This document shows, piece by piece, positions 1 through 64,000 of a stretch of 64,000 nucleotides of DNA (positions are counted from its first letter, which is position 1; each line of letters opens with the position of its first letter). The notes under the pieces are model-generated. The model had not been told where the DNA came from. It did no database searches and saw only the letters and a program-made list of their open reading frames with translations. A program made the translations under genes and the position numbers. Source of the DNA: Magnetococcales bacterium WMHbinv6 (GTDB lineage: Bacteria; Pseudomonadota; Magnetococcia; Magnetococcales; Magnetaquicoccaceae); NCBI GenBank assembly GCA_002753135.1, contig PDZV01000013.1, forward strand, positions 1-64,000, written 5' to 3'.

Positions 1-673
1 AAATGACCGCCATCGAAGCGGGTTGATCAAAGGGGGCCGGATAGGAATCCTCCACCAGATTCAGCGAAAAAAAGTTCACCCGCTGGCGGATGGTATCGTT
101 GATTTGCCAAAGCTGGTTGGCAGTACGCTGGAAAAAGCGTTGCTGAATATCCGGCAAGGCATGACGAAAAGACCAGGAGGTATAGCAACCAACTCTGGCC
201 CGTTGCAGCGCATCGGGATTGATATCCGAGGCAACGATCTGCACTTCGTTCTCGCGCAGCCCCTGCAGAAAGAGGGCAATGGCCAGTGTGTAAGGCTCTT
301 CTCCACTGCTGCAACCAGCACTCCAGAGCATTAACGGTCGTTTGCCACTGTGCAGCAGCGGCGGCACGAGCTGTTTGGCCACCAGATCGAACTGCTTTTC
401 ATCCCGAAAAAAATAGGTTTCGCCGATGGTGATGTAACGGGCCATCAACGCCAGCTGCTGCTCTGGCGTTGCACGATAGAGCAACCACTTGACCATCTGC
501 GCCACGTCGTTTATCTGCTCGGCTGCTGCCATTTCACGTAACGAACGATACAAATCCTCCAGGCGGTGATCAGGAAAAGGAAAGCCTAAACGCTGTTCTA
601 TGAGGTTACGCAGCCAAGCCAGCTCTTCCCCGGCAAGAGCAAGCTCCCCTGAGGGTTTGACGGTTGACATCAT
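1..673 (-). CDS. cheR: Chemotaxis-type protein methyltransferase CheR (3' end cut by window edge)
   Basis: SAM-dependent glutamate methyltransferase for chemoreceptors. Read on the minus strand from the ATG at 673, the frame stays open to the window edge (about 224 residues). It begins MMSTVKPSGEL and has the CheR N-terminal helical domain, the ITIGETYFFRD segment and the SAM-binding motif [17 protein letters not shown], followed by VASDINPDAL. The C-terminal part of the methyltransferase fold lies outside the window. The start overlaps the cheW stop as ATGA, indicating translational coupling. Family identity is clear. Whether it serves motility or an alternative-function chemosensory pathway cannot be told from this fragment. 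Confidence 0.9.
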   Translation of the reverse strand, partial: MMSTVKPSGELALAGEELAWLRNLIEQRLGFPFPDHRLEDLYRSLREMAAAEQINDVAQMVKWLLYRATPEQQLALMARYITIGETYFFRDEKQFDLVAKQLVPPLLHSGKRPLMLWSAGCSSGEEPYTLAIALFLQGLRENEVQIVASDINPDALQRARVGCYTSWSFRHALPDIQQRFFQRTANQLWQINDTIRQRVNFFSLNLVEDSYPAPFDQPASMAVI

Positions 674-1155
674 GACGCCACGTCGGCCAGTACCGGTTGC
701 GCCACAGACAACAACGGCTGCAGCAGACGCTTTTTGGGCAACAGCAACACGGTCTGCTGCTGGTGCTGGACCACTCCGTCCAGCAACGGTTCCAGGTGCG
801 GAGACAAACTGCCCGGTGGCTGAATTGCCCCATTGTCGATAGGAATGACCCCCTCGATGCGATCAACAAAAAAACAACAGGGCATCTTTCCTGGCAACAA
901 TATCAATCGATCCTCAGGATCGATCATCCGTTCTGGCAGCTCCAGTCGTAGGCGCAGATTAAGCACCGGCACCACCTGCCCGCGCAGATTGACCAACCCG
1001 CTCAAAATAGGTGGAGCATCGGCAACAGGGGTCACCCATAAAGCTCGAAAAACCCGCTCGACATCGGTAATGGCGATGGCAAACAGTTGCTCTTCGAGCC
1101 GAAAAACCAAATAATGAATCGGGTGATCAGGCATGTACACGACGATTGACTCCAC
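670..1155 (-). CDS. cheW: Chemotaxis coupling protein CheW
   Basis: Adaptor that links chemoreceptors to the CheA kinase in the cytoplasmic array. The 161-residue product is one CheW domain: YLVFRLEEQLFAIAI near residue 16, the conserved PILSGLVNLRGQVVPVLNL near 49-67, and a distal DRIEGVIPI. It starts with GTG at 1155; the run GGGGAG lies about 10 bases upstream and no in-frame ATG precedes it. It overlaps the downstream cheR by four bases, so the pair is one operon. No receptor or cheA is visible here, so the rest of the operon must lie to the left or elsewhere. Confidence 0.93.
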   Translation of the reverse strand: MESIVVYMPDHPIHYLVFRLEEQLFAIAITDVERVFRALWVTPVADAPPILSGLVNLRGQVVPVLNLRLRLELPERMIDPEDRLILLPGKMPCCFFVDRIEGVIPIDNGAIQPPGSLSPHLEPLLDGVVQHQQQTVLLLPKKRLLQPLLSVAQPVLADVAS

Positions 1156-1287
1156 CCATGGAACACTCCCCTCTTGTCAGGCAGGATAACCCATTCAGAG
1201 GGTGATTGTCACTTGTTTTGCTGTAATTGGCGGTGCATAACAGGTAACCTGCCTCTGGCAGCCAGCACCAGTTTGAGGAACGGAATC

Positions 1288-2337
1288 ATGACCAACACTC
1301 AATCGGATCGGGCCACCATTCTGGTGGTGGATGATACGACGGAAAATATCGATGTTTTAAGCGGTATTCTGCGTGCCGAATACAAAGTCAAGGCAGCCCT
1401 GAACGGGGAACGCGCTTTGCGCATCGCCCACAGCGAGCCACGGCCTGATATGATTCTGTTGGACGTGATGATGCCGGGCATGGATGGGTATGAGGTATGT
1501 CGCCGCCTGAAGGCTGATCCGTTCACCGCTGCGATTCCGGTCATCTTTATCACCGCAAAAATTGAGGTGGAGGATGAGCGTCTCGGTCTGCAACTGGGTG
1601 CGGTCGATTATATCACCAAACCGATTTCACCGCCGATTGTCGAGTTGCGGGTACGCACCCAGTTGGCGTTATATGACCAGCGCCGAGAGTTGGAACGACT
1701 GGTTCGGCTACGGACCGAAGAGTTGTTGGCCACCCGGCTGGAAATTATCCGCCGTTTAGGGCGGGCCGCTGAATTCAAAGACAATGAAACCGGGCTGCAT
1801 GTGATCCGCATGAGCCACTATGCCCGCCTGATCGCCGAACAGTTGGCCATCGGTGGCGAATGGACCGAACTTATGTTCAATGCGGCACCGATGCACGATA
1901 TTGGCAAGATTGGTATTCCAGACCATATTTTGCGCAAACCGGCGGCGCTGGACGGCGAAGAGCGTAAAACAATCGAAACCCACCCCGAAATGGGGGCGGA
2001 AATTATTGGCAACCATCAGGCCGATTTGTTAATCCTGGCCAAAGAGATCGCCTTGACCCATCATGAAAAATGGGACGGAAGCGGCTATCCGCACCGCTTG
2101 CAGGGGGAGAATATTCCTCTCAGTGGCCGCATTGTCGCCATCGCCGATGTGTTTGATGCTTTGACCGCCCAACGTCCCTACAAAAAGGCCTGGCCGGTGG
2201 CAGAGGCGATGGCCATACTGGATCGGGATGCAGGCAGCCATTTTGATCCGCATTTAGTGGCTTTGTTCCACCGGGTATTGCCGCAGGCGGTGGAGATCAT
2301 GGAGCGGCATCGGGATCCGCCGCGCCGAGCGGGTTGA
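1288..2337 (+). CDS. Two-component response regulator with HD-GYP domain (c-di-GMP phosphodiesterase, RpfG type)
   Basis: Predicted to hydrolyse cyclic di-GMP when its receiver domain is phosphorylated. The 349-residue protein has an N-terminal receiver (ILVVDD at residues 9-14, phospho-acceptor Asp in MILLDVMMPGMDG, KPIS near 115), a short coiled linker, then an HD-GYP domain with MHDIGKIGIPD and HHEKWDGSGYP. Both catalytic signatures are intact, so it should be active. The start is ATG 1288, placed 8 bases after GAGGAA; the open frame extends upstream without a ribosome site. It is divergent from cheW and is followed by an exported protein gene on the same strand. The cognate kinase is not identifiable. 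Confidence 0.93.
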   Translation: MTNTQSDRATILVVDDTTENIDVLSGILRAEYKVKAALNGERALRIAHSEPRPDMILLDVMMPGMDGYEVCRRLKADPFTAAIPVIFITAKIEVEDERLGLQLGAVDYITKPISPPIVELRVRTQLALYDQRRELERLVRLRTEELLATRLEIIRRLGRAAEFKDNETGLHVIRMSHYARLIAEQLAIGGEWTELMFNAAPMHDIGKIGIPDHILRKPAALDGEERKTIETHPEMGAEIIGNHQADLLILAKEIALTHHEKWDGSGYPHRLQGENIPLSGRIVAIADVFDALTAQRPYKKAWPVAEAMAILDRDAGSHFDPHLVALFHRVLPQAVEIMERHRDPPRRAG

Positions 2338-2391
2338 GGTGGAAAACCATCGACTGTGGCAATTGTTAACGCTGGTTTGTGGAGAATGATC

Positions 2392-3168
2392 ATGCGCAAG
2401 GGTGTTTCTGGCTTGGTACTGACTTTGTTGATGTTGCACGGTGGTAGCGCAGGCAGTGCCGATGCTCCGTCTGTGTTCCGGGATCCGATAACCGGCATCG
2501 AGTTGCTGGATATTCCGGGTGGCACTTTCTCCATGGGTTGTGCTGGCGAGTGGACCGCACGTTGTTTTGACTGGGAAAAACCGGCCCATGAAGTGACTCT
2601 CTCCTCTTTCCGCCTGGCCCGCACCGAGGTAACGCAAGCGCAGTGGCGCAAAGTAATGGGCGAAGATCCAGCTGATTTGCAGGCAAAAGAGTGCGGCGAC
2701 GATTGCCCGGTGGAGAGTGTTGCCTGGGACGATGTGCAGGAGTTTCTCAAAAAGTTGAACAGCATGGGGGAACATAAATTTCGTTTGCCGACAGAAGCCG
2801 AATGGGAATACGCCTGCCGCTCCGGTGGCAAGGAAGAGAGCTACAGCGGCGGCTCCGACCCGGACAAAGTGGCCTGGCATGAGAGCAACAGTGGTCGCCA
2901 TGTACATCCGGTAGGCAAAATGGCAGCCAACGGCTTTGCTCTGCACGACATGAGTGGCAACGTCATGGAGTGGGTCCAGGATATTTATGGTGCCTACGCC
3001 GCTGCGGCAGCAACCGATCCGCTGGTGGAGAGTGGCGGTTCGGACCGGGTGTTTCGGGGTGGTTTTTTCAGCAGCGTCCACCGCCAGTTGCGCTGCACCA
3101 TGCGCAACAAAAACAGCTCGTCGCTGAAGGTGCCCACCATCGGCTTTCGTTTGGCGATGACGCCGTAG
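2392..3168 (+). CDS. Exported FGE-sulfatase (SUMF1-fold) domain protein
   Basis: Secreted protein of the formylglycine-generating-enzyme fold family. The 258 residues comprise a Sec signal peptide (MRKGVSGLVLTLLMLHGG...) and one FGE-sulfatase domain with IPGGTFSMG, RTEVTQAQWRKVMG, FRLPTEAEWEYACRSGG, ALHDMSGNVMEWVQD and a C-terminal TIGFRLAM. Of the two catalytic cysteines of true FGE only the RCxxR cysteine is kept; the one five residues before it is His. It is therefore more likely a ligand-binding or enzyme-accessory member than a formylglycine generator. Start ATG 2392 has GGAGA six bases upstream. The substrate is unknown. It follows the HD-GYP gene by 54 bases. Confidence 0.85.
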   Translation: MRKGVSGLVLTLLMLHGGSAGSADAPSVFRDPITGIELLDIPGGTFSMGCAGEWTARCFDWEKPAHEVTLSSFRLARTEVTQAQWRKVMGEDPADLQAKECGDDCPVESVAWDDVQEFLKKLNSMGEHKFRLPTEAEWEYACRSGGKEESYSGGSDPDKVAWHESNSGRHVHPVGKMAANGFALHDMSGNVMEWVQDIYGAYAAAAATDPLVESGGSDRVFRGGFFSSVHRQLRCTMRNKNSSSLKVPTIGFRLAMTP

Positions 3169-3195
3169 GGTTGCGAATGCAGATTGAGTAAATAT

Positions 3196-3214
3196 CCCCC
3201 GGCAAAGCCGGGGG
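3196..3214 (+). terminator. Stem-loop after the FGE-like gene
   Basis: Perfect 8-bp stem CCCCCGGC / GCCGGGGG with an AAA loop, 28 bases after the stop codon of the upstream gene. It is followed by CTTTCGG rather than a long T run, so it is a weak or factor-assisted terminator. Confidence 0.6.
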
Positions 3215-3226
3215 CTTTCGGTTGTG

Positions 3227-3268
3227 AGCCGCTCAAAGCGGCTGTAATGGGTCGATTGCGCGACCCAT
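3227..3268. repeat. Two further adjacent perfect hairpins
   Basis: AGCCGCT-CAA-AGCGGCT at 3227-3243 and ATGGGTCG-ATTGCG-CGACCCAT at 3247-3268 follow the terminator hairpin, giving three different perfect inverted repeats within 75 bases. No T tract follows either one. Possible roles are terminator reinforcement or a structured RNA 3' end; none can be chosen from the sequence. Confidence 0.55.
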
Positions 3269-3363
3269 CATGTTTGTTTGTCATCTGACAGTTGAAGTGA
3301 CCGATTTTTGGTGGCACAGCCGTTTCCATGCGGTTTGACCATATTCTCGTCCCTTGGCCTCAA

Positions 3364-3626
3364 TCAAAACAGCCTCCAGGTATTGGGCTGTATCTGCCAG
3401 AGGATCCTGCTGATCCGGTACTCAGGCTCTACAAATGGCAGTGTTGGCTGTCGCCAGCCAATATCATCAGCCTTGCAGACATTGGAAACGGTCATCCGAT
3501 CACCAATCTCCAAGGAGTGCGCGATGGATCGATGGATCCGAAAATGGTGTCGACGGCAACCTCCGCGTCCCTGTGCATCAAGTTGCACTGATGCGCAATC
3601 TGCTTGATCAAATCTGACTTGGTCAT
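3364..3626 (-). pseudogene. HU/IHF-family DNA-binding protein gene, frameshifted and decayed
   Basis: From ATG 3626, with GGGAGG six bases upstream, the frame gives MTKSDLIKQIAHQCNLMHRD and then AEVAVDTIFGSI. This matches the start of HU/IHF proteins, which begin MTKSELIxxIA and carry the A-V-D/E-x-I-F helix. The frame then stops at 3492 after 44 codons. The octamer GATGGATC occurs twice in tandem on the plus strand at 3523-3538. Removing one copy rejoins the frame as TIFGSIAHSLEIGDRMTV, exactly the HU helix-2 and GDR turn. The segment beyond that (to 3364) no longer resembles HU: the RGFGSF and DNA-binding arm are missing. So the gene is probably dead for two reasons. It lies just upstream of a hybrid kinase gene on the same strand. 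Confidence 0.65.
3523..3538. repeat. 8-bp tandem duplication (GATGGATC x2)
   Basis: Two perfect tandem copies of GATGGATC. Eight bases are not a multiple of three, and deleting one copy restores a continuous HU/IHF-like frame, so this is the likely inactivating mutation. Confidence 0.75.
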
Positions 3627-3637
3627 TGGCATCCTCC

Positions 3638-6600
3638 CTATGTAACGTGCTGAACAGTATTCAATAAATCACGTTCACTGATGCTCTCCGCTACGCAATG
3701 AATGGCATCCAACAGAGTCTGTTTCTTGATCGGCTTGGCAAGGTGTCCATCACACCCGGCGGCCAGACTCTCTTCTCTCCTGTCGACAGAAACATGGGCA
3801 CTCAAAGCCATTATGGGCAAAGGCTGGCGTCCTTCTTCTTGTTCCCACTGACGTATGGCGCGTGTGGCGGCGTATCCATCCATGTTGGGCATCTGGATAT
3901 CCATCAGTACCAAATCAAACGACTCTTCCCGCACCCGTGACACGGCTTCGATACCATCATTGACCATTACCACTTGATGTGGAGTTTTTTTCAGGTACGC
4001 ATGGATCAGCATCTGGTTTTCTTGAGTATCTTCAGCAACAAGGATACGGAGAGTTCTGGCAGGAGTAGCATTCGTTAATTTGATTGGAGCTTCCAGATCT
4101 GCGGTAACTTCTACCGGGTGTGATGGCAGGGTAAAAAAGAAGGTGCTGCCTTCTCCCAACCGGCTTTCCACCCAAATCTGACCACCCATGCGTTCCACCA
4201 GTTTTTTGGAAATGGCCAACCCCAAACCCGTGCCACCATACCGTCGGGCAATACCTGAATCTGCCTGGGTAAAATGCTCAAAGATACGATTTGCCTCCTT
4301 TTCAGCAATGCCAATACCGGTGTCGGACACACTGAACAGAAGGGTTTCTGACTCCTGAGGATGAGGTAACAATCGCAAAGAGACTTGCCCATGCGGGGTG
4401 AATTTGATGGCGTTGCCCAGCAGATTGATCAGTACCTGTCGAACCCGTCCCTCGTCACCAACAATAGCGTCTGGTATGTTTGGCAAGATATTTTCCGATA
4501 AAACCAGTCCTTTGTTTTCAGCCGTTATCCGCATCAGACGAACGATTTCTTCAACAACCTGACGGGGTGAAAAGGGCAGATCGGAGACCGTCAAACGACC
4601 GGATTCTATCCTGGAAAAGTCCAGCACATCATTTATCAAATTTATCAGCGTCTTGCCTGATTGGTGCATGGTCTGGACAATCTGGCGTTGTTCCGGATCA
4701 AGGTTGGTTTCGAGCAACACATCTGACATCCCCAACACCACATTCATGGGAGTACGGATTTCATGGCTCATGGTGGCAAGAAAATCACTCTTTGCCTGGT
4801 TGGCTGACTCTGCCTTTAACTTGGCCTGTTTGATCACATCCTGGTCCTGCCAACGTAACATGAACAATTGCACCTCATTGGCTGAGAGTTGCAATTGGAC
4901 GACATCCTGCTCGTCGTAGGGGGTATCCTTGTTCCCCACCCCGATGATCATGTGGATCAAATCCTCACGCATGACCGGTGTACTCATGTGACGCCACACC
5001 GGGAAATGTTCAGGATAGCCATTGTGGGCGAGTTCGTTGGGAAAATCGTTATGGACCACCGTCTGTCTCAGGCACACCGAGTCGGCCCATATACCGGCCT
5101 GGGATAGAGGGTAATGAGTGTTGTGTGTGACGCCGCATAAATCCGTCGCTGCCTGGTTCCACACCGAGAGGCGGACAGTTGCCTGATCCTCATCGACAAG
5201 ATACAGATAGCCAACCACGCTGTTGGTCACCGCCACGGCGATGTCCAACAACCGGCGGCACAGGTCAACCTCTTTCAATTGCAGCAGATCCTGATCCAAC
5301 TCCATGAGCATCCGTAATCGCTGTTCGTTTTTCAGACGAATAGACTCGGCTTTTTTCTGCTCAGAAATATCCTGTTGGATGGTCAGCCAGACCGTTCCAT
5401 ATTCTGGATGAACAAAGTCGGAGACTGTGGCTCGGCACCACAGTGTACTCCCATCCTGACGACAATTGAGGAGTTCCCCTTCCCAGAAGCCATCCCGATT
5501 CAGGACAGCCATGATCTCCTGGGCGATTTTCTCCGGGGATTTATTGGTTCGGGCGTTGATGACGGCGATGTCGCGACCGTTCAGACCACCTGCAGAGTAG
5601 CCGAACATCCCCTCGAATTTTGGATTGGCATAGACAATTTTACCATCCTGAGCACGAATCAGAGCCACCCCCTCCGTCATATTGATCAAGATTTCGTCGC
5701 GTAGACGTAGACCCGTTTCCGCCCGCTTACGTTCGCTAATATTACGGAAGATTCCCTGCAGGATTGACCTGCCATGAAAAGTATGGACACTTCCGGTCAC
5801 CTCCACGGGTATCTCCTGCCCATCTGACCGCAGGACCGCAACTTCTATGGGTATGCCTATGAATCCAGCAGCCTGCCTCGCCTGTTCCTGGAAGGTATCT
5901 CGGACGAAAGCCCCAATGGCGGGGGGATGAAGTTTGGTTTGATGCATCCCCTGGATTTCCTCCAGAGGTTTCCCAATCAACCGGCAGGCGGCTGTATTGG
6001 CATCCAGAACCAGCCCGGAGACTGAGTCCAAAAGAAAGATGGCGTCCGGGGCCGCCGCGAACAAAGCGCGGTAGCGCTCTTCACTCTCCTGCAAGGCGTT
6101 CTGGGCAAGAACCTGTTCGGTAATTTCCTCACAGACCACGGCAAACTGGCCATGGCGTGGTGAAAAGGCATAAACATCAAAATATTTACCAAAAGCAGCG
6201 CTGTAATTTTGAAAACGAGCCGGTTCTCCCGTCATGGCTACTTTACCGTAGGTTTCGATCCAGTATGTTTCAGTATTTGGCATCAGTTCCAGCACTCTCT
6301 TGCCAAGCACCTGTTGGGGGGTAAGGCCCGTCATGGCGGCAAAAGCGGGATTGATCTCCAGGAAACAGTAGTCTACGGGGTGGCCCACCTCATTGACGAT
6401 GATCTCGTGCAGGGCAAAACCGTTAAGCATTGTGGAAAAAAGGCTGCGAAAACGATATTCGCTCTCCCGCAGCGTCGCCTCCGCATGTATGCGCTCGGTA
6501 ATGTCACGGACATTGACCACGACCCCGCCGATGTCGGGATTCCCCAACTGGTTTGAACCGCGTGCCTCCAGGTGCACCCAGCCACCGCTCTTGCACCGGT

Positions 6601-7477
6601 GTCGGTACTGTGCGCCACCAGACCCCGTCTCAATGATCTGCCGGAACGCAGCCAGAACCAGTTCCTGATCATCGGGATGGATCATTCGTTCGATCACCGG
6701 GATATCTACGAGTTCAGAGGGAACGTAACCGTGGCACCACTCGGCGGATGGGCTCACGTAGCGCTGGATCCCTTCAGCGTCAAGGACGACAATGGTGTCA
6801 AAGGAGTTTTGGATAAGCTGTGAGAAGCGCCGGTCACTTGCCTGCACCTCCTGACGAGAGCGGAGCAGCGATTCCTTGTCACGTCGATGCTCTGCCAGTT
6901 CGCGCATTAACCGCAAGGTGTTCGAAGAAAGCGTGGAGTAGATCGACAGAATGATATCAATCAGCGCGCGCGTTGCCCCTCCCATCTGTTCCCTGGCCCG
7001 GGGCTTTGCTTGCTCCAGAGGCAATCCTTCCTTCATCGCCAGCACAATATAGGCCAGATAGCGATCGCTCTCAAGGATGTGGGACGCCAACCAACGAGCA
7101 AGAAATCCAAGGGTCTCTTCGGCCACTTCTGACAGGAGATGTGAGTTCCGGGACGCATCAAGGCGCGAGACTTCCTGTACAAAGGAGCGATGAATGGCCT
7201 GATGTTCGACCTCGGCGGGGTCACCTGCAAGGTATCCCTGCCAAATCTCCTCTTCGGTCTCGAAATGGTAGAGTACATATTCGGCCAGTTGGGGAAAAAT
7301 CTTGTCCAAGACCGTTGTCTCTGCACTAAAGGCAAGATGGCTGGCAAGGAGGTTGAGCAACTGCACCAGCTTTTTGTGCTGTTCGTCAATCTTGGACAAG
7401 CCTGTATTGAAATTTTCGTCCCATGGAAAAATATCTATATGATTAGAGTTTTCAGTTTCAGACCAATCTAAATTCAT
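3638..7477 (-). CDS. Hemerythrin-PAS-GAF hybrid sensor histidine kinase
   Basis: Large soluble sensor kinase of 1279 residues with no membrane segment. Order: bacteriohemerythrin domain at about 15-145 with the diiron ligand pattern (DEQH at 31-34, HFETEEE near 71, EHQAIH near 91, ASHILESD near 131); four PAS domains at about 215-330, 340-455, 465-585 and 590-710; a GAF domain at about 725-880; HisKA with phospho-acceptor His905 in [10 protein letters not shown]; HATPase with [10 protein letters not shown] and [10 protein letters not shown]; and a C-terminal receiver with [14 protein letters not shown]. The hemerythrin domain suggests sensing of O2, NO or iron redox state. The kinase core and receiver are nearly identical in motif to the kinases at 16707-18407 and 26268-28076. 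It follows larE by 29 bases and may be read with that operon. Confidence 0.92.
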
Positions 7478-7506
7478 ATCATATTCTCTAAAGTCATGTC
7501 AATTGA

Positions 7507-8325
7507 TCACTTTGCCAACACCCGATTGAGCTTGCCGCTTTGGAAACCTTCCAGATCCAGGGTGACAAACTGAAACCCCAAGACGCGCAGTGCAGCGCTT
7601 ATCTGTTGGCGCAGGGGCTCTTGCAGCAGGCGGGGGATTTCTGCCGGTGGCAGCTCGATGCGGGCGGTCTGGCCCTGTTTGCGCACACGCAAGGTGGTAA
7701 AACCGAGATTTTTTAATACCCCTTCCGCTGCCTCCACCATGCGCAGCGATTCGATGACGATCGGTTCGCCGTAGCTGATGCGTGAGGAGAGGCAGGGCGA
7801 GGCCGGTTTGTCCCAATTGGGTAGCCCCCGCGCTTGCGCCAGACGGCGCACCTCTGCCTTGCCGAATCCGGCCTCCCACAACGGACTGCGTACCCCGTGT
7901 TCTCCTTTGGCCCGCAAACCGGGTCGATAATCAGCCGCATCATCGCGGGTACTGCCATCGACCACCACGGCAAACCCCTCCTGCTCTGCCAAGGCGCTCA
8001 GGCGGGAAAAAAGGTCGCTTTTGCAATAATAACAGCGATTGAAATCATTGCGCACAAAGTGTGTATCGGCCATCTCGCCGCTGTCGATGAAACGGTGCGC
8101 CACCTGCCACGCCGCCACCAACTGTGCCACATCCTGCCGATCCTGGGCGGGCATGGTGGGCGACAAGGCGGTGACAGCCAAAAAGGGAACCCCTGACTCG
8201 CGCACGGCCCATAAGAGAAACGAACTGTCCACCCCGCCGGAAAAGGCCACCAACACCCGCTCACAGGCGCGAATGGTCTGTAACAAGTGGGCATACAAGA
8301 GGCTATCCGGTTCGTTTGCCATCAC
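7507..8325 (-). CDS. larE: LarE, ATP-dependent sulfur transferase for nickel-pincer nucleotide synthesis
   Basis: LarE adenylates the carboxylates made by LarB and converts them to thiocarboxylates in NPN cofactor synthesis. The 272-residue protein has the PP-loop SGGVDSS at about residues 29-35, and DGSTRDDAADYRPGL and GVRSPLWEAGFGK typical of LarE. Cysteines occur as NRCYYCKSDLF near 95 and ASPCLSSRI near 180. Three cysteines (CxxC plus one) are the pattern of the iron-sulfur-cluster LarE class rather than the single sacrificial-Cys class. It overlaps larB by four bases (ATGA) and is the last lar gene of the operon. Confidence 0.9.
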   Translation of the reverse strand: MMANEPDSLLYAHLLQTIRACERVLVAFSGGVDSSFLLWAVRESGVPFLAVTALSPTMPAQDRQDVAQLVAAWQVAHRFIDSGEMADTHFVRNDFNRCYYCKSDLFSRLSALAEQEGFAVVVDGSTRDDAADYRPGLRAKGEHGVRSPLWEAGFGKAEVRRLAQARGLPNWDKPASPCLSSRISYGEPIVIESLRMVEAAEGVLKNLGFTTLRVRKQGQTARIELPPAEIPRLLQEPLRQQISAALRVLGFQFVTLDLEGFQSGKLNRVLAK

Positions 8326-9095
8326 ACTCCCGCCGCTCCCCGATTGATCAAACCGGCCACATATCCGGCCCCAAAACCGTTATCGATGTTGACCACCGTG
8401 ACATTGGCGGCACAACTGTTCAACATGCCCAACAAGGCCGACAACCCCTGCCAGGAGGCACCATACCCTACGGAAGTGGGCACGGCCAGCACCGGTTTAT
8501 CCACCAACCCCCCGACCACCGAGGGCAACGCTCCCTCCATCCCGGCCACCACCACCAACACTTTGGCCTCCCGCAACAGATCGCTGGCGGCCAGCAAACG
8601 GTGCAAGCCGGCCACGCCCGCGTCATAACAACAGACCACCCGCGCTCCCAGCAAACGGGCCGTCCAGGCCGCCTCTTCGGCCACGGCAATATCACTGGTT
8701 CCGGCACACAACACCCCGACCAACCCTGCCCCGGCTTCGGCCTGCATCTGCCGGTACAAGCAACGTGATCCGCCCGCCACCTGCAACAGCGGAAAGAGCG
8801 CCTGCAAACGGGCCATCCGCTTGCGGCTCAAGCGGGTGATCAGCAGATCCGCATCATGACTCAAGGCCCGCTCCACCACCGCCTGCAGATGGTCAAAACG
8901 TTTGCCCTCTGCCAAAATCACCTCCGGAAAACCATGGCGCAAACTGCGCTGGGTATCCAGCCTGGCAACAATGGTGCCTGCCTGCTCCACCGGATCCACG
9001 GGAAAACGCTGCAATTGTGCCATCGTTTCAGCAACCGTCTTCCGTCCCTGCGCCAAATCGTTCAGTAAAGAGTGTAATCGCTCTGGTGACATCAC
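8322..9095 (-). CDS. larB: LarB, nicotinic acid adenine dinucleotide carboxylase/hydrolase
   Basis: First enzyme of NPN cofactor synthesis: carboxylates the pyridinium ring of NaAD at C5 and hydrolyses the dinucleotide. The 257 residues have an N-terminal helical segment (MMSPERLHSLLNDLAQGRKTV) and a PurE-like C-terminal half with LCAGTSDIAVAEEAAWTARLLG near 130-150, CCYDAGVAGLHRLL, VVVAGMEGALPSVVGGL and VPTSVGYGAS. Length and motifs are normal for LarB. Start is the ATGATG at 9095. It lies 79 bases after larC and overlaps larE. Confidence 0.92.
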   Translation of the reverse strand: MMSPERLHSLLNDLAQGRKTVAETMAQLQRFPVDPVEQAGTIVARLDTQRSLRHGFPEVILAEGKRFDHLQAVVERALSHDADLLITRLSRKRMARLQALFPLLQVAGGSRCLYRQMQAEAGAGLVGVLCAGTSDIAVAEEAAWTARLLGARVVCCYDAGVAGLHRLLAASDLLREAKVLVVVAGMEGALPSVVGGLVDKPVLAVPTSVGYGASWQGLSALLGMLNSCAANVTVVNIDNGFGAGYVAGLINRGAAGV

Positions 9096-9174
9096 TTATT
9101 GCCATTCATTGAACACAATGGGATGGCGGCTCTTGCACACCGCCAAAATGGAAAACCCCTCGACTGCCTGCGCT

Positions 9175-10383
9175 TTAAACCGATTGCAAATACGGCAAAA
9201 GCCTCTCCTGGGCCTGCAACAAACTCCAACCCTGCCCCTCGGCCACGGCCAGCAGGTCGGCATATTCTATTTTGCAGCGCTCTCCTGCCTCCTTGACCCG
9301 GACCATGCCCCAAGGGGTAGTGATCTCCCGCAGACGGCGGGGCAAAATCAGTCGTTCGGTCGGGGTCAGGCGGACACCCAGGGCGGTGCTGTGGTGCAAG
9401 ATCAAGGCAGCCACTCTCTCGGCCTGTTCCGTCTCTGCCATCACCTCCAGACGGACGCCGGGACGACCTTTTTTCATCGTTATCGGCAGCAAGGCCACAT
9501 CCAGGACCCCGGCCTGCCACAAGTGGTCACTCAAGGCACCGTACCATTCCGGATTCATGTCGTCGATATGGGTGGTCAATACCGTCACCCACTCCCGCAA
9601 CAGAGTTGCCTCGTTCTCCTCCTCCTCCTGTGCCAACAGGCGCAACAGATTGGCCCGACCGGCAATTTCGCGGCTGCCCAACCCCTGCCCCACCCGATCA
9701 ATGCGGGTAAGCGGGCAAGCACCATAGCGTTCGGCCAACGTGACCAGAATGGCCGCTCCGGTCGGCGTCACCAATTCTCCATTTACCGGATCGGCAAGCA
9801 GGGGCACCCGATAGCGTCGCAACAACTCAGCAACCGCTGGAGCCGGTATCGGCAGGCGACCATGCGCACAATCGACAAAACCGCTGCCAGTGGCCAGCGC
9901 AGAGGCACTGCAACTGCTGACTCCCAGGGCCCAACAGGCATAGGCAGCACCACAGATATCGATGATGGCATCCACCGCGCCCACCTCGTGAAAATGGACC
10001 TCGGCAATCTCAATGCCATGCACGACAGCTTCCGCCTCTGCCAAACGGCGAAAGATGGTCGCCGCCAACTGCTTGACCGGTTCTGGCAGGGCGGAATGGT
10101 CAACCAAAGCGAGAATCTCTCCCAGATGACGGTGCGGGTGATGGTGGTGATGGGTCGGATGATCATGCCCGTGACCATCCGCCTCCTGATGACTCTCTTC
10201 ATGCACCTCCAGATGCAGACCACGCAGACCACCCCGCCGTCCCGGTGTGATCGTCCAACGCCATCCCTGCAGTACACTTTGCAACGCCTGCTGCAGAGGA
10301 GCCACCTCCACGCCCAAATCGATGGCCGCTGCCAAAAACATGTTGCCGGCAATACCCGATGGCATATCCAGATGCAATTTCAT
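9175..10383 (-). CDS. larC: LarC, nickel insertion protein (pincer cofactor cyclometallase), unfused frame intact
   Basis: CTP-dependent nickel insertion into the pincer nucleotide. The start is ATG 10383 (MKLHLDMPSGIAGNMFLAAAIDLG), which overlaps the stop of the upstream polyferredoxin as ATGA; an in-frame extension upstream belongs to that gene's antisense reading. The product has 402 residues: N-terminal half with PSGIAGNM and HFHEVGAVDAIIDICG, a histidine-rich stretch of 12 His near 65-87 (metal store), PTGAAIL, and a C-terminal LarC2 half with THIDDMNPEWYG and MKKGRPGVRLEV. In some lactobacilli larC needs a frameshift; here both halves are in one frame. No larA is seen in the window. Confidence 0.92.
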   Translation of the reverse strand: MKLHLDMPSGIAGNMFLAAAIDLGVEVAPLQQALQSVLQGWRWTITPGRRGGLRGLHLEVHEESHQEADGHGHDHPTHHHHHPHRHLGEILALVDHSALPEPVKQLAATIFRRLAEAEAVVHGIEIAEVHFHEVGAVDAIIDICGAAYACWALGVSSCSASALATGSGFVDCAHGRLPIPAPAVAELLRRYRVPLLADPVNGELVTPTGAAILVTLAERYGACPLTRIDRVGQGLGSREIAGRANLLRLLAQEEEENEATLLREWVTVLTTHIDDMNPEWYGALSDHLWQAGVLDVALLPITMKKGRPGVRLEVMAETEQAERVAALILHHSTALGVRLTPTERLILPRRLREITTPWGMVRVKEAGERCKIEYADLLAVAEGQGWSLLQAQERLLPYLQSV

Positions 10384-11927
10384 GAACCGCTCCGACCGCT
10401 GCCAAGAATCATCTTGTTCTGTTCCGAACGGCTCTCTCCAACCGAGGTGACACGAATAGCGGCCTGATCGGCTACCGGACATTTGTTCTCGCAAATGCCG
10501 CAACCGATACAGAGAGATGGCTCGACATAGGGTTGTTTCAGCACTATTTTTTGCCCCTGCCGATCCGCCATTTCCACTTTTTTGTACCAGATTGCTTTCG
10601 GGGCCGTAGGACAAACCTCTTCGCAGACGATACACGGGGTGTGCATGGCCCAAGGGAGACAGCGGCCATGGTCGAAAAAGGCGGTACCCAGTTTGATCGG
10701 TTCGGCTTTGTTGCCCGCAGTGGCGTTGACCTCACCGATCTTTTCTGCCACAAGCAACGGGCGAATGGCCCCGGTCGGGCAGACATGGCCGCACAAAACG
10801 CAATGGTGTTCACAATAACCGAGTCGATTGAGCAAAATGGGCGTCCATAGCGCTTCCACGCCCCCTTCCAGCAGGGCCGGTTGCAAAACGTTGGTAGGAC
10901 AGACACGCATGCAGGCGGCGCATTTAATGCACCGGGCCAAAAAGGGCTCCTCCGGCAGGGAACCGGGTGGACGAATCATCGCCGGGTGTGGTGTACCGGC
11001 CACCGAATAGGAACTGCGCAACAGTGGCACAAAAAGGGCGGCGGTCAAGGCGCTCTCCACCAGACGTCGCCGACTGACATCCAGTGGTGCAGCTACCGAA
11101 CTGCGGGGCTCTCCCCAGCCAAAATGGAGCGCCCCCTCCGGGCACTGTTCCAGGCAGTTCATGCACAGGTGGCACTCACTGACCCGTAAAGCGCCATCCG
11201 GATCACACCCTCCCTGACAATAGCGCAGACATTTATGACAATCGGTGCAACGATCCACATTGCGTCGAATGCGCAACAGCGGACGCCAGGAAAGCACTCC
11301 CAGCAAAGCCCCCAACGGACACAACACCCGGCACCAAAAGCGGGTCATGAAACGGTTGGCCAGCACAATGGCCAGCAGCATGACGGCGATGGCGGCACCA
11401 CCGAGAAAATAGGGCTGCGTCAGATAAAACCCCGCCCCCTGCCATTGCAGTGCCGGCCAGAGGCCGGTTACAAAAGAGCGGGTCAGCACAGCGATCGGAT
11501 CGAGCAGACCGATCTGCAACACCCCGAACAGTGCCATCACCAACAGGGCGGCCAACAGATAATATTTTACCCGGAACAGAGCCTGATAACGGTTTTGTTT
11601 ATAGTCATCCGCCGGGCGGGTAAAGGTGAAAAGATGGCTGATGATCTGATTGAGAATACCGAGCGGACAGATCCAGGAGCAAAAAAAACGCCCAAGAAAC
11701 AGAGTTAAAATCACCACAAGCAAGGCCAAGGCCAAGCCACGGTAGAGCGTGCCGCTGGTCAGGGCAGCGGCCAGGGCGGTGAGCGGGTCCAACTCCAGAA
11801 AGAGCCCCACGTCGTAGCCCTGCAGATGGGCAAAATCGCTGCGCCAGAGCAACAGCAAAAACAGAGCGAAAAAAAAGGCGGCATAAATACGCCGAATCGC
11901 ACGCAACCCCGGAGGCAAAAATTTCAT
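10380..11927 (-). CDS. Membrane polyferredoxin (NapH/MauM-like, six or more Fe-S motifs)
   Basis: Predicted membrane electron-transfer protein. The start chosen is ATG 11927 (MKFLPPGLRAIRRIYAAFFF), overlapping the upstream stop as TGATG, giving 515 residues. The N-terminal half has about five membrane helices with the NapH-type CSWICPLG and CRVLCPLG motifs. Ferredoxin-type cysteine groups follow: CTDCHKCLRYC, CHLCMNCLEQCPEG, CIKCAACMRVCPTN, CEHHCVLCGHVCPTG, a partial CIVCEEVCPT, and CIGCGICENKCPV. The fusion of a NapH-like and a NapG-like module suggests quinol oxidation with delivery of electrons to exported partners, fitting the Tat-exported proteins encoded just upstream. The acceptor is not known. 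Confidence 0.87.
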   Translation of the reverse strand: MKFLPPGLRAIRRIYAAFFFALFLLLLWRSDFAHLQGYDVGLFLELDPLTALAAALTSGTLYRGLALALLVVILTLFLGRFFCSWICPLGILNQIISHLFTFTRPADDYKQNRYQALFRVKYYLLAALLVMALFGVLQIGLLDPIAVLTRSFVTGLWPALQWQGAGFYLTQPYFLGGAAIAVMLLAIVLANRFMTRFWCRVLCPLGALLGVLSWRPLLRIRRNVDRCTDCHKCLRYCQGGCDPDGALRVSECHLCMNCLEQCPEGALHFGWGEPRSSVAAPLDVSRRRLVESALTAALFVPLLRSSYSVAGTPHPAMIRPPGSLPEEPFLARCIKCAACMRVCPTNVLQPALLEGGVEALWTPILLNRLGYCEHHCVLCGHVCPTGAIRPLLVAEKIGEVNATAGNKAEPIKLGTAFFDHGRCLPWAMHTPCIVCEEVCPTAPKAIWYKKVEMADRQGQKIVLKQPYVEPSLCIGCGICENKCPVADQAAIRVTSVGESRSEQNKMILGSGRSGS

Positions 11928-12973
11928 CAGCCCACCTGCCGTTCCTGCCAATGCAGTGAGCGCCACTCCACCTTGCCCAAACCCCGCTGTTCCGCCATCG
12001 CCAGATAGGGCACCTGGCTGGAGGTCAAGCCAAGCAAGCCCAAGGCCCAACTGTCGAGAGCCACCTCATCCAGGCCAGCCACAATGGTGTTTTCTCGCTT
12101 TACATCCTCCAGGCTGCCCCCGGATGGACCATTACGCTGCAACACCCGAGTGGCATCCACCACCGTCAAGGTGGGACGCACCGCTGCGGCCAGGTCGACA
12201 ATCGATGGATGAATGTTTTGATGCAGACGATTGCGTTGCCCGCCCAACACGCCGTACCAGTTTTTCATCGCCAGGGTACAACCGCTCAAGGAGTGCTGTT
12301 TGACCACCGGCAGATTGATCACCTTGTCGGTCTGGTGAAAATAGCGCAATACGGGCCAGACTTTCAGCACCGTACCCTGCATGTCGGTGGCGACAAAATC
12401 GCTGCTGCCGGGAAAACGCACCTGGGCACCCACCTGTTGCGCCGCCGCTTCGATACCCGAACGGTTAAAACTGCGCCGCGGATCGTTGATCGAGCAGTCG
12501 GTCACCCACACCTGTTTGGCACCCGCCTCCCGACACAACTGGGCCACTGCCGCCACCACCTGCGGATTGGTATTGGCCGCCTGCTCCGGTTGCCGGTCCC
12601 AACCGACGTTGGGTTTTAATAATACTGTATCCCCTCGTTGCACAAAACGACCGATCCCCCCCAACAACTGCACCGCCTCGCGCACCATCGCCTCCACCTG
12701 TTCTCCCCGCGCCACGGCCAGGGTGGCATGGTGGCTGTCTGCGGGCACGCGAAAATCGCGCAGCGTCAGCACCTCCTGTTGTTTTGGCCGGATGGCCTCC
12801 CGGGAGTAACCCAGATAACCCAACACCGCCACACCGGAGGCCAAGCCACCACTCAGCGCCACCTCGCGCAAAAAGCGACGCCGACTCCATGGCTCCTCCA
12901 CTTGATTGAGGCGTGAACCATGGCGTCGTTTCCGACCCTTTTCCGTCACCTCTGACTCGTGCTGTTCATCCAT
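11927..12973 (-). CDS. Tat-exported DUF362 family protein
   Basis: Function not established. The start ATG 12973 (MDEQHESEV) overlaps the end of the upstream gene by eight bases and gives 348 residues. A twin-arginine signal WSRRRFLREVALSGGLASGV lies around residues 30-50. The body is a DUF362 domain: GDTVLLKPNVGWDRQPE, WVTDCSINDPRRSF, KVINLPVVKQHSLSGCTLAMKNWYGVLG and VDATRVLQRNGPSGG. DUF362 proteins are often found with 4Fe-4S partners and are thought to be redox enzymes. Here the polyferredoxin follows with a one-base overlap and larCBE come next, so it is a candidate, unproven, for the protein that uses the NPN cofactor. Confidence 0.8.
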   Translation of the reverse strand: MDEQHESEVTEKGRKRRHGSRLNQVEEPWSRRRFLREVALSGGLASGVAVLGYLGYSREAIRPKQQEVLTLRDFRVPADSHHATLAVARGEQVEAMVREAVQLLGGIGRFVQRGDTVLLKPNVGWDRQPEQAANTNPQVVAAVAQLCREAGAKQVWVTDCSINDPRRSFNRSGIEAAAQQVGAQVRFPGSSDFVATDMQGTVLKVWPVLRYFHQTDKVINLPVVKQHSLSGCTLAMKNWYGVLGGQRNRLHQNIHPSIVDLAAAVRPTLTVVDATRVLQRNGPSGGSLEDVKRENTIVAGLDEVALDSWALGLLGLTSSQVPYLAMAEQRGLGKVEWRSLHWQERQVG

Positions 12974-13946
12974 GGCCAAGAAAACGCCGCAGCGCCTCCA
13001 GAATCGTTGTATCCAACGGTTGAAAAATACCCAGCCACTGCCCGCGCAGCGGTAACAACAGCCAATCCCCTTCATAAGGATCACTCAGTTGCCACAGGCG
13101 CACTCCCCCTTCCTGCAACGCCTGAATCGCAATACCCTCCTGCTGGCAAAAAGCCCGAAACGCCTGTTCCAAAGCGGCCTGTTGTGCCTCATTCACCGTC
13201 ACGGCAAACATTTGTCCTTCACGACCATCGGCACGCTGAAAACGTCGTTCCACCACCCGCTGCAGAAAACTCCAGCCACGATAGTTTTCCTTGATGTAAC
13301 GGGTTGCCGTCACCTTGCCCAAATCGGGAAACAGTCGATCCAGGGACAACTCCCCGCCGCTTTGGCCGGCGCTGCCTTTGCGCAACCCTTGCAGCAGCGC
13401 CTCCGCCAACGGCAGCAGCGGCATACCATCGGCAAAAGCAGCCACCTTGACATAATAGCGACCAGCCAGAAAACCCAAGGTGCGCGGTCCGGCAAAAGCC
13501 CCCTCGCCCAAGGCAATCGCCTGCCCACCCCCCACTTCATCAACCAGGGCCCCAAAAGCATTGAGCGGTTCGCCCATGTCATAAAAATCAACCACTGCCG
13601 ATGGTTGCTGACCATCGGTTGGCAAACGATATTCTGCCACCGTCAGCGAACGAAAACCGGCAGCGAGAAAATATTCGGCATGGCCGTTGATGTATTCGTA
13701 CAAATTATTTTTGCTGAAGGCGCGCAGCGCAGGCAGACGCTGCCAAGGCTCAACCGTATCAGGCAGCAAAGCCCCCAGGGAGAGTCCACCCCCCTTGAAT
13801 TGCAGCAGAGCCGGATCATAAATTTGCCCGCGCCAGTACAACAGCAAGGCCATTAATGGCAACAAGGCCAACAACAACCACCGCACCCCTGCCGGTGGCT
13901 GCGGGCGCGGCAGGGGAGAGGGTGTTGCTGGCACCGGATCAAGCAC
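12966..13946 (-). CDS. DUF6599 family membrane-anchored protein
   Basis: 326 residues. One N-terminal membrane helix (VRWLLLALLPLMALLLYW at about residues 21-38) anchors a presumably periplasmic domain with the family hallmark NNLYEYINGHAEYFLAAGF, then YDMGEPLNAFGAL and GRYYVKVAAF. No enzyme motif is recognisable. It sits 16 bases after the aldo/keto reductase and overlaps the DUF362 gene, so it is probably part of the same exported redox assembly. The biochemical role is unknown. Confidence 0.78.
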   Translation of the reverse strand: MLDPVPATPSPLPRPQPPAGVRWLLLALLPLMALLLYWRGQIYDPALLQFKGGGLSLGALLPDTVEPWQRLPALRAFSKNNLYEYINGHAEYFLAAGFRSLTVAEYRLPTDGQQPSAVVDFYDMGEPLNAFGALVDEVGGGQAIALGEGAFAGPRTLGFLAGRYYVKVAAFADGMPLLPLAEALLQGLRKGSAGQSGGELSLDRLFPDLGKVTATRYIKENYRGWSFLQRVVERRFQRADGREGQMFAVTVNEAQQAALEQAFRAFCQQEGIAIQALQEGGVRLWQLSDPYEGDWLLLPLRGQWLGIFQPLDTTILEALRRFLGHG

Positions 13947-13962
13947 CGGAGAGAGGGGACCG

Positions 13963-15186
13963 TCAGGCGACGGCGGTAAAGGTCAGAGAACGGTGGGCCG
14001 CCTGCAGCATCGCAGAGACCGGCAAAGCATGGTGGCACGCCCCGTTGCAGGTGGGAGTTGTACAGGTCAGACAAGCGGCGGCAGAACTGTTGTTCAGCTG
14101 GGCATAGTTTTGCATCGCCCGTTTTTCATCGCCATAATCGGCAAAATACATCTGGTAACGAAGAATATTGGCAATATCCACCCCTTGCGCACAAGACCCC
14201 ATGCAGTCGCCACAACCGGTACGGCAATAGCTTTGCCCATACAGGGCGACGTAGTGATCCAAAGCGCGTTGATCGGCGGCGGTAAAGGGTGTTCCAGAGG
14301 CTTGCACATAAAGGTTCAGATCGTCAACCGTTTTGATGGTTATCACCAAACCGGCCACCTGCGGGTGTTGCAAGACCCAGCGAAAAGCGGCATGCTCAAA
14401 AACCGCACCCGCCGGATCCAGATTGCCCTCTTTTGCCCCGGCCAAAGTTTTCATGGCAATCACACCCACGCCCCGATCCGCTGCCTTGTGCAGCACCTCC
14501 GGCAGCTTGGGAAATTTCATAAAGTTGAAGGCGGTCATGATCACATCATAATGACCGCTTTCCACTGCCTTGCCCAACAACGGTTCCAGATTGTTGGGTC
14601 CGTGCGAAGAGACCGCCAGATGACGCACCTTGCCGGCTTTTTTCAAGGCATCGGTTGCAGCCAACATATTTTCATCGAGCAGGCGGCGCTCCTCCTCTTG
14701 CAGTGAGGTCGATTTTTCGCCGATGGCGTGGACAAAAACCACGTCCAGATATTCGAGGTTCATCCGCTTCAGGCTGCCATCCACAGCGGCAATATACTCA
14801 TCCTTGCTGGCACCAACCGGCAAATGGCCCGGATAGGGGTTGGCCGAACAATATTTGGAGGCGATAAAAATTTTTTCCCGCTGTTTGATGCGTCCCATCG
14901 CCTCGCCAATCAAGGTTTCGCTGTTGCCGTAATCGGGGGCGGTATCAAAATAGTTGACCCCCTGATCGATGGCCCGCAGAATCATCGACGCCGAAGGCAG
15001 TTTGCCTGCTCCAAAGGAGATGTCACTCATTTTGATTGAGGTTTTACCCAACGCCCGGTAGTTTTTAATGGTGGGTTTGCCCTCTTTGCCGGGCTCGACT
15101 CCCCTTTCCGCCGCCATCACCCCACCCGGCAAGAGTGTACCCGCTGCCAATGCAACCGAGTTCTGCAAGAATGCTCTGCGTTCCAT
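13963..15186 (-). CDS. Tat-exported aldo/keto reductase with C-terminal ferredoxin-like domain
   Basis: 407 residues; start ATG 15186 has GGGAGG seven bases upstream. A twin-arginine signal ERRAFLQNSVALAAGTLLPGG lies at 2-22. It is followed by a TIM-barrel aldo/keto reductase with YFDTAPDYGNSE (Asp and Tyr of the catalytic tetrad), IFIASKY (Lys), and DVVFVHAIGE (His). The C-terminal 100 residues carry CRTGCGDCMGSC and a second group ACLTCTTPTCNGAC, typical of Fe-S-containing AKRs. It leads an operon with DUF6599, DUF362, polyferredoxin and larCBE. Export with Fe-S clusters suggests that it takes electrons from the membrane chain rather than NADPH; this is inference. Confidence 0.87.
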   Translation of the reverse strand: MERRAFLQNSVALAAGTLLPGGVMAAERGVEPGKEGKPTIKNYRALGKTSIKMSDISFGAGKLPSASMILRAIDQGVNYFDTAPDYGNSETLIGEAMGRIKQREKIFIASKYCSANPYPGHLPVGASKDEYIAAVDGSLKRMNLEYLDVVFVHAIGEKSTSLQEEERRLLDENMLAATDALKKAGKVRHLAVSSHGPNNLEPLLGKAVESGHYDVIMTAFNFMKFPKLPEVLHKAADRGVGVIAMKTLAGAKEGNLDPAGAVFEHAAFRWVLQHPQVAGLVITIKTVDDLNLYVQASGTPFTAADQRALDHYVALYGQSYCRTGCGDCMGSCAQGVDIANILRYQMYFADYGDEKRAMQNYAQLNNSSAAACLTCTTPTCNGACHHALPVSAMLQAAHRSLTFTAVA

Positions 15187-15233
15187 CCCCGATCCTCCCG
15201 ACAACCAAGTTGTACCTGCCGTAATCCTCTCTG

Positions 15234-15866
15234 CTATACCCCCGATTCACGTGTGACCGCATATTTGCCACGACTGTGGTTGCGCAGAACATCCAAAACA
15301 ATCTCTTTGAGCCGATCGTAGGGAATCGGTTTGTGCAACACCTCCACATCCGACGGCACGCCGCCATTGGCGGCAATCTGCTCGGCATCCATGCCGGTGA
15401 CGACGACAATACGCGGCATATTTAAATCAGGGGTTCCCTGCAGACTCTTCAACATCTGAAAGCCATCCATCGACGGCATCAACAGGTCGGTGATGATCAC
15501 CGACGGTTTGTGAACACCCGCTTGAATCAAACCTTCAAAACCATTTTCTGCCGTTACCAAGCGAATGGGCCAATTCCAATTGGCAACCACAGCACTGGCC
15601 ACTTCGCGCAAATCGGCATCATCCTCAACCAGCAACACGGTCAAAACCGGTTGATCCGATTCCAACAGCTCCACCTGCCGTTTTTCCAGCAATTGACGAA
15701 TGGAACTCATCGGGATACGAAAATGGCCTCCCGCAGTCTTCCAATACTTAATCGCCCCCCGATCCATCCAATAATGAACCGTCCGTTGCGACACACCCAG
15801 CAATCGGGCAGCCTTGGACGTGGTGATATACACCTCAGAATCGTCCCCCAATGGTGGCAAACTCAT
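15234..15866 (-). CDS. MerR-type helix-turn-helix plus receiver domain regulator
   Basis: 210 residues from ATG 15866 with GGGAG five bases upstream (an ATG-less extension runs further upstream). Residues 10-60 form an excisionase/MerR-like DNA-binding helix-turn-helix (YITTSKAARLLGVSQRTVHYWMDRGAI, then KTAGGHFRIP). Residues 72-190 form a receiver with LLVEDDADLREV, acceptor Asp in VIITDLLMPSMDGF, and HKPIPYD. The HTH-before-receiver order is the reverse of OmpR-type regulators. It lies 47 bases upstream of the aldo/keto reductase in the same direction and may control that operon. Kinase partner unknown. Confidence 0.85.
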   Translation of the reverse strand: MSLPPLGDDSEVYITTSKAARLLGVSQRTVHYWMDRGAIKYWKTAGGHFRIPMSSIRQLLEKRQVELLESDQPVLTVLLVEDDADLREVASAVVANWNWPIRLVTAENGFEGLIQAGVHKPSVIITDLLMPSMDGFQMLKSLQGTPDLNMPRIVVVTGMDAEQIAANGGVPSDVEVLHKPIPYDRLKEIVLDVLRNHSRGKYAVTRESGV

Positions 15867-16164
15867 AGCAACTCCCGTGAATACGAATGCAATTTTCCAG
15901 ATAAAACCTGCGCCAAGCAAATTGGCTAACCACTCGGAAAGTGAGACTTAATCTCGCAAACTCCGCAAAGCATGACGATGATAAGATGAAATTCCTGCAT
16001 ATGCAAGCATTTTCAGTACAAAGTGGATAATTTTGTTCGAGCGGTTTGATTCCGTACTTGCCAAAGAGAAGAAATCTGCGACAATGTCGGGAGCAGGCAG
16101 ACTGGAGAAAATTGCGGCAGTGCAGCATGCGTAACCAGCTAACCATGGGTGGAGGCAGAACAAG

Positions 16165-16542
16165 GTGGCGTTGATCGTTGTGGTGGATGATGACGAGGTG
16201 ATTCGCTTATTGTTGCGGGAGATCCTGCAAAAGGCGGGTCATCAAGTATTGGAAGCGGGCAATGGTCAGGAAGGCTTGCTCCTGCTGCAAAAACACCCTG
16301 TTGACCTGGTTATTACCGATATTTTCATGCCGGAAATGGATGGTATCGACCTGTTGGCAGCCATCTTGCGCACCAAACCGGACAGCAAAATCATCGCCAT
16401 GTCTGGCGGTTACAAAGCCATGGATCCACACCTGACCTTGCGCATGGCCCAATCCTTTGGTGCCCTGGAAATTCTCAGCAAACCGTTGCAAGCTGACCGA
16501 ATTCTGGCCAGCGTCAGCAAAATTTTGGCAAAACAAGCCTAA
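16165..16542 (+). CDS. Single-domain response regulator (CheY-like)
   Basis: 125-residue free receiver domain: VVVDDDEVIRLLLREIL at 5-21, acceptor Asp in LVITDIFMPEMDG near 53, IIAMSGG, and LEILSKPLQ with the conserved Lys near 107. It starts with GTG at 16165, nine bases after GGAGG. It has no output domain, so it acts by protein contact or in a phosphorelay. It is convergent with the hybrid kinase at 16707-18407 and divergent from the MerR-receiver gene. Confidence 0.9.
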   Translation: MALIVVVDDDEVIRLLLREILQKAGHQVLEAGNGQEGLLLLQKHPVDLVITDIFMPEMDGIDLLAAILRTKPDSKIIAMSGGYKAMDPHLTLRMAQSFGALEILSKPLQADRILASVSKILAKQA

Positions 16543-16706
16543 AAGCCCAGTAAAAACAACTCGGACATCCTGCCTCTCTTTTGCTCTTTTTCTGTCGTGG
16601 CAAAAACGTTTACGGGCTGAAAGCGTGCGCATGTTTTTGCGCCTGGCAGGCGAAGCAAAACCCAGCGCAATCTGCACAAATTGTTTTCGCCAGCCCCCCA
16701 ACCGGG

Positions 16707-18407
16707 TCAATTTTTTTGGTTGCATTCTTCTCGTCGAGAGATTTGATGCAGGGCCGATAAAAAGGTTTTTTTGCGAATGGGTTTGGCAAGATAACTGTCA
16801 CATCCGGCTTCGCGACTTCGTTGGATCTCTCCTTCAAAAGCATGGGCGGACAAGGCAATGATCGGAACCGGTATTCTTCCCGACTGTTGTTCCCACTGAC
16901 GAATCAAGCGGGTGGCCGTATAACCATCCATGCGCGGCATCTGGACATCCATGATCACCAGATCAAACTCCTCCTGCCGTATCCGCTCGACAGCCTCCTC
17001 ACCATCGCCAACCATGACATAACGGTGCGGCGTCTCTTGCAGATAGACTTCAAACAACTCCTGATTTTCTTCCACATCCTCTGCCAGCAGAATACGTAAC
17101 ACCTGATCGCCAGAACGACTCTTTATCCGCTCCACGCCATCCTTTTCCGCTACCGGCATTGCCGCTTCCCGAACAGGCAGGGTAAAGAAAAATTGACTGC
17201 CCAAACCGATGCCGCTCTGCAGCCAAATCTGCCCCCCCATCCGTTCCACCAGACTGCGGACAATCGACAACCCTAAACCCGTACCGCCGTAACGACGGGT
17301 GATACCGCTGTCCGCCTGAGTAAACTGTTCAAAGATGCGTTCCGCCTGCTCTTGCGCTATACCAATCCCGGTATCCTCCACACAAAAAAGCAGTCGATCG
17401 GGCAGATTTGCCTCTCGGTTGATCTGAATGCCGACTCGCCCTGTGTCGGTAAACTTGATGGCATTGCCCAACAGATTGACCAGAATTTGCCGCAAACGAC
17501 CCTCATCACTGACAATCCAACCGGGAAGATCATCCGGGAGTACTGCTTCCAACAACAATCCTTTCTGTTCTGCGGTCAGTCGCAGTAACGTTACCACCTC
17601 TTCAACCAGACGACGCGGTGAAAACGGCTCTTCTCGCAATTCGATCCGACCGGCTTCAATCCGGGAAAAATCTAAAATATCGTTGATCACCCCCAACAAC
17701 GCCTTGCCTGATTGATGCATGACTGTGACCAGGCGACGCTGTTTCTCACTCAACTCTTCTTCCAGCAACATTTCCGACATACCCAACACCACATTCATCG
17801 GAGTACGAATTTCATGGCTCATGGTGGCCAAAAATTCACCCTTGACCCGGGTTGCCTGCTCCGCCTCATTTTTGGCCTGCTGCAACAAACGGTTTTGCTG
17901 CTCCAACTGCTGGGTCCGCTCATGCACCCGCAATTCCAATACCTGATTGGCAGTCTCCAAATCTCGTTCACGCTGGCGCAAGGCGGTCAAGGCAATCTGC
18001 AGACTGCGCTCCCGATGATAGAGTTCCAGATATAATCGGATACGATTTAATAATAAATTTTGATCAATTGGCTTGGTCAGATAATCAACCGCGCCCGCTT
18101 CATAACCTTGACGCACAAATTCATCTGCTTTATAAACAGCAGTTATAAACACAATAGGAATTTCTCGTGTTCGACTGGTCATTTTCAAATGACGGGCCAT
18201 TTCAAAACCGTCCATGCCAGGCATTTGCACATCAAGCAGGATCAGATCTACCGACTGTTCCAGCAACCGAGATAACGCCTGTTCCCCACCGGTAGCCTCT
18301 TCGACGCGCACATGGGGCAGACGTTGCAACAGAGCGCGCAACGCAAACAGATTGTTTGGATTGTCATCAACAATCAACAGAGTAAAACGTTCATCCCTCA
18401 TCGTCAT
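16707..18407 (-). CDS. Hybrid histidine kinase, receiver-HisKA-HATPase-receiver
   Basis: 566 residues, soluble. First receiver at 8-125 with acceptor Asp59 ([14 protein letters not shown]), a coiled coil at about 130-190, HisKA with His198 in [14 protein letters not shown], HATPase with [12 protein letters not shown] and [10 protein letters not shown], and a second receiver at about 445-560 with [14 protein letters not shown] and [10 protein letters not shown]. It has no sensory domain, so input arrives as phosphate through the first receiver. It overlaps the upstream cheB-cheR fusion by 17 bases, making it the last gene of a three- or four-gene operon. Confidence 0.92.
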
Positions 18408-20103
18408 CTATCATCCATACCCGACGGGAAAAGAGGCTGTTCCCTTTTTTCAAGGTGGTAAAAAAGCGCTCCCCTTCTCCTTGTCGGATCCCCTCCTTTT
18501 CCCCCAAAAGTAACACACCATCGCGGTGCAGGGAACGATCAAACAACGACATCACCTCTTTTTGCAAGGTTTGATTGAAATAAATCAGCAAATTTCTGCA
18601 CAGAATCAATTGGAATTCATTAAACGGACCATCACCGGCCAGCGAATGACGGTAAAAAAGAATATTTTCCCTGAATAAAGGGATGATTTCCCGATAAGAA
18701 TCATGGTGCCTGATAAAATATTGATCAATAGAGTGTTTACCTCCAGCCGCAAGGTAGTGCTTTTCCAGATCAACAAACAACTCTTCAGAATAGAGACCAT
18801 TGCGGGCTTGCAGCAATACAAACGGGTTGATATCCGTCGCATAGATCATACACCGCGCATAGAGTCCGGCCTCATGCAGCAGAATCGCCAACGAATAGAC
18901 CTCTTCACCGCTGGAACAGCCAGCAATCCAGATTTTGAGGTGTGGAAATGAGGCAAGATAGGGAAAAATTTTGCTATGCAGCAAGTGAAACTGTTTTGGC
19001 ATGCGAAAAAAGGCGGTCACATTGATCGACAACTCCAAAAAGAGCCGCTCACAAGCCAAGGGTGAGGTCAACACCTCGCGCTGGCATTGATAGTGGCTAT
19101 CGACAGCCAATCCCTGACGGGTAACCTCCAAACGACGTGCCAGCATATCCTGATGGTAATCTCGAAAATCATAGCCATACTGTCGATTGACCGCGGCATA
19201 AAAGGTTTGCAACGCAAAGGATGGCAAGAGTGTTTCGTTGCCATTGGCGGCAGCCAGCACCAAGGCCAACACCCCTTCCCAGGGCAAACGCAGCGCCGCA
19301 TGAAGGGCATTAGCGGCATTTTCCGGCAAGGAGCGTGCCGTCGGACAATCGGTGCCGTCGACAAGCAACAACTCTCCCCCCTGCTCACAGAGAATGCGCC
19401 CTCCCTCGATCCCATCCCGCCCCCAACCACAAAGCAACACCGCCAACGCCCCTTGTGCAAATTCACGACCCACTGCTTCAAACAGGGTATCCAGGGCAGG
19501 ACGGGCACTGTTGACCGAACGATCCTGGGTCAGATAGAGCAGACCATGGGCAACCCGCATATGATGCCCCGGTGGGGCAACATAGATGGTTCCTGCCTGC
19601 AACGGTGTCAGATGGTGTGGCATCAGAACCCTGTAGGTGGTCCGCTGACGCAACAATTGATCCAGGAGATGCTGGCGATCTTCTGCCACATGCTGAACGA
19701 TGAAGACAACCCAGTCGTTGTAGGGTAAGGCAGCGATCAATTCGAGAATTTTTTCCAGACTTTCGGAAGATCCGCCGATGACCAAAGCACGAAACAGGCC
19801 GCGGCTTGCTTGCGGCACTCCCTGTTCCCGCACCCAGCGCACCGGCAATCCCAACCCTTTCAAATAGCGAAACAAGGGCAGTTTGTAGCAAAAAATTTTA
19901 TTGTTTCCCTCTGTTGCCAGGGAGGCCAGGGTGGTCACCAAAGGCCATGATGGCCAAGCCAGGTCATAACAACGCACCTCGACCGGTTTACCCTGCAACA
20001 GGGGCAATAACGCCGACAGTTGCTCCTCCTCAAGCGGTGTCAGACGTTCACCTTGAATCATCAGATGGTGGATGCCGAGTTGCTCAATATGGGTTACCGT
20101 CAT
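18391..20103 (-). CDS. CheB-CheR fusion protein with N-terminal STAS-like segment
   Basis: 570 residues. An N-terminal part of about 100 residues looks like a STAS-type fold ([23 protein letters not shown]). A CheB methylesterase domain follows (about 105-290) with the full catalytic set: Ser in VIGGSSES, His in FIVQHVAED and Asp in [11 protein letters not shown] CheR domain (about 295-560) carries [24 protein letters not shown] and [13 protein letters not shown]. Typical CheB phospho-receiver control is absent. Such fusions usually sit next to hybrid kinases without receptors, as here. It overlaps the neighbours on both sides (4 and 17 bases). Targets are unknown. Confidence 0.88.
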
Positions 20104-23100
20104 GGCAAACGATCACTCCAAACACGAACCATATTGATCAAAACCTCATAATCAACCGGCTTTGATAAATAATCATTGGCCCCAACCGCCAAACATTTTT
20201 CCCGATCCTCTTTCATCGCTTTGGCTGTCAGGGCGATAATCGGTAAATGCTCAAATCGACTCTGCGCCCGAATGGCTTCGATGGTTTCATAGCCACTCAT
20301 CTCCGGCATCATGATATCCATCAACACCAGATGCACCGTTGCGCGGGAGAGCCATTCCAGCGCCTTGCGACCGTTCATAGCCTGCAGCACCTTTCCCCCT
20401 TGCTGTTCCAAGGCTGCCGTGGTCACATAGAGATTGCGCGGGTCATCATCCACCACCAGAATGGTACGGCCAGCCAAAAAGGGTGTGATACTACCTGCTC
20501 CCGGACGATCTGGCCACTGTCCGCTTGTGGCGACCGGCGTGCGAATTTGTTGCAGAAAACGCTCCACGTCGGCCAACAAACGCACTTCAGCCTGGGGACT
20601 GCGTTGAATGATGGCATCGGTATAGGCACGTACTGCCATCTCCTCTTCAGGAGTCAACAAACTGTTGCTGCAGACGACCATCGGCAGTAAAGGGTGCAAA
20701 AGATCCACCTGCGCAAACAGATCGATGGCCGTCTCTTCACCGAGCAAGCGATAATCGCTGACCAGGACATTGAACGGCTGTTTTGTTGCTTGCGCCAGGG
20801 CGGCCAAGGCTGCCTCAATACCCTGCACCTCAACCAATTCGATCCCCTCCATTCCCAGCAAGCCAACCGAACACCCTTCACACTCATGAGATCCGCCTAC
20901 CAACAAAACCCGCGCCGGCTGGCTTTGCACCTGACGAAATTTTTCAATCACTTCCGCCAGAGACTCCATGGTCAGCGGTTTGTGCAGCAGGCCTAAAGCT
21001 CCCTCCTCCTGCCAGGAAAATTTTTCCACATTGGCGGTGACAATATAAACCGGTATGGCATTCAACGTCCGGTTTGCCTTAAGCCGGTGCAATAAGGCCA
21101 GACCATTTTGATCGGGCAGTCCAAAATCCAATAAAATGCCAGCAGGACGATAGCGCAGGGCCAGATCAAAGGCTTCGCTCGCGCTTCCGGCAACCAGGGC
21201 CTTATAACCCAAATGTTGGGTACGGATCAGTACCGTTTCACAAAAAATCGGATCATCGTCAACAATCAGGATCGGATGTTCATCCGAGCGCAACGACTCC
21301 CGATCATCCCGACACAAAAGCGAACCTCTTCTTTCGACTGCTTCCACACTGGGTGGCTTGGCAGCTCCATCTTCTGTCGGAACCTGCACCGGCAAGAGTA
21401 CCGTAAAGGTGCTTCCTTTACCCAATTCACTTTGCACACTGATCCTGCCCCCCAACAACCCCACCAGGCGAAGACAGATCGACAGCCCCAAACCGGTGCC
21501 ACCATATTGGCGGGAAATGGAACCATCCACCTGTTGAAAGGCATCAAAAATACGCTGATGCTGATCTTCTGGAATGCCAATGCCCGTATCGCGTACCTGG
21601 ATGCTGAGCCAACCCGGATGTGCGGCATCGGCGGACAACAACAGCTCTACCTGACCGCGTTGGGTAAATTTGAAGGCGTTCGCCAACAAATTGCGCACCA
21701 CTTGCGACAATTTGTGCCGATCAGTCCATAAACTGGCCTGCCAGCGATCATCAAGGCGCAACGTCACACCCTTTTCACGACCAAGCGCAGCGAACAACTC
21801 GTGCCACTCTTCCAGCAAATCCCGGCTGGCCACTACCTCTTTAAGCAGTTCCATCCGTCCCGCCTCAATCTTGGAAAGATCGAGAATATCGTTGATCAAA
21901 CGCAACAGTTCATTGCCGGCATCATGAATGACCCCCGCCTGCCGTACGCTGCTTTCGTTCAAATCCCGCTGCTCGTTGCTCATCAACATTTTGGCCAACA
22001 AGATGATCGAATTGAGCGGTGTGCGCAGTTCGTGTGACATGTTGGCAAGAAATTCTGTTTTGTATCGGTTGGTCTCCTCCAGTTGGCGAGCCCGCACTGC
22101 CAGTTCCTGCTGCGAGCGAAGCAGCTCCTCATTTTTTGCCTGCAGAATAACCGATTGTTGTTGCAGCATTTGTTGCTGCTCTTCCATCTGCGTATTGGTC
22201 TGCTGCAACTCTTCCGTCTGTTGTTGCAGCTGTTGCTGCTGCTCCTCCATGTGGGTATTGGTGCGTTGCAACTCTTCCGTTTGCTGCTGCAGCAACTGCT
22301 GCTGCATCTCCAAACGGGCATTGGCCAACTCCAGGCGCGATGCCTGAGCCTGCGCCTCTTTTCTGGCCTGTTCGGCCACCTGCAGCAAATTTTCTATCCG
22401 TTGCCGCTGCAAAGAGATGAAAAGAAAATAGGCGATTACCTGAGTGGCACTGTCCAGCAGTTCCCGATGCAACGGCTCCAGTGGCAACAGACCATTGAGT
22501 TCCAACACGCCCAACAATTCACCCTCGCGCATCAGCGGCCAGGTAAAGGTATGTCGCGCCGGTCGCGTTTCGGTAACCGTGCCGATCATCGGCTGTTCGG
22601 AAAATTCCGGCCAACTCAGTACCAATGGCTTCCGTTCCAAAGCAACCTGACCTACGGCACCTTGTCCGATGGCAATGGTTCGTTCGGCATTGCTCTGTGG
22701 CACGGTCATAAAACCAGCCAACCAAGAGAGCCCCCCCTGCTCTGGATCATAGCGATAGACAACGCCCCGCCCCACCGCCAAATAGCGGGCCAGCCAATGC
22801 AAAGCCCGTTCGGCCAACTCCGCCGGTGCCAGGTCGATAGAGAGGGCCTGGTTCAATAATCCTATACCATCTTTCAACCACAACTGCTGCTCGGCAAATT
22901 GACGACTGCTGCGCAGAATGGAGGTCATGTTGTTAAGCGCCTGCCCGAGTCGATCCTGCTCCGAAAGCAAAGGAACCTCACCGCTTAAATTCCCTTGCGC
23001 AATGCTGTCGGCATGGTTGACCAACAGTTGCATATTGCCCATCAAGCGCTCGACCGAATCCAACATCATGCGGATTTCATCCTGCGGTCGATAAGCCAGG

Positions 23101-24242
23101 GTGACATTTTCCACCTCACCCTGACTTAGTCGCTGCAAGTTGCGGGTAACCTGGAGCAATGGCTGCATCACACTATCGATGTAACGGCGCACCACCCAAA
23201 ACACCACCGCCAGTAAAATTAAAATCAAACTGAAAAACAGATGCCGAAAATGTTCCAACTCCTGCAGCACCAATTTTTCCGGTGTCACACTCAGGATAAT
23301 CCAGTAGCGATTCAGATCACCAGGTTGCGGAAAAACTTTTTTATAACCAATAATTTGCCCATTATCAGCAAAGGTGCCTTCCGGATGCATCTGCAATCGA
23401 TGCACAATGCCAGGATAGTGGTTGCCGATATTTTCGCCATGTCCAAGTTGATGACCAAACGTTTTTTCCGCATCGGGATGAAACAGGAAAAAACCATTGA
23501 CATCCAAAAGATAATATTCCCCTTTATCCCGATGGACATTGGCGGCACGCAACGAATCAAACAAAGCGTTGGCAAACAAAGTGACCATCACCACACCATA
23601 TTTGACCTTGTTGTCTCCGATTACCGGTTGGGTAAAACGAATAATGGGAATGATCGGTTTTTCGATCCGGCCTCGATCTTGGCTCAACTCCATGCGTGAT
23701 ACCAAATGTGCTTTACCCTCTTGCGCCAGTCCGGCTTGCACAAAAACATCGTTGCTCCAATCCTGCAGATCGGCATCGTTGCTGGCGCTCACGGTTCCAT
23801 GGACCGGATCGCGTCGGATGGCCATTTTTTCCTGCCCGTTCAGACCGATATAGCCTACCTGAAAAAAATAATCGTAGCTGTTGACCGAGCCAAGCCACTC
23901 ATTTCTGGTCACGACCCGCCATTGATCCCGACGTTTGCCATCTTCCAGATCCTGCCAGTAAAGGAGATGCTTCAGGCTGAAGTGATCAGCAAAAAAGTTA
24001 AGCGTTTGACGGGTCAACTGCATGGTATCATCAATTTGGTTGCTGATCCTCTGGATATGGCCTTGTATCCGTTGCATTGCCTTATCCTGGATCGCCGCAG
24101 CGGCACTATGATAGCCAGTGTGACCGATCACCCCCAGAAAGGTCAGGGTTACCAAATAGAAAATTAAAATAAACTTACTGCGCAGCCCCATTTGATGATA
24201 CCAGGGAAGCTGGTTTGCTTCTGCGGAAGGAGTCGGGAACAT
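20100..24242 (-). CDS. Membrane hybrid sensor kinase: Cache, HAMP, GAF, coiled coil, kinase, three receivers
   Basis: 1380 residues. Membrane helix at about 22-45, extracytoplasmic double-Cache-like sensor at about 45-335, second helix near 338-358, HAMP-like linker with a second HAMP-like stretch to about 450, GAF at about 460-625, then a glutamine-rich coiled coil (about 640-745). HisKA follows with ANMSHELRTPLNS, HATPase with DTGIGIPEDQ and [10 protein letters not shown], a receiver with LIVDDDP and ILLDFGLPDQNG, a degenerate receiver (LLVGGS in place of the acidic pair), and a final receiver with LVLMDIMMPEMSGY. It starts with ATG 24242 and its stop overlaps the CheB-CheR start by four bases. 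It is probably the sensory input of this operon. Confidence 0.92.
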   Translation of the reverse strand: MFPTPSAEANQLPWYHQMGLRSKFILIFYLVTLTFLGVIGHTGYHSAAAAIQDKAMQRIQGHIQRISNQIDDTMQLTRQTLNFFADHFSLKHLLYWQDLEDGKRRDQWRVVTRNEWLGSVNSYDYFFQVGYIGLNGQEKMAIRRDPVHGTVSASNDADLQDWSNDVFVQAGLAQEGKAHLVSRMELSQDRGRIEKPIIPIIRFTQPVIGDNKVKYGVVMVTLFANALFDSLRAANVHRDKGEYYLLDVNGFFLFHPDAEKTFGHQLGHGENIGNHYPGIVHRLQMHPEGTFADNGQIIGYKKVFPQPGDLNRYWIILSVTPEKLVLQELEHFRHLFFSLILILLAVVFWVVRRYIDSVMQPLLQVTRNLQRLSQGEVENVTLAYRPQDEIRMMLDSVERLMGNMQLLVNHADSIAQGNLSGEVPLLSEQDRLGQALNNMTSILRSSRQFAEQQLWLKDGIGLLNQALSIDLAPAELAERALHWLARYLAVGRGVVYRYDPEQGGLSWLAGFMTVPQSNAERTIAIGQGAVGQVALERKPLVLSWPEFSEQPMIGTVTETRPARHTFTWPLMREGELLGVLELNGLLPLEPLHRELLDSATQVIAYFLFISLQRQRIENLLQVAEQARKEAQAQASRLELANARLEMQQQLLQQQTEELQRTNTHMEEQQQQLQQQTEELQQTNTQMEEQQQMLQQQSVILQAKNEELLRSQQELAVRARQLEETNRYKTEFLANMSHELRTPLNSIILLAKMLMSNEQRDLNESSVRQAGVIHDAGNELLRLINDILDLSKIEAGRMELLKEVVASRDLLEEWHELFAALGREKGVTLRLDDRWQASLWTDRHKLSQVVRNLLANAFKFTQRGQVELLLSADAAHPGWLSIQVRDTGIGIPEDQHQRIFDAFQQVDGSISRQYGGTGLGLSICLRLVGLLGGRISVQSELGKGSTFTVLLPVQVPTEDGAAKPPSVEAVERRGSLLCRDDRESLRSDEHPILIVDDDPIFCETVLIRTQHLGYKALVAGSASEAFDLALRYRPAGILLDFGLPDQNGLALLHRLKANRTLNAIPVYIVTANVEKFSWQEEGALGLLHKPLTMESLAEVIEKFRQVQSQPARVLLVGGSHECEGCSVGLLGMEGIELVEVQGIEAALAALAQATKQPFNVLVSDYRLLGEETAIDLFAQVDLLHPLLPMVVCSNSLLTPEEEMAVRAYTDAIIQRSPQAEVRLLADVERFLQQIRTPVATSGQWPDRPGAGSITPFLAGRTILVVDDDPRNLYVTTAALEQQGGKVLQAMNGRKALEWLSRATVHLVLMDIMMPEMSGYETIEAIRAQSRFEHLPIIALTAKAMKEDREKCLAVGANDYLSKPVDYEVLINMVRVWSDRLP

Positions 24243-24260
24243 GCTTTTGTAGCCTCATTC

Positions 24261-25169
24261 TTACATCGATCGAATTAAACGCAGTTTGTTGGTCACATAA
24301 CCCAACAGTTGCTGGACGACGGCAGCTCCTTTATCCCCATAATAGCCAGCAACGGGAGTCAATTCGTGGACCAGTCCCAAGTTGGCCTTTACCGGTTGCA
24401 ACTCAGCCAAAACAAAACTGACCAGGTTCAGGACATCGGTAGAGGTGACCTCTTTGGGATAACGAAAAGGTTCAAAATCGACCCGTGGCAAACCGGATAA
24501 CTGCTGCAGGCGTTGCACCTCCTCCATCAGGGTAAAGCTGGAGGCCAATAGCTCCTCCAAGCTAACCAATCCCTGTTTGGCCGGGGGAAAGGCCTGATCG
24601 GGAATGTGCAGAAAATCCAAAAGGGTATCGACATCAGCGTCGATACGGCGCAATTGGGCATAAATATCGGTCGAAGTGACCGAAGCGTGCAGCAACAGAT
24701 CCCATTGCACGGAGACATGATGCAATTTATTGAAGACATCGATAGGCTGTCTACCGGCAATCACCGGTTGCGGGGGAACCAACTCTTCGATACCCAGGTG
24801 CATTTTCAACAAAGCAATTTCCGTCAACAGACGTTGTGTCTGTTCATAGACCAGGATCGGCTCTAAGGTTACCAATGGTTGCAAGCTCGGAGCCGCCAAT
24901 TTCGGCAACCCAAGTTGTTGACGAAACAGGTTGATTTTGCGATGAATCAGATAGCTCTTCTGCCAGGGATGACGAGGCAACAGGTTGGCTGACACCGGTT
25001 CGGTGTTACGCACCTCCTGTATACCCCGCTGGGCTTTGATCAGCTCCACTTCCTTTTCGATACGTACCACTTCGGCATAAACATCAGCCGGGGTGATCTG
25101 CCGTTCAGCCTGCAACAAGCTCGGCAAGAAAACAAACCAGACTCCCACCACAACCAGCAAACGTACCAT
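24261..25169 (-). CDS. Exported helical repeat protein of unknown function
   Basis: 302 residues from ATG 25169, seven bases after AGAGGG; a TTG six bases earlier is less likely. A signal peptide (MVRLLVVVGVWFVFLPSLLQA) is cleaved near Ala21. The rest consists of about five or six divergent units of 40-55 residues, each opening with a D-V/I-Y-like pair and closing on a short G-I/L-x motif: PADVYAEVVRIEKEVELIK, LVYEQTQRLLTEIALLKMHLG, STDIYAQLRRIDADVDTLL, STDVLNLVSFVLAEL. No known family is recognised. It is 18 bases upstream of the Cache sensor kinase in the same operon, so it may be a periplasmic partner of its sensor domain (inference). Confidence 0.75.
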   Translation of the reverse strand: MVRLLVVVGVWFVFLPSLLQAERQITPADVYAEVVRIEKEVELIKAQRGIQEVRNTEPVSANLLPRHPWQKSYLIHRKINLFRQQLGLPKLAAPSLQPLVTLEPILVYEQTQRLLTEIALLKMHLGIEELVPPQPVIAGRQPIDVFNKLHHVSVQWDLLLHASVTSTDIYAQLRRIDADVDTLLDFLHIPDQAFPPAKQGLVSLEELLASSFTLMEEVQRLQQLSGLPRVDFEPFRYPKEVTSTDVLNLVSFVLAELQPVKANLGLVHELTPVAGYYGDKGAAVVQQLLGYVTNKLRLIRSM

Positions 25170-25500
25170 ACCCAATCCCTCTTGCGCTCTGACAGCCAGG
25201 TGAGGCCATTCAACCCATTCGGTTTCGCGAAATGGCCGATCTTCTGCGCTGTAATGTACCCAACTTCAGAAAAGTTTACTGCGAGTTTTGCCAGTTGTAA
25301 AACGGAAATCGCCTCCCTGTTGCGCAAAACAGAGATCAAGGAGTACTGAAAAATTGGTTCACCTTGCAGAACTGGATTGACAGCGCTTGTGATGTCCTGT
25401 AACAAGAATCAGTCTTCATTTCGTCGAGCTGTATCCTGTTGTTATGACAAGTTAAAGCTGTATTATCCGTCATTTGTCAAAAGACAAAGGAACCCAAAAC

Positions 25501-26181
25501 GTGAGCCAGGGCGATACCATTGGACAAATCATCACCTCCTTGATCCGTGCCAACGGATCCCTGAAGGCAGACTTGATCCGCGATGTGGGGCGAAGTCAAG
25601 GTATGGCACCATTCCAGCCGGGTGATCCCATTCTGGTGGTGTTGCGTTATTTGACCCTGCGCGATGCTTTTCGGGTCTTCCTTGATCCACCAGGCAATGT
25701 GGGGCCCGGCCATTTCCAGGCAGCGGAAAAGGCGCTGCACTTTGCTTACCACTATATCGAACTGGTCCGCGGTGCCGAGAATGCCGGACATATGGATCGT
25801 CTGCTTGCCTCCCTGCAGGGCACTTTGCACGGGGTAAATGCCTTGCGCAGGGTACAAGAGCGCATCGATCTCCTGATGGCTTCGGATAATCCGGCAGAAC
25901 AGTTGGCTGCTTTAATTCGCCAATTGCAACAAGATTGCCAGGCAGCGAGCAACGATGAAGAGCGTCGTGAGTTGCGTCGCTTGTTCTGGTATGCCTGGGT
26001 GGCCGCCTGGGCTTTGCGCCTTAACTGTATTGAAGGGGAAAACATCCCCCTCCTTAAAGAGCTTTATGCCCAATCATTGTGGCTCGATCGCCGCATCGGT
26101 GAACGACGTATTCTCCGCCCACCGGGTGGCATGATCGACCCGGACGAACAGGGTGAAGATGAGGATATTTTTCTTTTTTGA
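25501..26181 (+). CDS. Conserved-looking protein of unknown function, alpha-helical
   Basis: 226 residues from GTG 25501, ten bases after AAGG; a TTG at 25474 is an alternative without a ribosome site. Cytoplasmic, no signal or membrane segment. It is rich in helices with many Arg, Leu and Gln, includes GHMDRLLASLQGTLHGVNALRRVQERIDLL and a tryptophan patch RRLFWYAWVAAWALRLNC, and ends in an acidic tail (DPDEQGEDEDIFLF). I do not recognise the family. The stop overlaps the open frame leading to the kinase at 26268, so the two are likely co-transcribed and may be functionally linked. Confidence 0.6.
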   Translation: MSQGDTIGQIITSLIRANGSLKADLIRDVGRSQGMAPFQPGDPILVVLRYLTLRDAFRVFLDPPGNVGPGHFQAAEKALHFAYHYIELVRGAENAGHMDRLLASLQGTLHGVNALRRVQERIDLLMASDNPAEQLAALIRQLQQDCQAASNDEERRELRRLFWYAWVAAWALRLNCIEGENIPLLKELYAQSLWLDRRIGERRILRPPGGMIDPDEQGEDEDIFLF

Positions 26182-26267
26182 TCCTGCTCTGGTGTCGTAA
26201 CGAAAGGTGCGCTACTCTGTGGCGGTGCCGGTTCTTCGTATCGGCAATCCTTGCTCGAAGAGTCGCT

Positions 26268-28076
26268 ATGATACGCTATCTGCAAACCTGGTCGCCCAGC
26301 CGAATTCTCCTGGCTGTCGTACTCTTTTCTGAATGCGGCACCCTTCTCTCTGTCGCGCTGCTCTCCTGGTATTTCCATGGCGAGATCCGACGCGATTATA
26401 TGGTTACCGGCTTGATCACTGATCTGGTCATGTCTGTCCTGGTGACCAGCTTTATTTTGCGCCTGGTGCGTGTTTTACAACAACAAAACATTGATCTGCA
26501 ACGCTCCCATACTTCGCTGTATCTGACGCAAGGAAGACTACTGGTGCTCAACGATCTGCTGGCACAAGCAGTGGCCCGCATGCCGATTGCCTTCATTGTC
26601 TGGGATACCCGTTTTCAGGCGACCGACTGGAACCCGGCGGCAGAACGTATTTTTGGTTACAGCAAAGAGGAGGCCATGGGCCATACTCCGTTGCAACTGT
26701 TTGTACCAGCCGACGCGCTGCAGCCGGTCGCTGCCGCCATGGACGAGTTGCTGGCTGGCAAAGAGGCCGGCTATTCGCAACCAGGCAACAATATCACCAA
26801 AGATGGTCGGATCATCTCCTGTTTATGGTTCAATGCCCCCCTCAAAGACAACAACGGGCAGGTACATGGGGTTCTTTCCATGGCTCTGGATATTACCGAA
26901 CAGGAAAGCATGGCACAAGCCCTGCGCGAGGCCAAAGATCGGGCAGAGTCTGCCAATCAAGCCAAAACCCGCTTTTTGACCACCATCAGCCATGAAATCC
27001 GCACGCCGATGAATGTGGTTTTGGGTATGTCAGATCTGTTGTTGGAAACACCATTGGATGGCGAACAGTATCGACTGGCTCGCATCATCCATCGTTCCGG
27101 CAAAACCTTGTTGGAAGTGATCAATGATGTGCTGGATTTTGCCCGTATTGAGGCGGGACAGATGCTTTTGACCTCACTGCCGTATGCGCCCCGCACCCTG
27201 GTGGAAGAGACGGCCGAATTGATGCGGGTGGTTGCTGAAGAGAAGGGGTTGCAACTGATCGAGGAGATTGATCCCGCCATCCCGGAGGCGACATGGGGAG
27301 ATGATGGCAAGGTTCGACAAATATTAATCAACCTGCTTGGCAATGCGGTTAAATTCACCCAAACAGGAAGCATTACCCTGCAACTGGCAACCGATCCGCA
27401 ACAAGCCAATCACCTTCATTTTGCTGTTCGCGATACCGGCATTGGCATTGCATCCGACCATTTGGCGATGATTTTTGAAGATTTTACCCAGGCCGATTCC
27501 GGTATCAGTCGCCGTTACGGTGGCACCGGATTGGGGTTGGCCATCTGTCGCAAGCTGGTGGAATGTATGGGAGGACAAATACAGGTCAGCAGTCAGTTGG
27601 GACAAGGCAGCACATTTTCCTTCACCCTGCCAGCCCCACCGGCCTCCTTGCCGGTCACGGAACCGCAAGCAGCACCAGGAGCAGAGCTGTACAGCCACAA
27701 CAGCATGCTGCGCATTCTGCTTGCCGAAGATTCTCAGGAAAATCAACTGCTGATCCAGATGTATCTCAAATCAACCCCGTACCAGTTGGCCATGGTCGCC
27801 GATGGCCGGGAAGCGGTACAAAAAGTACAAAATGAACCATTTGATCTGTTGATCACCGACATCCAAATGCCCAATCTGGACGGCTATGCCGCAACCCGCC
27901 TCATTCGCCAGTGGGAACTGGAACAGGGCCGCAAGCCGTTGCCCATCCTCGCCCTCAGCGCCCACGCCTCTCAGGACAAAAAAGAGGAGAGCCTGGCCGC
28001 CGGTTGCAACGACCATTGCACCAAACCGATCAAGAAAAAAGAGTTGCTTCGCCTGATCGAAAAGTTGACCGCTTAA
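26268..28076 (+). CDS. Membrane PAS hybrid sensor histidine kinase
   Basis: 602 residues from ATG 26268; the open frame extends 90 bases upstream without a good start. Two membrane helices at about 15-35 and 45-68 enclose almost no periplasmic loop. A PAS domain follows (about 105-225, with WNPAAERIFGYSKEEAMG), then HisKA with [22 protein letters not shown], HATPase with DTGIGIASDH and [10 protein letters not shown], and a C-terminal receiver with LLITDIQMPNLDGY and CTKPIKKKELL. The kinase core is a close paralogue of those at 3638-7477 and 16707-18407. Signal unknown. Confidence 0.92.
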   Translation: MIRYLQTWSPSRILLAVVLFSECGTLLSVALLSWYFHGEIRRDYMVTGLITDLVMSVLVTSFILRLVRVLQQQNIDLQRSHTSLYLTQGRLLVLNDLLAQAVARMPIAFIVWDTRFQATDWNPAAERIFGYSKEEAMGHTPLQLFVPADALQPVAAAMDELLAGKEAGYSQPGNNITKDGRIISCLWFNAPLKDNNGQVHGVLSMALDITEQESMAQALREAKDRAESANQAKTRFLTTISHEIRTPMNVVLGMSDLLLETPLDGEQYRLARIIHRSGKTLLEVINDVLDFARIEAGQMLLTSLPYAPRTLVEETAELMRVVAEEKGLQLIEEIDPAIPEATWGDDGKVRQILINLLGNAVKFTQTGSITLQLATDPQQANHLHFAVRDTGIGIASDHLAMIFEDFTQADSGISRRYGGTGLGLAICRKLVECMGGQIQVSSQLGQGSTFSFTLPAPPASLPVTEPQAAPGAELYSHNSMLRILLAEDSQENQLLIQMYLKSTPYQLAMVADGREAVQKVQNEPFDLLITDIQMPNLDGYAATRLIRQWELEQGRKPLPILALSAHASQDKKEESLAAGCNDHCTKPIKKKELLRLIEKLTA

Positions 28077-28202
28077 TGGCAACGTCAGTAAAAAGCAGTA
28101 ACATGCCATCATCCCACTTGTGCAGCGCGCGATTCTTGGAACCGATAGCTCAACCAGGGGGTTGATTCATCGTGCGACGGTCTGCCGGTCAGAGAGCCTG
28201 TC

Positions 28203-28231
28203 GCCGCAAACAAAAATATTATTTGTGCGGC
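28203..28231. terminator. Hairpin between convergent genes
   Basis: Inverted repeat with arms GCCGCAAACAAA and TTTGTGCGGC around AATATTA (two unpaired A). It overlaps the sdhE stop codon and lies between convergent genes, so it could end transcription from either side. No clean T run follows, hence moderate confidence. Confidence 0.45.
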
Positions 28232-28467
28232 AGAATCCAGGAAAGTGCTTCCTGATCCACCCCTTCTGGTGCAGGTTTACCGCCCAGCCAATCGAGAATA
28301 TCCCAGTCAGAGTGATCGAGAAACAAGAGGAGTCGTTGGCACTGCTCATCATTCAGAGTGAGCAGCATCTCTTCAAATGTATTGGCCAGCATCTGTTCCA
28401 GCTCGGCGGTTGCTCGACGACTGGCAGCCCATAACAACTGTTTGCGCAACTGTTCACTATTCGCCAT
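28219..28467 (-). CDS. sdhE: SdhE/CptB-family FAD assembly factor
   Basis: 82-residue protein from ATG 28467 (MANSEQLRKQLLWAASRRATAELEQML). It has the small helical SdhE fold: an Arg-rich turn followed by a Glu-rich helix, LTLNDEQCQRLLLFLDHSDWDILDWLGG and GVDQEALSWI. The canonical RGxxE is RRATAE here. SdhE promotes covalent FAD attachment to SdhA/FrdA. It overlaps the pentapeptide gene by 11 bases and closes the korA-korB-pentapeptide-sdhE operon. The FrdA in this window lacks the FAD-linking His, so its client may be another flavoprotein. Confidence 0.82.
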   Translation of the reverse strand: MANSEQLRKQLLWAASRRATAELEQMLANTFEEMLLTLNDEQCQRLLLFLDHSDWDILDWLGGKPAPEGVDQEALSWILPHK

Positions 28468-29092
28468 CAAACACCACGATTTTGCGGCCCAGGTGTGGTT
28501 CAACAGAGTTTTGCCCATCCCAGGGTGATTTGCCATAATAGATGGCACCCTCGGTCGCTACCTGCTCATAGTAGGCATCATAGAGATTGGTCTTGCGCAA
28601 ATCGGCTCCGGCCAGATTACAGGCAATGAAACGGGTGTGATCCAGGGTGGATTCCCGCAAAGAGGCGCGCTGCAAATCGGCACCGGTCAAATCCACCCGG
28701 TCCAACTGGCAGGCCAATAACTGTGCCATTTGCAAATTGGCTCGGCACATAGAAACCGCCTCCAGATTGCACATCAAAAAGCGACTGTACGCCAGATCGG
28801 CATCATCAAAACGACACTCTGGAAATTGCGAACGTTGGCAAAAGGCATGATCCATGCGGCTGCCAAGAAAAGATACCTGCTGCAGGAGAGTCTCCTGAAG
28901 ATGGATTTCACTCATTTGACACTGGTCGAAACAAACATCATACAACCGACTGCCCACCAGTATGGCACCCGTTAAATCGACACCACGAAAATCGATGGTG
29001 CGGATCTCAATGAAAGAGAGATCCGCACCGCGCAACTGTCCATCCCGGCCATAGGTCGCCAGCAACTGTGCTTTATCGGTTATTGGCTGCAT
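28457..29092 (-). CDS. Pentapeptide-repeat protein
   Basis: 211 residues forming a right-handed quadrilateral helix. Repeats of the A(D/N)Lxx type run from about residue 20 to 170: LRGADLSFIEIRTIDFRGVDLTGAIL, FDDADLAYSRFLMCNLEAVSM, VDLTGADLQRASLRESTL, CNLAGADLRKTNLYDA. The cysteine content inside the repeats is unusual. No enzyme domain is fused. It lies 14 bases after korB and overlaps sdhE. Function unknown; a scaffold or protein-binding role in this metabolic operon is inference only. Confidence 0.85.
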   Translation of the reverse strand: MQPITDKAQLLATYGRDGQLRGADLSFIEIRTIDFRGVDLTGAILVGSRLYDVCFDQCQMSEIHLQETLLQQVSFLGSRMDHAFCQRSQFPECRFDDADLAYSRFLMCNLEAVSMCRANLQMAQLLACQLDRVDLTGADLQRASLRESTLDHTRFIACNLAGADLRKTNLYDAYYEQVATEGAIYYGKSPWDGQNSVEPHLGRKIVVFDGE

Positions 29093-29106
29093 GGCCGCGG
29101 CCTCGA

Positions 29107-29985
29107 TCAGGGACGAGCCAGATCGATAATTTTGTTCACATCGTAACCAGGGTGGCCACCCACCTTCTCGACAATTTTGTGCAACCGCTCATCGAGGGTG
29201 GGGCGATCCACCTTGTACAGCAGTCCGATCGGGGCATGGCCTTCTGCATCACGGCGGGCCAACTCCATGGCGGCACCCAGACTGGTCACATCATGACCTT
29301 CCGGGATCTCTCTCACCAACTCACGATAATATTCCACCGTGTCAATGTTGTTGAAAGTGGGGCATTGCGAGAAAATGTTGACATAAGAAAAGCCCTTATG
29401 CTCCAAAGCCCCTTTGATCAGCTCAGCACAGATCTGCGGTTTACCGGCAAAACCTTGTGCCACGTAGGTTGCCCCATAGGTCAACATGTAGAGCAGTGGA
29501 TTCATCGGTTCATCCGGTCCACCATAGGGGGTGGTGTAGGCCTTCAACTCAGGGCGTGAGGTGGGCGAATACTGCCCCTTGGTCAAACCATAAATACCAT
29601 TATCATACAGTACATAAGTCATGTTGACATTTTTGCGGGCCATGTGCGGCATATGACCACCACCGATGGAAAAACCATCGCCGTCACCACCGGTCACCAG
29701 CACAGCCAGATCAGGACGTGCCAACTGGGCACCAGTTGCCACCGGTCCGGCCCGACCATGCAGGGTGTGCATCTTATAGGATTTGATGAAGTATGGTGTC
29801 CGCGAAGAACAGCCAATACCAGAAATAGCCATCAAATTGGCATAGTCGACACCCAATTCGGACAAGGCCCGATAGATGCTGTTGAGAATGCCATGATATC
29901 CGCAACCGGGACACCAGACGACACTTACCTCAGATTTATAATCCTTTGGCTTGAGATCAACTTTATGGAGTGCGGCGACAGACAT
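29107..29985 (-). CDS. korB: 2-oxoglutarate:ferredoxin oxidoreductase, beta subunit
   Basis: Thiamine-diphosphate subunit of the enzyme that carboxylates succinyl-CoA to 2-oxoglutarate in the reductive TCA cycle (or the reverse). 292 residues with WCPGCGYHGILN near 24-35, GIGCSSRTPYF, the ThDP/Mg motif TGGDGDGFSIGGGH near 98-111, and NNGIYGLTKGQ. There is no fused ferredoxin domain, as usual for two-subunit KOR. The start ATG 29985 overlaps the korA stop (TGATG), so the subunits are translationally coupled. The 2-oxo acid specificity is inferred from subunit architecture and the sucCD neighbours. Confidence 0.92.
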   Translation of the reverse strand: MSVAALHKVDLKPKDYKSEVSVVWCPGCGYHGILNSIYRALSELGVDYANLMAISGIGCSSRTPYFIKSYKMHTLHGRAGPVATGAQLARPDLAVLVTGGDGDGFSIGGGHMPHMARKNVNMTYVLYDNGIYGLTKGQYSPTSRPELKAYTTPYGGPDEPMNPLLYMLTYGATYVAQGFAGKPQICAELIKGALEHKGFSYVNIFSQCPTFNNIDTVEYYRELVREIPEGHDVTSLGAAMELARRDAEGHAPIGLLYKVDRPTLDERLHKIVEKVGGHPGYDVNKIIDLARP

Positions 29986-31697
29986 CAGATTATCTCCTTG
30001 ACTTTGTTGATCATCTGGATCGGCGTAAAGGGCAAACCACCGCAGATGGTGAACGGAATCGGCTTGATGGAAGTCTCAGCCCGGATGAAATGGGACAACT
30101 GTCCTTGATAATTGACCTCCGGAACCAGAATTTTTTTGCAGGTCGCCGCAAATGATTCATACTGCGCAACCGGCATCGGCCACATCAGTTTGGGATAGAA
30201 TCCTTTCACTTTGTGCCCTTCGGCGCGCAGGCGAGCCACCGCTTCCCGTGCCACACCGATGGTGCTGCCCCAGGTGATGATGCCCACATCCGCATCACCG
30301 TCGCCATCGACTTCCACCGGCTTGTAACGATCAACAATCGGTTTGATCTTGTTAAAGCGTTTGGCATGCATCGACTCATGCGCTTCCGGCTTGAAGCTGG
30401 GTGCGCCGGTTTCGGTATGTTCCAAACCGGTAGCAATGTGCATCCCTTCCGGCGTACCCGGATCAACCATCGGCGAAATACCGTCATCAGTGATCAAGTA
30501 ACGTTTGTAGGTACCTTCACCGTCCCACTTCTTGCGATTGACGAGTCGATAGCTGGCCGGATCAGGCCGCGGTATCGTCTGGGTTGAAAAGGCCAGTGAA
30601 CCGTCCGACAGCAACAACACGGGACATTGATACTCTTCGGCAATGTTCAGGGCATCCACCGTCATATCAATGCAATCCTTCACATCCTCCACCGACAAAA
30701 CGATGCGCGGGGCATCGCCGTGGGCACCATGAATTGCCAAAAAGAGATCTGACTGTTCATGTTTGGTCGGCAAACCGGTGGAAGGCCCACCACGCTGCAC
30801 ATCGACCAACATGACCGGTGTTTCACTCATCGAAGCCATGCCCAGCATTTCTGCCATCAAGGCCAAACCAGGACCGGATGTGGCCGTCATCGATTTTCTG
30901 CCAGCATAAGAGGCACCCAACACCTGGGCGATTGAGGCAATTTCATCCTCGGCTTGAATCAATGTACCACCCAGTTTTGGCAGATGGGTCGCCACATATT
31001 TGGCAATTTCTGTTGCCGGGGTGATCGGATAGGCGGAGAAAAATTCCAACCCTCCCAGAATGGCTCCCATACCGGCAGCATCGTTGCCGGAAATCACGAT
31101 CACATCTTTGGGATCGCTCGGATCGGCAACCCGCCAGGGATCATTTTTCTGTAACGCCAGGCCCAACTCTTTGCCCTTGTCGAAAGCCTGCAGGTTGAAG
31201 TTGAGAATCTCTTCACCCTTCTTTTTGAATTTGTTGGTCAATACCTGCTTCAAGGTGGCTTCGCTGATATTGAACAATACCGACAAGGCACCCATGGCAA
31301 CCATATTTTTGGAGCGATAGGATTTCATCTCCTTGGCGGTTTTGGACATCGGAACCGGATAGGCAATGACGCCCTCAGGAATTTCCGGTTCAAAATCGCC
31401 GCCTGGATAGTCGTAGACGAAAGCCGTACCCGGTTTCAACAAATGTTTGTTGACTTCGTAGGCTTCGCCATTGAACGCGCAAAAGACATCAAAGGTGTCA
31501 CCCTGGTTATAGATACGCTCCGGCGAGGTCCGCACTTGGTACATGGCATAACCGCCTTTGATTTCCGCCGGAAAGGTTTTGAAGGTGTAAACCTCCAGAC
31601 CGGCCCGGGCACACGCGGCGGCAATGAAATCACCCGTGGAGATGATACCCTCACCACCCTCCCCGGCTACTCGAATAATCAGGTCATTCTTTGCCAT
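29985..31697 (-). CDS. korA: 2-oxoglutarate:ferredoxin oxidoreductase, fused gamma-alpha subunit
   Basis: 570 residues from ATG 31697, with GGAG five bases upstream; an upstream extension of the frame has no start signal. The gamma domain (about 1-185) begins [18 protein letters not shown] and contains [18 protein letters not shown]. The alpha (pyrimidine-binding) part (about 205-570) has [36 protein letters not shown] and [19 protein letters not shown]. This gamma-alpha fusion is the standard KorA layout. It leads the korA-korB-pentapeptide-sdhE operon, 132 bases after sucD. Confidence 0.93.
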
Positions 31698-31829
31698 CGA
31701 AACTCCTTTATTAGGCTGCTTTCTTGTTTTTGATAGAGGCTGCGCCCAACGAAACAGTCTGTCAATTCCCCCACCTGCAGCGGCAAGCAACAGACTGTTG
31801 ACAACCGGTTGCGACTACACTCTCACCCC

Positions 31830-32702
31830 TCACCCTTTCAGAGCCGCGACAAGCGTGCTGCCCATGTCGGCAGGCGAACGGGCAATATGCACCCCTGCTG
31901 CCTCCAGCGCTGCAAACTTTTCGGCTGCTGTCCCCTTGCCACCGGAGATGATTGCTCCCGCATGCCCCATCCGTTTACCTTTGGGTGCGGTTGCTCCGGC
32001 AATAAAGGCAACCACTGGCTTGGTCATATTGGCTTTGATCCAAGCCGCTGCTTCTTCTTCCGCCGTACCACCGATTTCACCGATCATGATCACGGCTTCC
32101 GTCTGCGGGTCGGCTTCAAACAACTGCAGACAATCAATAAAGTTGGTGCCGTTAACCGGATCACCGCCCAATCCGACACAGGTACTCTGTCCCAGATTGA
32201 CCCGTGTGGTTTGCGCCACCGCTTCATAGGTCAAGGTGCCGGAACGGGAGACCACACCCACCTTGCCCACCTGATGGATGTGTCCCGGCATGATCCCGAT
32301 TTTGCACCCACCAGGGGTAATGATACCGGGGCAGTTGGGACCGATCAAACGGGTCTTGCGACCCTGCAGGTAACGCTTGACCCGCACCATATCCATCACC
32401 GGAATCCCTTCGGTGATACAGACCACCAGATCCATATCGGTGGATGCGGCCTCCATGATGGCATCGGCAGCAAAAGGAGGTGGCACGAAAATGACCGAGG
32501 CATTGGCACCAGTCTCTTTGACGGCGTCAGCCACCGTATCAAATACCGGACGATCCAGATGTTTGCTGCCACCCTTACCGGGAGTCACCCCCCCCTACAG
32601 TTGCGTGCCGTAGGCTATCGCCTGTTCCGAGTGGAATGTGCCATTGGCTCCGGTGAAGCCCTGACAAATGACGCGGGTATTCTTGTCAACCAGAATGCTC
32701 AT
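31830..32702 (-). pseudogene. sucD: Succinyl-CoA synthetase alpha subunit, interrupted by an in-frame TAG at codon 36
   Basis: From ATG 32702, with GGAAGG upstream and 12 bases after sucC, the frame reads [35 protein letters not shown], then TAG (32597-32595), then GGVTPGKGG and the rest of a normal SucD. The remainder includes [40 protein letters not shown] and [12 protein letters not shown] with the active-site His. Every other part is intact and in frame, about 290 codons in total. The stop lies next to a run of eight G. Moving one G out of the run to before TAG gives CTG GTA GGG GGG GTG (L-V-G-G-V), the expected sequence, with no length change. A base-calling or assembly slip is therefore as likely as a real mutation. 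Confidence 0.88.
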
Positions 32703-32714
32703 TTTTGCACCTTC

Positions 32715-33875
32715 CTATCGCACCGCAGCCACCGCCTTTTCGGCGGCATCATTGAGATCATCGGCGGAGATAATCGCCAGACCGGATTCATTGAGAATCT
32801 TTTTGCCCAGTTCGACGTTGGTCCCCTCCAGACGCACCACCAGCGGCACTTTGATGGCCACTTCACGGGCAGCCGTCACCACACCGTTGGCAATCACGTC
32901 GCAACGCATGATCCCACCAAAAATATTGATCATGACGGCTTTGACGCTGCTGTCGGACAGAATCAGTTTGAGGGCTTCCGTCACCACTTCCGTGGTGGCA
33001 CCGCCGCCTACATCCAAAAAGTTGGCCGGCTTGGCCCCTTTGAGCTGAATAATATCCATGGTGGCCATGGCCAGACCGGCACCGTTGACCATACAACCGA
33101 TGGAACCTTCCAGGGCGATATAATTCAGACCGTGCCGAGAAGCCTCAATCTCTTTGTCATTTTCTTCATTGAAATCACGCAACTCGATAATATCTTCATG
33201 CCGGTACAAGGCGTTGTCGTCAAAATTCATTTTGGCGTCCAACGCCATCAAGTCACCCTCTGCGGTCACCACCAGAGGATTGATCTCGACCAATGAGGCA
33301 TCGGAATTAACGAAGGCGTTATAGAGTGCGGTCATGAACTGTACCGCCTTGTTGACCTGCTTGCCTTCCAGTTTTAAACCAAATGCCAAATTACGGGCCT
33401 GAAAAGCAACCAATCCCACGGCGGGATCGATCACCTCTTTGAGAATTTTTTCCGGAGTACGAGCGGCAACCTCTTCGATTTCCATACCGCCTTCGGTGGA
33501 GGCCATCATGGTGATCCGGCTGGAGGCACGATCCACCACCATACCCAGATACAGCTCACGAGCAATAGCGCACCCCTCTTCGATATAGAGCCGTTTCACC
33601 ACTTTGCCGGCTGGACCGGTCTGATGGGTCACCAGTGTCATGCCCAGAATGCGCTCTGCATACTCTTTGACCTCACTCTGGCTGCGGGCCACTTTGACCC
33701 CGCCACCTTTGCCACGGCCTCCGGCATGAATCTGTGCTTTGACCACCGTGACGGCACTGCCCAACTGCTTCGCCGCCTGTTCCGCCTCGTCGACGGTAAA
33801 GGCAACATGGCCACGGGGTACTTTTACTCCATAACTGGCTAGAATCTTTTTAGCTTGGTATTCGTGAATATTCAT
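32715..33875 (-). CDS. sucC: Succinyl-CoA synthetase beta subunit
   Basis: ATP-grasp subunit that, with SucD, interconverts succinate plus CoA and succinyl-CoA. 386 residues of normal length: [17 protein letters not shown] at the start, [18 protein letters not shown] (nucleotide-binding Lys), [19 protein letters not shown] (Mg ligands) and [17 protein letters not shown] near the C terminus. In a reductive TCA setting it supplies succinyl-CoA to KorAB. It starts with ATG 33875, and sucD follows by 12 bases. Confidence 0.95.
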
Positions 33876-34029
33876 AAGTGGTTCCCGTTCGCTCCAACGT
33901 TATTCATCATCCTGCTACCGAAGAATCCCCTGTCCATCTGCTGCTTTCCAGCCCTGCCTCGCGGCGGCTGAACTGCCGATAATAAGCGGTTTACCATCTG
34001 GAGTCCATGCTTGTCGGAAGCGCGTTCCA

Positions 34030-35751
34030 TCAAGCAGGAAGCCCACTTTTCCCATAACTGGGCAACAGTCGCGGTGAAGTGCGATGCTGACCGGCAGCTT
34101 TTTCGTGCAACGCCTCCATGAAGCTTTCCAGGTGCGATACACCCGGATTGCTGCCTTCGCCGTTGTTTTGAGCAAAACGGGCCGCGCTGCGACCAGCCCG
34201 CAAACCAAAAACCAAAATTTCCAGCAGGGCATTACCCATCAAGCGGTTGTCGCCGTGCACCCCACCGGTCACCTCCCCTGCCGCATAGAGCCCGGGCATA
34301 TCGGTACCCCCATCGCTTTGAATGGCAATACCGCCATTTTGATAATGCAGAGTGGGATAGGTCAACACCGGGGCCACGCGCAGATCAATACCCTTGCCGA
34401 TAAACTCCCGGAAGCGACCCGGAAACTCCCGTTCAATGGTACCACGCCCATGCAACAGATCGATCAACGGAATATCCAGCCATACACCCACCCGACCGCT
34501 GGGGGTGGTAATGCCGTTACCCATCTCGGTGCATTCGCGAATAATCGCCGCCGAAGTGACATCACGCGGTTCCAGGCCAAAAACAAACTCTTCGCCATGA
34601 TAATTCAGCAGTTGCGCACCCCAACCACGAAATTTTTCCGTCAACAGCAAGCCAATTTTGCGATCCGGGTAGACAATTCCGGTCGGATGATACTGACAAT
34701 AACGTAAATCACGCAGTGGCACCCCAGCCCGATAGGCCAACACCAAACCGTCGGCCAGCGCCCCATAATGGTTGGAGGTGGGAAATTTTTTGAAGTGCAG
34801 ACGGCCAAAGCCACCCGTGGCCAAAACCACGGCCCGGGCATGGACAACCTGAATGGTCGGCAGACGATCACCCGCGACCAGATGTTCCAACACCGCTCCC
34901 ACCGCCCGGCCATTGTCATCGGTCAACAGTTCTACCGCCGGATGAAAGGGCAAAACACGAATATTGGCAAAGCTTTCGGCATGATCACGCAGTACGCGCA
35001 TCAACTCCAGGCCAGTCACATCGCCGGAGGCGTGCAGCCGACGGCGCGAAGTGCCACCCCCATGTCGCACCTTCATGCGTCCAGTCGGATATTTATCGAA
35101 GAGCATGCCCAACTCTTCCAACCAGCGTAAAACTCGCGGTCCATCGCTGACCAATGATTCCACCAGATCGGGATCATTGATAAAATGACCCCCACCCATG
35201 GTATCCAGATAGTGCTGTACCGGCGAATCCGCCTCCTGATCCGCAACCTGCATACCGCCTTCCGCCATGATGGTATTGGAGTCACCATGACGCAGTTTGG
35301 TAACGATCAACACCTTGGCTCCGGCTTCGGCAGCGGCAATCGCCGCCGTGGTGCCCGCACCACCCCCACCGATCACCAACACGTCGGTATGCAAATCGGC
35401 TTTCACCTGTTTGCTGAACGGGGCGAGTGCAGAGGGATCGCCTTCTGCAGCTGAATGGCTGCGACGAGACAAGGCAAAATGACGGCTGACCGCATGGCGG
35501 GGCCAGGATTCCAACAGATCGGCCAATTCACAAGGGACCAAATCCCCCTGGTTGGGTCCTAAAGTCAGGGGACGGCAGCTATCGGCCCGATAGTCGGGAT
35601 GAAACTCCTCCAACCAGGCTCGCCGGTCAGAAAGCGACAATGACGGGTAACTCTCACCACGACGCAAAGCGGTCAAACGGCTCTCGCGCGTCTTGACCAC
35701 CAGGCGGGCCGACTCACGCAATGCTTCAGGAAAGTGGTTCAAACCTTCCAT
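34030..35751 (-). CDS. frdA: Fumarate reductase flavoprotein subunit, soluble (TfrA-like) type
   Basis: 573 residues. An N-terminal extension of about 110 residues precedes the FAD fold (TDVLVIGGGGAGTTAAIAAAEAGA). The catalytic half has HGGGTSRRRLHASGDVTG, CQYHPTGIVYPD (catalytic His) and GEVTGGVHGDNRLMGNALLE (substrate Arg). Where covalent SdhA/FrdA proteins have the FAD-linking His, this one reads DSNTIMAEGG with Asn, so FAD should be bound non-covalently, as in thiol:fumarate reductase and aspartate oxidase. The Fe-S gene lies 55 bases upstream. No membrane anchor gene is present. It reduces fumarate in the reductive TCA direction, electron donor unknown. Start ATG 35751 follows GAGGAA. 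Confidence 0.87.
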   Translation of the reverse strand: MEGLNHFPEALRESARLVVKTRESRLTALRRGESYPSLSLSDRRAWLEEFHPDYRADSCRPLTLGPNQGDLVPCELADLLESWPRHAVSRHFALSRRSHSAAEGDPSALAPFSKQVKADLHTDVLVIGGGGAGTTAAIAAAEAGAKVLIVTKLRHGDSNTIMAEGGMQVADQEADSPVQHYLDTMGGGHFINDPDLVESLVSDGPRVLRWLEELGMLFDKYPTGRMKVRHGGGTSRRRLHASGDVTGLELMRVLRDHAESFANIRVLPFHPAVELLTDDNGRAVGAVLEHLVAGDRLPTIQVVHARAVVLATGGFGRLHFKKFPTSNHYGALADGLVLAYRAGVPLRDLRYCQYHPTGIVYPDRKIGLLLTEKFRGWGAQLLNYHGEEFVFGLEPRDVTSAAIIRECTEMGNGITTPSGRVGVWLDIPLIDLLHGRGTIEREFPGRFREFIGKGIDLRVAPVLTYPTLHYQNGGIAIQSDGGTDMPGLYAAGEVTGGVHGDNRLMGNALLEILVFGLRAGRSAARFAQNNGEGSNPGVSHLESFMEALHEKAAGQHRTSPRLLPSYGKSGLPA

Positions 35752-35806
35752 GAACAGAATTCCTCACCCTTGATCATAACCAATTGCCCCTCCATTCATC
35801 CACGGC

Positions 35807-36547
35807 TCAGATCAAAGAACGGTCTTCGGGTAACCAGGTACCAGGAGGGGCATCATCCGGTTCCCGTTCACGGCGTTGATACAATGCCTGAAACTCCACC
35901 CCTGACAAGCGACGCACTTTGCGGAAAAGAGAACGATAATGGCCGCTCTCTACCTTTTCCAGCGCCTTGGCCAAATGTTCAGCCGGTGCCTCGCGATAAC
36001 GCCCATGAAAACGACGGGCAGCCAATGCGGCATTGGGTTGCGATATGCTGGAAGGACAGCGAAGCACGCAAGCCTGACACTGCACACAGGTAAACGACTG
36101 CTGTGCCGCAGAACGCAGGTCACCCCGCTTGATCATTCCCACGTAACCCATGACATCAATACCCACTGGACACAATCGGCTGCATTCACCGCACATGACG
36201 CAGTTGTTGACCTCTGGATAAAGACTCAAGACCTGATATTCCGGGCTGTTCTCTGGCGGGAGTTCCATCCGGTGTACTGCTTTTTTCTGGGGGATATAGG
36301 GCAGAGAGAGAATCTCCATGCCATGCTTTGCCTCATCCTGACACATCAACCCGGCGACAAGTGGGTGTGCATCCCGCATGCGGTACAACACGGTGCAGGC
36401 ACCGCATACACCACCACGACACCCCACCCCGCGTACAAAACGCAATCCTGCCTCTTCCAGCGCCACCAAAATTGTGCGACCGGCAGAAACCGTGTATTCC
36501 GTGCCATCAAAAGCGATGGTGATGGTCGCCACTTTTGGGCCAGCCAT
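35807..36547 (-). CDS. frdB: Fumarate reductase iron-sulfur subunit
   Basis: 246 residues. Plant-type [2Fe-2S] domain (about 1-100) with CRGGVCGACTVLY near 43-55 and a later CQDE; then two cysteine groups CVMCGECSRLCPVG (about 115-128) and CVQCQACVLRCPSS (about 153-166) for [3Fe-4S]/[4Fe-4S] clusters. It ends after about 80 more residues and lacks the CCG (heterodisulfide-reductase-like) domain of TfrB. Start ATG 36547 is preceded by nine G and AAC. It is the first gene of the frdB-frdA pair. The order (Fe-S before flavoprotein) and the missing anchor distinguish it from respiratory complex II. Confidence 0.88.
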   Translation of the reverse strand: MAGPKVATITIAFDGTEYTVSAGRTILVALEEAGLRFVRGVGCRGGVCGACTVLYRMRDAHPLVAGLMCQDEAKHGMEILSLPYIPQKKAVHRMELPPENSPEYQVLSLYPEVNNCVMCGECSRLCPVGIDVMGYVGMIKRGDLRSAAQQSFTCVQCQACVLRCPSSISQPNAALAARRFHGRYREAPAEHLAKALEKVESGHYRSLFRKVRRLSGVEFQALYQRREREPDDAPPGTWLPEDRSLI

Positions 36548-36650
36548 CGTTCCCCCCCCCTATTGTCTTGCCAAGCAAACAAGTGACAAACGCACCACCA
36601 TGGGGCGAATCGGAATACCCACATGGTGGCGTATTTTTGTCTTTTGCAAG

Positions 36651-36682
36651 CGTTCATCCGGGAAAACCGCCCCGGATGAACG
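36651..36682. terminator. Long perfect stem-loop after the isocitrate dehydrogenase gene
   Basis: 12-bp perfect stem, arms CGTTCATCCGGG and CCCGGATGAACG, eight-base loop. It lies 20 bases beyond the icd stop codon (minus strand) and before frdB. No T run follows in the icd direction, so it may act as an RNA-stabilising hairpin or Rho-independent-like terminator. Confidence 0.55.
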
Positions 36683-36702
36683 ACTCACAACTGAACGAAT
36701 GG

Positions 36703-39006
<2,304 letters not shown>

Positions 39007-39109
39007 TCATGCTGGAGTGAATGGCTTTCGTCAAGGAATCTCAAACAGGTGGGCAAGGAGAATTGTTACCGTCTGTCACAAACGGCAATCACCGGAAGGG
39101 CAAAGCAAA

Positions 39110-39925
39110 CTATAACGCATTATCAAAAAAGGAAAAATCGGTCAACAAGCCATGTGTCATTGCCAAACGGTAGCTTTTGATTTCCGGTCCGCAGGAGTGC
39201 GAGCGTATATTTCCTCCCTGGTAGTGTTCCAGTTGCTGATTGTAGACCGGATGCTCATGGTCCTGGTGATAGGCAGCCACCAGATTGGTCAAGGAGCTGA
39301 TCAGCTCCGCATGATCAGAAGGACGGTAGGAGGTGATAAATTCGGTCAAAAAACGAAATTTTTCCACCTGAAAACTCTGTCTGGCCAGCATGGCTTGCCA
39401 CGCCATCAAAAAAACTTGTGCCCACTGATCCGTCTGCCAGACCTTCCGCCGCGCCAAACTGGTCAAGGCAGAGCGCTCTCCCGCTTCTGGCCAGGATTGC
39501 AGCAGGGCGATCAGCAACGGATTGACACTGTCACGCAGGTGCAACAGGCGCAAATAGCGCTCAATGACCACCGGCATGACCGGCACCATCCGCTCCCGAT
39601 GGCCAAAGCTGATCTGGCAATAAATTCCTTCCGCCGACAAGAGCAACTCCAACCTCTCAGCGGTCTCCTCATCGATTCCAGAGAGAGGGAGTGCCACCTC
39701 ACACCGCTCTCGTTCCTGATCGTCCGGTGTAAACATGGGTGACAACAACCATTCAATTTCATATGGTTCACGCTGCTGCAATATTTCGCGCGTCAACCCA
39801 TCCAAGGGATCCCGCACATCCAACAAACTGCATACGGCACTGCCAACCCGCACCGACATTTCCCGTGGGCGGGAAAGTTCGCGCCGGATACACTCCAGTA
39901 GAGCAGGATAATAGGAAGAACCCAT
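39110..39925 (-). CDS. Hypothetical protein, no recognised domain
   Basis: 271 residues from ATG 39925, 24 bases after the EAL gene in the same direction. No signal peptide or membrane helix. Visible features are an Arg-rich N terminus (IRRELSRPREMSVRVG), an acidic middle and a helix-rich C-terminal half with WQTDQWAQVFLMAWQAMLARQ and HQDHEHPVYNQQLEHYQGG. Its position suggests co-expression with the degenerate EAL protein, hence possibly c-di-GMP-related signalling. No firm function. Confidence 0.6.
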   Translation of the reverse strand: MGSSYYPALLECIRRELSRPREMSVRVGSAVCSLLDVRDPLDGLTREILQQREPYEIEWLLSPMFTPDDQERERCEVALPLSGIDEETAERLELLLSAEGIYCQISFGHRERMVPVMPVVIERYLRLLHLRDSVNPLLIALLQSWPEAGERSALTSLARRKVWQTDQWAQVFLMAWQAMLARQSFQVEKFRFLTEFITSYRPSDHAELISSLTNLVAAYHQDHEHPVYNQQLEHYQGGNIRSHSCGPEIKSYRLAMTHGLLTDFSFFDNAL

Positions 39926-39949
39926 GGCTTGCCTGCAGAAAAATATGTC

Positions 39950-41281
39950 TCAGAGGATAACACCCTCACGCCATTCAACGTCACAGCACAGCACGTGCTG
40001 CACCCCTTGAATGATCACCGTCATCGACAGGGTAACACAGACATTGCGGCTGGCATTGGAACGGTAGGGCGGGGAAAGTTGCACCACCCCCGGATTACGA
40101 ATCGCATCATGAAAACTGAAACGCCGAGTCCAGGTGGCACCTGTGGAATCGCGCAAAGGACGAAAACGGGGATCGAGATGGAGAGGTTCTCCTTTGCGGA
40201 AAATATCCGGTTCTACTTGCACCCCACGTTCGTTGAGAAGATAGACCCGTTCGACACGAGGAATACTCAAGAGGGAGGTGGCTGCCGTTTCCAGGGGAAC
40301 GCCATCGGAGAGAGCCCAGGCACACTCCAGCACATCACCGCTGAAACAGCCCATCTCAAAGTCGACCTGGCGATAATCCTGCGCCACAGCCTGTTCGCTC
40401 TTATCCAGCAGAACGGCAAAAGATCTATCCACCTGGCTGGCCGGTCCTTCGGCAATATGCAACGCCAACTCTTTGTCATGTTCTCCCCAGAAGGGGCCCT
40501 GGACAAAGTCGGCCTCCATGCGCATGGCCATAAAGGCCTCTTCTTCCGTGGAAATCTGTTCCATCAACACCAGAGCTCCGGCAGCGTGGACCAGAGAAAC
40601 CAGTTTCGCCAGCATCCGTTTGGCCCGCCCGCTACGGGCAGCATTTTGCAACCACAAGCGGTTAAGTTTGACCATATCCGGACGCAAACGCCACAAGCTG
40701 TCCAGATTTGCCGATTCGGACAAAAAGTCGTCGAACACCACCAAACAACCCAACCCGCGCAGAGTATCGATCACCTTGACCAGTTTGGCCTGCCGATCCT
40801 GGGTATGTTCCCGTACCGCCACCACCACCTGATTGGCGGACAATCCGACATGCTGCAGGGCTGCCGCCAGATATGAGGGATCCGGTTCCTTGTGGCCCAG
40901 CATGATCCGCGGATGCAGGTTGGTAAACACCCAGCGATCATCGGTATCGGCAGCCATGAACGTTTTCAGGTGCAACAAAAGACGCAAGCGATCGATCAAC
41001 TCAAGGTCTTCAGAATTGCAAACTTCGGTAAACAGTTGCGAGGCCGGAACCCGTGAGCCATCGGGATACTGTCCGACGCAAAAGGCCTCAAAGCCCACGC
41101 CCCGTTGCAGTGTGGTGCTGAAAATACGCTGAAACTGCGAGGAAATCTTCAGGGAACAGAGTTGGGCACTAAAGCTGCCATCATGGGCCACAATGAGCCG
41201 TTCCAATGACTGAGGGGAGTAGTCCCCGTCCAAATCTTTAGGAGATACCGGTTTACCTGCCATATCCTGTTCTGTGGACAT
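39950..41281 (-). CDS. Degenerate EAL-domain protein with YkuI-like C-terminal domain
   Basis: 443 residues; ATG 41281 preceded by AAGGGAG. Residues 50-280 follow an EAL fold: GFEAFC in place of EAL, FTNLHPRI (Asn kept), VVVAVREHTQ where the metal-ligand Glu of EITE is lost, VFDDF (DDF kept), MVKLNRLWL (Lys kept), VLMEQISTEEEA and FVQGPFWG. The missing Glu suggests it binds rather than cleaves c-di-GMP. Residues 300-443 resemble the PAS-like domain after EAL in YkuI (VYLLNERGVQVEPDIF, RRFSFHDAI). It lies downstream of the por genes with a 160-base gap. Confidence 0.72.
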   Translation of the reverse strand: MSTEQDMAGKPVSPKDLDGDYSPQSLERLIVAHDGSFSAQLCSLKISSQFQRIFSTTLQRGVGFEAFCVGQYPDGSRVPASQLFTEVCNSEDLELIDRLRLLLHLKTFMAADTDDRWVFTNLHPRIMLGHKEPDPSYLAAALQHVGLSANQVVVAVREHTQDRQAKLVKVIDTLRGLGCLVVFDDFLSESANLDSLWRLRPDMVKLNRLWLQNAARSGRAKRMLAKLVSLVHAAGALVLMEQISTEEEAFMAMRMEADFVQGPFWGEHDKELALHIAEGPASQVDRSFAVLLDKSEQAVAQDYRQVDFEMGCFSGDVLECAWALSDGVPLETAATSLLSIPRVERVYLLNERGVQVEPDIFRKGEPLHLDPRFRPLRDSTGATWTRRFSFHDAIRNPGVVQLSPPYRSNASRNVCVTLSMTVIIQGVQHVLCCDVEWREGVIL

Positions 41282-41441
41282 ACTGACTCCCTTCGCATTA
41301 CGGATCGATTACTGGTCTTGAAATTACCGGATATTAGAAACCAGGCGCAAACAATTTGCACCAAAAATCGACATCACCATACAAAATATTTTATCCATAC
41401 ACCTTGCCTGAAGAGCAGCGAGCCGCAAACATCAATACGCC

Positions 41442-43082
41442 CTAGCGACCTGCTGCCACTTTTGCCAGCTCCTGGGCCTGGTCGACATTGGAAATACCAG
41501 CCAGCTCCTGCAACAGACGCCAGTTGTCCAAACGGTCCTGCATGGAAACTTTCAGCACTTCGCTCGGTTTGCCCTCTTTGTCAAACTGCTTGGCAAAACG
41601 TCCTTCGCCACGGGCAAAATAGATGAAATCCAGCAACTCTTCCGACCCATCCCGATTACGGCGCCGATGCCAGTCACGCTCGACAGAAGGATTGCCCTGC
41701 AAGGAGAGCCGCGAAGCCAACGTGGGCCCCTTATCCGGATTGTAGATAAAAACCGGAAAGGCGCGGGATTCTACAGCGGCAATGGCACGGGCACAGGATT
41801 GATCATCTGCCACCTGATGTTCCGGTTGGCAGGTGGTGTAGACATTAATCAATGCCGGACCATTGAAGGCCAAAGCCTGTTCAACCGCCTTATAGAAATG
41901 GTTGATCATCGGACCAACAGTCTGGGCCACAAAGGTGTACGGGTGCATCATGGCAATGTTGCCGATCTCTTTGCGCCGTTCCTGCTTGCCAGGCACAGAG
42001 GTTCCATGGATCGACATTTTGGCATCCTGCCCCACAAAGGTGGCTGTCGAGGTTTGTCCACCAGTATTGGAATAGACCTGGGTATCCAGAACAATCGCTT
42101 TGATGTTCATGCCCGAGGCCAACATGCGGGAGAGCGCCTGAAAACCGATATCCAGCATGGAACCATCACCACCCAGAACCAACAATTGATGGTCGCTCTT
42201 ACCGATCTGGTCCCAGCGGGCACGAATACCCATCGCCACCGTGGCCGCATTTTCAAACAATGAGTTGACCCAGGGTGCCCGATAGGGATTGTAGGGATAG
42301 GTGGAACCGTACACCGTATTGCACCCGGTGTTGGCCACAATACCATATTTATTGCCTACCTGAGTATGGACGATGGCCAACAGTTGCCGCAAGACCGATG
42401 TCTCGCCACAGCCCATGCAGGAACCGGCACCACCGACATATTGGTTGGCATCCCCCCTGAGCATCATATCCACTTTCAATTTGGGATTGATATACTCGGC
42501 AGGGGTATCCGGGCTCTTTTTGTAAAACTCCCACAAAGAAAAAAAGTCCGGTAAATTGTCTTTCGTTTTTTTGATCATGTGCAAGGCTTTGTGGTCACCG
42601 CAGGCGACCACACACTCGCCACACCCTTTGCACTTGGTCGGATCGACAAAAATGCCAAACCAGGCTCCCGGCGGGGAATCCGGTTTTGTTTCATGTTTTT
42701 TCTGATAGGTTTTCCAGAACTTGGTGGTTTGCACCAACTGACTCTGCACCAACTCCTGTTCCTGGCCACTAAACGCCTCTTGCGTTGCCGCCAAAGCTGC
42801 CGGGGTAATCACCCGTCCCCAGATAGCTGAATCGGGACAGTTTTGCACACACTCCATGCAGGCGACACAGTTTTCTGCGGTGTACTCTGGCAGGTCAGGC
42901 GCAATATAGGAAAAATCCCGATAGGAACCGCTCCCCGCCGGAACGATGGAACAGGCAACAAACGGATCAGCCGGTTGGTTGGAACTGGCCCCGGAGTTGT
43001 ACGCCTCCATGACTTCGCGGGCCCGTTTGATATCATACCATTCGGGAGTCGGTTCGGAATAAATGATCGCACGTTGGCTCAT
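41442..43082 (-). CDS. porB: Pyruvate:ferredoxin oxidoreductase, delta-beta half
   Basis: 546 residues from ATG 43082, after GGAGAATTGCC. N-terminal ferredoxin (delta) part with CVACMECVQNCPDSA near 72-86 and CKGCGECVVACGDHK near 155-169, then the ThDP beta part with GSCMGCGETSVLRQLL, ANTGCNTVYGSTYPYNPY, LGGDGSMLDIGFQAL and LDTQVYSNTGGQTS. It matches the C-terminal half of the single-chain bacterial PFOR. Together with the gene 24 bases upstream it makes a complete enzyme that interconverts pyruvate and acetyl-CoA plus CO2, carboxylating in the reductive TCA cycle. Confidence 0.93.
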   Translation of the reverse strand: MSQRAIIYSEPTPEWYDIKRAREVMEAYNSGASSNQPADPFVACSIVPAGSGSYRDFSYIAPDLPEYTAENCVACMECVQNCPDSAIWGRVITPAALAATQEAFSGQEQELVQSQLVQTTKFWKTYQKKHETKPDSPPGAWFGIFVDPTKCKGCGECVVACGDHKALHMIKKTKDNLPDFFSLWEFYKKSPDTPAEYINPKLKVDMMLRGDANQYVGGAGSCMGCGETSVLRQLLAIVHTQVGNKYGIVANTGCNTVYGSTYPYNPYRAPWVNSLFENAATVAMGIRARWDQIGKSDHQLLVLGGDGSMLDIGFQALSRMLASGMNIKAIVLDTQVYSNTGGQTSTATFVGQDAKMSIHGTSVPGKQERRKEIGNIAMMHPYTFVAQTVGPMINHFYKAVEQALAFNGPALINVYTTCQPEHQVADDQSCARAIAAVESRAFPVFIYNPDKGPTLASRLSLQGNPSVERDWHRRRNRDGSEELLDFIYFARGEGRFAKQFDKEGKPSEVLKVSMQDRLDNWRLLQELAGISNVDQAQELAKVAAGR

Positions 43083-43106
43083 GGCAATTCTCCGCCTGGA
43101 TTACCG

Positions 43107-45146
43107 TCAAATAAAGAATGCATTCACATCCTTGCCCTTGGCATCCCAATCTGCCTGGCCTTGCGCCAGCAGTTCGGGAGAGGTGCTTGCCATGATGCTT
43201 GGTGTGACCTCCATCACCCGTTGATAACCCCGTCGTACCGCTTCCAGATTGTTCTCCACGACGAGATCACCCCGTTTGCCGAAATATTTGACCAACGGTT
43301 TACGGACCAGTTCAAACAATTTCTCTTCAGAAAGACCAGCCTGTTCCCGGAAGGGGGTCACTCGCAGAAAAACCCCCAACAAAACCACCCCCTGAAAACG
43401 CTGAATCAGTGAAGAGTCGTGCAGGCAGCTTTCGCGGGCGATGGCGACCGTGTCTACCCCATAAAAACGGATGCCGCTCTCCTTCATGAAATATTGGGCA
43501 TAGGGCGGCAAAGAGTCCCACAACGCCTGAGGTGTGGGTTCATCGGTATGCTGGAAGACAATACCCCCCGATTGCAAACCGACCAAAGGATTGCCCATAA
43601 ACCAGGTCGTTGGATCCATCAAAGGCACAAAATCAACGTGTTGCAACTCACAATGGGTCAAAATTTTGCCCGTTGGGGTAACGGTCAAATAGGTATTGGT
43701 CGGCAATCCTTTCTTCTCCGAACCATATTTGGGAGCCGCCTGTACCCGAAAACCGAAAATATCACCCAACATGGTGGCAATAATTTTGTTGGTTGTCACC
43801 GAACCGTAGCCACCCACCGAGTGGGCCCGTACCGAGAAAGAGCCCTGCGGACGCACATCCGGTTCCGTTTCTACCGGCAGCGCCGTTGCATGGTCGATAC
43901 CGAGCGAAAAATAGACTTTCCCCTCTTGTGATCCTTTCAACATATTTCTCACCACCGCCACGATATGACCGGGAGTGGTGTCGCGGGATCCCAAACCGGC
44001 TGTTCCGGTGAAGACGAAAGGAATTTTGTCCAGTTTTGCAAAGCCGGGGGCACCCATCACCGCCTTGGCCAAAGAGGCCTCCACATCCGTGGTCAGCGGA
44101 TTATCCACCATGGTCGGTATATCGCAGCGCTCAATAACCGATACCGCTTTGCAATTTTTGATCAGATTGACCAGCCGCGCCGCCGGGAAAGGACGGAAAC
44201 TGGTCACATTGACCACCCCCAGTTTCACCCCCAACCGCTCACTCACCGTTGCGATCGCCGAGGCCGCCGTCTCAGACATGGTACCCATGGCAATGATGGC
44301 ATATTCGGCCTCTTCCATGCCGATCCCTTCGACCAACTGGTAGCGACGCCCGGTCAAGCGGTAATAGTCATCCATTGCCGCCTGAATGATACCGGGCAGT
44401 TTATCATAGAAATGGCGCTGGGCAATTTTACCCAACATATAGGCCTCTTGATTCTGCACCACACCGATCTGCAACGGCGCTTCCGGATTGAAAATGGCCC
44501 GCATCTTTTCGTTGGGATCGCCCAGAAAACGGCGGATCAGTTCATCTTCTGGAAAATTCAGATTTTCAATGGTGTGTGTACCCAGAAAACCATCCTGGAC
44601 ATTCATCATCGGCGTCTGTGCATCTTCCGAGGCCCGGCGGGCGATCAGGCACAGATCGGCGACCGCTTGCACACTATGGGCAAACAAAATGCCCCAGCCA
44701 CAATCGGCCACCCCCATCACATCGTCGTGTCCGGCATGAACGTTCAAGGCCTGCGAGGTCAGGGCCCGGGCACCCACATTCAGCACCTGCGGTAAACGTT
44801 TGCCAGAGATGGTGTAGAGTACCTCTTTCATCAGGATCAAACCTTGCCCGGAGGTAAAGTTGGTCACCCGACCACCTGCCAGGGCAAATCCTTCGCAGGC
44901 CGAGGCCGATGAGTGTTCCGACTCCAACTCCAACCAGGCCAGGGGCGTGCCCCAGACATTGCAAAACCCATTGGCAACCGCAACTTGGTACAGTTGTCCC
45001 ATAATGGTCGAGGAGGTAATGGGGTAAGCCGCTGCACCATCCGTAGCTCGGGTCTCAACATACGAGACAGCGTCGGAACCATCGCCAGTTCCGGGAATAC
45101 CCGGAAACGGGAATGCAGATTGCTCGGTAGCATTCAAGGTAGCCAT
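43107..45146 (-). CDS. porA: Pyruvate:ferredoxin oxidoreductase, alpha-gamma half
   Basis: 679 residues from ATG 45146, with GGAGGG about 12 bases upstream. Alpha (pyrimidine) part at about 20-420: YPITSSTIMGQLYQVAVANG, VTNFTSGQGLILMKEVLYT, NVGARALTSQALNVHAGHDDVM. Gamma part at about 440-650: GSFSVRAHSVGGYGSVTTNK, APKYGSEKKGLPTNTYLT. It equals the N-terminal half of single-chain PFOR and ends cleanly, followed by 24 bases and an independent ribosome site. So this is a genuine two-subunit split rather than a frameshift. A 263-base gap to recR upstream should hold the promoter; I see no clear consensus there. Confidence 0.93.
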   Translation of the reverse strand: MATLNATEQSAFPFPGIPGTGDGSDAVSYVETRATDGAAAYPITSSTIMGQLYQVAVANGFCNVWGTPLAWLELESEHSSASACEGFALAGGRVTNFTSGQGLILMKEVLYTISGKRLPQVLNVGARALTSQALNVHAGHDDVMGVADCGWGILFAHSVQAVADLCLIARRASEDAQTPMMNVQDGFLGTHTIENLNFPEDELIRRFLGDPNEKMRAIFNPEAPLQIGVVQNQEAYMLGKIAQRHFYDKLPGIIQAAMDDYYRLTGRRYQLVEGIGMEEAEYAIIAMGTMSETAASAIATVSERLGVKLGVVNVTSFRPFPAARLVNLIKNCKAVSVIERCDIPTMVDNPLTTDVEASLAKAVMGAPGFAKLDKIPFVFTGTAGLGSRDTTPGHIVAVVRNMLKGSQEGKVYFSLGIDHATALPVETEPDVRPQGSFSVRAHSVGGYGSVTTNKIIATMLGDIFGFRVQAAPKYGSEKKGLPTNTYLTVTPTGKILTHCELQHVDFVPLMDPTTWFMGNPLVGLQSGGIVFQHTDEPTPQALWDSLPPYAQYFMKESGIRFYGVDTVAIARESCLHDSSLIQRFQGVVLLGVFLRVTPFREQAGLSEEKLFELVRKPLVKYFGKRGDLVVENNLEAVRRGYQRVMEVTPSIMASTSPELLAQGQADWDAKGKDVNAFFI

Positions 45147-45409
45147 ATCAACATACCCTCCAAGAAGGTGGGAATCAGGGCCGGTTCTGTATTGGCCTCA
45201 ACCCAATTTTTTCCTGCATTTTATGATGCTTTTGCTGCTTGCGCGCAACAACAAGCGGTGCTGCACGCGCTGCCTGTCACGAATGCAAAAATTTGGGTGT
45301 CACGAACCTGCTCTGAATCGATTGCAACAGGAAGTCGATTGCGCGATAGTAACCTGCTTTGCTGCGCTGCACAACGGTTTGTCTATTGCGACGCACAATT
45401 TCCTGTTTT

Positions 45410-46060
45410 TCAAAATGGCCGACGACCGGCCAGCGCCTGGTACAAGGTGGATTCATCCAAATATTCCAACTCGCCCCCCATCGGCATCCCATAGGCCAAA
45501 CGGGTTACCCGTTCCACCCAAGGTGCCGCCAACTGTGCCACATAATGCGCGGTTGCTTCGCCTTCAACCGTCGGATTGGTGGCAATAATCAACTCTTGGA
45601 CCGTCCCTGTCTGCAAACGTTCCTCCAGGGAGTGCAGATGCAGTTGTTCTGGTCCGATACCAGCCAATGGATTCAGCCTGCCGCCGAGAACATGGTAGCG
45701 CCCTTGAAAGGTTGCCGCTTTTTCCACCGCCAGCAGATCCATCGCCTCTTCGATCACACACAATTGCTGCGGATCACGGCGCGGGTCAACACAAATCCAG
45801 CACTCTTCCCCTTCGGCCAGATTATGGCAAATTCGGCACTCGGAGACCTGTTCTGCCAAATTTTGCAGGGCAACCAACAGCTGCTCGACTTCGCCACGCC
45901 CCTGGCGCAACAAATAATGGACCATCCGCTGGGCACTTTTGCGCCCAACCCCAGGGAAGCGGGCCAAAAGCAGAACCGCCCGTTCTACCGATGGCAAACC
46001 ATATGCCGACGCTGCGCTCTCCCCCCTGACACCGCCAAATCCCGCCGCGTTACGCATCAA
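45410..46060 (-). CDS. recR: Recombination protein RecR
   Basis: Acts with RecF and RecO in loading RecA at gaps. 216 residues: helix-hairpin-helix near residues 36-52 (FPGVGRKSAQRMVHYLL), zinc finger CRICHNLAEGEECWIC near 76-91, and a Toprim domain with VIEEAMDLLAVEK, YHVLGGRLNPLAGIGPE, NPTVEGEATAHY and RLAYGMPMGGELEYLDE. It overlaps ybaB by four bases and belongs to the common dnaX-ybaB-recR operon. Confidence 0.96.
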   Translation of the reverse strand: MMRNAAGFGGVRGESAASAYGLPSVERAVLLLARFPGVGRKSAQRMVHYLLRQGRGEVEQLLVALQNLAEQVSECRICHNLAEGEECWICVDPRRDPQQLCVIEEAMDLLAVEKAATFQGRYHVLGGRLNPLAGIGPEQLHLHSLEERLQTGTVQELIIATNPTVEGEATAHYVAQLAAPWVERVTRLAYGMPMGGELEYLDESTLYQALAGRRPF

Positions 46061-46380
46061 AAAGGCAGATTCAATCCGGGAATATTCATACCACCCGTCA
46101 CTTTGGACAAATTTTGCTGGGTCAAATCCAACAATTTTTTCTGGGCATCGTTAAACGCAGCAGTGACCAAATCCTCCAACAGCTCCACATCCTGTGGATC
46201 AACAATGGATCGGTCAATTTTGATCCGTTGCACCATCTGCTTACCATTAAGGGTCACCTCAACCATGCCGCCACCAGACTGACCGGACACCTGCGCCAAG
46301 GCAAGCTCCTCCTGCATTTTCGCCATTCGGCTTTGCATTTCCTGGGCTTGCTTCATGATGTTGCCAAGATTTTTCATCAT
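46057..46380 (-). CDS. ybaB: YbaB/EbfC nucleoid-associated protein
   Basis: 107-residue dimeric DNA-binding protein. It starts MMKNLGNIMKQAQEMQSRMAKMQEEL and contains GGGMVEVTLNGKQMVQRIKID and LEDLVTAAFNDA, the family core. It is placed between dnaX (40 bases upstream) and recR (four-base overlap), the classical synteny. Confidence 0.95.
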   Translation of the reverse strand: MMKNLGNIMKQAQEMQSRMAKMQEELALAQVSGQSGGGMVEVTLNGKQMVQRIKIDRSIVDPQDVELLEDLVTAAFNDAQKKLLDLTQQNLSKVTGGMNIPGLNLPF

Positions 46381-46420
46381 CCTTTTCCTTTGGATGTCGT
46401 TAAGCAGAGGTCAATAACAC

Positions 46421-48157
46421 TCATACGACCGCGCCGCCGAGTGGCTGCACATGCACCACTGTCGCCTGAAAACGGTCAATAATCTTTTGTACCATCGGGT
46501 GTTGCTTCATCTGTGCTTCCAAGGCGACCTGATGATCCCGTTGCCGCCGCTGATCGCTCTCCTCCAACGTCTCACAGCGACTTTCGGCACTTTTGAGTTC
46601 CATCTGCACCGTCACATCCTGCCAACCTTTTTGCTGCAAAAAAGTCAGGACCAGGCGGCGCATCTGTTCCGGCGTACCATAGACATCACTTGCCAGCTGC
46701 AACACAATATTTTTTGGCACCCCTTGATCATCAACAGCAAAGTGCGGACAGCTGACCAGGCGCTCCAGCTTCAACGCCAGCTCTTTCTCTGTCTCAGCAA
46801 TATAATCGACCAATTGCCGCCAGGAGTTTAATGCCGGTGCCGCAGCCAACGCAGGCAGTGTAACCGCCGCTTCGCCAATCGGCAACCCTCCCTCCTCCAA
46901 GGCATCAAGCGGGACAACGGCGCTCACATTTGCCGTTGGAGTCACGGCATCTGCATTTTGTTCCCGAACCGGCTTAGAAAATTCTGCGGCTGGCGCACGG
47001 CCTGCGGCTGGCGGTGACGGTTCGTGACCATCCAGCAAGCCCAGCAACTTTTCCAGGGAGGGAACCGGTTTCAGGTAAGCGACGCGCAGCAAGACCATTT
47101 CCAATGCCTGTAACCCGTCTTCAGCCAAGCGCAGATCGGCACTGCCGCGCAACAACACCTGATAGACCATTTGCAAATGTTCCATGGTGACCCGTTCGGT
47201 CAACTCCGTCAGGCGACGGGTAAACCCCTCATCCAGCGACCCGGGACTGACCGATGGCTGCCCAAACTTCAAGCGACTGGCCTGATGCAACGCTTCCAAC
47301 AACTCACGCAACAGACTCTCCGGCTCCACACCATGATGATAGAAGGATTGCGCCTGTTGCAGTACGGCAGCACCCTGACCGGTCAAAATCGCCTCCAGCA
47401 GTTTAAGGATCGATTCAGGATCGGTCAAACCCAGCAGATCGCGAACCGCTTCATAACGCACCACACCCGCCCCATGGGCGATCACCTGATCCAGTAAAGA
47501 GAGCGCATCCCGTACCGACCCTTCCGCCGAGCGAACGACCGCCTCAACCCCTTCTGCCTCAAAAGCAACACCCTCCTGCTGCAGCACATGGATCAAATGG
47601 GCCGCAAGCTGCTCGCGGGAGACCCGTTTTAAATCGTAGCGCTGGCAACGACTGAGAATGGTAGCCGGAATTTTACGCGCTTCAGTGGTGGCAAAAAGAA
47701 ATTTGACGTGTGCGGGCGGCTCTTCCAAGGTTTTCAGCAGGGCGTTGAAAGACTGGTTGGAGAGCATATGGACTTCATCGAGGATAAAGATGCGGTAGCG
47801 GGCAACTGCCGGAGAGTAGCCCACCACATCCAATATTTCCCGCATCTGTTCGACCTTGGTACGCGAAGCGGCATCAATTTCCAGGACATCAGGATGGTTG
47901 CCGGCAATAATCTGGCGGCAGGAGGTGCATTGACCGCAGGGCTGGGCGGATACCCCCTGTTCGCAGTCGAGACACATGGCCAACAAACGGGCCAGCGTGG
48001 TTTTACCGACACCGCGAATGCCGGAAAAGAGAACAGCGTGCGGAATGCGACCGCTGGCAAGTGCATGGCTCAAGGCCTGCGTGACATGGCCCTGGCCGAC
48101 CAAAGCAGAGAATGTGCGGGGACGCCAACGACGCGCCAGGACGACGTAGGATGACAT
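46421..48157 (-). CDS. dnaX: DNA polymerase III subunits gamma/tau
   Basis: 578 residues from ATG 48157 (MSSYVVLARRWRPRTFSALVGQ); the frame extends 39 bases further into the 4.5S RNA region without a good start. Walker A GIRGVGKTTLA near 43-53, zinc-binding CLDCEQGVSAQPCGQCTSC, Walker B FILDEVHMLS, and sensor motif LFATTEARKIP. The C-terminal third is tau-like, ending QATVVHVQPLGGAVV. I saw no clear slippery site for a programmed frameshift, so production of gamma is uncertain. Confidence 0.95.
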   Translation of the reverse strand: MSSYVVLARRWRPRTFSALVGQGHVTQALSHALASGRIPHAVLFSGIRGVGKTTLARLLAMCLDCEQGVSAQPCGQCTSCRQIIAGNHPDVLEIDAASRTKVEQMREILDVVGYSPAVARYRIFILDEVHMLSNQSFNALLKTLEEPPAHVKFLFATTEARKIPATILSRCQRYDLKRVSREQLAAHLIHVLQQEGVAFEAEGVEAVVRSAEGSVRDALSLLDQVIAHGAGVVRYEAVRDLLGLTDPESILKLLEAILTGQGAAVLQQAQSFYHHGVEPESLLRELLEALHQASRLKFGQPSVSPGSLDEGFTRRLTELTERVTMEHLQMVYQVLLRGSADLRLAEDGLQALEMVLLRVAYLKPVPSLEKLLGLLDGHEPSPPAAGRAPAAEFSKPVREQNADAVTPTANVSAVVPLDALEEGGLPIGEAAVTLPALAAAPALNSWRQLVDYIAETEKELALKLERLVSCPHFAVDDQGVPKNIVLQLASDVYGTPEQMRRLVLTFLQQKGWQDVTVQMELKSAESRCETLEESDQRRQRDHQVALEAQMKQHPMVQKIIDRFQATVVHVQPLGGAVV

Positions 48158-48166
48158 GAATGTTAA

Positions 48167-48284
48167 GGGCGGCTCCGGCCAGGCTGAGTACGGCACACGG
48201 AAAGCTCCGCTACCGCTGCTACCTTCCGGTCCTGACGGGGTTTACGGGTTTCCGTTGCGTACGTCCTGGCCATCAACGCCGCCC
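48167..48284 (-). ncRNA. ffs: 4.5S signal recognition particle RNA (small bacterial type)
   Basis: On the minus strand the conserved apical domain GTCAGGACCGGAAGGTAGCAGC-type core is present (GUCAGG..CCGGAAGG..AGCAGC, the Ffh-binding loop with its GGAA tetraloop). The ends pair as GGGCGGC (5') with GCCGCCC (3'), giving a hairpin of about 118 bases. It lies just upstream of dnaX, a common location. Exact ends are set from the terminal stem. Confidence 0.93.
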
Positions 48285-48381
48285 GCTGTATGGCAAACGT
48301 CACAATCATGGTGTGGCGGAATCGGCCTCTTAATCTGTGCAGCCCGTCAGGTGACCCATAAGGCCACGTTCGAGCGCAAGG

Positions 48382-48472
48382 TGGCGGAGAGAGAGGGATT
48401 CGAACCCTCGGTACCCTTTTGGAGTACACACGCTTTCCAGGCGTGCACCTTAAACCGCTCGGTCATCTCTCC
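48382..48472 (-). tRNA. tRNA-Ser (anticodon GGA)
   Basis: Class II tRNA with a seven-base acceptor stem GGAGAGA/TCTCTCC, anticodon loop CTGGAAA (anticodon GGA, serine), a long variable arm, GGTTCGAATCC T-arm and an encoded CCA end. Confidence 0.96.
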
Positions 48473-48520
48473 CCGGTATGGCTACAAGAACAGCCCCTCC
48501 TGTTTAACCGTGGCATTAAA

Positions 48521-49000
48521 TCAGACATGCCGTCTTTTATCAAAGAAAATTCGCAACAGCGCCGCGCTCTCTGCCGAAAAAAGCGATCCATCCCAGACAG
48601 AAAAATGTCCAACATCTTGTTCTGAGACAGATTGTTTTCTTTCAGCCCCACTGTGCATGGTTGCCACTCGCGCCTGCAGCACAGCACTATGACACATGGG
48701 ACAGGGCTGCAAAGATACCGCCAGATGGCTACCCAACAAACGATAATTGCCACAACGTCGTGCCGCGCGGCGCAGGACGACCATTTCGGCGTGGGCTGTC
48801 GGATCCTGATCGGCAATGGGTCGGTTGCCTGCTTCCGCCAAAAAACGCCCTTCCTGATCGCGCAAGACCGCACCAACTGGCACCTCCTCTTCGGCACCGG
48901 ATTGTCCGGCTGCCACCAGGGCCAGCAACATTGCCGCCTGCTCGGCAGTCAACAGCTGCAGATGGTGTTCATCCAGAGCAGAAACAGCCGACAGAGTCAA
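48521..49000 (-). CDS. tadA: tRNA adenosine(34) deaminase TadA
   Basis: Converts wobble A34 to inosine in tRNA-Arg. 159 residues with the zinc deaminase motifs PTAHAEMVVLRRAA near 68-81 and LQPCPMCHSAVLQARV near 97-112, plus EEEVPVGAVLRD. It starts with TTG 49000, overlapping the upstream stop (TTGA) and eight bases after GGAG. Minor deviations are the use of LQPC rather than LEPC and Ser/His in place of AGA after PCPMC. A related nucleoside deaminase is the alternative. Confidence 0.85.
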   Translation of the reverse strand: MTLSAVSALDEHHLQLLTAEQAAMLLALVAAGQSGAEEEVPVGAVLRDQEGRFLAEAGNRPIADQDPTAHAEMVVLRRAARRCGNYRLLGSHLAVSLQPCPMCHSAVLQARVATMHSGAERKQSVSEQDVGHFSVWDGSLFSAESAALLRIFFDKRRHV

Positions 49001-49734
49001 TCGCGCAACTCCGGACCTTCCATGACTTCATCCTGGGGTTCCGGCAAGGCTGTGGTGGGTGAAGAAGGTATGCGTTTGCGTGCTGCAGCCCCGGCGGCGT
49101 TGGCCCCTTTACGGCCTGTTGTCGGTGCGGGTGCCGGGGGTTCCACCTTGCCCAGAAAGGTCAAATCATAACGGAGATGGTCCCAGGCCGTTTGCGCCGA
49201 ATCCCGCTCGAACAGCCAGCCTTCATGCAGCGGTTGACCGTTCTGATCTTCCAGCATGACCCAAGCTGCAGGATTGATATAGCCATCCGGCCCATGCCAA
49301 GGCCGCCCTTCCTGGATAACCAAATCATTGACAAAGGCTACCGGATACAAAGCGCCGCCCCAGGGGGCAGTGACCCGATGTCCTACCGGTGCTTCCAGGC
49401 GATGGATCTTCAGGGTGCGTTTATCGAGTACCATGAAACGCAACGGAATGCCCTTTTGTTCATCCACCATCGCGGCAGAGGGCTTGGCGCGGTTGTTGAT
49501 CACATGCGGTGCCAGGGGCAAGCGGTCTTTATCCCGCACCTCCAAAGCCAGATAGGCTGACTCCTGGCGCGACTCCGGCTGACAACCGGCCAACACCAGA
49601 CCGCAGAGTGTCAGACAAAAAAATCTCCACCGTAAGTTAATGAAATCATGGGAATTTGACGCTTGGGCGGTGTTGAGGATAAAAGATCGACACACGGGAG
49701 CGGCTCTGGCAAAAGGAGGCCTGCAGACAGGCAA
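48997..49734 (-). CDS. Lipoprotein with DUF2155-like domain
   Basis: Lipobox LVLAGC after a hydrophobic stretch (FFCLTLCGLVLAGC) marks it as a membrane-anchored lipoprotein. The mature part has a DUF2155-like core: MVLDKRTLKIHRLEAPVG, INPAAWVMLEDQNGQPLHEGWLF and AWDHLRYDLTFLG, then a Pro/Ala-rich basic tail. The true start is unclear: the longest frame begins at 49734, GTG 49695 gives a long n-region, and no ribosome site is evident. It is coupled to tadA (TTGA overlap). Function unknown. Confidence 0.65.
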   Translation of the reverse strand: MPVCRPPFARAAPVCRSFILNTAQASNSHDFINLRWRFFCLTLCGLVLAGCQPESRQESAYLALEVRDKDRLPLAPHVINNRAKPSAAMVDEQKGIPLRFMVLDKRTLKIHRLEAPVGHRVTAPWGGALYPVAFVNDLVIQEGRPWHGPDGYINPAAWVMLEDQNGQPLHEGWLFERDSAQTAWDHLRYDLTFLGKVEPPAPAPTTGRKGANAAGAAARKRIPSSPTTALPEPQDEVMEGPELRD

Positions 49735-49773
49735 AGAAATCGGTATTCCGAAGAGATAGAGAACAGTGCAGAT

Positions 49774-49864
49774 TGGCGGAGAGAGAGGGATTCGAACCCT
49801 CGGTACCCTATCGGATACAACACCTTAGCAGGGTGCCGCCTTCAGCCAGCTCGGCCATCTCTCC
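49774..49864 (-). tRNA. tRNA-Ser (anticodon GCT)
   Basis: Class II tRNA: acceptor stem GGAGAGA/TCTCTCC, anticodon loop CTGCTAA (GCT, serine AGY codons), long variable arm, encoded CCA. Its last 36 bases are identical to those of the tRNA-Ser(GGA) gene 1.4 kb away. Confidence 0.96.
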
Positions 49865-50355
49865 CAGATGCGCAGGATGACAATAAAGTGTCACCTTGTC
49901 AACCCCAACAGATCATATTCGGTGATTTTTTCTTGTAAGCCAGGCCAATACAGTGAGTCAGGGGAAGAAAAACAGCTCAGCATGATTAGCATAACACTTG
50001 GATTATAAATATATTTTTTAGAAAATGCATGTCACCATCTTCGACCTCTGCCTTTCTTTTCAATCTCACCCTAACCATGACGATCGAAACTTGGCACTGT
50101 TACTGCATACTAACAGTCACGTTTGACCGGAATCGCGTAGCAGAGACCTCTAACAAAGAACTCTACTGCAAACGGACATGATCCTCTGCTGCGACACAGT
50201 CCGGGCAAATCGGCAGCAATGTCAACCGGTGGCCGAACGGAATTCCGTTCGGCTGCCAGCCGGCTGCAATCGCTGCGTCAATTGCTGGATTTAATATATA
50301 ACAAAAGTTGTATAACAAGATAAAATATCCTGAATATTTGGCTATTTTGCCAGTC
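49865..50355. other. AT-rich intergenic stretch with a 22-bp palindrome
   Basis: About 490 bases without a credible gene, richer in A/T than the surroundings (runs such as ATAAATATATTTTTTAG). It contains one perfect 22-bp palindrome at 50232-50253 centred on GAATTC, followed by CAGCCGGCTG, a second short palindrome. It separates the tRNA-Ser gene from the recombinase remnant. Confidence 0.6.
50232..50253. repeat. Perfect 22-bp palindrome
   Basis: Arms GCCGAACGGAA / TTCCGTTCGGC with no spacer. It is symmetric enough for a dimeric protein site or a hairpin. It sits 100 bases before the recombinase-like gene. Confidence 0.7.
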
Positions 50356-51240
50356 ATGGATATGTATTGTTTCACACCTAAACTTAAGGAATTTTGGTCT
50401 CTTATGGAGGTTTTACCTACACCGGTCTCGCAGGGATTGGAATATCCCCCACAGATGGGACCACCGCAAGCTGGAATGTTGGCCAACAATACCCGTATGG
50501 CCTATTGGGGTGATTTGCGCCGTTATGTGGATTGGGGCGGCACCGTACCTTCCGCCTCCAAAACAGTGGCTGCCTATTTGATGGCCCATGCCCAAACCCA
50601 CAAGTATGCCACCTTGGTGCGCTGGAAAGTATCGATCGGTAAAGCACATACCAACCAAGGGTTGGATGATCCAACCAAATCCGATGCGGTGCATGCCGTC
50701 TTGTCCGGTATTCGGCGCAGCCATGGCAAAGAGCAGCGTAAAGTGGCACCGCTGGTCAAAGAACAGGTGTTGGCCATTGTCGGAACGCTGGGTGAGCGTC
50801 TGAAAGATAAAAGAGACAAAGCGCTTATTCTATGTGGTTTTTCTGCAGGACTGCGCCGTTCGGAAATGACCACCCTGTCGCTGGCCGATCTGCGCTTCAT
50901 CCGTGAAGGCATTGAAATCCATCTGCCGGAGGGCAATGCCTATCTGCAATATGCCCGTGGTACCGCCTGTCCGGTGCGGGCGATGAAAGAATGGTTGCAA
51001 AGCGCACAAATTGAAGAAGGTTCCGTTTTTCAAGGTATTAACCGGCACGGCCAACGCTCTGGCTCCCCGTTGACCGGACATGGCATCGCCTTGATCGTCA
51101 AAGAACGGGTTCAGGCCATCGGTTTGGATCCGGCGCAGTACAGCGGTTTCAGTTTACGCGCCGGTCTGGTTGCCAGCGCCGTGGCTGCAGGCATTCCTTT
51201 CCGTACCGTGACCACGTTGCAAGGACCGGGTATCCTGTAA
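50356..51240 (+). pseudogene. Tyrosine recombinase (integrase) remnant, C-terminus missing
   Basis: 294 residues from ATG 50356 (TTG 50308 or ATG 50404 are alternatives). N-terminal SAM-like core-binding domain (NTRMAYWGDLRRYVDWGG, VSIGKAHTNQGLDDPTKSDAVHAVLSGIRR) and catalytic domain with ILCGFSAGLRRSEMTTLSLADLRF (first catalytic Arg). The HxxR box reads SLRAG with Ser for His. The protein stops right after it (TVTTLQGPGIL), so the second His/Trp and the nucleophilic Tyr are absent. It cannot be a normal active recombinase. It is the only mobile-element trace in the window. Confidence 0.75.
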
Positions 51241-51321
51241 TCGGCGGCGGTGTGGAACTGCAGGAGGCTGATCCCCCCTCCCCGGTTCCACACCCCTCTG
51301 TTCCAGGTTCGTGTTGCTCCC

Positions 51322-51747
51322 TCAAAAGATGACATCCTTATCCCTGCCTTTACCGAGAAACCACAACTGCCCCCGCGCCTGCAGGGCCAGAGCCGTCTGC
51401 AAAATGGTTTGACGCGCCGCCTGCACCCGATGCCGTTGCACCGGTCCCAGCAGAGCCATCTCCTCGCGCAAATTGTCGGCAGCACGCGGGGATAAATTAT
51501 CCAGAATCCGCTCCACCAATGGCCACTCCGCCCCTTTCAACGCCACCACCCACACGGCACTATCGGTCGCACGCAACAAATTTTGCAAGCCTCGTTCATC
51601 TACGGTCAGCAAATCGCTGAACAAGAGCATGGCGTCGTACAACTCTTTGGCCAACCGTTCATCCCGTTCATCGATGTAGGCCAAGAGGCGCAACCGCTTT
51701 TCCGCTGTCATGAGTGACAAAATTCCTGCAGCTTTGCCGATGCTCAC
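51322..51747 (-). CDS. Stand-alone FliG C-terminal domain protein
   Basis: 141 residues; GTG 51747 preceded by GGAGG at seven bases, a strong site. Residues 12-130 align with the end of flagellar switch protein FliG: ELYDAMLLFSDLLTVDERGLQNLLR, VVALKGAEWPLVERILDNLSPRAADNLREEM and ALLGPVQRHRVQAARQTIL. The N-terminal and middle FliG domains are absent, but the gene has its own ribosome site. So it may be a small switch-like protein rather than debris. No flagellar genes are nearby. Confidence 0.75.
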   Translation of the reverse strand: MSIGKAAGILSLMTAEKRLRLLAYIDERDERLAKELYDAMLLFSDLLTVDERGLQNLLRATDSAVWVVALKGAEWPLVERILDNLSPRAADNLREEMALLGPVQRHRVQAARQTILQTALALQARGQLWFLGKGRDKDVIF

Positions 51748-51889
51748 CGGATCACCTCCTTAAATTCGTCATATTCTTGACAGAGTCAGGCAAGAACGGC
51801 ACGAAACAGCGTCAAACAGATCCATACATTCCCCTGCCTGTTAAAGCATGTTATGCTGCCAGCATTTTTCATCGCCCAAGGAACTGATC

Positions 51890-53278
51890 ATGTCGCTGGC
51901 CATGTTATCCTTCCGTCGCACCCTGCAACAGTGGTGGCAAGCCTGTTCCGTCTATACCGAAAAAAGGGTTCTGGCGATCCTTTTTCTTGGCTTTTCCAGT
52001 GGTTTGCCCCTTGCCTTGACCTTCAGCACCCTTTCGGTCTGGTTATCGGAAGATGGTATCAGCAAAACCGCCATCGGTCTTTTTGCCCTGACCGGCGTGC
52101 CCTATACCTTCAAGTTTGTCTGGTCACCGCTGATAGATCAACTGCCAATTCCCTGGTTGAGCAAAAAAATGGGCCGCCGTCGCAGTTGGGCGCTCTTGTG
52201 CCAGTGTGCCCTGATGATCTCCCTCTGCCTGCTTGGCTTGAGCGACCCCAGAGAAAATCCGTTGACCACTGCCCTGCTGGCTCTGCTCGTGGCCTTCTGG
52301 TCGGCCAGTCAAGATATTGTCATCGATGCCTATCGTGTAGAAATTCTTGAAGAAAAGCAATATGGTGCCGGGGCGGCCATTTATGTATTGGGTTACCGTA
52401 TCGGCATGTTGGCTTCGGGAGCCGGTGCCTTGTATCTGGCCACCTATTACGGTTGGCTGCTCACTTATCTGTTCATGGCCCTGTTGATGCTGGTCGGCGC
52501 TGTGACCATTTTGCTCAATCCAGAGCCAAATATTCATCATCATCCCCGCGCCTTGGCCAACGACACCCCGCTGCCGGCCTGGATCGGGCGCTGGGGTCAA
52601 TTGCCCGGCAGACGGGGAACGGCAATGCGCTGGATTGCCAAAGCCGTCATCGCCCCTTTCGCCGATTTTACCCGTCGTGACGGTTGGCTCATCGTTTTGT
52701 TGTTTATTCTTTTTTATAAACTGGGCGATTCGCTGGCTGGGGTGATGAGCAACCCTTTTTATCTGGAACTCGATTTCAGCAAAGTGGAAATTGCCTATAT
52801 CAGCAAAATTTTTGGTCTGGCGGCAACCCTGGCGGGCAGTGTCGTGGGTGGTGTCATGGTCAACCGTTTGGGTATTCTGCAATCCCTGTTCTACTGCGGC
52901 CTGTTGCAAATGGTTTCCAATCTGATGTTTGTCCTCTTGGCCGCCAGCGGTCACAGCCTGCCGCTGTTGACCCTGACCATCGCTGTGGAAAATTTTAGTG
53001 GCGGAATGGGAACTGCGGCGTTTGTTGCGTATCTATCTTCCTTGTGCAATATCGCCTATACGGCTACCCAATATGCCTTACTCAGCTCCTTCATGGCCTT
53101 TGGACGCACATTATTGGCCTCCATGGGTGGTTCGTTGGCCGATCAGATGAGTTGGACCCTCTATTTTCTGTTGACCACATTGGCTGCCCTGCCAGGTTTG
53201 GCCCTGTTGTGGTTGATGACCCGACGTTTTGTCGCAAATCCCCATGCGGAACAGGAGCAACTTGATGAACCAGCTTGA
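51890..53278 (+). CDS. ampG: AmpG-like major facilitator permease
   Basis: 462 residues from ATG 51890, seven bases after AAGGA. About twelve membrane helices; N-terminal signature LFLGFSSGLPLALTFSTLSVWLSEDGIS and FVWSPLIDQLPIPWLSKKMGRRRSWAL, then WSASQDIVIDAYRVEIL, all typical of AmpG, the inner-membrane importer of anhydro-muropeptides for cell-wall recycling. Its 3' end overlaps the HPP gene by 14 bases, so the two are co-translated. Substrate is by family only. Confidence 0.88.
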   Translation: MSLAMLSFRRTLQQWWQACSVYTEKRVLAILFLGFSSGLPLALTFSTLSVWLSEDGISKTAIGLFALTGVPYTFKFVWSPLIDQLPIPWLSKKMGRRRSWALLCQCALMISLCLLGLSDPRENPLTTALLALLVAFWSASQDIVIDAYRVEILEEKQYGAGAAIYVLGYRIGMLASGAGALYLATYYGWLLTYLFMALLMLVGAVTILLNPEPNIHHHPRALANDTPLPAWIGRWGQLPGRRGTAMRWIAKAVIAPFADFTRRDGWLIVLLFILFYKLGDSLAGVMSNPFYLELDFSKVEIAYISKIFGLAATLAGSVVGGVMVNRLGILQSLFYCGLLQMVSNLMFVLLAASGHSLPLLTLTIAVENFSGGMGTAAFVAYLSSLCNIAYTATQYALLSSFMAFGRTLLASMGGSLADQMSWTLYFLLTTLAALPGLALLWLMTRRFVANPHAEQEQLDEPA

Positions 53279-53915
53279 CAGCCAGATTCTGCTTGCCGAC
53301 AGTCGTTTTCTGTTGCAACGGGAGGCAGCAGACCTGCACCAACCGCCGCGCCGCTGGTTTCGCTTTCTCTTGCGCCTTCGGGTGTTGCTGCACAAAATGC
53401 GCGGCGGGGGCACCTCTCCGCCTCGAGCCCAATTGAATGAAGTTCTCTGGTCCTGGGTTGGGGCCTTTGTCGGTATCGGCCTGGTGGGCTATCTGGATTC
53501 CCACTTTTTTGCCCCCATTGACCAGGCCCTGCTGATTGGTTCATTTGGTGCTTCTGCCGTTCTGCTTTATGGCGCACCGGGCACCCCTTTTGCCCAGCCG
53601 CGCAACCTGATTGGCGGACACATGGTTTCGGCGCTGATTGGGGTGATCATGTTTCAGTGGTTGGGTAGCGTCCCCTGGTTGGCTGCCGCCTACGCCGTCT
53701 CCTTTGCCATTGTGGCGATGCATCTGAGCAAAACGCTGCACCCTCCCGGCGGTGCCACCGCCCTGATTGCCGTGATCGGATCCGACGCCCTGCACCAGTT
53801 GGGTTTTCTCTATGTCATCGCACCCGTCGGCATTGGCGCGCTCTTTCTGCTGCTCATTGCGCTGCTGGTCAACAATCTTGCCCCCAGCCGCCGTTATCCG
53901 TCCTGGTGGTGGTAG
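53265..53915 (+). CDS. HPP-family membrane protein, candidate nitrite transporter
   Basis: 216 residues from ATG 53265 with AGGAG seven bases upstream. Four to five membrane helices and the family motif KTLHPPGGATALIAVIG, with LLIGSFGASAVLLYGAPGTPFAQPRNLIGGH. HPP proteins in plants and cyanobacteria transport nitrite; bacterial members are often next to nitrate assimilation genes, as here. Its end overlaps the end of nasS by 22 bases on the opposite strand. The transport role is inferred from family and context. Confidence 0.82.
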   Translation: MNQLDSQILLADSRFLLQREAADLHQPPRRWFRFLLRLRVLLHKMRGGGTSPPRAQLNEVLWSWVGAFVGIGLVGYLDSHFFAPIDQALLIGSFGASAVLLYGAPGTPFAQPRNLIGGHMVSALIGVIMFQWLGSVPWLAAAYAVSFAIVAMHLSKTLHPPGGATALIAVIGSDALHQLGFLYVIAPVGIGALFLLLIALLVNNLAPSRRYPSWWW

Positions 53916-54973
53916 ACGCCACACTGCGGCAGATAATCGGTCAAAAACAGTCCATTCAAGAGCGCCGTATCGTCGGTGATCGTTCCGTTCAACTGTTTCC
54001 AGCGCCGCATGTGTTGCAACAACCACTCTCCATGTTGCACGGTGGGAAGCAGGGCCTGGTGACGAAAAAAATATTGGTAATCCGGGACAGAGGCGGCGTG
54101 ATAGCCGTTGAGCAGGGGTTGCCCTCGCAGCACCGGGCGCAACACCTCCCGGTCGGTATCCAGGTAGGCCTCCTGACTCAAAACCCGGAGCAACTCTTCC
54201 AGATTCTCTGCCTGATCCGCCCAGACGGCGGCCTCTGCCAAAGCACATACCAGCTTTTTTACCACATCTCCGGCCCCGGCAAACCAGTCAGCCCGCATGC
54301 CAAGCACCTTTTCCGGGCCATGAGGGCATATTTCCTGGCGGGTAACCACCAACTCCCCGACACCACAGCGCACCGCCCACTGATTCCACGGTTCTCCCAC
54401 ACAACAACCGGCAATCTCCTGCCGCGTCAAACTTTCCACCATGCGCGGCGGTGGCACCACCAGCAACGCCACATCCCGGTCGGGGTCAACACCCACCTCT
54501 GCCAACCAGTGGCGCAATACATAATGATGGCTGGAAAAAGGATGGACTGAAGCCAGACGCAACGGCACCTCTCCCAAACGACGCCGCGCAGCGATAACCC
54601 GCGCCAACGCCCGATTGCGCAACTGGCGGGGTCCAGCCATGGCTTCCGGATCGGCAACCTGCATGGCAGAGACCAGCCAGGGAGCCAGAGTAATCGCACT
54701 GCCACCCTGCCCCAAAGCCATTGGCACCACCATCGCCGTGCTGTTGCCCTGCAAACCAAGGTGCATCGCCAGCGGCATGCCAGCCAGCATATGCGCACAA
54801 TCCAGCACCCCATGCGCAACCTTATCCCGAATCGCCGCCCAGGCACCTTCCCGGGAGAGTTGCAGATCGATTCCATGCTTTGCGGCCATGCCACACGCTT
54901 TGGCCACCACCAATACCGCGCAATCGATGAGCGGTATAAAACCGGCCCTGACTATCGATAATTTTTGCTTCAC
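53894..54973 (-). CDS. nasS: NasS, cytoplasmic nitrate/nitrite sensor
   Basis: 359 residues, GTG 54973, no signal peptide. It is a NrtA-like binding protein that stays in the cytoplasm: [79 protein letters not shown]. The pair NasS-NasT regulates nitrate assimilation: without nitrate or nitrite NasS holds NasT, and binding frees it. It follows nasT by 14 bases. Lack of a signal peptide and linkage to an ANTAR gene separate it from a transporter subunit. Confidence 0.88.
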   Translation of the reverse strand: MKQKLSIVRAGFIPLIDCAVLVVAKACGMAAKHGIDLQLSREGAWAAIRDKVAHGVLDCAHMLAGMPLAMHLGLQGNSTAMVVPMALGQGGSAITLAPWLVSAMQVADPEAMAGPRQLRNRALARVIAARRRLGEVPLRLASVHPFSSHHYVLRHWLAEVGVDPDRDVALLVVPPPRMVESLTRQEIAGCCVGEPWNQWAVRCGVGELVVTRQEICPHGPEKVLGMRADWFAGAGDVVKKLVCALAEAAVWADQAENLEELLRVLSQEAYLDTDREVLRPVLRGQPLLNGYHAASVPDYQYFFRHQALLPTVQHGEWLLQHMRRWKQLNGTITDDTALLNGLFLTDYLPQCGVYHHQDG

Positions 54974-54987
54974 GGCACCATCCCATT

Positions 54988-55614
54988 CTATTCGATTTGC
55001 AGTGCGGTCAACAAAATGCGGGCAATCTCTGCCAACTTGCGGTTTTCGCGCATCGCCGCCTTGCGCATGGCATGATAGGCCTGCTCTTCCGTCATATTTC
55101 TTTGTTTCATTAACATCCCCTTTGCCCGCTCAATCACTTTGCGATCTTCCAAAGCCAGAATGGCCTCATCCCGCTGACGACGCAATTTTTCGTAACTGTG
55201 AAAACGAGCAATGGCCATTTCAACAATCGGCCTGACTCGCTCTTTGCGCAGACCATCCACCACATAGGAAGAGACGCCAGCCTCGATGGCCCGTTCGATC
55301 ATCGAACGATCCGACTGATCGACAAAGACAACAATCGGCCTTTGCAAGGATTGGGTCACCTGATACAACCCCTCCAGAGTATCCCGATCCGGGTTGCCCA
55401 GATCGATCAGGATGACATCCGGGTGCAACAAAGCAATGCGACTGGCCAATTGGTTAAAAGAACGGATGGTCATCACCCGTGGATAACCCGCCTCCACCAG
55501 CCCTTGTTCGAGAATGACTGCCCGTTCTGGATCGGTATCAATGACCAGAATGGAGAGTGCCAGAGCCTCATCACCGCCTTCGTCAGGCGGCTTCCTGCTT
55601 GCCTTTATGGCCAT
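54988..55614 (-). CDS. nasT: NasT, ANTAR-domain transcription antiterminator
   Basis: 208 residues taking ATG 55614; earlier in-frame ATGs at 55620 and 55626 and no clear ribosome site leave the start uncertain. Receiver-like domain ([36 protein letters not shown]) with a non-canonical acidic pocket, then an ANTAR domain (about 145-205) with [50 protein letters not shown] domains bind RNA double hairpins to prevent termination. Target hairpins are seen before nirB. The gene overlaps the end of nrtCD, so it is read from the nitrate operon it is predicted to control. Confidence 0.9.
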
Positions 55615-57268
55615 GTTCATACTCATCCAGGAAGGAAAGCAACGCCTCACGATAGTGATAATAGTCGGGATGAACCAACAATTGACTGCGCGTGCGTGGG
55701 CGCGGCAATTTTACCTCCAGGATACGTCCGATGCGGGCATGTGGACCGTTGGTCATCATCACCACCCGATCCGCCAACAGAATCGCCTCATCCACATCAT
55801 GGGTCACACAGATGGTGGTTACCTGCGAACGGCTCCACACTTCCATTAACACCTCCTGCAACCCCCAACGGGTCAAACTGTCCAGCATGCCAAACGGTTC
55901 ATCCAGCAACAGCAGCTTGGGTGACAAAGCAAAGGCACGGGCAATACCGACCCGCTGTTTCATGCCGTTGGAGAGATCGGCAGCCGATTTATCCATGGCA
56001 TCGCCCAAACCGACCTTGGACAAATAATATTCCACCACCTCCCTCCGTTCTGCCCGAGTGGCATGGGGATAGACCCGTTCCACCCCCAGCATGACATTTT
56101 GCCGGGCGGTCAACCATGGGAACAGACTGGGTGACTGGAAAACGACCGCACGATCCGGTCCGGCACTGTGTACCTCGCGGCCATCCAGGACAATACCGCC
56201 CAGGGTCACATCATTCAATCCGGCAGCCATGGCCAATACGGTGGATTTGCCACAGCCGGAATGGCCGATCAAACTGATAAATTCCCCTTTGCGCACCATC
56301 ATGTCAAAGCCGTCCACCACGGTCAGTTCTCCCTTTGGCGTGGGATAGCTTTTGATCACTTGGGAAAATTCCAGATAGCGGGCCTCATTGCTGCTGGTCG
56401 CTGCCTGGCGGTAGGCACGCGGTGGCCGATCTTCGCCCGGCATACGCGGTTGCAACTGGGGCAAACGAAGCTGGTTGTTGCGCTCTTTTTCCAACGAGCG
56501 ACTGGCTTCAATCATCCAGGCGGTAATGTCACGGCGCAATTTCTTGAACTGCTCGTCATGATGAATGGTACTGCGCCCCCGTGGGCGAGCCAGATTGACC
56601 AAAAATTCCGGCCCCAAGGTAGCGTTCGGCCCCGGGGTCAGGGGAATAATCCGATCGGCCAGCAACAGGGCTTCATCCACATCGTTGGTAATCAGCACGA
56701 TCGTTTTGCCTTCCTGGGCATGAATGGCGGCAATTTCATCCTGCAGGCGGGCACGGGTCAGAGCGTCCAGGGCGGATAACGGCTCATCCAGCAACAGAAT
56801 TTCCGGCTGCATCGCCAAGGCGCGGGCAACAGCCACCCGTTGCCGCATGCCGCCGGATAGTTCGGCAGGGCGTCGATCGGCGGCATGCGCTAAACTGACC
56901 ATCGCCATATAGTGTTGCACCATTACGGCCTGTTGGGCACGGGATCGTTGCCGATGTATCGCCTCCACCGCCAGAGCAATATTCTCGCGCACACTCATCC
57001 AGGGCATCAGGGAGTAACTCTGGAATACCACCCCCCGATCTGGCCCCGGCCCCTGTAACGGTTGAGCGCGCAGAGAAATCGTCCCACTATCCGGCTCGAT
57101 CAAACCGGCCATCAGAGAGACCAGCGTGGTTTTGCCTGAACCGGAAAAACCGACAATGGCAAGCAGTTCCCCCTCTGCAATCGACAGATTGATATCGCGC
57201 AGAACGGCGCTACGTGCTGCCCCCTCCCCATAGGATTTGCCCACCTGCTGTAACTGTAGAACAGCCAT
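55583..57268 (-). CDS. Nitrate ABC transporter, two ATP-binding domains fused
   Basis: 561 residues; ATG 57268 preceded by AGGAGG. Two complete ABC nucleotide-binding domains: first (about 1-235) with [38 protein letters not shown]; second (about 300-545) with [38 protein letters not shown]. In cyanobacteria NrtC and NrtD are separate proteins, and NrtC has a substrate-binding tail. Here both ATPases are in one chain and there is no such tail, so it should power the transporter alone with two NrtB permeases. The 3' end overlaps nasT. Confidence 0.88.
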
Positions 57269-57312
57269 TGTTCCCTCCTGTCATCTTTCGAGTTGCCGAT
57301 CAAGCCCGTCGA

Positions 57313-58422
57313 TTACAGCGTCCGACCACGGGTCGAAACAGTCTGCAGCGTCTGCATAATGCGATCGAGCAGAAAACCAATCATGCCAATGGTCAAAACA
57401 GCGGCCATGATTTTGGCCAAGGATTGGGAAGAGCCGTTCTGAAACTCATCCCAGACAAATTTGCCCAAACCGGGATTTTGCGCCAGCATTTCAGCGGCAA
57501 TCAGCACCATCCACCCCACACCAAGGGTCAGGCGCAAACCGGTAAAAATATAGGGCAGTGCCGAAGGCAGTACCAAACGGTGTACCCTGACCGTCCAGGA
57601 AAGCCGCAATACCCGACTGACATTGGTTAAATCCCGGTCGATGGAGGAGACCCCCACTGCCGTATTGATCAATGTCGGCCACAACGAGCAGAGGGTGACG
57701 GTGATGGCTGAGTTGAGAAACGCTTTTTCAAACATCGGGTTATCGCTGACATAGACAGCACTCACCACCATGGTCACCAGAGGCAACCAGGCCAGAGGGG
57801 ATACCGGTTTGAATATTTGGATCAGCGGGTTCAACGCCGCTTGCACCGTACGCGATAAACCACATAGCACGCCCAGGGGGATGGCAATCAGCGACCCCAG
57901 CAGAAAGCCGGTAAAGACAGTCTTCAAGCTGGTCCAAATTTGATCCAGATAGGTTGGTTTGCCGGCATACGCCCGTTTTTCAAAGCGTGCGGTGCTGCCT
58001 TTGGCCACAGTGCGCTGGTACTGCTCCCATTGTCGGTCATAATAGGCCTGTTCCTTGCGGCGTTCGGTGCGATGCTCCTCCAGCAACAGTTGAAACTGCT
58101 CGGCGACCATCACCGGACCGGGAATCTCTCCCAAAGAGGTTTTGACTTTGCTGGCCAGTCCGGCCCACACCCCCAAAAAGATCATGATGGCCAAGACCGG
58201 CACCAACAACAGGCGCCACAAGGCCAACCATTGGCTGCGGCTGCCGTCGCCGCTGAGAATGTGCAACAATGGAATCAACCAGCCGATTCCCAGCAGATTG
58301 CAGCTGGCTGTCATTCGTTCGATGCGGCGGTTCCATACCAGGCGTGCGCTGACAGCCGCTGGCGATTTGACCGTTGCCTGCTCCCCTTCTTCGGCAACCG
58401 GTGTGCTTACCACACTGTTCAT
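57313..58422 (-). CDS. nrtB: Nitrate ABC transporter permease NrtB
   Basis: 369 residues from ATG 58422 (six bases after AGGGG). It has six or so membrane helices and the ABC permease loop VLRLSWTVRVHRLVLPSALPYIFTGLRLTLGVGWMVLIAAEML. Between the first two helices lies a charged insertion of about 60 residues (EHRTERRKEQAYYDRQWEQYQRTVAKGS) longer than in usual NrtB. It is followed 44 bases on by the fused ATPase gene and preceded by nrtA (20-base gap). Confidence 0.88.
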   Translation of the reverse strand: MNSVVSTPVAEEGEQATVKSPAAVSARLVWNRRIERMTASCNLLGIGWLIPLLHILSGDGSRSQWLALWRLLLVPVLAIMIFLGVWAGLASKVKTSLGEIPGPVMVAEQFQLLLEEHRTERRKEQAYYDRQWEQYQRTVAKGSTARFEKRAYAGKPTYLDQIWTSLKTVFTGFLLGSLIAIPLGVLCGLSRTVQAALNPLIQIFKPVSPLAWLPLVTMVVSAVYVSDNPMFEKAFLNSAITVTLCSLWPTLINTAVGVSSIDRDLTNVSRVLRLSWTVRVHRLVLPSALPYIFTGLRLTLGVGWMVLIAAEMLAQNPGLGKFVWDEFQNGSSQSLAKIMAAVLTIGMIGFLLDRIMQTLQTVSTRGRTL

Positions 58423-58442
58423 GATCATCCCCTGATAAAAGG

Positions 58443-59867
58443 TTAACCTTCCAGTCGCCCGGAAACAACTTTCTGTTTTCCCTTCAAACCGATGGTCAAT
58501 TGCTCCAGATAGGCGTTCGGAGTATGGGCATCGTAGCGCATGCCATCGATGAATTCGTTCTGTGCGGGACGAAAACCATCGCTATCCCACAAAAATTCCT
58601 CTTTTTTGGCCTTGCCTTCTTCCACCAGCACTCTGGCCGCCTGCAGATAGAGATCGGGGCGATAGACCTTGCGTGCCGTCTCCAGGTACCAGCTATCCGG
58701 CTTAAACTCGCTGATTTGTCCCCAACGGCGCATTTGCGTTAAATACCAGATGGCATCCGAATAGAACGGGTAGGTGGCATGGTGGCGGAAAAAGACATTG
58801 AAATCACTGGCATTGCGTTTGTCCCCTTTTTCGTATTCAAAGGTACCGGTCATCGAGTTGGCGATCACCTTGGCATCAGCGCCGACAAATTCCGCTTTGG
58901 AGAGCATTTTGACCGCTTCCATACGGTTGGCATTATTGTTTTCATCCAACCAGCGGGCCGCCCGAATCAGTGCCTTCAAAAGGGCCAAGTGGGTACGTGG
59001 ATGTTTTTCCGCCCAGCCCTTGGTGACACCAAACACCTTTTCCGGATTGTTTTTCCAGATTTCATCATCGGTGATCACCGGCACACCAATGCCCTTGAAG
59101 ACGGCCTGTTGATTCCAGGGCTCGCCGACGCAATAGCCTTGAATGGTCCCCGATTCCAACGTTGCAGGCATTTGAGGGGGTGGCGTAACCGACAACAACA
59201 CATCCGCCATGATTTGCCCGGAAATGTCTGTCGTAGAATAAAAGCCGGGATGAATGCCCGCCGCTGCCAGCCAATAGCGCAACTCATAGTTATGGGTGGA
59301 GACCGGAAAGACCATGCCAAAGTTGAAATTTTTGCCCGCGCAACGCAGTTGCTCCACAACCGGTTTCAAGGCATCGGCTTTGATCGGATGCTGCGGTTTG
59401 CCATCCGCCTGTTTGGGCAGATGGGCTTTCATCTGCTGCCAGATATCGTTGCCGACCGTTATGGCGTTACCGTTGAGATCCATGGAAAAGGCGGTAATGA
59501 TCTCGGCCTGGGTACCAAAACCGATGGTTGCTCCCAATGGTTGCCCGGCCAACATGTGCGCCCCATCCAACTCACCGGCAATCACACGGTCCAGTAACAC
59601 TTTCCAATTGGCTTGCGGCTCCAGGGTAACCAGCAACCCCTCCTCCTCAAAAAAACCCTTCTCGGCAGCAACCGCCAGAGGCACCATATCGGTCAATTTA
59701 ATGAACCCCAGCTTTAATTGCTCTTTTTCCAAGGGGGCATCGACTGCTTGCGCGGTACGGAGAGGCAGCAGGCCGCTGGCCCACAGGGCCGAAGCACCGA
59801 TCAGAGACAAAAGGGTTCGTCTGCTGCAGGAGTATCCTTTCTTGGAAACTGCCACGCCGTTGTTCAT
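58443..59867 (-). CDS. nrtA: Nitrate-binding protein NrtA, Tat-exported
   Basis: 474 residues from ATG 59867 with AAGGAG six bases upstream; the frame extends upstream through the leader but without a start signal. N-terminal twin-arginine signal [18 protein letters not shown]. NrtA/CmpA-family binding fold: [79 protein letters not shown]. It delivers nitrate or nitrite to NrtB. It heads the nrtA-nrtB-nrtCD-nasT-nasS operon, with an RNA leader and promoter upstream. Confidence 0.92.
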
Positions 59868-59900
59868 CCGTTTCTCCTTGAATACCGAAAATACGATTGC

Positions 59901-59964
59901 AAAAAAAAACGCCGCTTCGCGAACCGCATCGCTGACGATGCCGGAACAGGAAGGCGACGTTGCC
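59901..59964 (-). terminator. Leader terminator before nrtA with a possible ANTAR P2 hairpin
   Basis: On the nrtA strand, an extended hairpin (arms CGCC-TTC / GAA-GC-GGCG and an inner CATCG/CGATG stem) is followed by nine T (59909-59901), 34 bases before nrtA. Just before it, GGC-AACGTC-GCC forms a hexaloop with A at position 1 and G at position 4, the ANTAR signature, and its 3' arm runs into the terminator's 5' arm. A matching P1 hairpin is not obvious, so ANTAR control here is less certain than at nirB. Confidence 0.6.
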
Positions 59965-60062
59965 GGAAACTCTGCCCACAGAAACACTCTTCAGGCAGCT
60001 TTGTAACGGTAGACCTTCGTTGGCACCGTTAATTTGCACTGCATCAAAAAACATGCCAGCCC

Positions 60063-60068
60063 ATTATA
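60063..60068 (-). promoter_or_regulatory. Candidate -10 box of nrtA
   Basis: Perfect TATAAT on the minus strand (within GGGTATAATGGG) about 195 bases before nrtA; a -35 box at the right spacing is poor (CAATAA), consistent with an activated promoter. The predicted transcript would contain the leader terminator. Confidence 0.5.
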
Positions 60069-60290
60069 CCCGCTTTGAGTCGATTTTATTGCCTTGTCGC
60101 CCAGCTTCTGCCTAATATTTATGCAATCACCGCCCGATTTTGTACCAGTCTCTCTGGCCTGCTGCGCAAAAAACGCCCGCCCATGAATCATCAGCTGCCA
60201 CTTATCCTGAAAAAGTCACCATTTTTTTCTTGGTCCGGGAATTGCTAGTAACCAATCAGCTTCGTCATTCGATGGCCAAAACAGAGATTC

Positions 60291-60370
60291 GGGCCCAAAG
60301 TTGGGCCCAGGGTAACGCTGCCCGAACAACGCCTCCCGTTTAAGGAGGATGCCTGTTCGGGCTTTTTTTT
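60291..60370 (+). promoter_or_regulatory. ANTAR (NasT) antitermination leader of nirB: P1, P2 and intrinsic terminator
   Basis: P1 is GGGCCC-AAAGTT-GGGCCC (60291-60308) and P2 is GGGT-AACGCT-GCCC (60310-60323). Both loops have six bases, A at position 1 and G at position 4, as the ANTAR RNA motif requires. P2's 3' arm GCCC is also the first part of the terminator arm GCCCGAACA (60320-60328), which pairs with TGTTCGGGC (60354-60362) followed by eight T. Binding of an ANTAR protein would keep P2 and prevent the terminator. nirB starts 26 bases after the T run. Known NasR and EutV leaders have this arrangement; NasT is encoded 5 kb away. Confidence 0.9.
60320..60370 (+). terminator. Conditional intrinsic terminator in the nirB leader
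   Basis: Nine-bp outer stem GCCCGAACA/TGTTCGGGC, with an inner CCTCC/GGAGG stem, followed by TTTTTTTT. It is mutually exclusive with the P2 hairpin. Confidence 0.93.
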
Positions 60371-60395
60371 GTTCTAGCGACAGGGAGATAGAGAG

Positions 60396-62864
60396 ATGAG
60401 CAGCTCGCCGACCCCCCACTTGCTGATTATCGGCAACGGCATGGCGGGTATCCGCACCGTAGAGGAGTTAACGGCCTTGGCCCCGCAAGCCTATCAAATC
60501 ACGGTGTTTGGTGCCGAACCGCACGGCTGTTACAACCGAATTCTGCTTTCGCCGTTGTTGGCGGGTGAAAAATCTTTGCCAGAAATTATCACCCATCCAG
60601 CTTCCTGGTATGCCGAGCGAGGCATTGCCTTGCATGCCAGCAATCCGATCACGACCATCGATCGGCAAGCCAGGCGGGTGATCGACAGCCAGGGCGGCGT
60701 TCACTCCTATGATAAGCTGTTATTGGCGACCGGATCGCATCCGCTGGTCATCCCCCTGCCTGGCCATCAACTGCCGGGTGTGGTCACCTTCCGCAACCTG
60801 GCCGACGTGGAAAAAATGCTGACGGTTGCCGCTCCGGGAAAACAGGCGATTGTGATCGGAGGCGGTCTGTTGGGCCTGGAAGCAGCGATGGGCCTGTTGC
60901 AACAGGGCATGCAGGTGACCGTCGTTCATCTGCTGGATATTTTGATGGAACGGCAATTGGATGGCGTTGCCGCCAGCCTGCTGAAAAGCGAACTGGAAGC
61001 TCGCGGCATCCGCTTTCACATGCCTGCGCAAACGGAAGCGATCCTCGGAGCAAGCCAGGTGCAAGGCATACGTTTCAAGGATGGCAGCGTTCTGCCCGCC
61101 GACCTGGTGGTGATGGCCGTGGGTGTACGCCCCAACACGGATTTGGCCAAAGCGGCTGGCCTCTCCTGCGAACGGGGTATTCTGGTGGATGACCAGTTGC
61201 AAACCTCGGATCCGCATATTCTGGCGGTCGGTGAGTGTGTGCAACATCGGGGTACGGTTTACGGCCTGGTTGCCCCCCTGTTTGAACAGGGTAAAGTGAT
61301 TGCCCGCCGTCTGGCCGGCACGGACGATGCCGCCGCCTATCGAGGTTCCACCACCTCGACCCGTCTGAAAGTGACCGGCATTGAACTTTTTTCGGCAGGA
61401 AATTTTCTCGGTGATGCCGAGTGCGATACCATTCTGTTTCAGGATCCCAGCCGCAGAATTTACAAAAAACTGGTGATCAAAAACCATATCGTGCAAGGTG
61501 CGGTTTTGTTGGGCGATACCATGGATGGAGCCTGGTACATGGAGTTGATGCGGGATGGTACCGACATCACCCCCTTCCGCCACCATATTCTTTTTGGCCG
61601 TCCCCACCTGGGCGATGCCGGGCACGGTCCCAGTTCTGTTGCCGATTTGCCCGCCAGTTACCAGGTTTGTGGCTGCAACGGCGTCTGCAAGGGGAGCATC
61701 GAAGAGAGCATCATCCAAAAGGAGCTGACCACCCTGGAAGAGGTGCGGGCCCACACCAAAGCCTCTGCCTCTTGCGGCTCCTGCACGGGTATGGTGGAAC
61801 AAATTCTCGCCCATACTCTGGGTGGCGACTATGTTCCGGCACCAGTCAAACCACTCTGCCGCTGCACCACCCTGAGCAGCGATCAACTCCGCATTGCCGT
61901 GCGTGATCAACACCTGACCTCGGTTGCCACAGCCATGCAGCAGTTGGCCTGGCAGAGCCAGGACGGATGCCCAACCTGCCGACAGGCGCTGAACTATTAC
62001 ATCACTGTTTTCTGGCCGGCTGAACATCAGGAAAGTCCGCTCGATCGTTTTGTCAACGAACGCTTCCATGCCAACATTCAACGGGACGGCACCTACTCCG
62101 TGGTTCCCCGTCTTTGGGGAGGCACCACCACCCCGGCGCAACTGCGGGCCATTGCAGATATTGCCGAACGGTTTGCCGTACCGGAAATCAAGCTGACCGG
62201 CGGCCAACGCATCACCCTACTGGGGATCAAGCGGGAGACTCTCCCGGCCATCTGGGCGGCACTCGGTGAGCATGATCTGGTCTCTGGACACGCCTATGGC
62301 AAGGCTGTGCGCACGGTCAAAACCTGTGTCGGCAGCCGTTGGTGCCGTTTCGGCGTGCAGGATTCGGAACAGATGGGCGTCGCGTTGGAAAAACAGCTTT
62401 GGAACAGCTGGACCTCGCACAAATACAAATTGGCAGTCTCCGGTTGCCCGCGCAACTGCGCAGAAGCGACAATCAAGGATTTTGGCGTCGTCGCCGTCGA
62501 ATCGGGCTGGGAGCTGCATGTCGGTGGCAATGGTGGCATCAAGGTTCGGGTCACCGATCTGCTCTGTCGGGTGGAGAGCATGGCGGAGGTTTCCGAATAT
62601 GCGGCGGCTTTTCTGCAGCTCTACCGGCGCGAGGCCGTCTATCTGGAACGGACCGCCCCCTGGGTTGAGCGGGTCGGAATTGACTGGATACGGCAACAAC
62701 TGGTGGATCAGCCTGCCTATCGCAAGCAGCTGCACGATGCCTTTGTCGCTGCCCATCAACCTTTGGCCGATCCCTGGATGGAACGGGTGCAAGGATTGGC
62801 CGGTACCCGTGATTTTCTCCCCTTGGTTTCCCTTCCTTTTCCCACTTTGGAGAACGTGGCATGA
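60396..62864 (+). CDS. nirB: Assimilatory nitrite reductase [NAD(P)H], large subunit NirB
   Basis: 822 residues; ATG 60396 after GGGAG. It reduces nitrite to ammonium with NAD(P)H. Order: FAD domain (HLLIIGNGMAGIRTVEEL), NAD domain (AIVIGGGLLGLEAAMGLLQQG), two BFD-like [2Fe-2S] groups (CGCNGVCKG...CGSC and CRCTTLS...CPTC), sulfite/nitrite reductase half-domains, and the siroheme/[4Fe-4S] cysteines CVGSRWC near 650 and SGCPRNC near 684. Length and layout are typical. It overlaps nirD by four bases. It is expected to be controlled by the leader terminator just upstream. Confidence 0.95.
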   Translation: MSSSPTPHLLIIGNGMAGIRTVEELTALAPQAYQITVFGAEPHGCYNRILLSPLLAGEKSLPEIITHPASWYAERGIALHASNPITTIDRQARRVIDSQGGVHSYDKLLLATGSHPLVIPLPGHQLPGVVTFRNLADVEKMLTVAAPGKQAIVIGGGLLGLEAAMGLLQQGMQVTVVHLLDILMERQLDGVAASLLKSELEARGIRFHMPAQTEAILGASQVQGIRFKDGSVLPADLVVMAVGVRPNTDLAKAAGLSCERGILVDDQLQTSDPHILAVGECVQHRGTVYGLVAPLFEQGKVIARRLAGTDDAAAYRGSTTSTRLKVTGIELFSAGNFLGDAECDTILFQDPSRRIYKKLVIKNHIVQGAVLLGDTMDGAWYMELMRDGTDITPFRHHILFGRPHLGDAGHGPSSVADLPASYQVCGCNGVCKGSIEESIIQKELTTLEEVRAHTKASASCGSCTGMVEQILAHTLGGDYVPAPVKPLCRCTTLSSDQLRIAVRDQHLTSVATAMQQLAWQSQDGCPTCRQALNYYITVFWPAEHQESPLDRFVNERFHANIQRDGTYSVVPRLWGGTTTPAQLRAIADIAERFAVPEIKLTGGQRITLLGIKRETLPAIWAALGEHDLVSGHAYGKAVRTVKTCVGSRWCRFGVQDSEQMGVALEKQLWNSWTSHKYKLAVSGCPRNCAEATIKDFGVVAVESGWELHVGGNGGIKVRVTDLLCRVESMAEVSEYAAAFLQLYRREAVYLERTAPWVERVGIDWIRQQLVDQPAYRKQLHDAFVAAHQPLADPWMERVQGLAGTRDFLPLVSLPFPTLENVA

Positions 62865-63187
62865 ACGGCTGGCACTATATTGGTTCCTTACAGGATATTC
62901 CGCAGCAGGGATCTCGGATTGTCGAGGCCGGCTCCTTGGGCAACATTGCGGTATTTCGCACCCATGGCGACCAGGTTTTTGCCTTGGCAGATCGCTGTCC
63001 GCACCGGCACGGCCCCCTTTCACCGGGCATCGTGCATGGCGACAAAGTCACCTGCCCGTTGCACGGATGGACCATCGATCTGGCAACCGGTGCGGCATTG
63101 GGAGCCGATCATGGCTGTACCCGACCCTTTGCCATCCGCAACGAGGCCGATGGACTCTACCTGCAACTGCCGGTCAACGGTGACTGA
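62861..63187 (+). CDS. nirD: Nitrite reductase small subunit NirD (Rieske domain)
   Basis: 108 residues; ATG overlaps the nirB stop (ATGA). One Rieske [2Fe-2S] domain with both ligand pairs: CPHRHG near 46-51 and CPLHGW near 67-72. Many NirD proteins have lost the Rieske ligands, so the intact cluster is notable. Partner of NirB in electron delivery to siroheme. Confidence 0.93.
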   Translation: MNGWHYIGSLQDIPQQGSRIVEAGSLGNIAVFRTHGDQVFALADRCPHRHGPLSPGIVHGDKVTCPLHGWTIDLATGAALGADHGCTRPFAIRNEADGLYLQLPVNGD

Positions 63188-64000
63188 AGTGGCCACCATT
63201 CGCACCACCTGCCCTTATTGCGGCACCGGCTGCGGTCTGCTGGTCACCAGCAATGGAGATGGGGGCATCGCCAGTTTGCAGGGAGATCCCGATCACCCTG
63301 CCAACCGGGGTTGGCTGTGCAGCAAGGGGATCTCTTTGCCAGAAACCATGGCCATGGACGGTCGGTTGCAACAACCGATGGTCCATGGTCGTCCCACCTC
63401 CTGGGATGCAGCATTGCAACAGGTGGCTAACGGTTTTCGTGATACGCTGGCCCAATACGGCCCGCAAGCGGTGGCTTTCTATGTCTCCGGGCAACTGTTG
63501 ACAGAGGATTATTATCTGGCCAACAAGCTGATCAAAGGGTTTATGGGCTCTGCCAATATCGACAGCAATTCGCGCTTGTGCATGGCTTCTGCCGTGGTGG
63601 GACATAAACGGGCCTTTGGTTCCGATTTTGTCCCCTGCCGTTACCAGGATCTGGAAGAGGCCGATCTGCTCGTGGTCGTCGGCAGCAACACCGCCTGGTG
63701 CCATCCCGTCTTGTTCCGTCGGATGATGGCGGCGCGGCAGAAGGGATCCGATAAACGCTTGGTGGTCATCGATCCACGCTGCACGGCCACTGCACAGGAA
63801 GCCGACCTGCATCTGGCCATTCAGGAAGGGAGTGATCTGTTTCTTTGGCTCGGCTTGCTGCACTATCTGCACCAACAGGGCGCTTTGGACCAACCCTTTT
63901 TGCGTGATCGGGTGCAGGTGGATGCCGAGGCGTTTCGCCTGGCCGCACAACAGGCCGGATCCCCTGCTGAAGTGGCCCGGCAAACCGGGGTGTCGGAAGA
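63180..64000 (+). CDS. nasA: Assimilatory nitrate reductase catalytic subunit (3' end cut by window edge)
   Basis: Molybdopterin oxidoreductase that reduces nitrate to nitrite in the cytoplasm. The frame stays open to the window end, about 273 residues. GTG 63180 (overlapping nirD by eight bases) or GTG 63189 are the candidate starts. The [4Fe-4S] motif CPYCGTGCG with GWLCSKG is at the N terminus, followed by SRLCMASAVVGHKRAFGSD, DLLVVVGSNTAWCHPVLFRR and LVVIDPRCTATAQEADLHL. There is no signal peptide, fitting the assimilatory type. Confidence 0.93.
   Translation, partial: MTEVATIRTTCPYCGTGCGLLVTSNGDGGIASLQGDPDHPANRGWLCSKGISLPETMAMDGRLQQPMVHGRPTSWDAALQQVANGFRDTLAQYGPQAVAFYVSGQLLTEDYYLANKLIKGFMGSANIDSNSRLCMASAVVGHKRAFGSDFVPCRYQDLEEADLLVVVGSNTAWCHPVLFRRMMAARQKGSDKRLVVIDPRCTATAQEADLHLAIQEGSDLFLWLGLLHYLHQQGALDQPFLRDRVQVDAEAFRLAAQQAGSPAEVARQTGVSE

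Follow-up and report, generated by a model that had tools for sequence, protein, structure and literature searches.

The window is the whole 64,000-nucleotide stretch of contig PDZV01000013.1 from the uncultivated Magnetococcales bacterium WMHbinv6. Within it, two divergent sets of nitrate assimilation genes flank a single intergenic region (Table 1). On the plus strand, nirB and nirD are followed by the start of the nitrate reductase gene nasA. On the minus strand the order is nrtA, nrtB, a nitrate-type ATPase gene (together nrtABD), nasT and nasS, and the intervals between successive genes are 14, 44, -5 and 14 nt. The nrtA product has an RR motif near its N-terminus; no export signal was seen by eye in NasS. 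NasT combines a receiver with an ANTAR domain and NasS is NrtA-like, which together with the 14-nt gap between their genes identifies the pair as a NasS-NasT system. A whole-genome search found NasT to be the sole ANTAR protein.

Table 1. Features of the nirB-nrtA intergenic region and neighbouring genes (positions in the window)
Feature	Position	Strand	Sequence or basis
nasS, nitrate sensor partner of NasT	53894-54973	-	PF13379, 225 bits
nasT, receiver and ANTAR	54988-55587	-	PF03861, 68 bits; PF00072, 41 bits
nrtA, nitrate ABC transporter binding protein	58443-59867	-	translation; homology to relatives
Intrinsic terminator, nrtA leader	59901-59959	-	CGTCGCCTTC ... GAAGCGGCG, nine T's; overlaps P2
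P2, nrtA leader	59953-59964	-	GGC, loop AACGTC, GCC
Middle hairpin, nrtA leader	59972-59999	-	no A1/G4 hexaloop; z -0.9, individually not significant
Distal P1, nrtA leader	60004-60031	-	folding; TAACGGTGCC, loop AACGAA (60016-60021), GGTCTACCGTTA
Promoter-like site before nrtA (putative promoter)	60044-60058	-	TGGCATG-N4-TTGA; regular expression
Sigma54-like promoter, nirB (putative)	60230-60246	+	TTGGTCCGGGAATTGCT (GG-N10-GC); direct reading
P1, nirB antiterminator	60291-60308	+	GGGCCC 60291-60296, loop AAAGTT 60297-60302, GGGCCC 60303-60308
Linker P1-P2, nirB leader	60309	+	A; direct reading
P2, nirB antiterminator	60310-60323	+	GGGT 60310-60313, loop AACGCT 60314-60319, GCCC 60320-60323
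Intrinsic terminator, nirB leader	60320-60370	+	GCCCGAACA 60320-60328, TGTTCGGGC 60354-60362, T8 60363-60370
nirB, assimilatory nitrite reductase large subunit	60396-62864	+	TIGR02374, 872 bits over cut-off; ATG 60396
nirD	62861-63187	+	TIGR02378, over cut-off

The nirB leader contains two hairpins, P1 (6 bp) and P2 (4 bp), each capped by a hexaloop with A at position 1 and G at position 4 (A1/G4), AAAGTT in P1 and AACGCT in P2. Stems of at least 3 bp, hexaloops of this type and a P2 that overlaps an intrinsic terminator are the marks of an ANTAR target RNA, and all are present here. The overlap is read directly, as GCCC at 60320-60323 serves both the 3′ arm of P2 and the 5′ arm of the terminator. 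The sequence thus agrees to the base with the earlier note, which had described two such hairpins before nirB, an overlap of P2 with the first arm of an eight-T terminator, and a linked nasT. With all six P1 pairs formed the linker between the hairpins is 1 nt, and it lengthens with fraying of the lowest pairs; loop to loop the distance is 11 nt. A linker of 1 nt lies at the lower end of the lengths described; eutP is impaired by a 3-nt linker (PMC3369931). Predicted energies are -21.5 kcal/mol for P1 and P2 together and -24.4 kcal/mol for the terminator (z -5.4), and the leader as a whole folds with z -3.5, none of 200 shuffles being equally good. A consensus terminator scan of the window missed this terminator because its stem-loop falls outside the limits of the scan; the scan flagged P1, on the opposite strand.

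Chance occurrence was assessed with a strict rule that requires a pair of A1/G4 hairpins at a distance of 9-20 nt and an overlapping terminator. The real window holds one full element, the nirB leader, and 100 dinucleotide-shuffled windows hold none. A short-type candidate at 32916 (minus strand) from a loose scan of the window was lost under stricter rules. Over the whole genome a P2 pattern matched 125 times and its control 73 times, and none of the 30 matches inspected had a convincing full element. A covariance model (R1) was built from 14 leaders linked to NasT in other genomes, with the window and its sister species excluded. In an unfiltered search of the window the top match of R1 was 60293-60322 (25.4 bits, E 0.006), the runner-up scoring 13.7 bits; this is the site, 60291-60323, at which the earlier note had expected a covariance hit. 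Rfam 15 gave no match at the nirB leader with either gathering or permissive thresholds. Applied to the whole genome, R1 retained 150 of 1202 candidates and did not recover the window match. In R1 no pair of either helix is lost and 27 double changes occur; as the rows had been picked for pairing, this describes the alignment without proving the pairing.

Among 48 Magnetococcia genomes, six encode an ANTAR protein and seven a close NirB. P2 and its overlapping terminator precede nirB in all six NasT-bearing genomes. Five of these also have a full P1, with loop distances of 11, 11, 11, 13 and 25 nt, so that the 11-nt spacing is kept in three genomes; the sixth (G015) has P2 and an upstream loop, GGCGAA, without A1. 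No such leader was found before nirB of G011, which has NirB and no ANTAR protein. Among named relatives the nearest is the sister species, ‘Candidatus Magnetaquicoccus inordinatus’ UR-1, with 80% identity in NirB. Its nirB leader keeps both hairpins and the 11-nt loop spacing, with a different P1 stem (GGTCC/GGACC). The nas and nasTS genes of UR-1 are described in passages of PMC6783814, and those passages do not discuss leader RNA. Control of the nirB leader by NasT is supported by the anatomy, the NasST linkage, the co-occurrence in Magnetococcia and the independent covariance model. The earlier note had spoken of NasR/NasT control; NasR falls away because the one ANTAR protein of the genome is of the receiver-ANTAR type.

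A second ANTAR switch lies in the same intergenic region (59901-60031, minus strand), ahead of nrtABD-nasTS. It too qualifies as an ANTAR target RNA, having two A1/G4 hexaloops (AACGAA and AACGTC) and a P2 that overlaps the terminator. Its P2 and terminator are canonical in form; its P1 and P2 loops are 54 nt apart, with another hairpin in between. This distance falls outside the described linker limits, which are 5-12 nt for the short linker needed by E. faecalis EutV targets (PMC3369931, PMC8934654) and 2-25 nt for curated actinobacterial ANTAR RNAs (PMC8164766). In all six Magnetococcia nrtA leaders P2 has the form GG[C/T][AACG(C/T)C]GCC and overlaps a T-run terminator, and an A1/G4 partner hairpin sits near the 5′ end, downstream of the conserved promoter-like site and 41-54 nt from the P2 loop. 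The stems of this distal P1 differ in the other five genomes and the A1/G4 loop is retained. An alternative P1 with the loop AGAGTT was rejected in favour of AACGAA, as it is not conserved over the six genomes. The hairpin in the gap is strong and unrelated in UR-1, G038 and G023, and weaker in the window. The account of the switch in the earlier note holds for the nirB element and is incomplete for the locus: it lacked the second switch, the sigma54-like sites and the position of nasT behind the second switch.

The nasTS genes lie behind the nrtA switch in 5/5 Magnetococcia that have both on one contig; outside Magnetococcia they lie behind it for one of 25 placeable nrtA-type leaders and in front for the other 24. 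We note that in G007, the sixth genome, an nrtA leader copy stands about 100 bp upstream of nasT (L108, about 9340-9450, plus strand), and what is left of the ATPase gene lies between the two; the copy keeps P2 and the terminator, and the loop of its distal hairpin has changed, with loss of A1/G4.

The wide spacing was followed beyond these six genomes in up to 20 kb around NasT from 60 additional regions, of which almost all belong to other Pseudomonadota genomes. The leader set comprised 50 leaders, 31 nrtA-type and 19 nirB/nasA-type, and the counts are not fully independent because some of the source genomes are related. P1 was defined as a hairpin of at least 4 bp, closed by C:G and with A1/G4. 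Its distances are bimodal: 18/31 nrtA-type leaders have P1 at 41-54 nt (in shuffles 0.08 on average and at most 2), none at 31-40 nt and eight at 10-20 nt, the last being also the distance in 8/19 nirB-type leaders. A prediction fixed beforehand was examined in 20 further genomes, where 3 of 11 nrtA-type leaders had P1 at 41-55 nt against 0.03 expected. When hexaloop hairpins of at least 5 bp were picked by structure alone, A1/G4 was present in 19/21 at 39-56 nt and in 11/14 at 9-24 nt. Wide-spaced nrtA leaders occur in Magnetococcia, Rhodobacterales, Caballeronia and others (Leisingera 42 nt, Sulfitobacter 44 nt, Caballeronia 53 nt), and short spacing dominates in other families. In Paracoccus ferrooxidans there are three A1/G4 hairpins, with a distance of 42 nt from the first to the third, and this leader has no evident T-run terminator. 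Three consecutive A1/G4 hexaloop hairpins are likewise seen in some nas leaders (L077 4178, minus; L078 14247, plus; also L128, and L136 6860-6960, plus).

The gap between the distant hairpins tends to be structured. Over 22 leaders the gap folds somewhat better than its shuffles (mean z -1.2, combined -5.5), and 24 of the 29 leaders examined have a gap hairpin where shuffling predicts 10.6 (combined P only 0.004). It mostly ends 2-10 nt before P2 and is usually without A1/G4. As a universal feature the middle hairpin had to be abandoned, being absent or weak in L072, L102 and L121; it is frequent in wide-spaced leaders without being universal.

Both transcription units have putative promoters, recognised by likeness to consensus. 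The GG-N10-GC of the site before nirB is present in five of the six NasT-bearing Magnetococcia, with GG-N10-GT in the remaining one, and its position would put the start of nirB transcription near 60257. The genome encodes rpoN, and ntrC scores over its family cut-off. Before nrtA, TGGCAY-N5-TTGA occurs in 6/6 Magnetococcia leaders; TTGA in all six stands against TTGC in the sigma54 consensus.

Starting from what was observed directly, namely the sequence, its pairing potential, its conservation, its co-occurrence with NasT and the chance controls, we infer a mechanism that comprises NasT binding, a nitrate response, the promoters and feedback. Judged from the sequence and by analogy with known systems, it is very probable that 60291-60370 is the NasT antiterminator of nirBD-nasA and that the divergent nrtABD-nasTS carries a second NasT switch. 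Transcription of nirB would probably begin from a sigma54/NtrC-type promoter near 60230. Without nitrate, NasS would hold NasT, the nascent leader would fold into the terminator and transcription would end before nirB. With nitrate or nitrite, NasS would release NasT, and the free protein would bind the P1 and P2 hexaloops; P2 would then sequester GCCC 60320-60323 from the terminator and the polymerase would read through. Such a promoter in series with a NasT switch implies that the operon would need low fixed nitrogen and nitrate together. The nrtABD-nasTS unit would be governed by its own NasT switch, with P1 and P2 far apart and an extra hairpin between them. With nasTS behind this switch, NasTS would raise its own expression, and positive feedback of NasTS is thus predicted for Magnetococcia.

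Other readings of the nirB element fare poorly. The terminator would work by itself, and the element could in principle be a plain intrinsic terminator or constitutive attenuator with incidental hexaloop hairpins. We regard this as very improbable: the loops and the overlap are kept despite stem changes, the leader is missing where NasT is missing, and the shuffled windows yielded no full element. NasT binding might instead alter access to the nirB ribosome site and leave termination unaffected, as overlap with the ribosome site is known for some ANTAR RNAs (PMC3369931, PMC8164766). The strong eight-T terminator between P2 and the nirB ribosome site makes such translational control extremely improbable.

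The reading of the nrtA leader is less firm. Antitermination by EutV is lost when the linker is 14 nt long or is extended by 20 nt (PMC3369931, PMC8934654), and it was concluded that the hairpins must be close and that one dimer cannot hold both simultaneously (PMC8934654). Because EutV antitermination fails with a lengthened linker, the nrtA-type leaders look like a distinct NasT architecture, composed of a strict A1/G4 recruiting hairpin near the 5′ end, a middle hairpin (sometimes A1/G4) that spans the gap, and, 41-57 nt beyond the first loop, the P2 that overlaps the terminator; in Magnetococcia it would also control nasTS. We lean towards this reading as the probable one. The same EutV result (PMC8934654) can be turned the other way, to favour the middle hairpin as the working partner of P2, at ordinary spacing and with its loop relaxed, which would make the distal A1/G4 hairpin a separate or secondary site. 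R1 does score the middle hairpin together with P2 in some leaders (L037, E 0.026; L038, E 0.089), and the middle hairpin is also A1/G4 in L088, L098, L105, L080 and Paracoccus ferrooxidans. However, most middle loops, including that of the window, lack A1/G4, as against its presence in 19/21 of the distal hairpins picked by structure alone, and we consider a working pair of middle hairpin and P2 unlikely. For the distinct architecture, the simplest reading has NasT recruited by the first hairpin and the effective distance shortened by the middle one; NasT oligomers larger than a dimer may help to bridge it (PMC3795266).

The nirB element is a further well-formed case of the known ANTAR switches, here in a magnetotactic lineage. 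It shares with the Klebsiella oxytoca nasF leader (PMC7496416) two A1/G4 hexaloop hairpins, of which the second overlaps the terminator, and a role in nitrate assimilation under nitrate control; NasR of K. oxytoca is a one-component NIT-ANTAR sensor (PMC7496416), whereas the sensor here is the separate NasS. The two-hairpin antiterminator with its overlap of P2 and terminator is also that of the EutV target RNAs (PMC3369931, PMC8934654). A receiver-ANTAR NasT with NasS is found in Paracoccus denitrificans for nasA (PMC3795266, PMC5424462) and in Bradyrhizobium for nosR (PMC6759348), and, as in the nas leaders under NasT/NasS control, the leader hairpins precede nitrate assimilation genes. Unlike the Paracoccus and Bradyrhizobium nas leaders, the present locus has two divergent leaders in one intergenic region, with nasTS behind one of them. 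For Paracoccus, nitrate- or nitrite-dependent dissociation of NasS-NasT and binding of NasT to the nas leader have been published (PMC3795266), and the loop and hairpin requirements of ANTAR proteins are given in PMC3369931.

The wide-spaced nrtA-type leaders matter more than the nirB element. EutV targets have a short linker, whereas these leaders have 41-57 nt loop to loop and usually an extra hairpin between. Mutation of two P. denitrificans leader hairpins separated by about 46 bp showed the upstream hairpin to be essential (PMC5424462), a likeness that may fit the wide spacing seen here. Neither wide-spaced nor three-hairpin ANTAR leaders were found described in the open-access literature, several central papers lying outside its reach, and the newness of the wide-spaced variant is thus provisional. 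If the distinct architecture is correct, the EutV spacing rule is not general and the middle hairpin would join the ends or act as a relay. The recurrent natural spacing of 41-57 nt with a gap hairpin offers a direct test of ANTAR transfer from the first to the second hairpin. Search models with short linkers would overlook such leaders.

Some further genes of the window were noted beside the nas cluster. An HPP-family membrane protein (PF04982; 53229-53915, plus strand) is convergent with nasS, and in passages of PMC6783814 an HPP protein is listed beside nasTS of UR-1. An apparently full-length MFS transporter is encoded at 51848-53278 (plus strand); the same passages of PMC6783814 give only an MFS gene fragment adjoining the UR-1 nas cluster. 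The product of 51322-51747 (minus strand), 141 aa long, consists of a stand-alone C-terminal domain of FliG and lacks the remainder of that protein. A phage-type integrase gene (50308-51240) near tRNA-Ser (gct) lies within 49774-51240, and a second tRNA-Ser (gga) and the SRP RNA are located at 48174-48472.
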